From Acholoe squamosa (taxonomy: Eukaryota > Annelida > Polychaeta > Phyllodocida > Polynoidae), in the NCBI GenBank assembly GCA_949317995.1, contig OX439043.1, positions 7,804,501 to 7,868,500 on the forward strand: a stretch of DNA of 64,000 nucleotides, in the 5' to 3' direction. Made by a program: the position numbers and the translations under genes. Under the pieces are notes generated by a model, which saw only the letters and a program-made list of their open reading frames with translations, ran no database searches and was not told the DNA's origin. Positions 1 to 64,000 of the stretch are shown here, one piece after another (the first letter of the stretch is position 1; each line of letters opens with the position of its first letter).

Positions 1-1227
1 CCAAATGAGAAAGAAAATGCAACATCAATGTAGTTAAGATGAAATATTATTTTCACATCTTATTTGTTCTTGTTTTAGTTAGGGGTGTTTCATCTCAGCA
101 CCACTAAAGTTTCTTTCTTTCTTTATATAAATAAACTGAAGTAACCTAGATCCTCTTTTTTCATCATCATATTTCTTTCTTTTTTTTTTAATTCTTACAT
201 AATCACACTGGCTTCATTTCAATTCCTCGCCTTACAGGAAGAATACTCCTGCCACATTTTTTTTCAAACATTGCCCATTCTTCATCTTATTTTGTGGATG
301 TGAAAGAGATATCTAGCATTGACCTAATTATTTTATGGTTTATATGATTTCTACATGAGTTAGTATTCTTTGCAGCTGATCTTGGATCTGATAGTTCATC
401 AGGTAAAAATAATTTGAAGGTTTGACATGAAATCATATTATGTCTTTTCATTTGTCTCATTTATAAATGTCAGAGACACATCAATTGATGTTTCGATTCT
501 GTTATACATGAAATCTTATGAGTGTATTAGAGTGTCTCATAGAGTTATCACACATTGTCCAGGATATAATTGCAGTTAAGTTTGTATCTGTATTCACTGG
601 GGGTATCATTTCAATGAAATGTAATCTGACTATTTAGTTTAGTATCACTGGGGTGAAAGGTATTAATTAAACAACTCATATTGATGTACCCTCGAATGGG
701 CAAGGTTTTTGTATCTATAAAAGTCAGACATAAAATATCACCTCTTTTTTTTTTTTTATTCCATTATGTGTAGCTGTAACATGTAGAGATGAACATTTGT
801 GGATAGCATGTGCATGGTCAGAGGTATTGTTTTGGTGTTGTAGGCGAGTATGGTAATCTAATTTTTCTTTTTGTTTTTATTAACATGGCTATAGATTATC
901 CAAATCTGGAGAAGAAAAAGTTGGAAATAAAAACTCATGGTCAGGGGTTTTTTGCAATGGAAAACAATATTCATTATAAGCTGTGAATCAGCTGTGCACA
1001 GCATACACAGAATTCTCTTGCAGCAGAATGAAATTTACAATAAGTTATATTCCACTTATTGAGATTCTAGAACTCTGCCACTGTTTCTCCAATATCATTT
1101 TGTAAGAGAGTAGCCCCTTAGTATATATTTTTCATCTGAGTGTTAGATGTAAATATCATAGCACTTCTACTATCCTCAGTTGATCAAATTTTCCTATTTA
1201 AATCTGGTCCTATCATTGCATTGGCAG
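1..1227. other. Intron and upstream sequence, no confident exon
   Basis: AT-rich intronic sequence upstream of the first confident CFAP43 exon. It holds several T-runs and one candidate microexon at 376-402, described separately. I see no promoter, start codon or N-terminal exon, so the gene start is outside the window. Confidence 0.6.
376..402 (+). CDS. CFAP43: Candidate 27-nt CFAP43 microexon
   Basis: An acceptor (TTCTTTGCAG) and a donor (GTAAAA) flank 27 nt. Read in phase 1, which is what the next exon at 1228 requires, it encodes xDLGSDSSSG and joins [10 protein letters not shown] without a stop. A short acidic/serine loop is plausible between blades, but I know of no counterpart, so this is a splice-logic prediction only. 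Confidence 0.4.
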
Positions 1228-3553
1228 GTGTGGAGGCAGAGTTGTTTGAGGAGTATCAGGATAAGCACGCCCGTGCCGTGCCTCTCACCCACGTCTGGCT
1301 ACCCACCGGTGATATCATTGTAGGCTGTGCAGGGGGACAGCTGCTTAAGGTATAGTATTCCATTTATTGATACCAGTGTTACCCAGAGTAATAGATGATA
1401 ATTAGTATCAATATCAATTGGTGCCATGCTATCACATAGGGGTGTACACAAATCCTTAATGGGTCGTAATAGACAGATTCCACAAAAACATTTTGACATG
1501 TAAAAGAGGTGAAAATATCATTCATGTTTTGAGCATATTGAGATGAGAGGTATCAAGTACTACATGAAAATGTTAATTGTCACCATACTATCACCCGAGA
1601 TAACTAGCATATGGAGATGTCAGTATGTGTCTGGCTATCACCCAGGATGATAGACAGTAAGTAGTAGATGGAAATGTCAATATGTGTCAGGCTATCACCC
1701 AGGATGATAGACAGTAAGTAGTATATGGATGTCAATATGTGTCAGGCTATCACCCAGGATGATAGACAGTAAGTAGTATATGGATATGTCAATATGTGTC
1801 AGGCTATCACCCAGGATAATAGCCAGTAAGTAGTATATGGATGTCAACCCAGGGTGATAGACAGTAAGTAGTATATGGATGTCAATATGTGTCAGGCTAT
1901 CACCCAGGATGATAGACAGTAAGTAGTAGATGGAAATGTCAATATGTGTCAGGCTATCACCCAGGATAATAGCCAGTAAGTAGTATATGGATGTCAACCC
2001 AGGATGATAGACAGTAAGTAGTATATGGATGTCAATATGTGTCAGGCTATCACCCAGGATGATAGACAGTAAGTAGTATATGGATGTCAACCCAGGGTGA
2101 TAGACAGTAAGTAGTATATGGATGTCAATATGTGTCAGGCTATCACCCAGGATGATAGACAGTAAGTAGTAGATGGAAATGTCAATATGTGTCAGGCTAT
2201 CACCCAGGATGATAGACAGTAAGTAGTATATGGATGTCAATATGTGTCAGGCTATCACCCAGGGTGATAGACAGTAAGTAGTATATGGATATGTCAATAT
2301 GTGTCAGGCTATCACCCAGGATAATAGCCAGTAAGTAGTATATTGGCATGTCAATATGTGTCTGGCTATCACCCAGTATGTATGATAGACAGTAAGTAGT
2401 AAATGGAAATGTCAATATGTGTCTGGCTATCACTCAGGGTGATAGACAGTAAGTAGTAAATGGAAATGTCAATATGTGTCAGGCTATCACCTAGGGTGAT
2501 AGACAGTGAGTAGTATATGGACAAGTCAACATGTGTCAGGCTATCACCCAGTATGTATGATAGACAGTAAGTAGTACATGGAAATGTCAATATGTGTCTG
2601 GCTATCATCCCAGATGATAGACAGTAAGTAGTACATGGAAATGTCACTATGTGTCTGGCTATCATTGAGGATGATAGGCAGTAAGTAGTATATAGACATG
2701 TCAGTATGTGTCAGGCTATCACCCAGGGTGAAAGATAGTCAGTTGTATACGGAAATGCCAATTTGTATCAGGATATCACCCAGGAGGAGTAATTAGTATA
2801 TAGAAATGCCAATTTGTGTCAGACTGTATTGCTGAAACAGGAAAATATTGGGTATGGGTCATATCAAACCCCTATCCCCACCCTTCCTCCACCCACCTGA
2901 GTTGAGTTCTGGTCTTACATTTACAGGTTGACAGTGAAAGATACAGTATCGCTATGATGTATAACCCCAGCCTGCGTCAGTACAGTTCACTGTCACTAGA
3001 TGACACCACCATCCGCTATGGGCAGCAGGCATCAGAGCTTGATGGTAAGTGTTGTCTTACTAGATAAAATCTTTCCTACATTTCTGGTTACTTTCAAGAA
3101 AAGAAATTCTTTGGAATTTATTAAAACCCTTTTGTGACAGATTGGTAATTTGTAGTCTTTGGCATTGTGGTGATAGATAAATATCTTGGGAGACTTGGTG
3201 GTAGATATTATCTTTGAGGGCTTTTTTAGTTGTGTTTTTGTTGGCCATAGGGGTTCTTTGCATGAGTGTATAGTATTTTGATGTATGTAGTTATATGTTG
3301 GTGGTAGAATTATATAGGCGAACGTATCTATGTTGTGTAAAACTTTCATTTCAGAAGTGGATTGGAAATGGTCTATCTTTCTATTTTCAAGTTATTGAGT
3401 TTTCTCTTGATTTCTTTCTATCTTGAATTAACAAAAAAAAAATTACAGCGTCCATGAACAAAGGGCGTAAGGTATCCATGTTAGAGGATGGGTCTAAGGC
3501 CCCGGAGACAACTGCCAAAAAGGGGGGCATTCTCAAGAAACCGCCAAACCTGC
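1228..3553 (+). CDS. CFAP43: CFAP43 exons 1-3 of the window (N-terminal propeller)
   Basis: Exons 1228-1349, 2927-3044 and 3449-3553. The first encodes [10 protein letters not shown]...[23 protein letters not shown], a typical WD blade ending; the second continues with V-D-S-E-R-Y; the third is basic and Ser/Lys rich ([14 protein letters not shown]) and looks like a surface loop. Phases fit: 1349 ends in phase 0, and 3044 leaves one base that the CG at 3449 completes. The third exon ends at CTGC before GTGAGT, leaving one base. That base fits both the cassette exon at 4108 and the next constitutive exon at 5888. The donor of the first exon (GTATAG) is weak and is followed by the GTAAGT-rich minisatellite. 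Confidence 0.85.
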
Positions 3554-6500
3554 GTGAGTGGAGGATTGCCAGTAGAGCTGGACATGCTTGATCAATGTGT
3601 TCAAACCAATCTAACCCAACTGCCTGTGTGCTAAAACAGTCAAACCTGCCTTAAATATTCTCAAAAACATTGTCAAAAGATAATTTATTTGACACGATAC
3701 TCTTTAGATTTATGCGGCATGTGTGGAGTGCCTTCTTTCCTCTTTCTTTTTTTTTCTTTCTTTCCTTTTAAATTCAGCCAATCATTTACCAATAAAATAC
3801 AAGACAAGATACAGAATGATTAAGGCGGTGAGACTGTAATCTGATTAATGACATGATAATGTTTTTTTCCCAGCATCTGGTTTTCATGCTTATTCATTGT
3901 AAATATAAGAATAGCTAGATAGCTTAGTTTCATGTGTAAGAGCCAGAATACCTTCAGTTAGCTCAATTTCAATCTCTTTACAAGCTTTCCTACATACATA
4001 CTGCTCATCATAATTATAAGGCAGTAAGGACTCTATATATATGTGTGTAATTTATGCATTTCAATACAAAGCCATTTGCTGTTTCATTCCTGCCTCTGGG
4101 TGTGCAGAGGAGTCCTTTTTCGACATGAGTGAAGATGAATTTAGGGATGGGACACTCAGTAGGGGGCTCACTAGCCTCTCTCAGAGACCCCGCAAAAGCA
4201 GAAGAAAGACGATTCATGTTGATTCAACATGGACGAAGGAAAAAACCCTTTACATTGAACCACCTGAACGTCCGAGCTCAGATAATAGGGCTGTCACTCC
4301 TGGCCGACTGAAGCCACTGGAGAAACCAGGAAAACAATCCAAGAAGAGAGTCAGTCTTGTCAAAAGCCTGAATGGAAAGACAGACAGGCAAATAGGATTT
4401 CAAGATAGTGAAGGAAGATCGGTACATACCCGCCAAGGAACTGGCTACCTACGGAAAGGGACTTCCTATCCAGTCCGTGAAGATACAGGATTCGCATGTG
4501 ATAACTCATTTGTGCACCAGGGGACATCTCAGGGAACATCTCAGAACCGCCGGAAGAGTTCAACAGGAGAGCTGCTGACACAGTCTGTGAGGTTTAACAC
4601 TTGGACTGGAAGGCGGACATCAACAATGTCACAGATGGGACAGAATATGGCCAGTCGTAATGTGGAGATCTACTCACCGACCCCCAGCTGTAATTTATGT
4701 CTTGATATATGCATGTATAAAGACAAGTGATCTCACCTTGTACCCCAGCACTAGACGACATGTGTATGGTGTTTCACTTACACCGTATAGCCACACATGA
4801 TTTGGTGTTTGTACCCATTGACTCACATCAGGGGAGGCACATAGAGAGATACACAAGAAGTACACATCTGCCCACATGTCCCCACCCCCTAACTTGTGTT
4901 TTATTGTTGCACAGACACTATAGTGAATAAGATAGATGTATATTGTTACAGCTGTGGGCCAACAGTGTCATTGAAAAGAATATTGGGCCAGTCTTGACTA
5001 TACTCATCATGGTCTTTATAGGAAGGGTTTACATTCAAACTCATTGAATGTCACATTATTTTTGTGTGGTAAGTTAAGGAGAAATGTGTTGGAGAGGGGT
5101 AAACCAGAAGCTTTGGAAAGCCAGCTAGTGAGAACCAGTAATTAATATTGTAATTGAAGTACCGTATGTGCAATATGAGCTATCAATGCAATCACCCTAC
5201 CTTCCCCACCATACCTTCATGTTATAACATGTGCCTGAGTTATACGCTGGCCAAGTGACCCCGCCTACGAGTGATGACTCAATGCTATCTGAGCACCCCA
5301 AACAGTAATGCCGTGTGACAGTAGAATAATGAGAGTAAGCGTGTGTGATTAACTCTTTGATCTGACAAAATGCTGATAAATATAAGCTCTAGTGCAGTGT
5401 GCTTAGACTGCATGTTTGCCGTGCTTCCACAGAATTACGCCTAGTGTTGTAGATCTATAGAATGCTTTGACTACACTTCACGTAGCTTCTGTAAAAGGCC
5501 ACCCTTCACAGGGAAATACAGCTTTATAGAACCTATAGTATTTCTGCCTGATGAGATATATTCCTGGTAATAACTCATATTAATCCATCATAGTTTTGAT
5601 TATTAGTTTCTCTCTTTTTTCTTTATTCAGAGAGAAATCTGAAGTAGCATTTTATCAAAACTTACATATTTCCTGTACTCTTTATTCCTTCTTTTTTTGA
5701 ACATGAATATTACCTTAAAGTACATGTGCATAGCAGTATACAGCTTGCCTTGAAGGCAGTATGTTTTAAATTTTACATCTATTTTAAACTGCTTATTGAA
5801 TAAAGGGAAATAGCTTTCTAAGGTCGGAGAGACTGTGAATCAGAAAGATGAAGATGCTGACTGTAGTGTCCTGTTGTGTTTTTATAGTGCACTCCTCCCT
5901 AAGTGGAGACCCTAGTGCCCAGCTCCTGGAGGGCTCTGTGACCTGCCTCGGCCTCCACAAAGACGGTCTTTATGCAGCGGGAGATGATGGTGTACTGCGA
6001 CACATGGAGATTAACAACGACACGATTCGCATCAAAGATTCCTACTCTATTGGCACCCCAATAACAGCCATGTCCTGGAATGGACCTCACTCACGTCTCG
6101 CACTTGGATCCTCTAAAGTAAGTGAGATCTGCACTAACAATATAAAAAGAGGAAAGTGGCCAGAATGGAAAGGGTGTTGAAGTCAAATGTACAGATACTT
6201 GTCTGGAAGTGTACCTAGAACTTATTGTTTAAGAGGAAAAAAATATGAAAGCAATATATGATTCTACACCTTGTGTTAATTGCCGTGAGTTTGTAAGAAC
6301 TTACGGCTATAGGAGAGGACCCATTCTTAAATACAAGCTCTCATAGTGGTGCTTGCTCGCTCTCCATGTATAATCCTGTCTCATAGGTACAGTATTGGGT
6401 ATGCCTATACCTGGATTAAAATATGCAAATCAGTCAAGCACAGAAGAGTGGTGCTTTCCTACTGTACGGTTGGTGGTAGTGGTGGTGGGGGTGGTGGCGG

Positions 6501-9500
6501 ACCTGTTATTGCCTTCCTTGGAATGTGTGTGAGGGGTGGGAGTAGTGTGGTGCCCCCCCCCCCCCCACCCACCATTCAGAGATGGGGGGGGGCAATGTCC
6601 AATGCAGAGGATTATGAAGGAGCAGTGCTTTGTATTAGAACACAGGGCTATTCCTGTGGCCTCTGCCACCACTTCAGTGACCAGGATTCACCACCACCAC
6701 CACAACCACACTACTCCCACCCCTCACACACATTCCAAGGAAGGCAATAACAGGTCCACCACCACCCCCACCACCACCCCCACCACTACTACCACCAACC
6801 CTACAGTTGGAAAGCACCACTATTCTGTGCTTTACTGATTTGCATATTTTAATCTGTGGGACAGGAATATACATGGAGAGCGAGCAAGCACCACATTCAC
6901 GGGCATGTCTTGAATGCAATGATGCAATCTCAGCAACATTGATCTTAATATGAATATGCACAGCATTACAACATTACTGTGCATTACTCTGCAGATAATA
7001 CGGTATAAATTTCTAAATGGTAAAATGCACGGCAAAAAAACTGCATTTAGATTCCATATTTAAATCATGATATTTGATCCTAAAATTTAGATCTGAAATC
7101 ATAATATCTTGATCATAGATCTAAGATCCTAAATTTTCAATTGAATCCTTAACATAATCTCCTAACCATTGACCCCTTGTAGATATCTACCATTTACATT
7201 TGCAATAATTTGTAAAAAGACATTTTAGTATAAAAGAGAATTTAAAAATTGTTTTGAATCAAGAAAATGCTGAATACTAGCACGGTTAAAAACTAATGCA
7301 TGACATCACCTCCATTTAAATTTTCCAGAGAAAAAAGAAAAAGATGTTGTCGGTACAAAATGATTCTATCTAATAACCTTTCCCTCTTTCCCTAAAATTG
7401 TTGCACTAAGAGAGTGTAGAGAAATGTGTCATCTCGACTAAAGATACAAAATCTCCCAACGTCCCAAGTTTTAACGGGAGTCATATCCTGTTGCACACCA
7501 TCCCTACCAGATGACAAAACAGACATTTGTTACCTTCCTGCACTTGCACTCTTCAGTAGTGTCACAAACATGATATCTGAATAACATTTTATCAGAAAAA
7601 TATCATTTACCCAGTATCTCTTTTTGAATTTCGATTGCACATTCCATCTTTGTAATTCACACAAGTAAATGATTTCCACAATTTTTAATATGGTCTTAAG
7701 GTTTTTATTAAATAATATATTTTAATTATGCAAACAAACACTTATAATAGATATCTTCAATAGAAAGTGGTTACTGCTTCATCCAACATATTAAATGGAC
7801 GAATACCTTCCAAAGCATGCAGGGAGTTCTGGATAGGCTACATCCCATTTAGCAAGAAAACATGTTTTTAAACTCTAAATAACCTAAAAAAAAAAAAACA
7901 GATTTGTGTAAAAAACCTTTCCTTCCTATTCTGGGAAACCTGCTCTTTGTATATGAGAAAGGAGATTAAAGTCAAATCTCAACATTTGTTAACAGGGTTC
8001 AGTGCACATCTTTGAGCCTGCTAACCCCAACAGTATATCATGTGTGATGGACATTCACTGTGGCCAGTTCATCGGTGTGGACGTGCTGCCCCCTGGTGGA
8101 GATCTCTGTGTGTCTGTACGTGAAGATGGAGAGCTGCAGGTTTGGAATATGTCTAACGGAAACCTCGTCTCCTCAATGCCCATTGGCCTCCAGGTGAGAA
8201 CCTCAGCTGAAAATATACTCTTATAAGTAACATGGCATATTGAATTATGTATGATCTGTCTTCTAACTTGAAAATGGTTTTTGTAGAGATGCCTAATCAG
8301 TGCAGGATCAAACAGCTAGAAAGCGGGGAAATGTCTTAATTCTTATGGCTTTACCTTCCTTGGATTTATGTATTATACATTCCAAACAGGGAAGAATATA
8401 TGCATAACTAACTGCAAAAAACATTTCAAAATGATATCCCAAGATGTTTTCATAAAAATTATAAGCACTCCAGTATGCATTTTAAACTGTGACTGAGATG
8501 TAAATGTTAAGTATAATTCCCATCTTGTAGGCTACTAAGATGGCTGTGAGCCCCCTGACCCATGTAGCTGTGGTGGGTACAGTGTCGGGCTATGTGTACT
8601 ACGTCGACCTCAACAAGCTCGAGTCACCGCGCATCATCAGCCGCGTCCGCATGCACCAGGGCCCCATCAAACACCTTGTGTAAGTCTCACCTAGACATCT
8701 CACATCCATATATCGGGCTTCCCTAGCCCACTTAAAAGGGTCTATATCTCCTCTTTCCTATCCCCTCGGGATGTGTGTGGTGCACATATGCGCGGGCACT
8801 GACACATTCCTCTGTTAAATTGCCAACCTGTGAAGCACGGGATAGCCACTTAGTGCCGCTAAAGTGCTGTAAAACACAAATCAATCAATCAATCAATCAC
8901 ATCCATATCTTACCACGATGTGTCATATTCCATTGACATATAAGACCCCCCCCCCAACCCCTACAGCAGCAAATGGGGTCCAAGGAATTTGGTTTGAAAT
9001 TGAATTTTGAGAACAGAGATTATGCTATTTTACGGGCACACTCCATGCCATGTTAATCAACCCACAGGGGCCAGTTTGCATGAAATAAGTAATAAATAAT
9101 AGTGTACATTAACCAAAGACAACCTACCTATCTCAACACATTAAAAATTGAATAATGTTATGTATTTGACTTTAAGGTTTAACTACAATGGCCGCTTCCT
9201 CTTCACTGGTTCTGACGATGGGACAGTGTTTGTGGTGGATGGCCGCCCGTCTAAAAATTACGAGCCTATTGGTCATGTCGGTAAGTGGTAATAAACTTTT
9301 GATCATGAGATTCACATTTGTCCAAAGCCTTTGAAATTTAATTTCGGCCAAGAACAATATAGACCTTTCTATTAGTCAAGCATCTAATAGATGAATTTGT
9401 GTAAATGCAGAAAATGCTTTTGATCTATAGATAGGCTTTTAATTCAGACATATAAATTGTACAAATATAGTTTATTTTTATATGTATTAAAGCTAATGGT

Positions 9501-12500
9501 GTGTATACATATTTTATATTGTCCATCAATATTGCTTTACTTTTAGGTATCAAGGGTGCCATTGTGGATATCAGTACAGTTTTTGATGAGTCAAAGAAGT
9601 TGACTAAAGTGGCAGTTGCTGCCGACACCTTACAGAATGGCACTGGATGTGCTAACCGGCTCACTCACTTTGAGCTACCCTTCTTGGTAGATAAAGGTAG
9701 GCGTTGTTTCTATCCACTCATAAAGAGGCGGGAAAAAAACAAGGAGAAAAAAAGACATGATTAACCATGAACTACCTGTATAGTATTTACGGCTCTCTGA
9801 GAACAAGCTTTAAAAAAATATTTATTCCACATGGTCTTGTTATATATGATTGAACAATGTCATTTCTCGATTACAAATTTTGCATATTTAGATTTTTTTC
9901 TATGAATATCTGTTGAATAGAAGAAGGAGGGAAGTATGCTAGTTTGAAGCTGGACTTTGATGAGAACTACATCAAACAGATGACACTGAGCTTCCCCACT
10001 CCTATGTACGGTATCTGTCTCCTCCCCGATCACGCCATCTTCTGTCACGACTACAACACCAAGCAGATGCAGAAAATGTTCCTGCCCCAGCGCAAACCCA
10101 AGGTACAGCTCCTTTCTCTCTACCAATGAAGATGATATGTTGTTTTCAAGAGCCCAATATCAACAATTGTAAAAGTGCTTGTATTCATCGAATCTTAATT
10201 GTGAAGATGATAAAGCATTTAAATGATAAAGCATTTTGCTGTCTAATGATAAAAGAAAGATTAGTGACGTTGTTGTAGAGTACCCTACAGAGTTCCTTTG
10301 ATATAACATGTGTCTTATTTTTCTTTTTAAAAACATTTGTACATCAAATATGTGATAACACAATCTCTTATGTGAAGCTGCAAGGAGTTTATCAAGCGGT
10401 AGAGTCTGCTTTCCATAAATGAATAGCACGTCTTTGAATCATAACTCACTGATTGAACTGTATTACTGGTAGCTAGGACACAGCATTTTCTACTTAGCAG
10501 AACTCATAAGCTTAATAATTATTTAACCTGGCTTACACTAGTCTAGTGATAAAATATGTCTTGAGAAGAAAAATGTCATAACAAACCATGAAAAGTATTT
10601 TATGTGAAGTGTGTAAAAAGAAAAAAAAAATTATCCAAATTAAACTTTTTATGTTTATTTTTTCTGCCTTTTGTCTCCATAGATATGAATTAGCATCTTT
10701 TTGAGGAAGTGTAATTCTCAAACTTAACAATAGAAATGCTAGTGGAAGCCAATACTTGAAACTTTCCCTTTTAAAAATTAAAAAGGATGAATATCATATA
10801 CAGGGTTCCCACTGGTCAGTTAAAAGTCAGTCAAACCTATTTTTAGTTAAAGGTCAGTTAAAAGAATATTTTTGGAAAAAGTCAGTTAAAAATGAAATTT
10901 TGACTAATTTAGGGGGGCAATTGTCAAGATTCCATGCGAATTCACAAAATTTCTAAAATAATTATTTTGCTGAGCCCCGTAAATTATCCACTATTTGGTC
11001 AGTTAAAATTTGATAAATGTCAGTTGAAAGTCAGTTAAAACCATGATACAAAAATAGTGGGAACCCTGTATATATCCAAATGCATTGGTTGATACAAACA
11101 TTTCAATTTTTCATACATACCTACTAGCAGACAAACATGCACACATTCACAAATTCCAAGACCAAAATAAAACATACTGTGTGATACTTCTCAACAGATG
11201 TGCAAATGACCAACCTTGTTCAAACTCATGTTTGCTGTGACAAAAACATGGCTGGCTATTTCCATTCGCCCGGAAAACATGCCTGTGTCTCTATAACAGA
11301 TTTGTATGACTAAGCTGCAGGTTTGTCCCATGAAGCTTCTGTGTTTGAATACATGCTACATGATACATATTCTCACATTAGATCTTGATGCAACACTCAG
11401 ACACTTATTCAGATAGGCACAGAAGAAATAATTATTCACAAACCATCACACAATTTATAACAGCAATTAATATTAATCAACACATTTTATGAAAGATTTA
11501 TAACCCTACCAATATTCTCCTCATCAAGTAGAACTATAACTACAATGATAACACGAAAATGTACAGCTTATGCTTGAAACAAGAAGTATCACAAAGATCT
11601 AGAAAGGAAATGGATGCCTCCACCTGAAATTCATTTACCCTTATTCTTTGATAATCCTTTGCCTTTTCAGCAATGTTGCGTATTGTACTGTATGAAAAAA
11701 TATTCATGCCTGGATGGCATTTCTTTACTTTAAGGATGATGAATCTTCAGAGGTAACAAAATGGATGTCTTGGCTTTCATAGGACTGCAGTTTTACCTTA
11801 ATGAGTCCTTTACTCATGAACTTAATCTAATTCTCTCCTTCCTTACCTTCATTTAACAAGAGAATTTCCTAAAACAGAAAATACATAATTATGGTTTATA
11901 TAGTTTGGGCAGTCAGTAATACAGAGGTGTTCTCAGCACAACTTAAAACCATTCTAATGCACGAAATGTAAGAGGAATAATTACCGTAAAACCCCGGTCA
12001 TAAGCCAGATTTTTTTTCCTATTTTTGGCCAAAACCGGCTTCTAAATTTCTCCCAAAGTCTCCCCCGGCTTATGACTGAGGTTTTCTTTACTATAGATTA
12101 TAGTGAAAACAGGGAAAATTATGCACCAAAATCGGCTTATAGTATTTCCTCAAACTCTACCCCCGGCTTATGACTGAGGTCGGCTTATGAGCTGGGTTTT
12201 ACTGTAGATGAAAAATGAAAATATCTTGAAATGAATTCTCTGTACAACTGAAAAAGTGAAAGATATTAAATGGAAATTCTTTTGTCAAAGCAACTACCTC
12301 GACCTCCTATATAATATGTTTTATGAACTTACCACACTTTTATGGTGACCAATGACTGAAAAGCTCTGCATATGCAAAAGGTTCGAGATTTCTGCTTTTC
12401 TCTATAATCTGATGTATAAATACTACATATGAGCCAACAGGTTACATTAGGAGAACAAGTGTGGTTTCATGAAAATGGAACAACAAAACTAATTGGCTTA

Positions 12501-15500
12501 TATTGAGAATTTTATCATACTGAAGATTACAAAGAGTTCTGTCCCATTCTATTTTCCCTATGAATACATGTGTGATTAACTAATCTATGGGAATTTCAGG
12601 AATGAAGCAATTATTGCAATTTACTAATTGAGTCATTTGTGAAAAACCAAGCAGTAAAAGGCTGAAATTCATTATTTTATAGGCTGTTTAAGTGAAAATG
12701 TATTGGCTTCGAATTCTACTAAACAACCAAATGTGTACATGATTCATTACCTAATACCGTCATGCCTATAGTAGGAAGGGCCACACTCTATTGGGCACAT
12801 CAACTATCATCAAGTTTTGTTTGTTCCCTTCAGTTTTTGAACTATGTGATAACAGAGAAAGTGCTACTCAGTAATGTAAAGTATTTTTGCATTGTTCACA
12901 AGATAGGTCTCCCACAAAGGCAAAGGCTGAATGCCAAGCAATACAGACCAAACAAAACTGTTGCACCTCGACCTTTTGATCAGTCTTTCTCTTACTGAGA
13001 TACAACGATAAGAGTGCAAAAAATAGTTGCTCTTTATATAATGACTCATACAGTAGAAATTCCATTTTCTTTTCTTTTTTTTATTATTTAATAATCACCA
13101 TCTCTTTTCTAGCTTTAAAGAGATTGCAGTCTCACATTTACTAAGATTTTATCTGTAGATAAGCCTTTCTTCAAATAATGAATAAACTGACACACAGGTT
13201 CTGTGGTGTATGGTGGTACTAACAATGATATTATAGTGCTATATTTGTACCATGTGTAAATAAAACAGTTCTATGTACACCCATCTCTAAATTCATACTT
13301 AGATCCAATAGTGGAAGTTAACAGCATGAGACATAATTTTGAAAATCAAAAGGATTCAGTTTTGTCCCATCCAAAACTGTTTCAATTTCTTTCTAAAAAC
13401 AATGTGCTTGTAAAGATTTCATCCCTTGTACCTGCTGATGACTATTCATAATCTGAAGCTTCATAATATACTTAATCATCTTTACAACACAATACAATTT
13501 TGAAGTCATGCAAACAGAAAACCATTCAAAGTACATAATAAAAAGAAAAAAAAAACACAAAATAAAGTGAAGACCAAATTAAATAACTGTAGACTAATTT
13601 TGCCAATTCTCTGTTATGTATGCCTCATAGAAACTTGTGTTTGTCATCATTCAGGATGACCCTGCAGACAGTTATATCTACCCAGATGCTTCCTACTCAG
13701 GGCATGGTCTGCCCATGGCGCGCACCTTCCTCTCCCCCCACCAGAAGTGGATGGCTTCATACGGTGTGGACGGCATGCTCAGTGTGAGATCACTTGGAGC
13801 TCTGGTAAGTATTAAATCCTACTCAGTTAGGGCTTGCTGTTCTGTTATCCTTTTAGTAACACCGTGCAGGAAAAAACTACCCAGAACTGCTTTTAACGGA
13901 GTGATCATTTATTAACAATAGAAAATCCCCCCCACACACACCCCTGAATGGTACCCATACAGGCCCTTTTCACCTAGAGTAACATGTGGGCTTTTTCATT
14001 GAAAACATGCAGGTAAGATAGCTCTGCCCACCCATGGTCAAGGGATCAATAGATTTTGCCCACCCTCTGCCAAGGAGTCAAAATATTTTGCCCATCCCCT
14101 CAAACCCACCACCTCTGCCTATTGTTAAAAAATGACTACTCCTTAAGTAGGGGATAGTTCCTTTCCTGTTACATTGAAAGTGTTTTAAGGCTCAATCATT
14201 CCACCAGGAAAGTTGGTGCAGATGTGAAAAATCTGATTATGCAATACTGGTTGCACTACATTCTTACTTATCAAAACTTAAAATAGGATAACAAAAAAAG
14301 ACATTGAAATATCTTGAGTAGGCTTTAGACACAGGAATCACATCTCTAAATATGATAATTCACATACATATATCTCCCTTTTTTCCAGGAGCGCACAGTT
14401 GATGTGTTCCCCCACAACTACCGTACAGGAGGTGTTGTGGGCTGTGTGTTTGCGGCTGATGGAGCACGTATGTTCACCTGTGGTGGGGACGGTAACCTCA
14501 CCTGCTACAAGTGGAAGTAAGTCCAAACACCCCCCAAACCTGCAAAATACATTAGCCATTTACACTGTTATGATTTACCACTAAATTTTGAATCAAAAGT
14601 TATATTGGAATGTTATTTTATTGATGACAAGTTATAGATATTCTTCTCCTCTCACAGAAGAGGTTACTGAAAGTTTTAATTGAAAAGTAGCTGGTAGGCT
14701 TATAACTGAGTTAAAATGAAAATTAAGACAAAAAAACCTGAGTTAAAATGAAGGCAGGTAAGCCTAAAATAAATGACAACCCTCTATTCTATGATTCCTA
14801 AGTCTTACTAGCTTCAATACAGCAATATTTCATGGAACTCCAGTATATAATTTTGAAAAAGAATAATTAATAGAAATTAGTACTGTTTGTTAAAATTTTG
14901 TTTGATGTTGCCAGTTATGAACATGTTACATTGTTAAGATCAGACTGGCCGGCCCTCGCCACTCCCTGCGTAGGCATAATACCATCACTTAGAATACTAA
15001 ATACATACGGTATATAAACCTAAACCCAAATTAAGCTTGATATGAATTAAAATGCTACCCTGGTGGTTGGTTAAGATGTCCACTTATATTCACACACTCC
15101 ACATCCCACTGTGAGTCGTCGTCACTGACAGCACCTCAATAGTAGATCTACACTCCTTGCTGCTATTACAAATACCAATTTGATCTAATTCTGCATGTAA
15201 AATGTAATGATTTCCTGACAGTAAGTTATTATTTACTAAAGGACACAGAATATTCAGGTACTCTAAAGAATCAAAAAAATCAAAATAGCTATTGTGATGC
15301 GGAAAATATTAAAACGGAAATAGATTTCTTTTGAACAATAATAAGTTTTTCAATGAAAAAGAAATTTTCAACATATATGTTAGATGGAGGGAAAACACAC
15401 AAATGGGTAATTATGAGACTCCTAAACATAATGAAGCTAAATATAGAATTGCTTTGCTCTGAATCATGTTTTGAAATTCTTTACACACTGAAGTATACCA

Positions 15501-18500
15501 CATGTATCTAATTATAATTGGATTACTATTGAACTCCAGGATCATATTGAAATTCTGTGGGGACCAAAAAAAAAAAATAGATGATAGCCTGAATCAGTCC
15601 ACTACATGAACTCAACTGGGAATGATGAGTTAATATTGAGAATTAGCCAAAGGAAAAATGCGCATTTTGATATAAATTCTATTTACCGTAATCTCCCGCG
15701 TAGAAGACGCGGTGCGCGTAGAAGACGCTCCCCAAACTCACGGTAGGCTGGTTCTCGTAGAGGACGCATCCAACCCCCCTGAATCGATTTGAAAAAAAAA
15801 AACCCGTACAAGACGCCCCCCCCCCAACTCAGCAGGGGGGGTTTGCGTATAAGACGCACCCCCGCGCTGCTGGCTATATGAGTTCAAGCTGTCATCGGCA
15901 CACGGTCGGCGTCAAACCCGGCGAGCGCCTGTACACCGCTGCCGCGCTGCTGGCTATATGAGTTCAGGCTGTCATCGGCACACGGTCGGCGTCAAACCCG
16001 CCGAGCGCCCGTCGATACCTCCCGGTCTGCCGAATTGCTGGCTATATGAGTTCAAGCTGTCATCGGCGCATCTTCCCAAATGAGATATTGGAAAACCCCG
16101 CGTATAAGATGCACCCCCAACTTGAAGAAATCCTATAAGACGCACAAGGCATTTGTTTGGCATAGAGGACGCGTCTTATACACGGGAGATTACGGTACTC
16201 AATGAGTGATTCAAAGGCTCATCGCTTATCTTCACATCTATTGTATAATTAATAACAGTGCAAACAAGGAATATTTATTCACAAAGATTATTCCTTGTTT
16301 GCATTTAACACTGTATATATACACCCACCCACCAACCCACACTGAGCCCTCTCACAAGGATCCCACTTATGAGGACATGCAGTTTCTACATTACAGTTTT
16401 GCATCATTCAATAATGAATTCAGAATTTCCATGTAAAAATTCAAAAATGTTTCAACTACCCAAATTTACATCCCTATACCTACCATTGCCAACTTTGGAT
16501 AGTAAATGCATGTCCTCATTATAGGCAGCACGTAGAGACCCAGCTTACACAGCATGCACGGTGCAGGGTTAGTCATGTCTGACTACTGGTAAGTGTTAAC
16601 CGCCCCCACGACCCTGTACCACTGTGTTTAACTCTGTTCGCCTTGTGTCTGTCATGTTAGTTTCTCTGCCAGTGGTCAGCAGAAGGCCAAGTCGGCCGTC
16701 GAGTCGATGCGTGCCAAACAGACGAGTCTGCTGGCTGAGCAGCAGCAAGAGGATGCGGTGGTTAACAATTTGCCGGATTGGTCACCACCAATGACAAGCA
16801 CTCGTCCACTCTCAGAGGCCGAGAAAGTAGAGAAGGTATGTTCCCCGTTTCATCATCTGCACCTGTAGCTATAGGGAAAAAACACATTCAAGAATCCTTC
16901 TGCTGAAAATTTACTCGCAGTGAAATAAAGAATTCAGCGGAGACGTCTTCTTTTGTGGGCGGGGGAGAAAGAAAGAAATAATCTCAGGTATTGAATTGTG
17001 TTCCATTGAAGACAATAGCTTATGATTTATACTTACTAAAATTCCTTCATATAAACTGCTGCTGCATATGGACTTCACCATGAGAACACTATAATCTGTG
17101 CATGAAGGATATGGCTTCTGTTCTTATTGATGGATTTTTAGAAAATTCTACATCACACCTCTCCTACTGAGTCTTACCTGTATGTAAGGTACAGCTTATA
17201 CACATGGCTATAGAGTATTTTAAAAAACAATTCACATCTATAGCATTTGCTGATAGGAATAACAGCCAAAACTACAGGCAAATAGCCAGGTGCACTAGAC
17301 ACTTTGATAATTGTCTATTCAAGGATATATTCACTTATGTTTGTTATTCAAACCTTTCCCTAGGATTATGACGTATGTTCAAAGACAGCGTTTCGTTCCC
17401 TGTCAGTTTACTTTGAAGTTAGCGTTGATCAGTTTTATGCGTTGTGGCAATGGCCATTATTATAGGTAGCAAAACTGCAGGAGAAGAAGAAAGCAGCTGC
17501 TGAAGAAGGAGTAAGCGTTGTGTGACCCATTGTCGTTATTGAATAAATCACCCAATCTGCAACTAACATTGAAGTGCTTGATGGACTAGCGTCCTGCATT
17601 GTTTACACTAACCTACCGTAATCTCCCGCGTATAAGGCGCACCTCGCGTATAAGGCGCACCTAGAGTTCAAGAATAATGTCAAAAACATAAAAAATTCAT
17701 AATTTTGGTTCTACTGAATGTATTTTCAAAATTTAAAAAGCTATGTGTAGCTAGGGCACCCCACATCCCCTTTGACACCCCTATGTCAGATTTTGAGTTA
17801 GGGGGAGTGTAAGATATCAAAAGAAAGCTCTTGGTGTCCCCCTTGTGGATCCAAGAAGTACTAAAACCCCTCGTATAAGACGCGCCTTATACGCGGGAGA
17901 TTACGGTATATTGCAGATCAATGCTTTGCAGCAATAATTATTCTCCTGGAATCCCTTTATCCCCAATAAGAATTCCATCCATCCTTATAAACAGAAAGGC
18001 TTCAGAAAAAGTTTCCCTAAACATATCCAAAGAAATGTATTGTACTTATAAGAAAAAAAATGAGATCAACAAAATTTTTAGTCTTGACTGTATTTGCCTT
18101 ACAATGCCTGGAAGTGCCATTTGAATCAGTCCGCCTGTTCTTTTATCTTTGCCAATTTAAGATAAATCAATGATTGAAATAAGAAGTGAATGAGTGAATA
18201 ACCAGTGTTTACTTTGTACATAGCAGTGAATGACTGCTGTTTTTAGTTTAAGTGCGTTTTGTGTTTTCAAGACAGTAAATCAATTGCATCATTCAGATAC
18301 ATGGAGATGGAAGAGAGTCAATTCCTCTCATATGACAAGGCCTCACCCATGTAAAATGGAGAACATACTACCCAACAAACTTACAGTGCATTAGTATCTG
18401 GTCCATTTTTTAGAATTGGTCAATTACTTACTTCTGTGAATTATTTAGTATGATTGTATTTTGGCCTAAAGCTGTGACATAATAAATTAATGTTTTATTG

Positions 18501-21500
18501 GAAAATGTGTACCCTTTTTGCTACAGGAACAACAAGAAAAGGAGGAGGCAGTAGAAAATGCAATTGAGAATGACATAATCTACTCAACACCAACGCCAAC
18601 CCCTAACGCTGATGCCACCTGGCTGGAACAAAAGGAGTTGGAAGTAAGGGCTTTAAATTTTACTTTATTTTGAACAATATAACATTGAAATTGATGTAGG
18701 TGATGTCCTAGGTGGACAACAGCAGAACAGAAAGCAGTGAGTGGTCATTTCTGTCTCCACTCATATTTTTGATGTTTTAGAGCTGCAGTTACCGTAAAAC
18801 CCCAGTCATAAGCCAGATTTTTTTTCCTTTTTTGGGCCAAAACCAGCTTCTTAATTCCCCCCCCCAACTCTACCTCTGGCTTATGACCGGGGTTTTAATA
18901 CAATGGATTAAAGAGAAAATTGGGAAATTTAGCCCTAAAATCGGCTTATAGGATTTCCCTGAACTCACCCCCCGGCTTATGACCGAGGCCGGCTTATGGT
19001 CAGGGTTTTATGGTAGTTCACATCATATTAGGGAGTGGTCATTATTTATCAACAGGGGGGGGTGGTGGGTTTGAGGGGGGGCGTAAAATTTTCAGACCCC
19101 TCCCAAGGGGGGGGCTAAAAAAATTGTGACCCCTCTTGAGGGGGGGCTAAAATAATTCACCCTCTTTTTAGCTCGTGCGCTACTATAAATCAAAGAGGGG
19201 CGCGAAAACTCTCCGCGCCTCCGCCGCGGGGGGCGCAAAAAATTTCAACTGCTGTCGAGGGGGGCGTAAAAAATTTCCGTGCGTCTGCGCGAAAACCCAC
19301 CACCCCCCTGTTGATAAATAATGACCACTCCCTTAGAGGATATCTTTTCATGTATCATGTATCCTAAAGAGAATAATCCATTTGTGTTCCATGATTCAGC
19401 ATACATGACAAAAGCCTCTTGACATAAAGAGGAGTGACCATATTTGAGCTCAGATACCTTTGTGTCTAGATTTATGTGTATTAAGAATGAACCCCCTTGC
19501 AGCTACTTTGCTATCAACACAATTTTGTAAGGGTCCAGGGAACCATAGTTATGTTGGCTGTTTGCATAACTATCATATCAAGGCTGAGACATTTTGGTGA
19601 TGTTCTACCTAGAACCTAGCTATTCATAAGCTGACCTTATTGAAATGTTGAACTGAAAAACAGTTTTATTTTGTTCTTTGAAAGTGTGGGGTAGGTACTT
19701 GCATGACAGTGGAAGATATGTCTCATTATTGTCTAAAGTTGTTGTGAAATCCATGATAGAGTTCAGATCTAGGATTGACAAAAAAAAGCTTAGAAAGAAA
19801 GTGGTATGACTTGGTAAGCAGAAGTATGAGTTATTGTGTATAAACTGTTAAATGGTTGTAAAATGTTTGTAAGTGTATCTTGGACTAGTGTCGTATGTAG
19901 TTATATTGTAGTTAATGTATTGTGAGTGAATGAATAGGATCTCATTGAGGTCAAAATGAATGGAGTCCAATATGGAGGGGTTCTCAAAAGGAACAATTTT
20001 GAATATCCAGCATTTAGGAGTGGTTCTCAGGAAGAAGAATATGTCGTGGTGATTTTTGTTGTTCTTATAGGATCGCACTACCAATCATTGTTCGTCAGTG
20101 ACATCACAGTTAAGCTTGGTGTCTATACTTTATCATTATTGGGGTTCTGACTGTCCACAGAATCCAGAATCCATTAAAGATATTATCCTAATGTAGCCAG
20201 TCCGGTAGAGTACCAATTCAATCTCTCTACCTTCGGGCTAATGGTCGGTTCGATTTCATGAAAAGAGGAGAAACACTGTAATTCCAGTTTAATAAAAGAG
20301 AAAGGCTTTATTAACAGATGCTATTGTATTTAACATTCAATCCTTTAACTCGTAATTACAGAAGGTTAATGTTACCCGTCTTATAGTCTTTTCAGACAAT
20401 ACACCAACATATAATATTCCACAGATGTGTTCCTAGAAGAACACATGGAGTCAGTGTAAAACAGAGACTAACTTAATTAGCGCCCTATCTGGCTATACCA
20501 GTAGACCATGTGACGGTCCGACTGCAGGAACACCTGCAGGCAGAGCGCCTAATAATCCTGTTACACAACAATGACCTAATTAGTTAATGACTTATGTAAC
20601 ATATACCGGTCGGTTAGCATACCGACGTATACATAGGAACTTAAAGATTACCGATGGTTTATACCCACTTGGCATAAAAACGTTTTCTTTACGTTAAAAA
20701 ACGTTTTTATAGGTTTCCCTATTGGTTATTTGGTTGAAAATTGGTTAAAAGAACGTTTAAAAACGTTTTTTGCCAAGTAGGTAGTTACGCACAGTGGTCT
20801 CGCAGACGCACCCACTACACTAATACACATGCAGGGGTAAACATTAAGATGAACTGTATGTGTGTAAGAAAATCTACTGATGAAATGCCCTCTATAATGA
20901 CATTTTAAACAGACAAAAAACAAAACATGGGTCCAGTCCTAAAATCATGAGCCATTGGCTCCCGGACCAGCGTTACTGTCTACCTCTGATATGTTTTATA
21001 GTGTTTCCTCTATTTTAAATTTTTGGTCCATATCAAATATTGTTGATAACATACATTTCTGAATTATTTAACTCTTTTTAGGCCATCAAAGAAGAAGATA
21101 AGGAATATGCCCACATCAAGAAGGAACTGAGAACAGAGATTCGGGACATGAGGCGTCAGGTAAAATATTACATCATTTACTCTATGAAACAAACAGATCA
21201 CAGGGTCAGCTTTTGACACCCCCTTAAACCATTCAATGCTTAATATTTAAGGGTTTTTACAACTTAAAGTGTTAGCTTGATGGACCCATCCAGTGTCAGT
21301 ATTGATTTGGTGCATGGTAAACAAAAATTTATAGAAATCCCCTAGGTATCATTATAGGTCTAAAATGTTATTAACATACCCAGATCGGGCCTCCCCAGCC
21401 CAAGGCCATCTTTAAAAGGGGTCTATGTCTTGCTTTTCTATCCTCTCTGAGTGTGGGTGGTGTCCGTATGTGCGGGCACTGGCACATATTCGTTCCTTGA

Positions 21501-24500
21501 ATCTCCTCTTTCCTGTCCCCTCTTTCTTACATGTGTCTGGTGTCCATATGCACGGGCACAGGCACATGTATTCCTTTGTGACGTGATGTCTAATGTACTT
21601 TTTCTGCCATGAATATGACCTTAGCTGTCGGCTTGGCGTTAAACAACCATTACTCACTCACTCACATATCCAGATCCAAGCCATGATGAAGGAGAACGAA
21701 GGAGTCCCTGACATAGAGAAGCTGGCACGTCACGAATTTGACCTGGATGTGGAGGAGCAAGCCCGCCTTCAGGCCGAGGCCGATGCTGAAGTAGCCAGGG
21801 TGAGTCCTGTGTATCCATTTTCAATGCTGAAATACCCATAGAGGAGGCAGGAGGAAGAGGGCTGCCATACCTTAGGCTTTGAAAACTTCTTGATTAAGGT
21901 ATCACATAGAGATGAAAAAGCAAAGAAACAAAATTTTACATGTACTTAGATGAATGTACTCATGCTGCACCACATTATGAATCTATTATTTTAATAAATG
22001 TCTAAGTTTGTTTTAAAATCTGGGTTAAGAGTTTTTTTTTTTCATGAAACACTGATATACCAGTCACTGCTATTGTCTTTCATAGATCCGTGATGAAAAG
22101 GAGTTTGAGAATCTGGCTAAGATGTACCTCGCGGACCTCATCAAACAGGAATGCTGGGATGGCATGGAGATCAAAGGTCGCGGAATTATGGTGAGGTCTT
22201 CAACCATACCCTTTCTCGAATAATATTATGTTTTATGCTTGCATAAATCCCTAAGGACTTTCCCTTTTTTTTACAATTGTAATATACTTTTCTTGAAAAA
22301 TGCAAAAAAAGTTGAAATCTGTAATATATGAAATACTGTACAATCATGAGCATTGCTGATCACCTTCAAATCCAGTAAGATCCAGCCAACACTTCAGTCC
22401 CTACCAATTTCAAACACAACTTCCGTCTCAATAACTCTTATCCTCGGTTGTTCTTTAGGCTTTCCACTCTGCCCTTGAGTGCCACAACTACCCGATGCGC
22501 TCCCGCTCCAAGGAGGAGATGAAGAAGCTGTCCAAGGCTGTAGAGCGGCGCCAGGTGGAACTAGCTGAGCTGGCAGTGAGTACCATTCACTTCATCCATG
22601 TTAGCTTACATAAAGAAACCAATGGAACTGAACTTTGTTTTCTATATATTTCCCATATACCATTTACAATCTAATAAGAAACCTTTTATGCCTCTGGTCA
22701 AGGAATGACCAGGAATATAGCTGTTTCATTTTCTGTTAATCACTGCTGACAGTCAAGGGCCTTTACCATATTAGACGTAATTAGCGCACATACCCTAATA
22801 CGCACACACACCCCTTTAGCACTTAATGCACATGATTATTTGAACACAGTATATTGGGTACTGTAATAGTGATATTAAAGGCAACAATGTGGACTGGTGC
22901 AGCATGTTTTCACACCTTGGGGGGGGTGGGGTCATGTCCTATATAGCACCCAGTATTCACACCTACAGGTGTTGCAGCCAATGCAGGTGTGAAGGCTGGA
23001 CTGTAGGAGTACACTTGACAACGTGTCACATTAACACTAGCAGGCATCTGAGTACTTCCATTATAGAACTATATTTTGTGGGGTGTGCACTTATTAGGAT
23101 TAAATTTTGTTTGTGGTTTTTGAGGAAAATATGTTTTTTTAATCGCATAGTGCGCTAACTACGTCGAATAAGGTATGCCTAAATACAGTAAATCCAATAA
23201 TAATCTACAAATCAGGAATGGTAAAAGGTGTGAGGCCCCTCATAAAGGTACCTTCTACCTTGTTAAACCTCATTGTACTAAAGCGACAAAAATTTGATTG
23301 TGAGTTGATATGTATTTGTCTCAAAGTACTTGATTCGAGATATCTTTGTTTTTACTATGATGTTTTTTTTTAAATCTTTCAGGCTCGTAAAGAGTTTGAA
23401 GCCCTACAGAAGCCAAACTCAACAACAGTAAGTCATGTTTCTGCAGTACCTTTAAGATATTTGAGTCCTTCATAATAAAGAATATATTTGTATACTAATT
23501 AGGTGAGGAGTTGGTGTACACAGACAATGCTATCTCTCTCATGGAATATTACCACCTTAAGGACAGCATAATTTACTCTATTCATTACCCATTGTTGTAT
23601 GCAGTTAGTTACACCATGATTATCTGACTATTTAAATGCCATAAAACCCCGGTCAAAAGCCAAATTTTTTTCCCTATTTTTGGCCAAAACCGGCCTTAAA
23701 TTTCCCTCAAACTCTACCCCTGGCTTATAACTGGGGGTTTATTACTATAGATTAAAGAGAAAAGGATTAAAATATAAAGGCCCCAAAACCGGCTTACAGT
23801 TTTTCTGCAAACTCTACCCCGGCGTATGACTGGGGCCAACTTATGACCGGGGTTTTATGATAGTATAAAACTCATATTGTTGGTGGGATGCATGAATAAA
23901 AACAGTGGAGCTAGTTTCCACTACTTATTCAATACATGGCCAACAAAGCAAAGGGGCCTTAGGTTAGGAGACATTATGCTGCCCTTACAATGTGAGAGTC
24001 ATAACCATAATATACCAAATGTAATGACTTTGAATAAGTAACTGATAAAGAGCTTCTTACCTTGAATATCACTAAATTCTACAACTTCTGTAGAATTTAC
24101 TGATGGCATGTGGAATTTGGTAACATTGATATTGCTATATTTCATACAAATAGATAGCAAGCTGTAGATATATGTATTGAAGCTGCCGAACAAACCGCAT
24201 TTTTTTTCATGAAAAGAACTCCTTTCCGGATATTTATGATTTCCCACTTTCCATATGAATAGATATATCAACCAAAAGATAAAGACAATAAGCATGTTAC
24301 TTAAAGATAGGATTATAGAGATATTTAGCAACAATGCCTTGTCCAATGAAATGCAGACGTACCATAAATCTTCTGCATTAATGTCTGGGTTAAATGCGTC
24401 CTGATTGCTAATGGTCCCTATTGATGTCCAAAGTAACATCCCATAGGAGCCACAACTTCAATCATGATATCTACTTGCTACTTTCCTCCTTTACGCCTTT

Positions 24501-27500
24501 AAATCAACTGCGTATGATTGACTGTAAATGTGTTAATCCATAAACCCAACTTACATATTTCTACCCTCTGAATCAGACTGCTACTAGATTACTGCTTCAG
24601 ATGAAGTATCTGAGTTCGGCCAACACCGCCCGAACTATGCCCAATGAGGTGGTGGTACAACTCCGCATGAACTGGCTATAGTCATTCACATAATTCATAG
24701 AATGTGAATGTGACATAAAACATATAACAGTGTTATAGGAAGGCAATTGTTGATGTGTTATTAAATGTTATAGTATAGTATTTGATATGCTTAGGATGGA
24801 CTCCTAAACCATAGTATTCTTCATACCTTCCCTAAGCCCCTTCCCCCTTTCACATTTCATCAAAAGAGAAGCATACGTGGTTACTAAAGTTTAATTCACC
24901 TATTCTCTTTCCTCATAACCTTCCTTCTTAATTGTAAACTCTCCTCACTGTAATACAAAAAAAAAAAAAAGTTGCTTTAAAAAGTAGTAGCGTAAACAAA
25001 TATATATTCATAAAAGGGTAAAATTATAGATTCATTATTCTTTTGTAGGGTATCAAACTATAGAAATAATTTTATGTTTAAAAACTAATTTCCTCATTGA
25101 CGAGCAATAATTGCCTACATCAACATGATATATGTTTTTTTTTCTTATTCTAACGCATGATATTAGCACTCCTCCCATTGTTCTTACAGATAAACAAATA
25201 TTAAAATGTCTTAACTGGGAACTCATCCATTTCTTCTTGTGCTGTACACTTTTTAAGTACACAATCATTCAAAAAACAAAATAAAGGTTAGGTTAGGAAT
25301 GAGGTAGCAGTTATATGTGAACTACTTCTATGGATATGGCAATTTGTTCTTCTTAGAATTTGTACAATATCCTAAGGAACCTGTCACAAGGGTTGATTGT
25401 CTTTTTTTTTCTAAATATTGAGGCACACATTATTAGACAATTCTTGTTTTCTAAATTACATTTAATAAAAACTATACAGAAGAAATGAATGGCTTCACTT
25501 CAAAGATTTGTGACATGTCACAATTCTTTGGTCACTAACACATCTTTATTCAAATGCCCCATCTATGCCACAAAATATATTATTGACTTATATAACTATC
25601 CCAGATATTATGTTACCAATTGTCAACTAAATGTTGTGACATTCTCCATGTACAAACATTTGAGTCACAACCCCTTCCCATTCACAATATCTTTATTTTT
25701 TCATGTATACCTTGATTATTGTCATCAAGGTGCTGATGGTCTTCACATTTCACTGCCCTATGCTAAATCAATGAATATCTCCCAGCTTTTAGAATTCCAT
25801 TGGTTCAGCAGACATGACCTTGACCAATACCTTTCGCACTAAAGAAAAAAAAAACTTTATGAAGATTTGCTGCTTCTTACAAGAAATGTTATAGAATCTG
25901 CTTTTATGGACACGCTTAAATAAACATACGATACTTCAAATTTTACCAAAATATTTTAAATATTGTCTATGTCTTTAAACCGCTAAGATTTGATTCACTT
26001 TCTTGTGAATTTGTATTTTGAAAGCAAGTATTTGTATAGGTTTAGAGGATGAATACATTTCATTCCCCTGTTCCAAAAGTGTCTGAAGTGTATCTTTTCT
26101 AAATCTAGAGAGAAAAACAGAACAGGTTTTACTGGTATATGCTGCATACTGTGTTGGTAGAGTAGGCTTTGCATACTTTGAAAGTGACATGGTATAAATT
26201 ACTTTTTTCAGGCCGATGATGAGCTGAATGAAGCGGAGGATGTAGAGGGAGAGGGCAAGGAGCAGCCATCTACCATGGGAAGTCTTGGTAAGTATTCAGC
26301 GACTTATTATAAATAGTACAACTAATACAGTATGTTTTTAAATAGAGCATGTACATTTAATTGGATGAATTATGTTGTTTGTTACAATTAGATTAATACT
26401 GTTTTTGACTATATTTTGCTCTGCTGGACCAACATGATGTCAGTGAACATAAACACTCTGCACCCAAAACACATTTTTTGTAAGCAACACTCAACGCCAT
26501 TAACTACAGCGCAATGTCAGAAATACATGCAGAAAGTAATTGGAAACAAAGATTTTACATATTCAGCACAGAAGCACAACTACACACACAGATTTACCCC
26601 ACAGCATCAACCACCACATTTGAATTAATCAGAGAGTTAGATTTGGGGGTGTCTATATCCTGTAGACCCCACAGTACCTTACCTTTGATTCAATACAAAT
26701 TTTGAGGCCATGTTCTTAGGTATAGACACCCCTCCATCGTCGGAAGTCTGTATCCCATACAAATGTCCTAAAAGTTTCTATCCTTTACATAGAAATATCA
26801 AATTATAATCTTTGTCAAAGGGGACAATCCTCTCATGGCATTTTCTGTTCAAGTACAGAAATTTTGACTGCCAGTGCGAGAAATTGATATGCATCGACAC
26901 TAGATTCTGCCGTCACGATTTTTCTCAAAAAAGAAACCCTTCAATCACAAATGAAATGCAGTGAAGTTACATGTTTTTTTTTGTTTTTTTTTAGATTATA
27001 GCTAACTGCTGTTCATTCAACTATACACAACACATGAAAACCCTCAGAAACATAAGTTTATGTCATATGGTCAAATAAATGTAACTTGTTACTGTCAATC
27101 AAAATTGAATGTGAAACTTTAAATCAGTGAAAGATTTTTGTATGGTTCAGCATTTTGTGCATCATATATTGAGCAAAAGATATGCCTTGCTTTTTACACA
27201 GAGGTACACATCATGATGTTGTATATTATGTACCATTTTATGTGCATCCCTGCTATAAAGTGTTTAGTTTTGTACTGCTGTTCCAACCCCTGTAATTTAA
27301 ACCCTATCTGATGTTGTACATACCCCTTTTATAGTGGGTTGACCTGAGAGCTGTCCCCTTTAAATGTTGGAATCATATATACCATGTTGGTTTCTTCATT
27401 CCAACATCAGCCAAAGGTAGATGCAGAAAGCCTGGTAAGTGGTGTGCCGGGCACCGAGGCCTCTTGCTCGATATGACTGTGCATCTGGAAGCACGCCACA

Positions 27501-30500
27501 CTCATTTCTTTATGAACGATATACATACACCACATGCATCAACTTGATAAAACGGCTTATGTCTCCTCTCGCTTGGTAGATCAGCCTAAGATGAATAATC
27601 AAGGGCGTGGGAAATATTCAGAGTGGGTGGGACCAGGGGGGTTTTCTGCAATTTTTGACCTCCCTTTGCTTGACCTTTTTAGGAGTTGGCCAAAAGTGGG
27701 GGGGGGGAACATGCCCCCCTGCTTTCCACACCCATGATAATCCTATTGAAAATCCTGAAAGGGCGATGGAGCTGTGAAGGGATACAAACTAAACATTGTA
27801 GTATATGGCTCTGCCAGAAATATTAAACTTATGATAAAAATATGAGGAGCAATGGTTTGGATTGTTAATGCTATGCCAACCTCATGTTAAAAGGGAAGAT
27901 GTTTTCGCCCTGCTTTTTCTATGTAGTGTTGTATCCATGCACAATTCCAACAGTGCACAGGCGGGAGATGGACTCTTCTTAATTTTTCCAGTCTCATGTT
28001 GGGTGGAATCAGGCTCACATAGAGAAAATAATCAAATTATTTTTACTTTTCAACTCTATGTTCGCCATAAAAGATCCAACTGAGCGTGGAGAAAAATTTG
28101 CAGATGGATACGCATTTGAAGTTTCCGCACAAAACTCAATGCCGTGCAGGTCATCAGCAATTCTGGGTAGATGATATAAGAATATGAACTTTCAAAAAGT
28201 GTCAAAGAAACCCAAATGGTCATATAAATGGGGGGGGGATCAGTAAAAAAAGTTACTATATCTTCCGTCTCAGTTATCTATATTTCTACAATTGCTTCAT
28301 ACACCCTTGTCCCAGCATGATTTTATCGTTCATGTTTGCGCTTTTCTTTTCTAACATGAATATGCTATTACCGAGCATATTCATTGATTGCTGTATGAAA
28401 AAAGATAAACAGTTTTGCATCAGAATACTGTAGATACCCATGGATGATTTTCCGCTTTTTTAAAGTTTGACACCTTAGATGTTGCTTATCAGATCTATAC
28501 CCGGGATTATACTTAATTGTCGGGCTTCCCTAGCCCACTCAAAGGGTCTTTATTTTTTTCTTTCCTATCCCCTTAGGATATGTGTGGTGCACATATGCGC
28601 GAGCACCAACACATTCCTCTGCGAAATTGTGTAATGTCGTTCTCGCCATGAATATGACCTTAGCTGTCGAAATGACGTTAAACATCTATTACTCACTCAC
28701 TTATGAATACTTATTTGTTTATATTTGTTTCAGTTTTCCTTTTTGATTTTTTAAGTCATTTTCAGCAACTGTTGCAGGCGAATTGATTTTTTTCCCCCTT
28801 ATCAGATTTCTTTCCCAAAAAAGCAATTTATCATTTCGTGTGCTTGTTTTTGTAGGCAATCCTGGTATGTTTAAATATCATTGTTAATTCTACCTTTTTC
28901 TAAGTAGTGCCTTAATCATAGATCTTTCTATCCCTCCTGTCCCAGAGAGTCATAGAGAGTCCCTTGCACAATGTGATTTGGGCCTCTTGAGCACATCTCC
29001 CATTCTGATATCATTATTTACTGAACAGCATCATGAGATCTTCCCCAATTACAGGATTCCGCATGGTTCATCGGCCTGTCTCCTTGCGCTTTGTAAATAA
29101 TTTAACCATTCCGAGTACTGCCATAATTTCATGTGCATGCCATACTTATCATTATGCCTGCCAATTATGCTGCTGCATATGGACATTAATTCTTGTTGCT
29201 CGAAAAAAACCCATCCATCTGACAAAATAAAGTTATATTGATTCAAGGTGAAATCGTTATAGTGTCGAAATCATAAGAAGTTCTGAATAAACCCTGAAAT
29301 GAACATGTACACCAAATACAAATTGAAATCTTAAGATATTTTATTTGTTTGTGATTGATAGAATGTCCTGTGTACAGCTGGACCTTTCCTTCATTCCCCA
29401 TATGAAGAACAGACTCACAATGTTTTAAAGTCATATGAAAACATCAAAGCTCTCTCTGTAACAAAATAAACCCACATCTTTTCTGATCCATACATCTGAA
29501 CTCTCCAACATTTTCCAATGGTGAAAGGTGTTGTCAATTCCATTCAACAAAGTAGTGTGCTCTCTCTGTATCCACATTCTTGTGGTAGTTCAAACAAAAT
29601 GTGTAGGTTATTAGCTCTGAGTATCTTGGTGACTATTAGATCTTTACAGCAGTGTTTTTGAATTTTTTGAAAATAAATAGGAAATAGGTAAATTCACCCA
29701 AGTGGTGGATTACAGTTCGGAGCATGCTGCTTGCTGAAAAGATGAATGATGCGATGAGTCTTTGGGTCTGTGTACATATCATAGTTAAACCGTCTAAAAC
29801 TGAGTTTGTTGGTGGTGAAACATTGCTAAGTGTCTTCTGAATAATTGTAAACATTTCTGAACCCCCCTCATGAATGCAGGTTGATACTGGGGTTTAGGGT
29901 GCAACATAAACACTTTGACAAAAGTCCCACTCAATACCCTCCTCATTCCACATACAAGGCATCATATAAAGGACTCAAGGAGTGATCATTTGTTAACAAC
30001 TGGGGGTGGTAAGTTTGAGCGGGGGAGGGGGCAGAAAGAGGCAACCTATTTTCAGCAAAAAGGCCTGTGTGTTAGGGGTGAGGATTGTGAACCTCGCGAG
30101 GGGTGAATTTCTTTTTTCGCATGTCAGCCCATCACTTCCCTCCATGTTGTTAGAAAATTAAATTATCACTCCTTGATGGAAATAAAAAAAGACATGAACA
30201 ATCCTCTCATGATTCAAACATGAAAATGGAACAATATGCAAGTCTAATAACTTTTCTTTGACCAAAATCCCCATCACATGCCAGAATTTAAGAAAACATG
30301 TATCGAATATTACAATGTTAATTGCAGTGGACCTTGCTCTGGTGATTTTCTTATGTGTTATAGGTGTAAGGAAAACAATGATGTACTAGCCACTCCTGTG
30401 CTGCAAAGCCACATGTCAAAATGATTACAAGTGTTTATTTGATTTTACCATGATCTAATTTTAACAGACTTTAATACCTGCAAGTTTACAGACATGAAAA

Positions 30501-33500
30501 ATGCATTGCTATAAAACATCAGAACCATAAAATCATACAAAGTATAATCATACCATCTGTACACATGTAAATTACTGTTTGTACCATAGGTCAGCTGAGC
30601 AGCCAAAATTGGTGACAAACCTGGTCGCACAAATTTGTGTACCCGGTATCTGATGTTAAATTTACCAACATTACCATATAGGTATACATAGTGTATATTG
30701 TCTGTATTCCTAAAAGTATACATCTTTTATCTCCTATTATAACAATTTACAAAACAAACCCCAACAGGTGCGTTGTATGGAGGTGGGAGCGACTTGTTCT
30801 ACAGTCAGTTCGAGCTACACACCCGTGAACAGAAAATCACACAGATAGCTCTGCTGGAAGTAAGTCATATATTCATCCATTGTTGTAAAAAATGTTCTGA
30901 GCCACATAGATAGATTTTTGAGTATGACCAGACTTAGACTTGTCCATGAATCTAGCATGGCACTTGACCTAAAAAAAAAAAAAAAAGTAAATGGTTGAAA
31001 AAAATCAGGGTATGCAGGTAGAAAAAATTCCTTTATGTCAACTGAAATTTGTTGTACTTTTCCATGTATATTTGACCCAAGCAGATTACATTTTTCTCCA
31101 TAAGCACCACAAAATGCAACAAAAATGACCATAAAAATTAGGGCAGGGCCAAAAAAAAGAGGTATTACCTGAATAGAACAGTTTCTCTATTTAGGCCTAA
31201 GATCTTTTGCATATAGAATAAAGTAACTTTTTCATATCTTTTTCTTCTTAGGATGCTATTCATCGCATCAAAACTGCCTTCAACAAGGAGTTTGATGCTG
31301 TCTTCGACAAAAAAGAGGGAGAAATCCAAAAGATTACAGAAAAGAACAAACGCATGCGTAAAATCTTTGAGGATCTTGATATGAGTGAAGAGATCTGGGA
31401 GCCTGAGATGGGCATCTTAGAGAGGCCGGAGAAACTTCTTGTGGTTGAGGATTATGAGGTATGATTCATTTAAACATCTTTTACTAATTTTTCTGCTCCA
31501 GCAAAACCAATGTTATGTTTCTTTTAATCACTACCATAAAACAGTGAATATTGGCCAGTCCAGAATATAAACTGATTACTGACTTAGAATTTTTACAGAA
31601 TTCTCCCTGACAAACACATCTGATTTAGTTCTGCAACCTAAAATGCCCTCAACCAAGTTATTGCTGACATATTGCTTTTTGACTTGTTCCAAAGTATACT
31701 AACGCTTTTGTTTTAGGTTTCCCTGGGACAATTGATTGATAAAATCACTGAAATAATAAGGCATGGGGGATTAGCCATAGAATTAACTTTGGTATTTTGC
31801 CAGTGTGATATTTAGCAGAATAAACAGTTACTATATTCCTCTTTTTCAGCAAATACCTTCACAGTGAATCTGAGCTGGTTTTCTCTATTTATCTAACAAC
31901 CTCTTTTTTATGTAGGTAATAACCCATCATTTATTACTACGGAATCTCATTTTTTCAGAACTTCCGGAGAGTAAGTGAGGAAATAGATGTGCATCTCGCA
32001 CTAGGAAACCCTCACATATAAAACAAGTATTCTAGCTCACAGCGCTTTCGGCTTCTTGGCATTTGTCATCACATTGTATCGATGTAGTTCTCTCATTGAA
32101 ATGATATTTCCCAATTACTGCCATATCTGGTCCCGCTGGGTGAACCTATTCTAACCTTTAAATGATGCATAAATGTAATGCTAGAAACCTATCCTCAGAG
32201 GTGCACTGAATCAAGGACCTACGTCCGCTGACATTTGCCCCGTGACAACGTCGCCGATTCAGAGCACCATATAAGCGGCACAAGGTTTCAATTCAAGTAT
32301 AAACTGTGTCTTAGATACCAAGCATCATGCCACTGCTACCCAATAGCTTTGATACCCTCCCAAAGGGTTGGGATGGTGCTCTGATTCAGGGGCCAAAGGT
32401 GCTGCAGTTGCCTATCATTATAACAAATGGACATGGAGCCATGCTCCAATGAGGTGCTGGTCAGCAGTCTCCCCAGCACTTGCTTGGTGCATTATGATGA
32501 CCAATGGGCATGATGCACTCCTACATCAGCAGCCTTTAAAGGGGTTAAAGGCAGAATGGGAGATATCACCCACAATGACCATACATTCACCAGTAGGTTA
32601 GTTTAGATGTGTGATCTTTCACAAGTAGATAGTAAGTTTTTTCATCAATTGAAATGGAGAACCTTTGTGGATGTGTCACACACCTTGGATATACATGTAC
32701 TGGGCCTAATCTGTCACTAGACAAAATGTGGCAACATGGAGTAGTGGTCTCTGAACATTTAATGGTATGGGAAGTCACCAGAAGTTAAGTAGGTCAACAT
32801 TTAGTTCTCTTCAACAACTAAGACATTGATTATAACTCCGGCTGTAGGCTTGCACTGGATATGATAGTTGGCTTGCTACCTTCCATGACAGCTCAAGAAG
32901 ACCATTGTTCCTTGTCATATCTAGAATTATGTATAACAATTCGCTATCTAATTTCACTTGATGTATGATACCCCCATATTGCAATGTTTCTCATCTGCTT
33001 TCATGTAATAGAGGAGTCTTTAATTTGAGGGAATCGATAGAATTACTTAACTTAGCAATATCTTACTTGGGTACCCTGGCCCATCGGTTGGAATTGATCA
33101 TCCAAGTCATAAGTACATAAAATGTAGTCTGGTTGAGAGCTATAAGCAAAACTTGTCTCTCCTTGCTTTTAGCCCACAGCATAGACAGAGAAGAAAATGA
33201 AAACAAAAGATGGGAGGGGGGGGCAGAGGCCCCAATTTAATGAGTATCTCACCAACTTAGCACTCCCAAAAGTAGTGGCACAAATGACAATACAGAGAAA
33301 ACCTTACAGTCCTTTTGCCTTCTGAGAATTCGTAAAAGACTGATGTTGTAATTCAGCCCACTCTGTTTTCAGCACTCGAAATAGCCACTGTACATTTTCA
33401 GTGGATAATAGCACTTCTAAATGACTCTTTCACTTCAACCTGATCAAATAGGAATAACGCAAATGAGTTGGTCTTTTTTTTGCATTGTTTTTGATACTTA

Positions 33501-36500
33501 GGTTTTTGCATAATTGATAGGAATTCTTATAAAAACATTTCCTGTAGAACAGAACTATGAATAATTTGTCTACAAAATGTAAGTTCTAAGGTAGAATCTA
33601 GTGTTTGTGTATAGAGGAACGACAAAGTGTGTCGTGTCAATGGAAGGAAGAGAGACGGTGGATGTTCGATATTGCATGACAGATAATTACATAAACGACA
33701 GAAGGGGTATGTGTCAGCAAAAGTAACAGATCAAGTGATACATAGAATAAGTGTTTTGTTAAGACTTGACAATACTGGATCAAACAAAAAATTAAAACAG
33801 TGCACATGCACACACTTCCACATTTTCACCATAAGTCATTCCATAGAAATACATTTACTTTGAAATATAAAACGAAGCCCAGATAATACAAAGCACACGA
33901 AAACTGATTTTTTTTTTTGTATTGGTGTTAGTACACATTTGATACCTATCAAAACATGATAATTGTGATAAAAATATAAAAATGTCAGTCCCACCTTAAA
34001 GGAGTATCAAAAAACATATATTGGTACAGTTCTTGTATCTTCTAAATTTTTACAAAAGTAAGTTCCCATTAGAGAGGGAAAAAGATATATTTTCTGGTCA
34101 AAGTGTTTTAGAAACACAATTTATGATTTAAAATTGTACAATCTTTGAGCCTCCTATCAATTCCACATTTATATGCAATATAAGTAAGATGAAATGGTAG
34201 GTTTCAGCAGATGTATTTCATCTATAGATATTTGTCAACAATCAAAAGTTTTTCTAATGATCTAATTAAAAAAAGCGATCTGTAGTAATGCCTGTACTAC
34301 ATAGAATTTATTACCTAGAAAAATATGAGAAATGTAAGTGCAACATAAAATCATGCTAGAAGCATATTATATCAGTACGTTTTTTTTTCTCTCTTGATTT
34401 AAAAAATTCATCATGTGTGCATTTATGTTCATTTAGTGACATTGAACCAAGTTATTTTTGTACATGTTTATAAAGGTGCGCAAATCCGCGTATATCTGGA
34501 CTCAGGTTAGAGTTGTTCAGCAATATCCAACACTTCTTGCAACAGAAAGTGCTTTTATATGTGTGCTTTAAATTGCGATTTAAATAGTTACTTTCTTTTC
34601 AAATCACATACACATGTGTGTATGGTTCTGTTAAAGTAACTTTTCATATTTTCTATAATATGATTTTAAGTATTGTTTGATATTATGTTGGAAGAATGAG
34701 TTTTTTGGATTTCTTATTCATTTTCATTTTGCTTCTTAACATAAATTTTGAAAGATATATTTATTTTTAATATAATCAACCAAAATTAAATTGAGTGGAA
34801 GTCATATCACTGTTTTTTCCTATTCCTACTATATCATATGCACTTTTGAATTTTGCATTTTTGGTCAGGCGTCAGTCAAGATAACTAAAGAACTAATTCT
34901 CTCAAAAGAGACAAGAAAACTTTAGTACTAGAAGTATCATCAATTAAAAACCTCAAATATACACTCGTTGCAATTAGAAACAACTTTTCCTTAATGTTCT
35001 TGGAACTTACCATAAATCCCCGGTCATAAGCCGGATTTTTTTTTCTATTTTGGGCCCAAACCGGCTTCTAAATTTTTCCCAAAGTCCCTCCGGCTTATGA
35101 CCGTTTTTTTTTTTACTATAGAATAAAGAGAAAATGGTAAAAATTTGATCCCAAAACCGGCTTTTAGGATTTCCCTGAACTCTCCCCCCGGCTTATGACC
35201 GGGGCCGGCTTGTGACCGAGGATTTACGGTACAGAATATATATGCCATACTTTTGTCTAGTCACACTTTGATTTAAAGATGATTCTAGGCATATCCCATT
35301 AGCGAATAACCTTTACATTGAATTCTCTAGAATATTTAATTAGATAACAGGTGATTATAACAAATATATAATAAATAGTTAAACATCATTATTTCACTTT
35401 TTAAAAAAATACCTTTCATTGCTTAATGGATACTGTTATTACTTTACCACATTTTATAGAAACATAAGCGTCCACCAGTAAGTGTCATCTTAAAGTGATT
35501 TTTTTTTTTTCAAATTTTCACTTAAAAAAATATCACCATCCAATATCCAACTGGATGCCAAAATCAAAACAAGAAAATGATTTTCCATAATTTGAGTCAT
35601 GTACTAAAACTACCGTAATCTCCTGCGTAGAAGGCGCAGCTCGTGTAGAAGGCGCACCCCCAACCCAGAGAAGGCTGTTTCATGTAGAAGGCACACCCCT
35701 GAGGGCAGATTTTTGTCAGTTTAGTACTGTTCTATAGTAAAAAAATACCCCCCCCCCTAAATAAGGCGCACCCCAAACTCAAGGCAATGTCCCTCCCGCG
35801 TATAAGGAGCACCCCCAATCTGATTCGCGTATAAGAAGCGACTTATATGCGGGAGATTACGGTATGTGAAAAGATTGTAGTCAAATTTTCACCAACTAGA
35901 TAAAACAACTGTGTATATTAACAATAGAAAACTTGATGTATGTGACACAAGTTCTCTATTATTAATGAAGTAGAGGAAAACATAGTTTCACAAGACATAC
36001 CATATACTTAACCATCTTTTTTCCACTATCAGAAAAGTATAGATGACTAGAGAAAAAGACTTTTTGATTATTTCTTAGATTTCAAAAGTTTGTTAATCTC
36101 TGAGTTTTTTTTTTTTTTTGTTTTTTTTTAATTTATTTTATATGTACACTATAAATAGTTCGTCATAGGACACTTCATGAAATAGTGTGTTATTCACGCA
36201 CATGATGAAAACTTTTACAGATCAAATAGAAATTTATCCTAAAATTTATAAACATACACATGGTTATAACCAGTACCTGCCTTGGTTTTATATGGTAGTT
36301 TTTTTCAACGTTTACAACATCAGAGTTCCATATTTTTATAAAATATCATCTTATATTATTTGGAGAAGATATCCGTCACATCGTCAGAGATGCCACTTTT
36401 CCTGGTTCACCAGGAATTCCTGGTTTTGATCCCAAGATTCCTGTATTCAATTATGTTAAATTCCTTGGAAAATGTGTCAAAAGTCCAGTTTTCCTGGTTT

Positions 36501-37909
36501 TTGTCGGCCAGTGAGTGGCATCTCTGCATCGTTTACATACACTTCATAAACATAAAATCTAGGGATAAAATTTTTTTTTTCTCATGTTCTAAATGTTCTT
36601 GCTGATTATAAATCATCTTCATCTTTATATATCAATAGAAAGTGGCAACAAACGTAAGTTTGCGCAAAGCGTCACAACATGACATTTCAGAGCAGTGCAT
36701 GAAGTAATAAATTAAAGGTTGATGTGGTAAAGCTGTATATTGATGAATCAGAACATTGATAACTTTACATCACCATCATATACAATAAAATTTTACATTT
36801 GAAGAATTATGTAGTAATCTTGATGATAAAATTGAAAATATGGGGAGCTTGTGCAACCATGTTATGATACTAATTTGACTTTCTGTACTATCAAATCTAG
36901 AATACTAAAGCTAAATAGGAGTTGATATCATGCATCCATTATCCAACATTTCCACATCAACAAAAATGAATTCCATGGAAATTAAAAAAAAAACCTTTCT
37001 TTTCATGGAATAAATTGTGACTGTATAATATCCAGTGTGTGCAGAAATTGCGAGTGTCAAAGGTTGACCTTATGACCGTTAGCGCGGGTTATATGTCATA
37101 GTTACTAGAGTTACACCAATTTTCACAGCGTTCAAGGTCAAGTTTGTAAATGTTTATTGAAACATATTTAGTAATACATACTTACTTATACCTTGTGAAT
37201 GTACTCTCATCAGATGATTACAAACATTGTAATGACACAAGGACAGATAAATGTTTTTTACCCTGAAATGGTGCACTTGGTACATGAGGATATTAAATTA
37301 TGATACAGTACCAAAGAGACCAACATATGATTCTGGATGCACCTTATAGGATATTGCTGAGTTCAGGGCGCATCTTATAAGCGGAGTGCACCTTATGGGT
37401 GGGGTAATAGAGAAACAGATATTTTAGCAGCAGGTGGTGTAAGTTGTCTACTTCTAAATAAATGACCTCAGAGGTGTATCATGGTGCTTTATTTTGACAG
37501 GCAATACACAGGCTAATATTGCCGTAAAACCCCGATCAAAAGCCAACCTCAGTCATAAGCTAGGGTTAGACATTGCTGATTCATTACAAGCCAATTTTGG
37601 TCCTTAATTTACATCATTTTTCTCTTTAATTTATTGTAATAAAACCCTGGTCATTAGCCAGGAGTAGACTTAAGCAAAATGTTATAAGCTGATTTTAATC
37701 AAAAATAGCAACAACAAAAAGATTGGCTTATGACCGGTGTTTTATGGTACTTTACAATACATCTGTAAGATAGAGGAAATGTATAGCATTCATGTTTATA
37801 ATTATGTATTGATGTTTACTGGGCAGGATATGCTGAATTTCCTTGATTCTCTGGTCAGTATACTAAAGGTTGAAATTACTTGAAAGTGAAAAAGAGTAAA
37901 AAAGAGGGC

Positions 37910-37975
<66 letters not shown>

Positions 37976-38573
37976 TCATTATTACATTATCAATATCTAT
38001 GATATAAAAATATCTAATTGAAATGCCTTGTGCTTTAATTGACAAAAGTTTATTGAAAATGGAATATTTTTTTTATAACAAAGCAGCCTTCTTTCAAGAA
38101 ATATTGAACTTGGTTTTTATATCCTCTTCCTTTAATATCATATACTTGCATGATTGGAAGTCCCTTGGTATTCTACTTCAGTATGTTATTACCTTCAGAT
38201 GATACTGGCTGTGAAATTATCTTGCCTAAACAGCGATCCTTTGTTAATATATAATATGTGCGCTCAATCTATGTCGCTTATGTTGCAGGAAGGTTCTCAC
38301 CCTTTGTCATGGCTTATCATTGCGCGCTGGGAATGCAAGCCTATTTCAGCATGCTTATTAAAACATAACACTCTTCTTGATTCCCCCATAGCCAAAAGTG
38401 CCAAAAGTGAAAATGGCCTCCTTTCGCCTCAAGCAGAGAGCAGTCTTGCGAAAGATGCAGGGCAAAGTAGGGAATGGCTTTTCACTGTTCACCACTCACT
38501 ATGGCTATTATGATTATAGTCCATTTTCACTTATACATGGTAGATACACATGGTACAACCAGCCATCACCACT

Positions 38574-38660
<87 letters not shown>

Positions 38661-41600
38661 TTGTGGGCAATAAATACACTTTATAATTCCATCAATGTCA
38701 CTACTGAAATTAACATAAACACCCTTGAAAAATTCACCTTTGTTCGCGACCATTAAATTTCATCTTGATGTATTTTCTTTCAGCAAAAGAGCCACCTTAG
38801 ATATTTATGATACACTTACCATGGCAAATACTATTTATACTACCCCCTGAACACTTTAAGATTAGTGTCAAGCAAAGTCAAAATTATTCTGAAATCACTA
38901 CCTCATTTGAGGTATCTATGTGTATGTTCATACCCACTATCTTTTTGATACACCACGGTGATGAATGAAAAGCTGTTACTAACAACAAACTTAAATTATC
39001 GGTCTTTTATTAAATACATAATCATAATGTAAGCATGTATAACAGCTGAAGCTTGAGAGTCTGTACTCCTGCAAAGTGCCATCCATTATAACCAGGAATC
39101 CACTTAGTTTAGCAGGAATTACTTTGATAGAGATACTTCAAAATGGTAAACAGTCATTTTGTTCTCCTTTTGTGCAACATTATTTGGAAAACAGCCAGCC
39201 GACTCAAATGTAAGTCTCTGAAGTCGTCAGAGCATGCTCAACATGTACCCATTGACACGCCTACCTCCCATTGTAGTACCTTTAGAGAATGTATGAGATT
39301 TATTTGTTTACTTTGCCCTTTTGTACTAAATGTTGTGTAATTGTCAGTCTGTCAGTAGATAAGTATGTACAGAGTTTTACCCTCTATCATATTGTACTAT
39401 TGTTGTCTTATCCCATCTATGCTCAATGTTTACTTCTATCATACTGGTGCCCCTAGTAGAATTGTATACATATAATTATATAATTGATTAGTGGCATACC
39501 TTTTTTTTCTCTTTTTTTTTTTTAAAAAAAAAAAGGGCATGTCAATTTCTGTGGTATAATCTAGGTTCATCAAATACTGCTTTGGCAGATTCTTGTAGAA
39601 CAGGAACTCTTTTTTAAGTAAATTATATCTCTTGATGGCTTTTCTTGAATTGCCTGATAAAACCTTGTCACATGCAGGGTTAAGGACTGAAACAATAAAC
39701 TCTTTCTTCAGCATATGTCATTAATCAATGAACTAACCAATCTGTCTCAACATCTTTGATATTTGATGGTAAGAAAAGAAAAGGAAAACTTTTTGAGCCA
39801 CAGGTTTTGCCAGATGAACATGGAAAGTTTTACACACAAGGACTTAAGGGTTATCTTCTTTTTCAACATCTTAAAAATCTGTTAAATCTTGTTTTATCAG
39901 GTCAAAGTGGAGAAGTACCTCACCCCAGAGCAGCGGCGTAAACTTGAGGAGGAGCAGCGTCTTGAATCTGAGCGACGTGCTAAAGAGAAAGGAGACAACT
40001 GGAGGGACCGTGGTCTCGAACAGATGATGGGAGGAGTTCTCGAAATCAAGAAGGAAGATGAACTCAAGAAGGTATGTGTGACATACCCATGATATTCACT
40101 TACCTTAGAGTGCTCTAATTTCTAAATCTAAATCTTCTTTTTATTAAGTAGAAATTGCTAAAAATGTTTGGCAATAATATGTACTGTAGTTATCAAAAGC
40201 ATTGATATTTTCACTCGAGAGTGAGTCAGCGAGCCTAGGTCTACTATACAACATAATTAAGCCTAGCTCTAATCTAGGGATATTAATTCTTCACCCTCAG
40301 AACTTATTAGGTGAAGGCACTTTAGTACTGTTAGTGTATGGTGGCATTCCTGATTGTGCAGTTTTCACCATGGAGGTGACAGGAGCAAACAGGTTTCCAA
40401 CATCTTCTTACCAGAATTCAGGCTTTGTCTGTTCATTATAAACAAAAAATTGATGGTGTTTCCTCAGGACATTCCCCAACCTGGTTTCATGACAGTGAAG
40501 GGAGAAGAAGAGTGGACCGAGGATGAGAAGCGCATGGCACAGGACTACCTCCGTAAGGTTAGGGAGCTCGCTGAGGAGAGAGACAAGTACCGCAAGGTAA
40601 GGCACTGGATGTTCCAAATCCCTTCTCGTGTTATAAATGTAAAAGTTTAAAAACAGTATGTTAGATAGTATAATTGCCTATACAATAGGTTCAGTGGAAG
40701 ATGATCATTATGATCTCTTTTCTCTTGAATAAGACTCATTCATCATGGTCATGTCATTAAAAGAAGAAAAATAAAACCTCTCGGAGGCTGATACTTCAGG
40801 TTCAAGTGTAACTTACCTTTATGAAACAGGAAATGTTTTTGGAGTACAGATTGTAGGTACATGTACCCCCTCTAATGAAGGTCTGAATCTTTTTTTGGCA
40901 GCAACTTGAAATGGAGTTGAAGAAACTGCAGACACAGATCCAGGAGAGCGCCATACAATTTGATGAGGCGCTCCAGGCTCTGTTTAACCGTAAGATCAAA
41001 ACAGAGATGGTCATCTACCAGGAGGAGCTCAAGATCCTGCGACTCAAGCACTCACTGCTTTTGGAAGAGGAGCTCAACAACCGCGAAGACGAGCTCAACT
41101 CCCTGCTCGACTTTAAGAAGGATCTGAAGGTATGCAACTTATAACTGGATAATGTAACTACTGGGCTGTCACAAAACTGGATTGCCTTCTGGCTTTCCCT
41201 CATACAAAGCCATAAGTAATTTAGGATACTGAACTTTTGCTTTTATGCTCTTTTGTCAGATTTTAGGAAAGCTATAAAAATGTCTGGGAAAAAACCCTTC
41301 TTCGTACAAGTTTTATATGCTCTTCCATAAAGACATCAAAGCACATTTAGAAATAAGTCTTAAAGTGATAGTTTTTGTCCTCACAGGTTCTATCTGCAAT
41401 GGCTCTGACAGAGTCAAGGAAGAATGTAGATGCATTCCGTGAGAAGTATGACACCCTTGTCATTGAGGATAAACTGATGGACCGATCCTTTAAACGTGAT
41501 TTTAATGACATTCCTGGTTACCTCATTGACCAGTTGCACAAACTGTACAGGCGCCGACCAAGGTAGGGCCCTTTTTCATTTCTTATGTGGTTACTTCTTG

Positions 41601-44600
41601 GACTTCATAAGTGCCCTGGGTTGTGAGGTGTGTATATATAAGTGGGGACATAATAAGTCAGTAGCTTATTCAGCTGGTAATTCATCAGAATGAACTATAG
41701 AACACCACTCCAGAGACTGAGGCTCTAGACTATGAGACTTGGGATAGATCTTCATATAAAACTAACATGTTTTAAACTGATCTTTTATATGAAGAATTTG
41801 ACTTTGCTTATTTAAGGTCAATTTGATGCTAGATATAGGAAGGGTGTCTTCTCAACATTATACTTCAACAATCCTGTTTTCCTCAATGATATTTCTTTCC
41901 AGCTTTTGCATATTAAAGGGAAAGGTTTTTCCCAAAGAAGCCCAAACATAATTGTCATCCTTTCTTCGTTATGTGTTTGGTCTTTCGTCGTTCAGTGTTG
42001 CTGATACTATGATAATCTCAATTGAAATACTACGGGGTACAAATGTTGACCATCCAGAAACCAAAGATCAGGCTTTATTCATAATTACAAATGGTGAAGT
42101 TCCAAACTGTGTGATACCTGCATGATACTATGTGATCAATACCAAAGGTCAGTTGGATCAGTTTACCCATCTGCTGCTCCCTTAATTCACCATGAGATCT
42201 CTGATATTATGTTGCTGCTGTACCTTATTTCAGGGGCAAAGCCTTTAGAGACTCTCCTACCCAAATGACTGACTCCTACCTACTACAGTAATATACACTA
42301 GATATTTCTCATCATCGTATTTATCATACGACCGCCTGTTTCCTTTGTGTAACGCTTCATGGAGTAACCACTTTTTCTCTGCCTGACTATTGTTTGTCTG
42401 TCTGACTTTCATGGTAATGGACTGACTCAAAGTCTCTATGATAAAGTCATGGAAATTCAAAGCTGGACTTTATTTGAGGGAATAATTTGATCATACCTAT
42501 AGGAAGACAGGCTATGAATTTAAATAAAAAACTGCCATCTTCACAGGTTTTGCGAAAGATAGCTTTAAATACTTTTTTTTTCTTAAATCATCAATTTGCC
42601 ATTTAAGACTTCTCTTATTGAATTATTTGTGTGACAGTATATAATTTTTGCATGCAATCAGGATGTTTTGGGCTCAAGGGGGAAAGGGATATAAAATCTG
42701 TTCATCTAAAAACCGAAGACATGTGTTTTACCATCAAACTTAAATTTTGTGAAGAAGCATTTTCAAATTTTTCATCAATGATGAATATTCTTTTCTTTTT
42801 GTAATAGCAGCATGATCTGTGTTTTGCTCACTATCAGTAACTGTTCATAAAAATAAACCTTTCAGGACAGAATTGTGCTCAGTCATTCATGTTTATTTGT
42901 TGTCAAGGGAAACAAAACAGTGCTTGTAAAATATCAAGTCACTTGAAACAAAGGGACACAGAGTAGAGCACCATACTGTCCTTAAAGGTTAAGAAAATCA
43001 CTCATAAATTCTCATTTTTTGTTATATTTTACATATTGCACCGTTATATCCGTCTCTCACTTTGTTCCCATACATTTCATGTTCAATATTGTCTACTGCA
43101 TGAAATATATCAATTCTTCATTGTTTTTTTACACTACGAAGAAAACTGTCATAGTTTATATTCAAAAGTCAGATTTGGGATCATATACTCATTCTTGACA
43201 AGTCGGCAAGCAGAGGACAATGACTTGGACTATAGACATGAAACATGTCGACTGAATCAGTTCTATTGGTCTAGGATATTATTTGTGCAGTACAACTACC
43301 ATGAAACTTCTCAGCAAGTTATTGCAACTCAAGCAATCGTTATAGACTTAACCCATTTTCTCCAAGGGCAATCATGTCTTGAATAAATGTACAGGTGGAG
43401 GGTATTTTTCTGATACTTTTCTTTACAGTAAAATCCAGTTGTCACTACTCAGGATTAGAATTCAAGTTTTGACACACTGTTAGTGCTCAATTGATCAAAC
43501 TATTAGTAACTTGTAAAACATACAATGTATACATACAGTAGTTTAAATATAAAAAAAAATACCTGCTATTTGTAGAGGACAGAAGGGTAGAACTGTGGAC
43601 ACTCCAACCTTTGACCCTGCTCATGGAAACCCCTTCGCAGAGAGACCATCGACTGCTCGTCAGAATGATGCAGCTAAGGTGTCCCTGGAGTCAGCTCTGG
43701 CTGAGCTTGACAGGGAGAGTAATGCCCCTGAGGGAGTCGAGAATCATGTCTGGGAACGCATGTGTAGATTCCGGCGACAGAAGATTGAGAGCGAGCAACT
43801 TGTAAGTACTTCAGCTTGTGATCAGAGAAAAGGAATTGCTCAATCTATCTTAATGAATTTCTGAGACATTGACTCCAAATACTGGAGTGAGGACTTAATA
43901 CATGTACTGGTCCCCTATTCAAAATTTTGCTGGATGAGGTAAATTGCACTCATTATACAAACCATAATGGGTACTGTCATGTTGGTGCTATCCAAGAATA
44001 TGCTTGTCCTATCTCATCAACTCTTAGTGGATGTTGGAATCAGCTCCAGTCCTTCTTGTAGCTTATGTTACCAGCCTCAGTATAGAAAATATTTTTTCTG
44101 TTCAACGATTCCCAAATTGAACGTTACACCTTTTGCATACTTCAGGTGAAGCAGAAGGCGCTGGTGTTGGCCGATATGCAGGCCTTCCTGCAGAAACGGC
44201 AGGAGGAGGACGAGGACCTCAGACAGGAGATCGACGACATCATCTCTAACCTCAACAAGTATGTTAACTTCTCCAAAATATGTACTGAGTGACATCTGTC
44301 ACTAAGTGATGCCTCACATATCATAAAAGCCCTGACAAAAGTCACCCAGCATTTTGGATATTAGGCCAAATCAGCTCATACATTTTCCAAAAGAAGTGAG
44401 GGGTCAGTTTGTTGATAAGGAAAATTTTTATTCCATAGATAAACGCATTGAAGCTGTTTGAAATATCTAAAATATCAGGTCATAGATTTCTTTTCTTTTT
44501 CTTTGCTTATAAATGAAATCAGGTGTTGTGAGAAGTGCCATAGTTATGTGCCTTATGTTGTAGACTAAAGGAGGACCGTATGTGCTTTACATGTAACCTT

Positions 44601-45505
44601 ATGTTGTAGACTTAAAGAGGACCATATCCCATTTACGTGTAACTCATATATACCCTATATTGTAGATAAAAGGAGGACTGTTTACAGTTACATATAACCC
44701 ATATATACCCTATATTGTAGACTAGGAGGACTGTTTACAGTTACATATAACCCATATATACCCTATATTGTAGGACCATATCCCATTTACAGTTGGGATA
44801 TTACAGTTACATATAACCCATATATACCCTATATTGTAGGACCATATCCCATTTACGTGTAACTCATATATACCCTATATTGTAGATAAAAGGAGGACTG
44901 TTTACAGTTACATATAACCCATATATACCCTATATTGTAGACTAGGAGGACTGTTTACAGTTACATATAACCCATATATACCCTATATTGTAGATAAAAG
45001 GAGGACTGTTTACAGTTACATATAATTCTCGCCATGAATATGAGCTTAGATGTCGAAATGGCGTTAAACATCTATTACTCACTCACTCACTCACTACAGT
45101 TACATATAACCCATATATACCCTATATTGTAGACTAAAGGAGGACTGTTTACAGTTACATATAACCCATATATACCCTATATTGTAGACTAAAGGAGGAC
45201 TGTTTACAGTTACATATAACCCATATATACCCTATATTGTAGACTAAAGGAGGACTGTTTACAGTTACATATAACCCATATATATATATACCCTATATTG
45301 TAGACTAAAGGAGGACTGTTTACAGTTACATATAACCCATATATACACTCTATATTGTAGACTAAAGGAGGGCTGTTTACAGTTACATATAACCCATATA
45401 TACCCTATATTGTAGACTAAAGGAGGACTGTTTACAGTTACATATAACCCATATATATACCCTATATTGTAGACTAAAGGAGGACTATTTACAGTTATAT
45501 ATAAC

Positions 45506-45572
<67 letters not shown>

Positions 45573-45671
45573 CTATATTGTAGACTAAAGGAGGACTGTT
45601 TACAGTTACATATAACCCATATATACCCTATATTGTAGATTAAAGGAGGACTGTTTACAGTTACATATAAC

Positions 45672-45728
<57 letters not shown>

Positions 45729-46108
45729 CTATATTGTAGACTAAAGGAGGACTGTTTACAGTTATATATAACCCATATATACCCTATATTGTAGACTAGG
45801 AGGACTGTTTACAGTTACATATAACCCATATATACCCTATATTGTAGATTAATGGAGGACTGTTTACAGTTACATATAACCCATATATACCCTATATTGT
45901 AGACTAAAGGAGGACTGTTTACAGTTACATATAACCCATATATATATATACCCTATATTGTAGACTAAAGGAGGGCTGTTTACAGTTACATATAACCCAT
46001 ATATACCCTATATTGTAGACTAAAGGAGGACTGTTTACAGTTACATATAACCCATATATATACCCTATATTGTAGACTAAAGGAGGACTATTTACAGTTA
46101 TATATAAC

Positions 46109-46151
<43 letters not shown>

Positions 46152-46250
46152 CTATATTGTAGACTAAAGGAGGACTGTTTACAGTTACATATAACCCATA
46201 TATACCCTATATTGTAGATTAAAGGAGGACTGTTTACAGTTACATATAAC

Positions 46251-46285
<35 letters not shown>

Positions 46286-49200
46286 CTATATTGTAGACTA
46301 AAGGAGGACTGTTTACAGTTATATATAACCCATATATACCCTATATTGTAGACTAGGAGGACTGTTTACAGTTACATATAACCCATATATACCCTATATT
46401 GTAGATTAATGGAGGACTGTTTACAGTTACATATAACCCATATATACCCTATATTGTAGACTAGGAGGACCGTATGCGGTTTGCATGTAACACATATATA
46501 TGCTATATTGTAGACTAAAGGAGGACCGCATGCGGTTTAAATGTAACCCATATATATGCTATATTGTAGACTAAAGGAGGACCGTCCCTTGGGCTCTACA
46601 ATAACATCTAGTTGAAACCTGATGATTACTTCCCCCACATAGACAAATCATACCACCATTTCCGCTGATAGTGCCTATCAACCTGTGAAGCACAGGATAG
46701 CCATTTAGTGCCGCTAAAGTGCTGTAAAACACAAATCAATCAATCAATAAAGGAGGACCACATGCGGGTTTACATGTAACCCTGCCCCTGTGGAGTGGGT
46801 ACCTTCATGTGAGTGCATGGAGGAGCAGAATAACTTCATTGGGAGTCCACAAGGAGAAATCTCCTTCCATACTGACAGTGGGCATACCAGATTCGTAGAA
46901 GGCGACAAAGCTGGGGTTTCTTGTGTCTTGGGGTGAGCATGTGGGCAGCTGGTGTCCATATGCGCGGGCCCGGGTCTACATGCTTGTCTTTTACCATGGG
47001 ATTCCCCCTGAGGGAACCACGTCTGAGTGATCAAAGGCTGTGGTTTGTGTGGCCCTGCCTATGGGACCAGGCAAATAAAAGAACACTTGCTATCCTTCGA
47101 AATGAGCAGGGGAATGAAGCCCCGGTAGCGGTTTTCCCCCTCACCCCTCCTCATAGATTCGGTCATTCATCTTATAGATTCGGTCATTCATAGATTTGGT
47201 CACTGCTGTGTCGGGCAAGCAGCATATAATGGTAAGGTGAACGATGAGCAGTTTGAGCTGACCGTTTCTTCACGAGCGCTTCCTACCCGTTCCGCACGAG
47301 GCCTTTCGGCCTCGTGCGGAGCGGGCAGGAAGCGCGAGTGAAGAAACAGGAAGCTCAAACTGATCAGAGTTCATCTTTACATTTATGTCAAGGTGTTTGA
47401 GTGGAAAATCAATCGATATTTCATCAATACAATCCATAATTAACTCCTATTTACCCATCTTCATCGCGAAATGCTGACCGCCGCCATCTTGGATGTTTAC
47501 GTTTCAAAAAGGCTGCACATGCGCGGTGGACCTATGACGTCATTGTGCGGATTTCCCGCAGGTTATTTAACGCAGGGGTGCAATACGGGGGTTCAGTGCT
47601 TTGTCAATGGGGTATCGATATTCACCTTGACATAAAAATACCTGTCCAAAAAGAAAAGAAAGGACTTAATGTCCGAGAAACCTTGAATGTCTGAGTTCCT
47701 CGATGGCCCCTGGACGTAAAACTAAACAAACAAACAAACATGTAACCCATATATACCCTATATTGTAGACTAAAGGAGGACCGCATGCGGTTTACATGTA
47801 ACCTGGAGGTGCAGCTGCTGCTGAAGCAGGGCCAGGTGGAGGTGGACGCAGGACCCTTCATCCATGACTACCACGACAGCATCCTCATACACAGACAAGT
47901 CGTGGAGGACCTCAACCAGAAAATCAGGGTAAGTGAAACACATGTTAATAGTCTGATAATTTTCAAATAAGCACTGTTGATATTCTTGATATCAGGTACA
48001 TTCACAGAAAATAGGATGCAATCAACTGCCTTTGACAATTTCTTTTGAAAAGTTTGGTCATGTTTTCGTGCAATTCAACAGTCAAATTTCATGATAATGC
48101 TCCTTCATATCTTCTGCTATTTTCCTAGCTCAGGATATAAGTTGAGCATGACCTTCTCATTGCAGCACTATGGAGAGAGTAAGATAGCGAGTATGGTGGA
48201 GAGCAAGGATAATAGGAAGAGTATCGTACAACTGGAATGGTAAGCATGAAAAAAAGGGCCAGATCTAGTATTTAATTAACCAGCTTTGCACTTAAAAGAT
48301 TTATGCTGAAATAATGTGCACTACAATGGTTAACTTCTTTTTGCTATATTCATTGACTACCCTGTGTGTATAGTTAATAGACTCCCAAAGTGTTGGCATG
48401 ATGCTTCAATGCAGTTTGATAGTCCTTGAAAAGTTTAGCATAATGCAATATTGCAATGCCAGTGAGTCACCCACCACCTCTGTATTGGTGTATCTGACAA
48501 GAAAAAGAAATACATTTAGTCCTCTTGCAACCCAAAGAGGTTTACCCATGAAGCTGTATATCAGTATCAGCTTCTCTGACCTGATAACAATCACTGAATC
48601 TGGAGTATTGTTTTTCACTTCCATGTCTCTTTTACACTTCATAGGGAACACAAGAGGATGACGATGGAGATGGAAGACCTCCAGAACAAGCAGCGAGACG
48701 TCCAGAACCTCAAAGTCACGCGTGAAATACAAGGAGTAAGTTATTCTCACTCATATATTGTGCCCATAACTGAATTCCATGGTACGTAACTGCCAGTTAT
48801 CATTTAGGAAGAATGAGGATTTTGGTAATGTGAGATAAAACCTTGGTAAATGAGTGGGTGGGTGGGGAAAAACAATCTAACATGTCCTCCAATTGCCGCG
48901 GCTAATTCAAAAGAAGCTTGCGGTACTGAGGGCCGGGTGCTGCAAAGCGGTCTGGATGCTGCAAAAATTTAGTGTCTGTGAGTCCCAAGGGGGGGCGTGC
49001 CACCGGTAGCAGTTGGTTTTTCCCACCCTCGGGGAGTGCCGAGAGGCGTTTGAAACCATGAAACATTCATTAACTGCAATGATCCATCATTCCAATCAAA
49101 TCCTGTCGGATCTCACCTTAATTTCTTGTCTTTGAATGGGTAAATTGTAGTAGTCCATGTATAAGGCAGCCCACTTTTAAGGCATCTTGCATGTGCATTT

Positions 49201-50191
49201 CATACCCAGAAAGAGTCTGATGTATTTTGTTCATTTTCAGTTCCTGAATGAAGCCGACCACGAAGCAAAGAAAGCACAAGAAATCAACATCCTCGAACAA
49301 ACACTACAAGTCCAGACACAGGTAAATATTTGATTTGATTCTACCACCATCCCAATTTTCAAAAGAAGTTGACTTGACTAGAGATTAAAGGTAACTACTT
49401 CATAGATGATATTTTTTCTAGGTTACTTAAGGATTGACCTCAAAAATCAATTGGAATTTGTTTATTTTTTACAGCACCATGAAAAGAATGTTTCAGACAA
49501 GAAGAAGATACTAAAGGATCTAAAGAAGGTTATAAAAGACAAATCAGAAGAGAACAACTCACTATCAAAGGAGTTGGAGGAGTTGAACGTTTCTGTAAAT
49601 GAACGCAAACACATACACGAAGTAAACGGTAAGTATGTTTGTTAGAAATGAAAAGTTTTCATAAATGTCTTTTCATGTTTGAAGCTGACATTGATTTACT
49701 TTCCCTCATCTTTTTTTTTTGTTGAGATGAAGAAGAGTCATCATTTTAAGACAACTTGGAAATATATAAATGATTTGTTAAGAGTAGTCTTTAAATGTAT
49801 CATAAGTGATCCCTGGTATGAGCAATAGTTGTATGCTGATAGAAATGTTATTTGATGGAGACTGTAGGCTATTCTATTTTGCTTATTTATAAAAATGCAA
49901 GGTTGTTATATATCCAAGTAGTATTTATGATGTAGTGATTAGTATTCCAAAATATGTAGTCGAGGAAGAAAAAACTTCTCTTGTGTCTTGCCTTTATTGT
50001 GAACCATTTTAATCATTGCAGCGGACAAACGGAGTGATGCAGGGGCTGAAAAGCGATACAGAGAAATCGTTCAAAGGCGGAAGCTGGTTGACTTGGCAAA
50101 GGCACAGGCACAAGAAGTAGCGGTATTACGAGCAGAAGTGGAACGGTTGCGGATGCGCACATTCCCTGCATTGGTACAAGTGGAACATTAG
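1228..50191 (+). CDS. CFAP43: Cilia- and flagella-associated protein 43 (5'-partial gene)
   Basis: Spliced gene; about 34 constitutive exons join in phase to about 1530 codons, ending with TAG at 50189-50191. Human CFAP43 is 1665 residues, so roughly the first 100-200 residues should lie left of the window. Layout seen: WD40-type beta-propeller blades (exons to 14516), a charged linker, then long alpha-helical coiled coil to the C-terminus. Known of the family: CFAP43 and its partner CFAP44 form the tether/tether-head complex that holds the motor domains of inner dynein arm f (I1) on the axonemal doublet. Human mutations cause multiple morphological abnormalities of the sperm flagella. I chose CFAP43 over CFAP44 from total length and from C-terminal motifs such as [14 protein letters not shown] and [17 protein letters not shown]. 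The paralogue CFAP44 is the main alternative. Exon coordinates are given in the block entries that follow. Confidence 0.85.
1597..2815. repeat. Intronic minisatellite, ~55-58 bp unit, ~20 copies
   Basis: Tandem units each contain GGCTATCACCCAGGATGATA, then GACAGTAAGTAGTATATGG, then ATGTCAATATGTGTC. About 20 well-kept copies run from 1640 to 2700, with degenerate ones on both flanks (from about 1375 and to about 2815). The CTATCACC and GGTGATAG halves of a unit are complementary, so each unit can form a small hairpin. Nearly every unit carries the 5' splice consensus GTAAGT. Long open frames on the minus strand here are artefacts of the repeat. It lies within the CFAP43 intron 1350-2926. Confidence 0.95.
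4108..4689 (+). CDS. CFAP43: Candidate 582-nt cassette exon of CFAP43
   Basis: A good polypyrimidine tract and TGTGCAG acceptor precede 4108. From there the frame set by the previous exon (one base, C) stays open for 194 codons and begins [20 protein letters not shown]. The product is Ser/Thr/Arg/Lys rich ([45 protein letters not shown]), probably disordered and phosphorylatable. At 4689 the exon can end on AGCT before GTAATT, again leaving one base, so the exon is 194 codons long and can be included or skipped without a frame change. If the donor is not used, the frame runs 13 codons further to TGA at 4728-4730, giving a truncated form. Vertebrate CFAP43 has no comparable insert that I know of. 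The continuous frame supports coding; which end is used is inference. Confidence 0.6.
5888..14516 (+). CDS. CFAP43: CFAP43 WD40 beta-propeller exons
   Basis: Exons 5888-6117, 7996-8193, 8531-8679, 9177-9280, 9547-9696, 9921-10102, 13655-13804 and 14389-14516, all joined in phase. Blade-like segments are visible in order: [40 protein letters not shown] with [63 protein letters not shown] with [27 protein letters not shown], and [20 protein letters not shown]. The repeated GxDG-x-(V/L)-x-(V/C)W/D endings are WD40-like. The propeller is the part expected to dock on the axoneme and on its partner protein. Codons here are GC-richer than the flanking introns, as expected for real exons. Confidence 0.88.
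6118..7995. other. CFAP43 intron with one large foldback element
   Basis: Apart from the 549-bp inverted-repeat element at 6346-6894, I see only AT-rich sequence. Pro/His/Gly-rich open frames in the element come from (CCA)n/(TGG)n runs and are not genes. Confidence 0.7.
6346..6894. mobile_element. Foldback MITE with ~210-bp inverted arms
   Basis: The left arm starts GTGGTGCTTGCTCGCTCTCC and the right arm ends with its complement GGAGAGCGAGCAAGCACCAC. Complementarity continues inward through ATATGCAAATCAGT, GGTGGTGGTAG-type runs, GGACCTGTTATTGCCTTCC and GGAATGTGTGTGAGGGGTGG, leaving about 110 bp in the centre. There is no coding capacity. I cannot assign a superfamily. Confidence 0.85.
8712..8897 (+). 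mobile_element. SINE-like element, AATC-tailed type
   Basis: The element starts CGGGCTTCCCTAGCCCA, continues with GTGTGGTGCACATATGCGCG and ends in AGTGCTGTAAAACACAAATC plus an (AATC)n tail. It is flanked by an 11-bp target-site duplication CACATCCATAT at 8701-8711 and 8898-8908, as expected for LINE-driven retroposition. No tRNA-like B box is obvious. Confidence 0.85.
10801..11068. mobile_element. Short TIR element (CAGGGTTCCCACT ends)
   Basis: The ends CAGGGTTCCCACT and AGTGGGAACCCTG are perfect inverted repeats. The interior repeats GTCAGTTAAAA several times in both halves. The CAGGG start resembles hAT-type ends, but I could not confirm an 8-bp target duplication. Confidence 0.75.
11982..12206. 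mobile_element. TACCGTAAAACCCCGGTC-family MITE (copy 1)
   Basis: The left end is TACCGTAAAACCCCGGTCAT and the right end its near complement (GGTTTTACTGTA). Inside, the motif CGGCTTATGA(C) recurs in alternating orientation. Related copies are at 18790-19015, 23637-23865, 35008-35231 and 37520-37749. Confidence 0.8.
13897..14142. mobile_element. GGAGTGGTCAT-family MITE (copy 1)
   Basis: The ends CGGAGTGATCATTTATTAAC and GTTAAAAAATGACTACTCC are imperfect inverted repeats, flanked by TTAA on both sides. It is related to 19031-19332 and 29978-30173. A TWA-type target duplication would fit a PIF/Harbinger-like element; this is tentative. Confidence 0.65.
15684..16197. mobile_element. TACCGTAATCTCCCGCG-family MITE (copy 1, long)
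   Basis: The ends TACCGTAATCTCCCGCGTAG and GGGAGATTACGGTA are inverted repeats. The motif GTATAAGACGCACCCC recurs throughout. The centre has about three tandem copies of a ~70-bp block beginning GCTGGCTATATGAGTTCA. Shorter relatives are at 17614-17908 and 35611-35864. Confidence 0.85.
16255..16314. repeat. Small palindrome/hairpin
   Basis: GCAAACAAGGAATA is followed after a short spacer by TATTCCTTGTTTGC, within an outer ACAGTG...CACTGT pair. It may be a minimal MITE. Confidence 0.6.
16661..23427 (+). CDS. CFAP43: CFAP43 linker and first coiled-coil exons
   Basis: Exons 16661-16835, 17466-17510 (45 nt), 18527-18643, 21082-21159, 21674-21799, 22086-22190, 22459-22575 and 23383-23427 (45 nt). 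From 17466 on all are multiples of three in phase 0, so several could be skipped without a frame change. The segment is charged and helical: [35 protein letters not shown], then Thr-Pro repeats ([18 protein letters not shown]), [39 protein letters not shown], and [20 protein letters not shown]. The WDGM-x-I-KGR-x-I core looks like a conserved family motif. The acceptor of the 21674 exon lies inside a SINE target duplication. Confidence 0.85.
17614..17908. mobile_element. TACCGTAATCTCCCGCG-family MITE (copy 2)
   Basis: Near-perfect terminal inverted repeats: TACCGTAATCTCCCGCGTAT at the left and its complement at the right (ATACGCGGGAGATTACGGTA). Inside each end are GTATAAGGCGCACC-type repeats; the interior is AT-rich and non-coding. 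Confidence 0.9.
18790..19015. mobile_element. TACCGTAAAACCCCGGTC-family MITE (copy 2)
   Basis: Ends TACCGTAAAACCCCAGTCAT and GGTCAGGGTTTTATGGTA. Internal CGGCTTATGACCG-type repeats in both orientations. Confidence 0.8.
19031..19332. mobile_element. GGGAGTGGTCAT-family MITE (copy 2)
   Basis: Long, almost perfect inverted ends: GGGAGTGGTCATTATTTATC, then AACAGGGGGG, mirrored by CCCCCCTGTT, then GATAAATAATGACCACTCCC. It is flanked by TTA on both sides. Interior GGGGGGCGTAAAATTTT blocks repeat several times. It is non-coding. A 3-bp TTA duplication would suit PIF/Harbinger. Confidence 0.88.
20662..20784. mobile_element. Short inverted-repeat element
   Basis: CCACTTGGCATAAAAACG on the left and CGTTTTTTGCCAAGTAGG on the right. 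It is about 120 bp, rich in AAAACGTT, and non-coding. Confidence 0.65.
21386..21663 (+). mobile_element. SINE-like element, ACTC-tailed type, at a splice acceptor
   Basis: CGGGCCTCCCCAGCCCA head, two GTGTCCATATGCACGGGCAC-type blocks, then GCCATGAATATGACC, GCGTTAAACA and an (ACTC)n tail. It is flanked by a 12-bp duplication: ACATACCCAGAT at 21374-21385 and ACATATCCAGAT at 21664-21675. The right copy contains the CFAP43 acceptor AG at 21672-21673. Confidence 0.88.
22764..23175. mobile_element. TACC(G/A)TATT-family MITE with TAATAAGCGCAC motif (copy 1)
   Basis: Left end TACCATATTAGACGTAATTA then GCGCAC; right end GTGCGC, then TAACTACGTCGAATAAGGTA. The interior has TAATACGCACACA and GTGCACTTATTAGGAT. 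It is related to 59388-59623. Confidence 0.75.
23428..26211. other. CFAP43 intron, one MITE, otherwise featureless
   Basis: Contains the element at 23637-23865. A 146-residue minus-strand open frame (23999-24439) is AT-rich with no recognisable domain, so I do not call it. Confidence 0.6.
23637..23865. mobile_element. TACCGTAAAACCCCGGTC-family MITE (copy 3, decayed)
   Basis: Ends TGCCATAAAACCCCGGTCAA and GACCGGGGTTTTATGATAGTA; internal GGCTTATAACTGG and CGGCTTACAG motifs. Confidence 0.75.
26212..31458 (+). CDS. CFAP43: CFAP43 exons: acidic linker and coiled coil
   Basis: Exons 26212-26287, 30768-30859 and 31252-31458. The first is acidic ([20 protein letters not shown]) and ends ...SL with one base left (G); GT at 30768 completes Gly, giving [20 protein letters not shown]. 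The third encodes [20 protein letters not shown] and [17 protein letters not shown], ending in phase 0. Two phase-compatible microexons (27411-27434 and 28856-28864) lie in the intron between the first two. Confidence 0.85.
26645..26732. mobile_element. Tiny inverted-repeat element
   Basis: GGGGGTGTCTATA at the left, TATAGACACCCC at the right; 88 bp, non-coding. Confidence 0.5.
27411..27434 (+). CDS. CFAP43: Candidate 24-nt CFAP43 microexon
   Basis: TTCCAACATCAG acceptor and GTAAGT donor flank 24 nt that keep phase 1, reading (G|CC)KGRCRKP(G|GT). If included it inserts eight residues between SLG and ALYGG. Prediction from splice sites and phase only. Confidence 0.4.
28520..28703 (+). mobile_element. 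SINE-like element, ACTC-tailed type
   Basis: CGGGCTTCCCTAGCCCACTC head, GTGTGGTGCACATATGCGCG block, CGCCATGAATATGACCTTAG, GACGTTAAACA, then an (ACTC)n tail. Imperfect flanking repeat ATACTTAATTG/ATACTTATTTG. Confidence 0.8.
28856..28864 (+). CDS. CFAP43: Candidate 9-nt CFAP43 microexon
   Basis: TGCTTGTTTTTGTAG acceptor, nine bases GCAATCCTG, donor GTATGT. In phase 1 it would insert N-P-G. Its end (CCTG before the donor) matches that of the 24-nt candidate at 27411. Very short, so low confidence. Confidence 0.25.
29978..30173. mobile_element. GGAGTGATCAT-family MITE (copy 3)
   Basis: Ends AGGAGTGATCATTTGTTAAC and the imperfect complement TTAAATTATCACTCCT; interior GGGGGTGGTAAGTTTGAG resembles the copy at 19031. 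Confidence 0.7.
31959..31970 (+). CDS. CFAP43: Candidate 12-nt CFAP43 microexon
   Basis: TTTTTTCAG acceptor, 12 nt encoding NFRR, perfect GTAAGT donor, phase 0 on both sides. Confidence 0.4.
32354..32549. mobile_element. Palindromic CCTTTAAAGGG MITE
   Basis: Contains GGAGCCATGCTCCAATGAGG, GTGCTGG and, mirrored, CCAGCACTTGCTTGGTGCAT, then GGGCATGATGCACTCCTACA and CCTTTAAAGGGG. The same element type is at 56020-56135 and 56633-56730. Confidence 0.6.
35008..35231. mobile_element. TACCGTAAAACCCCGGTC-family MITE (copy 4)
   Basis: Ends TACCATAAATCCCCGGTCAT and GACCGAGGATTTACGGTA; CCGGCTTATGACCG repeats inside. Confidence 0.8.
35460..35477 (+). CDS. CFAP43: Candidate 18-nt CFAP43 microexon
   Basis: ATTTTATAG acceptor, 18 nt encoding KHKRPP, GTAAGT donor, phase 0 on both sides. 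Confidence 0.4.
35611..35864. mobile_element. TACCGTAATCTCCCGCG-family MITE (copy 3)
   Basis: Ends TACCGTAATCTCCTGCGTAG and GCGGGAGATTACGGTA; internal GTAGAAGGCGCACCCC and ATAAGGCGCACCCC repeats. Confidence 0.85.
36385..36526. mobile_element. Short TIR element (CAGAGATGCCACT ends)
   Basis: Perfect 13-bp ends CAGAGATGCCACT and AGTGGCATCTCTG, flanked by CATCGT on both sides. The interior repeats TTCCTGGTTT. It is hAT-like in its ends. Confidence 0.8.
36639..36653 (+). CDS. CFAP43: Candidate 15-nt CFAP43 microexon
   Basis: ATCAATAG acceptor, 15 nt encoding KVATN, GTAAGT donor, phase 0 on both sides. Confidence 0.35.
37520..37749. mobile_element. TACCGTAAAACCCCGGTC-family MITE (copy 5, decayed)
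   Basis: Ends TTGCCGTAAAACCCCGATCA and GACCGGTGTTTTATGGTA; the interior is rearranged. Confidence 0.65.
37916..37970. repeat. (TA)n microsatellite
   Basis: Uninterrupted TA dinucleotide run of about 50 bp within the CFAP43 intron. Confidence 0.95.
38392..38466 (+). CDS. CFAP43: Candidate 75-nt CFAP43 exon
   Basis: GATTCCCCCATAG acceptor, 25 codons [20 protein letters not shown] followed by KMQGK, then donor GTAGGG; phase 0 both sides. Strongly basic. If the exon is spliced in, it precedes [11 protein letters not shown]. The donor is weak, so the exon may be optional or false. Confidence 0.4.
38575..38656. repeat. (TA)n microsatellite
   Basis: TA run of about 80 bp. Confidence 0.95.
39901..41562 (+). 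CDS. CFAP43: CFAP43 central coiled-coil exons
   Basis: Exons 39901-40071, 40468-40596, 40902-41129 and 41387-41562. The core motifs are [98 protein letters not shown] and [20 protein letters not shown]. The first three are multiples of three; the fourth ends with AG to be completed at 43576. This is the best conserved-looking stretch: long uninterrupted helix with heptads, expected to project the tether toward the dynein motor. Confidence 0.9.
41563..43575. other. CFAP43 intron, nothing supported
   Basis: AT-rich intron. A 116-residue plus-strand open frame at 43036-43386 has no recognisable domain and no splice context. Confidence 0.6.
43576..44258 (+). CDS. CFAP43: CFAP43 exons upstream of the splice-site minisatellite
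   Basis: Exons 43576-43801 and 44146-44258. They encode [55 protein letters not shown] and [20 protein letters not shown], then DIISNLN with AA left over. The AA joins the A at 47769 to give Lys. The donor at 44259 (GTATGT) therefore has to find an acceptor 3.5 kb away past about 33 look-alikes. Confidence 0.9.
44560..46590. repeat. Minisatellite made of a 3' splice site plus exon start (~33 units)
   Basis: Period about 55 bp. Each unit reads CCCTATATTGTAG, then ACTAAAGGAGGACTG, TTTACAGTTACATATAACCC and ATATATA. The same order, TATATTGTAG then ACTAAAGGAGGACCGCATGC, is the acceptor and first codons of the CFAP43 exon at 47769. The array is thus a tandem expansion of an intron-exon junction. 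Outer units (44560; 46480-46570) are closest to the exon (CATGCGGTTT...ATGTAACC); inner ones share a derived form. Several units carry expanded (AT)n. A 70-bp SINE tail interrupts it at 45026-45095. Confidence 0.93.
45026..45095 (+). mobile_element. Tail-only SINE insertion in the minisatellite
   Basis: TTCTCGCCATGAATATGAGC, GCGTTAAACA and an (ACTC)n tail, about 70 bp. It is flanked by a perfect 14-bp duplication ACAGTTACATATAA at 45012-45025 and 45096-45109, which is minisatellite sequence. Confidence 0.9.
46673..46749 (+). mobile_element. Truncated SINE, AATC-tailed type
   Basis: CAACCTGTGAAGCACAGGAT, then AGTGCCGCTAAAGTGCTGTA, AAACACAAATC and (AATC)n; the same 3' part as the element at 8712-8897 without its head. 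It is followed directly by a further exon-start copy (AAAGGAGGACCACATGCGGG). Confidence 0.8.
47231..47380. repeat. GC-rich long hairpin (foldback)
   Basis: AGTTTGAGCTGACCGTTTCT on the left pairs with the right arm through AGAAACAGGAAGCTCAAACT; the middle TTCCGCACGAGGCCTTTCGG with CCTCGTGCGGAG is a near-perfect stem with a 3-6-nt loop at about 47305. Arms are about 70 bp with few mismatches. Confidence 0.9.
47381..47640. mobile_element. Short inverted-repeat element with CpG-rich interior
   Basis: TTTATGTCAAGGTG at the left and CACCTTGACATAAA at the right. The interior includes CGCCGCCATCTTGG (47479-47492), which matches the YY1 core (complement of AAGATGGCGGC). It abuts the foldback 47231-47380, so the two may form one element. 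Confidence 0.65.
47769..50191 (+). CDS. CFAP43: CFAP43 C-terminal exons
   Basis: Exons 47769-47928, 48166-48239, 48645-48735, 49241-49321, 49475-49628 and 50022-50191. They encode [120 protein letters not shown] and, last, [20 protein letters not shown] followed by ALVQVEH and TAG. All are helical and coiled-coil forming. Phases fit throughout. The first ~33 coding bases at 47769 are the source of the upstream minisatellite. Confidence 0.9.
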
Positions 50192-50310
50192 GCTGTTTGA
50201 GTTAAAAGAAACCTTGTTAAGTGTTTTACAGTGGATAACAAAAATATCATAGGGTATAAACACATTAAAAGGTTGTTATGAAAAGGTTGTTACATAATCC
50301 TTAGAAATAT

Positions 50311-50316
50311 AATAAA
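50311..50316 (+). terminator. Probable CFAP43 polyadenylation signal
   Basis: AATAAA about 120 bp after the stop codon, overlapping a second one (AATAAAATAAAA). A duplicated, decayed 3' flank exists at 59094-60285. Confidence 0.6.
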
Positions 50317-50319
50317 ATA

Positions 50320-52317
50320 AAAGGTCTGATTATATGTCTGATTTGTTTCATCAGTTGATCTGAGTGACAAATTCACAAAAGCATCAATTTCCACTTTCCA
50401 CAGACTGTTGTTAGTCATACTTCACATTACAAAAAGAAATTACCCACTGGTGTCAATAAAGTCCTTTGAAAGCCTTCTGTGATGATATGTATATTCTTAT
50501 AGAGGGACAAGAAGATCTTTCACTGTTAGCGTTATGCATGAAAATGTTTCTATAATACTTAATGTGATAATACACAGATTTATGTAAAAATTTAAAAGGC
50601 GATACTGGATGCTTACAAATACTAAGTAGATATTGCAACTATACAGGGCAATCTAGACTGTGATATGTTCAACTTAGTATGAAAAGTTAAAAAAAATTCC
50701 TCTCTACAAAAACACATTATAATAGAGTGTAAATATTAAAAGCATGAATAAAGCAATGAATCACAACATTCTCAAAATTGTTTCTTGTTTACATTCTCTT
50801 CTTATACAACGGTTTAAAACAAACACTTGCAGAACTTGTAAACTAAAAATGTTTTCTGAACAGAAACAAGTGCATCACCAAACTGCCCTTTCTAAATTAT
50901 CTGTTTTATATGTAATGACTAGATTTGAAAACAAGGTTTTGAATATTTTTCAAGCATTTATAACTATTTTCTAGAGAAATGTCATTCACAGGAGTTTTTG
51001 TTGCAAACTCTTTATATGCTGCAAGAGTTTCAAATACTTTTTTTTTCATTTTGCCAACTGGGTGCCCCCTCATTGCTTGATGAAGTTAACCTTGGTGTCA
51101 CCTGTGACACATCTTGTCATGGACTGAAGATTATGTAACAGCATGCATAAAAAAATCTTTAATCATTAATTGATTGATTGATTTTGTTGAAACCATTTAC
51201 GCTGCATTTCACAAAAATATATATACAATAACAATTATGTAAATCATAAAAATTAGTTGTCAGTAAATAACTAACATAAGGCCAAGAAAAAAAATTGTGT
51301 TTCCAGTAACATGATCCAAATGTCCAGGGTCGGTAGGTCGGATTTCTTTTTCTTTTTTACATTTATATAGGAAATGTTATTGCACATCAATGGATGTATC
51401 AAATTCTTTGATCTCATAAAATAATGATGGGAAGATAACAACTTTGACAGAGGGGAAGAACACAAAAGGGATACAGGAAAAATCCTCAAAAAGTAATGAA
51501 AGATTTCTTTAATATATGAAAATATGAGACAAAATTCTTCAAATAAAAAAAAAAAGAAGTTTTTTGCCTGTTTTGCTAGGGGTCGGTCGGGTTACTGGAA
51601 ACAAACCTTTTTTTTTATTTGGCCTAGGGGGCATTGATATACAGCCATGACTTGACAAAGACATTCCTCAATACAATGACAAGCATTTCCACATATATCA
51701 AGAAAAAGAGTGTTAAACAACATATGTATTGAAGTGTACTATGCAGCAAAGGTAAAAGAAAAAATATTCCACATCTAAATAAAAAGTGTGTCATAAATTA
51801 CCGACTTTAGCAGATCATCATATGCAAATGATACACAATAAAACACATTACCCATGTCAACAAATTATGACACATAATGGGTCCATCTCTTGGAGATAAA
51901 CTTTGAAACATTATCAATAATTCCCATGCATAGACATTATATGGGGCTAATTTGAACTTCCTTGTCAGTTCCTCTGAATGCATTGTACTTAGATACATGT
52001 GGAGAATATCATTATCATGATGGAGAATTCTGTAAAATATGAAGTGCATTCAGTGGTTTTCCAGTCATGAAAAGGGGAATGAAAATCAATCTTTAAGAAG
52101 TTGGCCTTAGAATTGTACCAATATGTGATTACTACAGTGCCTCAAACTTACATTGGACTTCATGTTTCAAGCTTGATTCTGATGGGAGACATGCAACCTG
52201 TCCTCCTTGTAGGGACTCACGTTAAAAGTTATCAGGACTTGCAGAAAAATAAACTTTAGGTAAAGCTCATATATAAGGTACCACACTAGTCCAACAACAT
52301 TGCAGAAAAAGCAAAGT
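50320..52317. other. Intergenic region between convergent genes
   Basis: The left part (to about 51095) is the source of the duplicated segment at 58920-60285. A TIR element lies at 51277-51628. The rest is AT-rich with no supported gene. Confidence 0.65.
51277..51628. mobile_element. TIR element (TAAGGCCAA ends)
   Basis: TAAGGCCAAGAAAAAAAATT and GTGTTTCCAGTAAC at the left, mirrored by GTTACTGGAAACAAACC and ATTTGGCCTA at the right; both arms are followed inward by GGTCGGT motifs. About 350 bp, non-coding. Confidence 0.8.
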
Positions 52318-54957
52318 CTACCCAATGACATCTACTGCATGTTGTGAACCTTTACACCACTTTATAAGATCAATCATCACATTGATGACAGCAATAGAAA
52401 TTAACACAAACAGTATTAACACACCGACTAGGGGCAGCCATACAAGGAGTATGTCCTCACTGATATCAAGGGTGTCAGAGGCAGAACCCTGTGGTGGTAT
52501 GTACTCTGCCTCCAGGAAACCAGCACGGAGAATATTGATCACAGCTAACACAAGAAGGGCAGACGCAGAAAAGGTGCCTGCAAGGTTAGCCTTATTACCA
52601 TTGTATGGTTTGATGTGAAGGTGAAATATGAGACCACAGAAAATCACCACACACATAAAGAGCTGTCTATAGAGTGGTCGCCATGAATATGACCTTAGCT
52701 GTCGAAATGGCGTTAAACACCTATTACTCACTCACTCACTCTATAGAGCAGGGCCACTATGAACGTCTTTCCCAATACAAGAAGTAGTTGGAATAGGATC
52801 AGAACCCCTGCCCAACACAGAAATGAAGTAGACGATAGTGGATGTGACTGTCGATATGGGCCTTGAAGGGCATCGAATGCTGATGAGGCTTCCATTGAAA
52901 TCTCAGGGCCATTTTCTTGAACCAAAGTTCTCTTTGTGAATCTGCAAATCCATTAGAGAATAAATGGAAGAGGTATGACACAAGCAAAGACAAACTCACA
53001 GTGAGATATGAAACCCGTCTTCAGTAGGCTAGGACCAAACATGAGAACCAGACAAAATGGACAGGAGCAAACGACAGCATAAATCAGAATAGTAATTTGC
53101 AATGGCTGGTAGCAACTTACATTACCATTGATGAATACTATCATATCCTTTCTGAGTGGAACACAAGATAGGAGTTCAAAAGTCGTCACTGCCAGTTTCT
53201 GGTAGGAGAACATTAAGGCTGTTAGCAAACCTGATACAGCTGGTTCCCCTAGTTTGCCAACAGTTTCCTTCTTGCATGTGATGATGGCCCTTCCTACCCA
53301 ATAAAAGGCAAAAAGAAATGTGAGGAGCAGAGGAACAAATGTCACTTTGAATAACATTTTTCCTTCTGGGGTGAGTCCCTGGAGTACACAAACATCACCT
53401 GTTGTCAAGCTGAACAGACCTACTCTAAATTCAAAAAGGCCCCCAAAGAGTGATTTGAAATCTGAAATTGCTGATGGCAGGGCTTTTGCTTGAAGCACTG
53501 GAATGGATATGATTGAAGCATCCTGAAAATTATAGAATAAAATTATGCTGAATCCCCCATCCTCCTGTGAACCTTCATCTTCCTTAGTGAATCTTCATCT
53601 TCCTTACATTCAGACTGTTCCTTCATGTTCCCCCAGCAAGCTGTACACCTTCCAATAGAAACCTGACTCGTGAATGCACCAATAAAGTCCTCTTGAAAAA
53701 GCAGAAAAATTGAATAGAGAAAACAGCAACCTATTACCAATACAATGACCCAATATCCATCACAATGATCATCTTTCATACACTTTGATGTGAAAAGTGC
53801 TTCTAAATAACCCTGATTACATTGTCCACAGAGGATACCTGTCCTGTTATGGTTGCAGCTGGTACCTAAGGCTGAGGTCTCACCAAAACTATGTCCGAAA
53901 CAATAGGAAGATGGGCATCTCAAAGCATGAAGCCTTCCTTCAGATAAATCTGCCCAGAAATATGGCTTAACACAGACTTCACCAGGTGAACAGTCGATAC
54001 CATAAGGACAGCGAAAACAAGTTATCGCTTTTCTTTCCATTATGCTGTCATTATGGACGAGCAATGAACCATTGTCAAAGCTGTTAGAGTTGTCACAGAC
54101 AGCACAATCAAATTTCAAAATCTTTTATACTTCCCCCTACCTGGGAGTGTTCCATTTTGAAGAAGCTCATTGCTTTTTGGGCAGGCAAATGAAGATTTCT
54201 GCATATTGACATACTTATCTCCATAAAATAAATATCATATTACTTCCAGGTAAATGAGATATGAATTCTGAATTTTCAATTATGGATTCAGTGTCTAGTG
54301 AATATATCAACACACCTTCAAGCTTATCATCTTCATTCAATGTGTTTCCTTCTATTTGGATCTCGGAAATCATTAGTAATTCAACGCTGTATGAAAATAT
54401 GGTGCCACCATATTTGTTTGCAGTATTCAGCAAATTCTAATGCACCTAGATTTTCAATAAAAGAGGAATCTTTTTTATTGTGATTACAAAATTCACCTCT
54501 TGAGTGGAATCTAAAAAGTCTCTTACTTCTGACATCATATGCAAGGGTCGGTGGCACCCAATTAAATACTTCTCATATGTTGCTGCAAGTGCATTATTCT
54601 GATGTATGAGATGTTGAAACATGCATGTGATATTTGGAATGATGAATGTGATATTTGAAATGATTATTATTGGTTTATAAGGCCATCTCCATCCACCTTT
54701 AAATATCAGCACTCTGCCTGGGTCTCCTTCTTCAGACCGATTACAGCCAATTCTAACATTGTCCCCAAACCCAATGATGGATAAACGTTTCTCAATGGGT
54801 TTGGTCATACAATGTTCAAAGACATCATCAGATGGTAGAAAATAGATGGAGTCTTGGCAATTTGTTATATTCATTCTGTTCAATATATTATGGATGTTAA
54901 CGCAGGGGGACGTGATGTTGACACCACAGTGTGTTTCATTTGTACCATCACTCCCTA
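52318..54957 (-). pseudogene. Broken beta-helix/Cys-rich/multi-pass membrane protein gene
   Basis: Read from 54957 downward: NETHCGVNITSPCVNIHNIL, NCQDSIYFLPSDDVFEHC and IIIISNITFIIPN (start of a parallel beta-helix), then YGDKYVNMQKSSFACPKSNE, a Cys-rich part FRCPYGIDCSPGEVCVKP and NHNRTGILCGQCNQGYLEAL, then about eight hydrophobic helices (GYWVIVLVIGCCFLYSIFLL through LLVWLPLVGVLILFVLISIA) and a stop at 52318-52320. The arrangement matches a large, undescribed invertebrate family of extracellular beta-helix plus multi-TM proteins that I recognise by pattern only. Lesions: frame changes near 54225, 54125 and 53535, an in-frame TAA at 52953-52955, and a SINE tail at 52675-52739. The beta-helix is also far shorter than usual. 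Hidden introns could explain one or two breaks but not all. Confidence 0.75.
52675..52739 (+). mobile_element. Tail-only SINE insertion inside the membrane-protein exon
   Basis: GCCATGAATATGACCTTAGC, GCGTTAAACA and an (ACTC)n tail, 65 bp, flanked by TCTATAGAG at 52666-52674 and 52740-52748. Removing the element and one repeat restores the frame ALLYRQLFMCV across the site. Antisense to the host gene; the tail gives the host frame a TGA. Confidence 0.92.
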
Positions 54958-56019
54958 TTTACCGTCTCCTGAACTCTAATCCCGAAACATAGTATCGGCA
55001 TCTTTGCTATATGTAGGACCAAATATATTAACTAATCATCAGGAATTTAGCCAAGATTGTTTGTATTTTGAAATCTTGAAAAAAAGAACACTCGATTGAC
55101 CTATTAGGAAATTAGAAGTGAAGTTTCTGTTAAATCTTATTTTCCAGATGCTTGAAGAATTATGGGAAAATTTAACCAAAAATGTATATGAAGGAAAATA
55201 TGTGATAAAACGTGCTGTACCTGAGTTCAAATATATGCCAATTGAAGAACAAAGACACGTAGCAAAACAGAATGAGATATAAGGTTCTTCATGTTCCTAT
55301 GCCTAATGAAGGTAAATGTGCTGGGACCAGCATACATCATCACACAAGTAAGACAGGAACAAACCGATATGTTTCACCACTGCGTTCTCTGGATCAGTAG
55401 AATCTACTTGACATTGTCAAGCAAAACAAGGATACGTATTCCTTAACAAATAAGGTGCTGAATACTAATGGAGGCCTTACTGTTTGCTACCTTGTGAAGA
55501 TGTTAATGTGTATTAAATCAACAGTTGGTGATCAATGCCTCTGTATAATTTGTCATTACCTCAACTCACTTCTGGTGTCTTATTTGTCTTTGTGGACAGC
55601 TTTTTTGCTACCCTCACATTTATATTATATTGTCTCTAATAAGTGATCACTGGACTTTGATAAAAGCACACTCTCACCTTCATTATATTTAATTTATTTG
55701 ATGTTCTAATTTAATTAGGGAACTAAGACAATATCAATATGTTAACTACCAGCACTGTCCTTTGGGACTTATCAGCAACACAATGGACATTGTGCCATCC
55801 AAATCACTAGCTAAGAGGTACATTTAAAAGAAAAATACATTTAAAAGTAAAAAAAAAAGATTAAAAAGTTGTATGTTCTATCTGACAAGGTCTATGTATG
55901 GAAACATGGGGATGTCAGCCATATGGTAGTGCTGCCCTCAGATATCCCTTACATAATTATCGTCATGAGGTAGCACCCACTGTGTCAAGGTATCTTATGT
56001 GACTCAGTGTAACAGCAGC
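54958..56019. other. Intergenic, left copy of a diverged tandem duplication
   Basis: 55070-55800 resembles 56770-57420. Shared landmarks include CTTAACAAATAAGGTGCTGA versus CTTTAACAAATAAGATGCTG, and TAATTTAATTAGGGAACTAA versus CATTTGATTAGGGAATCAAG. No gene is supported. Confidence 0.55.
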
Positions 56020-56135
56020 CCTTAACCCTTTAAGGGTCATTGATGCATTAATGCATCATGCCCATTGGTCAGCATGATGCACCAATGAAGTGCTGGCGAG
56101 ACTGCTCGCCAGCACTTCATTGGTGCATCATGCTA
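56020..56135. mobile_element. Palindromic CCTTTAAAGGG MITE, left part
   Basis: CCCTTTAAGGGTCATTGATG, then CATGCCCATTGGTCAGCATG; central palindrome AATGAAGTGCTGGCGAG...CTCGCCAGCACTTCATT. The right end seems to continue at 56633-56730, so the 478-bp element probably landed in or beside it. Confidence 0.6.
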
Positions 56136-56150
56136 ACCTCCAGGAGTTTA

Positions 56151-56628
56151 TACACTGAAAACCCTCCAGATCTTTAAACTCGTCAGATTGAGGACCTATG
56201 GTCATCAGAAGAGGTACAGAGAGAGGGCAGCACCTTACATGGAGTGAAATCCCTTAGTCTACATCTCCCCAGTATGAGTCTATGGCATTCTGTTGACAAT
56301 ATGTAACAAATACACAAGGTGGCAGGTATGTGCCACTCATGTTTGATAATTAGGCCTTCAGTTTTCAACTGAAGGTCTTCACCGCTGAGGACTTTAGGTG
56401 CTCAAGTTGACGATACCCAAATCTACAGCTTTGGGTAGTCAGATTGAGGACCCAAGGTAGTCAGCACCAAGGTTGTCACTCTAACAACATTATGTAATCA
56501 GTTTGACTACCTTGGATGAGTGTGTTGACCTAAACCCATCAGGTTGGCTACCCTGGGTGCTCAATCTGATGACCCTAGGTTGTAGATTTGGGTATTGTCA
56601 GTCTGACGACCTTGGGGCTTTCAGTGTA
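56151..56628. mobile_element. 478-bp TACACTGAAA element, copy 1
   Basis: Starts TACACTGAAAACCCTCCAGA and ends GGGGCTTTCAGTGTA, so it has its own short inverted ends. The interior is built of repeated GTCAGATTGAGGACC/GACTACCTTGG-type blocks. Its reverse complement recurs at 57982-58459 with almost no differences. Confidence 0.85.
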
Positions 56629-56632
56629 GGGT

Positions 56633-57981
56633 CGGCATGATGCTCCAATAAAGTGCTGGTGAACAGTCTCGCCAGCACATCATGACGACCAATGGCCACT
56701 ATGCACTCCTGCATCAGTGGCCCTTAAAGGTTCAATATGTTCAGAATAATGTTACTGTATTATACCATCCGTTAAAGAAGCTAGGGACATATACTAATGT
56801 TTTCCTCTATTGAAGTTAGAATCATATGAAATTTTGACAAGATTGAGCATATAAAGATTAAGAAATATGAGATAAAGATTGCAATACCTGTGTTCAAATG
56901 CACCAATTAGTATGAGTAGGTGTAGTATAACAAAATTGGATATTGTGTTCTCCATCTCCCTATGTCTATTCAAGGTACATTTGCTAAAGCCAGCACATTT
57001 CATCAAAGTAGCACAGCTGTAACAAACTGAGACCTTTAAACACTTTATCCTGCTTGGATCAGTAAAATCTCCATGACAGTGTGAGATAAAATATGAATAT
57101 ATGATCTTTAACAAATAAGATGCTGAATGCTAAATGTGGCCGTCTTATTGCTACCTTTGCAAAGATTCTGAATTAAAACATGACAAGGGCCATTGATCAC
57201 CATCTACAAACAATACTAAACAAATGATATTTCTCATCATAATTTATCGAATAATTCCCCACGATTATTCATCCCATTATTCTGCTCTGTAAGACATCCT
57301 CATTTTGATATTGAGCATATGTAATTGAAGGCCAAGCCAACACTGATGATTTTATGATTGTGTCTTCACAACATTTCAATGGTTCATATTGATATTCTCA
57401 TTTGATTAGGGAATCAAGAAAAATGTTTCTTTTTTGGTTCTTTTTCCATCACCATCACCATCACCATCACCTAGAGAAGCGTCAGTAGTCTCTACAACTA
57501 TTGAGATTCTGACAGAATATCCCATTTCGAATAGTTTTTATCATGTCGTTTCATGTATTCCCCCAAATATATATGTATGGTACATTTATGACTAGGACCC
57601 AATCTCTTTGTCCTTTTTGTTTGCTCCACTTGTAAGCAATGCGCCTGATAGACATTAACCTTCAAGATCAGGAAGGTCTTGACAAGAGAAATGTTTGTAG
57701 TTTTTGATTCACAGGTTCAACATCAGATGTTTTGCCAGGAGGAATATCTTTCCTGTCTCTGGAACAGGAATGAGAAATGTCTCAGCCGCACATTCAAAAC
57801 TTGTCGACCATGACTGCAGAGATTTAGGAGCCCCCCTCACCACCACCACCACCCAAAGACTTGGCATGATGGACAAATTCATGGAGCTCTATCAATAAGC
57901 ATTTTAATAAATGTACTAGAAAATAATTGTTTAGAGATATTCTACTGTTTGTAATGAGGTCTGTAATCAATGGTGGATTAC
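56633..57981. other. Spacer between the two inverted 478-bp elements
   Basis: Contains the right part of a palindromic MITE (56633-56730), the second copy of a diverged tandem duplication (56770-57420) and a candidate terminal exon (57715-57898). No transposase is seen. Confidence 0.6.
57715..57898 (+). CDS. Candidate orphan terminal exon
   Basis: A TTTGATTCACAG acceptor precedes an open frame reading NIRCFARRNIFPVSGTGMRN, AAHSKLVDHDCRDLGAP, a short Thr run and QRLGMMDKFMELYQ, with a stop at 57896-57898 and AATAAA seven bases on (57906). It looks like the C-terminus of something, but I do not recognise it and find no partner exon upstream. Confidence 0.25.
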
Positions 57982-58459
57982 TACACTAAAAGCCCCAAGG
58001 TCGTTAGACTGACGATACCCAAATCTACAACCTAGGGTCATCAGATTGAGCACCCAGGGTAGCCAACCTGATGGGTTTAGGTCAACACACTCATCCAAGG
58101 TAGTCAAACTGATTACATAATGTTGTTAGAGTGACAACCTTGGTGCTGACTACCTTGGGTCCTCAATCTGACTACCCAAAGCTGTAGTTTTGGGTATCGT
58201 CAACTTGAGCACCTAAAGTCCTCAGCGGTGAAGACCTTCAGTTGAAAACTGAAGGCCTAATTATCAAACATGAGTGGCACATACCTGCCACCTTGTGTAT
58301 TTGTTACATATTGTCAACAGAATGCCATAGACTCATACTGGGGAGATGTAGACTAAGGGATTTCACTCCATGTAAGGTACTGCCCTCTCTCTGTACCTCT
58401 TCTGATGACCATAGGTCCTCAATCTGACGAGTTTAAAGATCTGCAGGGTTTTCAGTGTA
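57982..58459. mobile_element. 478-bp TACACTGAAA element, copy 2 (inverted)
   Basis: Starts TACACTAAAAGCCCCAAGG and ends GGGTTTTCAGTGTA. Same length as copy 1 and its reverse complement; identical 61-residue open frames on opposite strands (56183-56368 minus, 58242-58427 plus) show how little the two have diverged. Confidence 0.85.
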
Positions 58460-58919
58460 CCATAATAAGGCACATCTTGTATGCGAGGATAAATCCCGTG
58501 TTGCACCGTCAGAAGCAGCAGAGGTGTGCGACCAATAATCTCTCAATCAACAGAATTGACAAAGTAAACAGTAGGCTTAATGCATTTAAGAAATGGAAGG
58601 TTCTCATGTTTTTCACATGTTTTTTTTTCTTTCAATGAATGCATTTTCACGTGTTTGTAGTTATCATCGGTTCCGTCTTTATTAATCTTTTTATGACGGT
58701 CAACAGGAGTTACTGTGATTTGTTAAACCATTCCTACATTGGTTTGAAATACATGCAGTAATTTCTAAACCAGTTTTAAAATGTTCTATGTTCAATTTTG
58801 AGATTCAAGGTTATTATGTAAATCAATGGGGTAAAATGGTGCTTATCATGCCAAGATATATAGAACAGAAACAATATAACCTTTTCTGTGTGTATTATGT
58901 TTAATATGCAAACATTCTA

Positions 58920-59094
58920 ATAGACAAAGGGAGCAATGCAGGGACAGAATAGTGATACCAAGAAATTGTTCAATGGAGGACATTGGTTGAATTGGCAGAG
59001 GCACAGGCACAAGAAGTAGCGGTATTATGAGCAGAGGTGGAACTGTTGCAGATGCACTCATTTTCCTGTATACAGTATACAAGTGGAACATTAG
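58920..59094 (+). pseudogene. CFAP43: Decayed duplicate of the last CFAP43 exon
   Basis: Aligns to 50022-50191: GACAAACGGAGTGATGCAGG becomes GACAAAGGGAGCAATGCAGG, and GGCACAGGCACAAGAAGTAG is kept exactly. Codons corresponding to AAG-CGA read TAG-TGA, and a later CGA is TGA, so it cannot be translated. The 3' flank is also copied, to about 60285. Confidence 0.9.
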
Positions 59095-60285
59095 GCTGTT
59101 TGAGTTAAAAAAAAGCTTTGTTTAATGAAAAGTGTTTTACAGTGGACCACAAAAATATCATAGGGCATAAACATCTATATGGAAAGGCTGTTACTGACTC
59201 CTTAAACAAATAAAGGGTGCAATATATTCCTGGTTTGTTTCTTCAGTTGATCTGAGTAATGAATTCCCAAGGGTATCAATTTCCACTTTGATATCCACAG
59301 ACCATTGCTAGTCATACTTCAGATTACAATAAGGAGAATACCCACAGGTGTCAATCACGTCCATTGGAAGCCTTCTCTGGTGATATGTACCGTATTCATT
59401 CTAATAAGCGCACATGCTCTGATAAGCGCACACCCCTCCCTTTTGGGCCCCACCTGGTGTAAAATCGGTCAAATAAAGTGTAAAAAAAAATCAATATTTT
59501 TAGACCAAAACAACGATTTTAAGCTTTAGGGGGTGCGCTTATTAGAATTAATTCATCTAATAAGTTTTGAGCATTCAAAAAGTAATTTTCCGGACATGTG
59601 CACTTTTTAGAACGAATACGGTATATTTACAGGCGGGAAAAATCTCTCACTGTTAGAGGTATGCATGAAAACATTTCTGTCATACTTAAGATATTACACC
59701 AATAAGATATGAGAATTTTTAAAAGCAACACTGGATACCTGCTCAACTTTACCACCACGTAGAGGGCACTGTAGTCTGTGGTATGTTCAGCTTAGTACCA
59801 AAAATAAAAAAAATACTGCTTATCAGACCTGATAAATCCCTCTTAATGAAACACAAAAATATCAAAAGCATGAATACATCTATTATTCACAATATTATCA
59901 AAAATGATTCGTGGTTACGTTCTCTTAAAAATGTAAATGCTAAAAAGAATAAAAGTTGGCAAAAGGTGTAAACTAAAGATGATTTTTAAGAGAAAAAAAA
60001 TAAAACAAAAACCTCTTTTTTCACCAAGTGGGACAAGTTTTGCAAATGCTCATTTAAATCATCCAAGCCCATTGAAAGCCCCACTCTAAATTACATATTA
60101 ACTTTAAATGAAATGACTAGATTAAAAAACAATAGATCTCCAGCATTTTCAAACATTTGCCAGAGAAGAGTCATTCACAAGAGCCTTCATGGAAAACCAC
60201 TTATAAATACACATTTGCAGGCATTTCAAATATTATGATTTTTGTTGCCAACTTGGTGCCTTCATATCGCTTGATGAAGTTAGAA
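59095..60285. repeat. Duplicated CFAP43 3' flank (partner 50192-51095)
   Basis: Collinear similarity continues past the stop: GTGTTTTACAGTGGA, AAAATATCATAGGG, TTCAGTTGATCTGAGT, GAAAGCCTTCT-like, CAAAAGCATGAATA-type blocks, up to TTGATGAAGTTA. It is interrupted by a TA-flanked element at 59388-59623 that the partner lacks. Confidence 0.85.
59388..59623. mobile_element. TACCGTATTC-family MITE (copy 2, recent insertion)
   Basis: Ends CCGTATTCATTCTAATAAGC and GAACGAATACGG, each next to TA. The paralogous site near 50490 reads GATATGTATATTC without the insert, so the target was TA, duplicated on insertion. Internal AATAAGCGCACA and GTGCGCTTATTAGAAT motifs. Confidence 0.9.
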
Positions 60286-60437
60286 AAGTTCACAACGGCG
60301 TTTCCTTTTAACAGAAACCTTTTGGCGACAGTCCAAGCCGTGTGACTGTCTCAAATAGTTCCAGGAAGTCATTTCTCAGACGCTAAGTTTTGAGCCCCCC
60401 CCCCCAAATTGTACCAGCCTGGACTGGATCGGAAGGG

Positions 60438-60643
<206 letters not shown>

Positions 60644-60711
60644 ATTTATTTCAGCAAGGTCGTCCCCAGGGGACGTTTTTCCACTCGCCGTTTGGCAAGG
60701 TACAGAGAGAA

Positions 60712-63700
60712 CTAGATCATGATGGCATGAGGAATTCTTGATTGGTCAGGGTCAAACACTACAAATGGTGCAGATAGAGAGGGAAAATCGATGCATCTGA
60801 ATAGCCAATCGTAGGCAATTAGGGTTCACCCACTGCCCCTCACTACGATTGGACTGGATCGTAAGGGGTGGGCAATTCGTAGTGGGCAGACTGAATTCGT
60901 AGCGTTTGAGAAATACCTAGCTGGACACCTTCCCCTGTAAGTGCTGAGCACTCAAAGTAACCACTGGCACCTATTTCCTTGGCCAAGTTTCTGCCCTCTT
61001 GTGTGGTGAGTGGTTCTTCCTTATGGATCTGTAAATATCTCCTAGTGTCAGGGTCATAGCGAAGATCTACTTTAAGGCCAACAAGAACAACCGGAGCTTC
61101 AGGACAATGGTGCCTCACTTCAGGGACCCAATTGTTCTGTACGTTTTCAAAGCTGGCTGGAGAATTAATACCGTAACACACAAAAAATATGTCAGTTTTG
61201 GGATAACTCTTTGGACGTAGTCTGTCATAGTCTTCCTGGCCAGCAGTGTCCCAAAGACCCAGATGACATGTCTGTGCTTCAACCTATTTTGAATGGGAGG
61301 AAATAGTTGGATTATTATCAGAATATTTACCAATTAACATATACATATATGTGTTTCTCAGGTTTTAAAGTTTCCCAAATCAAAAATGTCGTCAAAACCT
61401 GCACTCAAAAATGTTTAATTAATGTTTAAAAAAATAAACATTTTATTTCTATGTTATAAAAATCTTCAATTTCGACATTGATAACATAACTAGCAATCAT
61501 TCTTACAGTGTGGATAAAACGAAAGCTGAAATACATTGAAAAGTGTAAAAGAAACCTTTTTTAATAAATGGTTTTTTACTCAAATCATTGCAAACTAAGC
61601 CAAAAGGTTTTTGTATTTTTTGCCAAATCTTACTCTCACACGCAGCAATACACTACTTTCATCCCTTTCCTTACAGATTTGCTTTTTGTAAATACTTTCT
61701 ACTAAAACAGTCTATACAAAAACCTTTTCCCCTCTGCAGATTTCATTATTCGGCAGGACTGGATTGATCTTGGCAGGAAGCACAGCAAGATTATTTTTGT
61801 TGTTGTTAGGAAAAGAACAAGAATCAGCTCATTATTTTTATCATTCAACTATTTAAATCTGAACAACAGTAATGCCTTTTATTTGAGGGTGTAAAATGCT
61901 AATAATGGTCCATTTTGTGAGCTGTGACCATGACAATGTAGCCTAAGGTACCAAGACATTCGGTCCTGCAGTCTGGCAATGTTTGTTGGCCTGGCAGCGA
62001 TTTTGTCAGGAAAAGCCATTGTCTGACAAGTTTTCATATTGACTGGTAAAACATCTTACCTCAGTCTCAGCTGCAGAGTTTTCGAAGACGGTTGGCATGT
62101 ATTCCTCAGGAAACCGACCATGGCTAAATCGTACTAGCAGACAAGTCTTCCCTCATGCTCCGTGTCCAACAGCAACTATTTTGATGTTTCGTTCCCGCCC
62201 TGAGGTTTCAGCCTTTGTAGATTGCTTTTCTGCTTTTGGGCTTTGCGTATCACCGGCAATCAGTTTCCTATTAACATTGTTTTTGATAACTTTCATTTCA
62301 GAAATCAGATTTATAAATCTAATAAATGATGATGCTAGCTACTATAATACATCCAGTGTATAGAAATTTATTAATATCTGTAAGTGCATTTTTTAATTGA
62401 TACAAGAACAGAATTTGTTATAATTGAATTCAATAAGGATTATTGGAACAAGGTAACATAGAATAACTTACCTGTACCAAGTTACAGAGCCACCAGGGTT
62501 GGACGTGTTATTAAGTAACCAAGGATTACATTCTAAGTCTTGGATCATTGATTATGACAAATTGTATTTTATATCTTAAGCATACTTTGTTTTTAATGCA
62601 TGGGGGGGAGTATGCATTATATGCATTTAATATGCATTATATGGTAACCTTCTGTGGATTGTGCAAGGCTGGGGTTGTTTTCAACTTCTTGTTTTCCACT
62701 TTATTTACCGTATATATTCCCGCCTACAAGTCACACTCATGTATACACATATATGAAATCCACTTCCAGCTGTATAGCCTAGTTTAGAGAGAACAAACAA
62801 ATAATTCCTATGTTAAACAGCTTTATATAGGAATATAGAGGGAAATTCCTGACCTTTGACCTTGGCCTATGCAAAAACTGCAGGGATGTGCATGAAGAAC
62901 TTTTGATATATGATTACTAGGGTCATTACCTATACAAAACCACAAAAATTATTTAGTGCCCCTCTCACTGGAATGGAACTTGTTTTCTAAGCCCTTTATA
63001 GGGGCTCACCCTGTGGCCTACATGAACCGGGCATAGAAGTCACTTTGCACCTTACTTGCTGGAAAGAAATATGACATGTTTATCTCTCTAACACCCATTT
63101 TTTTTATGGAATCAACCACAGTGGGCCCCTCTCCCTTTGCCATGCGTTCCCTATTGAAATGTATAGGAACCCTGGACAACCCCTTCCCCCTCCTCCTACA
63201 TTATGTCCTTGTGGATGGCCTCAAGTTAATGTACCAAGTAAAGTCGTCAGGGATTAGGGAAAGGAGCCAGAGCTCAAGGGCAGGGAACTGATATTTTACT
63301 ATCATCATTAAACGGCCTTGATTCAAATTGATCTCTCATCTAGAGAGAGAAATTATGTCTTGAAAGTATCCTAATTCAAGGCTAAACACTTTATGCATAA
63401 CTCAATGAGTATCCTCACTGAAATATCATGGTAAATTGCTAAAGAAGGCCACCAGTTTTATTCAAGAAGAAGTAAAGTTGTTAGCACTCTGTGGTAAATA
63501 TAGACGTCTTAAAACAATATCCGAATAGAACATAGCCATAAACAGTTACCGTCCTTCAGTTTTTCAGATAGTGTTCCGTTCTGCTGATTACTCCCTTGTT
63601 TAGGTTCAACCTGCTTACTTCCAGCAGCCTCAGTCTCACTGTATTGCTTAGGGTTTAACTTCAGAATTTGACTGATGATATGCTCCTGACTGTCCAGGTA

Positions 63701-63793
63701 TAGAGCTCTAAGGAAGGCATTCAGCTTCCATTTGGGATTTTTCAGCAGCCAGGATATTATTTTCTGCACTTGTTGATGATTGGTGCCTTGCTT
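60712..63793 (-). CDS. CARD-linker-Rho GTPase gene (5'-partial; internal TGA)
   Basis: Exons on the minus strand: 63793-63550, 62532-62472, 62267-62060, 61283-60917 and tentatively 60758-60712. All junctions keep phase. The first encodes [35 protein letters not shown], the C-terminal half of a CARD-like death fold (the first half would be in an exon right of the window), then a Gln/Lys-rich stretch. The second is a linker ([19 protein letters not shown]). The third has a basic lead ([19 protein letters not shown]) then the Rho start [19 protein letters not shown] and switch I ([12 protein letters not shown]). The fourth has [18 protein letters not shown], switch [12 protein letters not shown] (G4) and [13 protein letters not shown] (G5). 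The TGA sits at RhoA Cys16. Known: Rho GTPases switch actin/NADPH-oxidase pathways; CARDs join signalling complexes. Pseudogene status is possible. Confidence 0.65.
60917..61283 (-). CDS. Rho GTPase exon (switch II, G4, G5)
   Basis: Begins [20 protein letters not shown] and runs to [10 protein letters not shown] plus one base before GTATTT. The Rho-type insert region ([20 protein letters not shown]) is present, which marks the Rho rather than Ras or Rab family. G4 reads GLKVDLR instead of the usual (T/N)KxD with Thr before Lys; Lys and Asp are kept. This is the most secure part of the gene. Confidence 0.85.
62060..62267 (-). CDS. Rho GTPase exon with P-loop and in-frame TGA
   Basis: 69 codons after one split base, ending ENSAAETE before GTAAGATG. 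The P-loop codons read GGA-CAC-GGA-GCA-TGA-GGG-AAG-ACT, that is G-H-G-A-stop-G-K-T. TGA is one base from the Cys codons TGC/TGT that RhoA has here. No other lesion is seen in this exon. Confidence 0.8.
62472..62532 (-). CDS. Linker exon between CARD and Rho parts
   Basis: 61 nt with a strong donor (CAG before GTAAGT) and acceptor CAAGACTTAG. It enters in phase 1 and leaves in phase 2, exactly what the CARD exon (one base left, G) and the P-loop exon (first base G) need; a direct join of those two would hit a stop. 19 codons, NNTSNPGGS-like linker. Confidence 0.55.
62533..63549. other. Intron of the CARD-Rho gene
   Basis: No repeat family or exon recognised; AT-rich with a G-run near 62605. 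Confidence 0.5.
63550..63793 (-). CDS. CARD half-domain exon
   Basis: Acceptor TTTAATCTTGCAG, donor GTAACTG. Encodes [20 protein letters not shown], then [19 protein letters not shown], the pattern of CARD helices 4-6 (Q..Q..xLLxxLxxxxxxAFxxFLxALxxxxQEHLxxLL), then [20 protein letters not shown] and a Gln-rich tail. Helices 1-3 should be in an upstream exon outside the window. Confidence 0.65.
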
Positions 63794-64000
63794 CTGCAAG
63801 ATTAAATAGATTTATTTTCAGACACACTTCTAATAAAAAGTGCAACATGAAAGTAGATTTCTGTCACAATTTAACTTGATTTTGTTAATGTAGCAATTAT
63901 GTCAGGATTGTCACATTCCAGCCCTGTGAACATTACTTAGTACCTCAAGCTTCTGACCATTAACAATGTGTTGACATGATCACATGATTCTGTGACTACT

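Follow-up and report, generated by a model that had tools for sequence, protein, structure and literature searches.

Boundary-spanning repeats in other genes

In amphioxus, minisatellite-like tandem duplications lying across an intron-exon boundary, termed mirages, have been described in the globin genes BflGb6 and BflGb9 and in Adh3; they were known earlier from the latter gene, with units of 10-72 bp, and show length instability (PMC3087553). The authors noted that the copies could serve as cryptic splice sites, and the Adh3 data together with RT-PCR of the globins suggested that regular splicing is not disturbed (PMC3087553). The array described here, located in an intron of the cilia gene CFAP43, has a similar architecture. 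The duplicated segment runs, as in BflGb6, from the 3' end of an intron into the beginning of the following exon; as in the amphioxus mirages generally, AG/GT signals recur in many copies and the units at the boundaries escape homogenisation, and its 55-bp unit falls within the range given for Adh3 (PMC3087553). The BflGb6 mirage is made of 150-160 bp units and occurs in two haplotypes, with 6 or 3 copies (PMC3087553), whereas the CFAP43 array has 33 decoys, a higher-order block and three insertions, and lies in another gene.

Other comparable cases are known. Tandem repeats of 60 and 108 bp in lancelet PGBD5 likewise include splice sites and are thought to be harmless to splicing, but they are imperfect and the 108-bp unit is present in three copies (PMC3902484). 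In the potato RdRp gene the duplicated segment also crosses an intron end and an exon start; there a single duplication is described as giving a new intron that is used, while at CFAP43 a new intron is not evident (PMC4974935). The minisatellite of IFI6 (6-16) carries splice sites in its units as well, although these are donors and two downstream units are used (Turri 1995, as summarised in PMC4526556). Within the literature collection searched, no title or beginning of an abstract among the matches listed described such an array in a mollusc or in CFAP43. The CFAP43 array is a new and large case of a kind of repeat known from lancelets. The initial annotation called a minisatellite seeded by a splice junction unusual; a lack of parallels is not supported, since the amphioxus mirages are of the same kind (PMC3087553).

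The CFAP43 junction and its array

The window, that is, the whole stretch of 64,000 nucleotides analysed, contains CFAP43 exons spread over approximately 1.2 to 49.3 kb, some but not all of their boundaries being confirmed by alignment. The features around the array are as follows.

44146..44258, + strand: CFAP43 exon A, ending in AAC AA, with the donor AA/GTATGT at 44259; placed by spliced reading and protein alignment
44259..44551, + strand: beginning of the intron, ahead of the array
44552..44609, + strand: unit 1, with its acceptor at 44564, followed by the beginning of unit 2; both units read TATGTTGTAG and are 46 bp apart, and CCT marks either end of the segment that was probably duplicated first
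44610..46583, + strand: units 2 to 33, with decoy acceptors from 44610 to 46570; the steps are most often 55 bp, and four long (AT)n runs are present
45026..45094, + strand: insert A, a dispersed repeat that interrupts unit 9 between the two copies of a 15-bp duplication, TACAGTTACATATAA; the window contains three more copies of the repeat (88-95%)
45361..45902, + strand: units 14-21, first copy of the higher-order block
45964..46459, + strand: units 23-30, second copy of the block, with shorter AT runs
46584..46747, + strand: insert B, with a 12-bp duplication, TAAAGGAGGACC; its final 70 bp have a second copy at 8824-8893 (97%)
46760..46782, + strand: remaining, exon-like part of unit 33, which separates insert B from insert C
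46783..47737, + strand: insert C, 955 bp, with an inverted repeat at 47223-47387 (81%), an (AAAC)n tail and an 11-bp duplication, ACATGTAACCC
47748..47768, + strand: intron side of the last unit, the putative working 3' splice site; the same 21 nt occur in 20 of the 33 decoys
47769..47928, + strand: CFAP43 exon B, which contributes its first ~35 nt to the repeat unit; donor AGG/GTAAGTG at 47929

When exons A and B are joined, an open frame of 91 residues without a stop is obtained. These residues align end to end, and gap-free across the junction, with CFAP43 in three PDB entries (8j07, 9d2f and 9fqr; E-values from 9.9e-18 to 3.8e-19), and the product matches the Pfam family CC_Cfap43 (1.4e-36). 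At the join, the 8j07 residues IL-LQEEKVRFQLN stand opposite the exon A/B junction, including the coding part that is repeated in the array. Since the junction residues pair with CFAP43, exon B starts at 47769 and its repeated part is old coding sequence, so that the array was seeded by an ancestral exon edge. The coding start at 47769 also aligns with the units beyond the AG; the initial annotation had named a failure of this alignment as refuting it, and its coordinates for the exon start and for the decoys hold. The unit, made of an intron end and ~35 nt of exon start, is therefore tandemly repeated across a boundary of its own host gene, and its source is a true exon edge. Among the 32 CFAP43 exon boundaries compared (16 acceptors and 16 donors), copies spanning the boundary were found at this one only (32 matches, including 47769 itself).

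The acceptor-like motif TAT[A/G]TTGTAG occurs 33 times at 44564-46570 and once more at the real acceptor, 47769; elsewhere in the window it is present once on the + strand (19912), and the minus strand of the window has no match. The ~33 decoys in front of one real site that had been noticed at the outset are thus 33 copies of the 3' splice site together with the first ~35 coding bases. A search for TTGTAGACTAAAGGAGGAC allowing up to 3 mismatches returned 27 matches, namely 26 decoys and the real site (100 shuffles: mean 0.01, largest 1). The string ACTAAAGGAGGAC is exact in 16 decoys and carries one or two mismatches in 10; a 2-base deletion is seen in 5 (units 4, 8, 20, 29 and 31), and 2 (units 5 and 6) have lost the first bases. 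The period of ~55 bp reported initially is exact for 12 of 33 unit-to-unit steps; the others lie between 46 and 139 bp, apart from a single step of 1,199 bp across inserts B and C. Of the interval 44560..47790 that had been given as the array, 46584-47747 consists mostly of these two inserts.

The units fall into several classes. Units 1, 31, 32 and 33 are exon-like, units 2, 5 and 6 are intermediate, 24 match the search string of a single derived form, and units 14 and 23 differ from that string by one base. Unit 33 was classed as exon-like by reading and not by string search; as this unit is pieced together across insert B, its identity of 84% is an approximate value. Homogenised inner units are accordingly flanked by boundary units that have escaped homogenisation. 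Units 14-21 and 23-30 form the two block copies: all eight pairs are identical over 34 nt at an offset of nine units, while other offsets from 1 to 24 reach at most four of eight. Units 1 and 2 carry TATGTTGTAG, and CCT is found both 13 bases before the exon (GTG CCT TATGTTGTAG) and at exon base 34 (GTAA CCT GGAGG), with a spacing of 46.

Subtraction of the insertions restores the periodicity of the array. Without insert A, unit 9 lies 55 bp from unit 10; without inserts B and C, decoy 33 lies 57 bp from the true acceptor, which identifies the real site as the last unit of the array. No second copy of insert C was found within the window. All Rfam matches, including the microRNA-like ones at the inverted repeat 47223-47387, stayed below the gathering score, and ARAGORN reported no tRNA. 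Six donor-like sites scoring above 5 are present in 44564-47768, all of them inside insert C and none in the units. The insert A family has copies at 28643-28701 and 52678-52741 (95% identical) and at 21606-21674 (88%); the last of these stops 8 nt short of 21674, where the start of a CFAP43 exon was placed by eye, and the CTCACTCAC tail of this copy thus seems to act as the tract of that acceptor.

Choice of the acceptor

Scored with a simple model against 20 other CFAP43 acceptors, a set that includes five acceptors placed by reading frame and eye, the real acceptor reaches 2.3, and only two of the 20 are lower. An earlier comparison, in which it had appeared far weaker than 15 others (-0.7 versus 4.9 to 11.3), was dropped because 14 of those 15 references had been pre-chosen by an acceptor-score filter. 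Among the decoys, 27 of 33 are within 0.1 of the real site, units 32 and 33 are slightly below it (2.2), and units 1, 2, 5 and 6 exceed it (5.7, 3.2, 4.8 and 4.8, respectively). As the decoys score equally or slightly better, sequence strength in this model cannot select the real site. The AG-free stretch was discarded as a selector, as it measures 73 nt at the real site and 20 to 89 nt at the decoys, two of which have a longer one; no consensus branch point was found at the real site, and branch points do not favour it.

What does separate the sites is their distance to the donor at 47929, which is 160 nt for the real acceptor and 1,359-3,365 nt for the decoys. This donor scores 10.4, the fourth highest of the 15 CFAP43 donors scored with a correct boundary, in a ranking made with a generic matrix and among donors most of which had passed a donor-score filter; the donor of the exon starting at 1228, which was set one base late here and in the comparison of the 32 boundaries, is left out of the ranking. 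Exon definition is established in splicing. Given that the exons of this gene measure 74-228 nt (15 measured), an exon B of 160 nt, as against one of at least 1,359 nt, would explain the choice of the real site, and we infer that exon definition selects it over the decoys. The acceptors of units 1, 2, 5 and 6 count against this explanation, since sites with a better sequence would have to be skipped. So does the state before inserts B and C, when the real site and decoy 33 were 57 bp apart and exon definition alone would not have told them from each other.

Use of a decoy would be costly. All 33 share the phase with which the previous exon ends (AA/A), as initially proposed, and all meet an in-frame stop before exon B, so that CFAP43 can be made only from the distal acceptor at 47769. 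Truncation within about 18 codons at the TAG of the next unit, as had been predicted, applies in part: the stop comes after 1 to 74 codons, after exactly 18 in 10 of 33 decoys, and in 20 of 33 a later unit supplies it with its TAG. With stops so early, the products should be decayed.

Origin of the array and alternative readings

The explanation that we consider quite probable is that a mirage-type minisatellite arose by duplication of the CFAP43 intron/exon boundary, was amplified in the intron, and is spliced out with it, the acceptor of the last unit being chosen by exon definition. Judging from the units, the array would have started with a duplicated segment of 46 bp, to which the intron contributed 10-13 bp and the exon 33-36 bp, each breakpoint lying at a CCT; growth of the intron side would then have brought the unit to 55 bp. 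A single altered unit may subsequently have been amplified in the middle of the array, the duplication of a nine-unit block included, while the end units retained exon-like sequence, and inserts A, B and C would have arrived later. At the RNA level, exon B would be recognised as a unit through its good donor 160 nt downstream, the nearest decoy being 1,359 nt from that donor, and the array would leave with the intron, the last unit providing the working acceptor. Splicing to a decoy would lead to an early stop and presumably to nonsense-mediated decay, which makes mis-splicing a cost rather than a function. By analogy with the described mirages, the array is probably spliced over without effect.

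It could instead be supposed that the decoys act as a regulatory brake, being used at a controlled rate to give truncated, decayed mRNA and so tune the CFAP43 dose. The phase common to all decoys and their invariable early stop would fit such a role, as would the equality in score between most decoys and the real acceptor and the presence, in 44259-47768, of 30 GGAGGA motifs, which we take to be enhancer-like. The similarity of the units is however already expected from tandem copying, the decoys would yield exons of 1,359-3,365 nt, and the published mirages are reported to leave regular splicing unhindered (PMC3087553, PMC3902484); a brake is thus highly unlikely. That the array is the older element and supplied the 5' edge of exon B by exonisation is barely credible: the 21 nt ahead of the real acceptor are indeed of the array type and unlike the unit-1 form, yet the residues that this part of the exon encodes pair without gaps with CFAP43 in the PDB entries and are for this reason older than the array.

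Near-identical blocks and long AT runs are error-prone for assemblers, and both are present here, so that the array length or the inserts could partly be an assembly artefact. This appears distinctly improbable, given that the two blocks differ in the length of their AT runs and that the inserts break single units and are flanked by exact target duplications. A further scenario takes the history of the inserts into account. The acceptor might have been absorbed into its own decoy array and the exon insulated later by inserts B and C, which increased the distance to the nearest decoy from 57 bp to 1.2 kb and provided the real site with an AG-free stretch of 73 nt; the amount of intact CFAP43 would then be set by copy number and inserts. 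We hold this to be rather unlikely.

Other repeats in the window

A 57-bp minisatellite at 1374-2785, in the CFAP43 intron that follows the exon starting at 1228, contains 19 of the 49 GTAAGT motifs of the window and lies just downstream of a GTATAG donor. It was considered as a donor-side parallel and rejected, as its unit has no above-chance similarity to the exon edge: alignment scores were 16 (1331-1382) and 22 (1290-1350), compared with a median of 16 and a 95% value of 24 for random 52-nt windows. An (ATT)68 run at 60442-60646 (99% matches) lies near a minus-strand reading frame at 60843-61283, which presumably resembles a Rho-type GTPase.

Significance of the array

Taken together, these data indicate that boundary-seeded minisatellites can exceed 30 units next to an exon that retains its open frame. 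Such minisatellites would be no lancelet oddity, provided that the host is not itself a lancelet. The CFAP43 array is a natural test case for the choice that the spliceosome makes among 34 nearly identical acceptors; if the last acceptor alone is used, exon definition must decide, rather than acceptor strength or the choice of the first AG.
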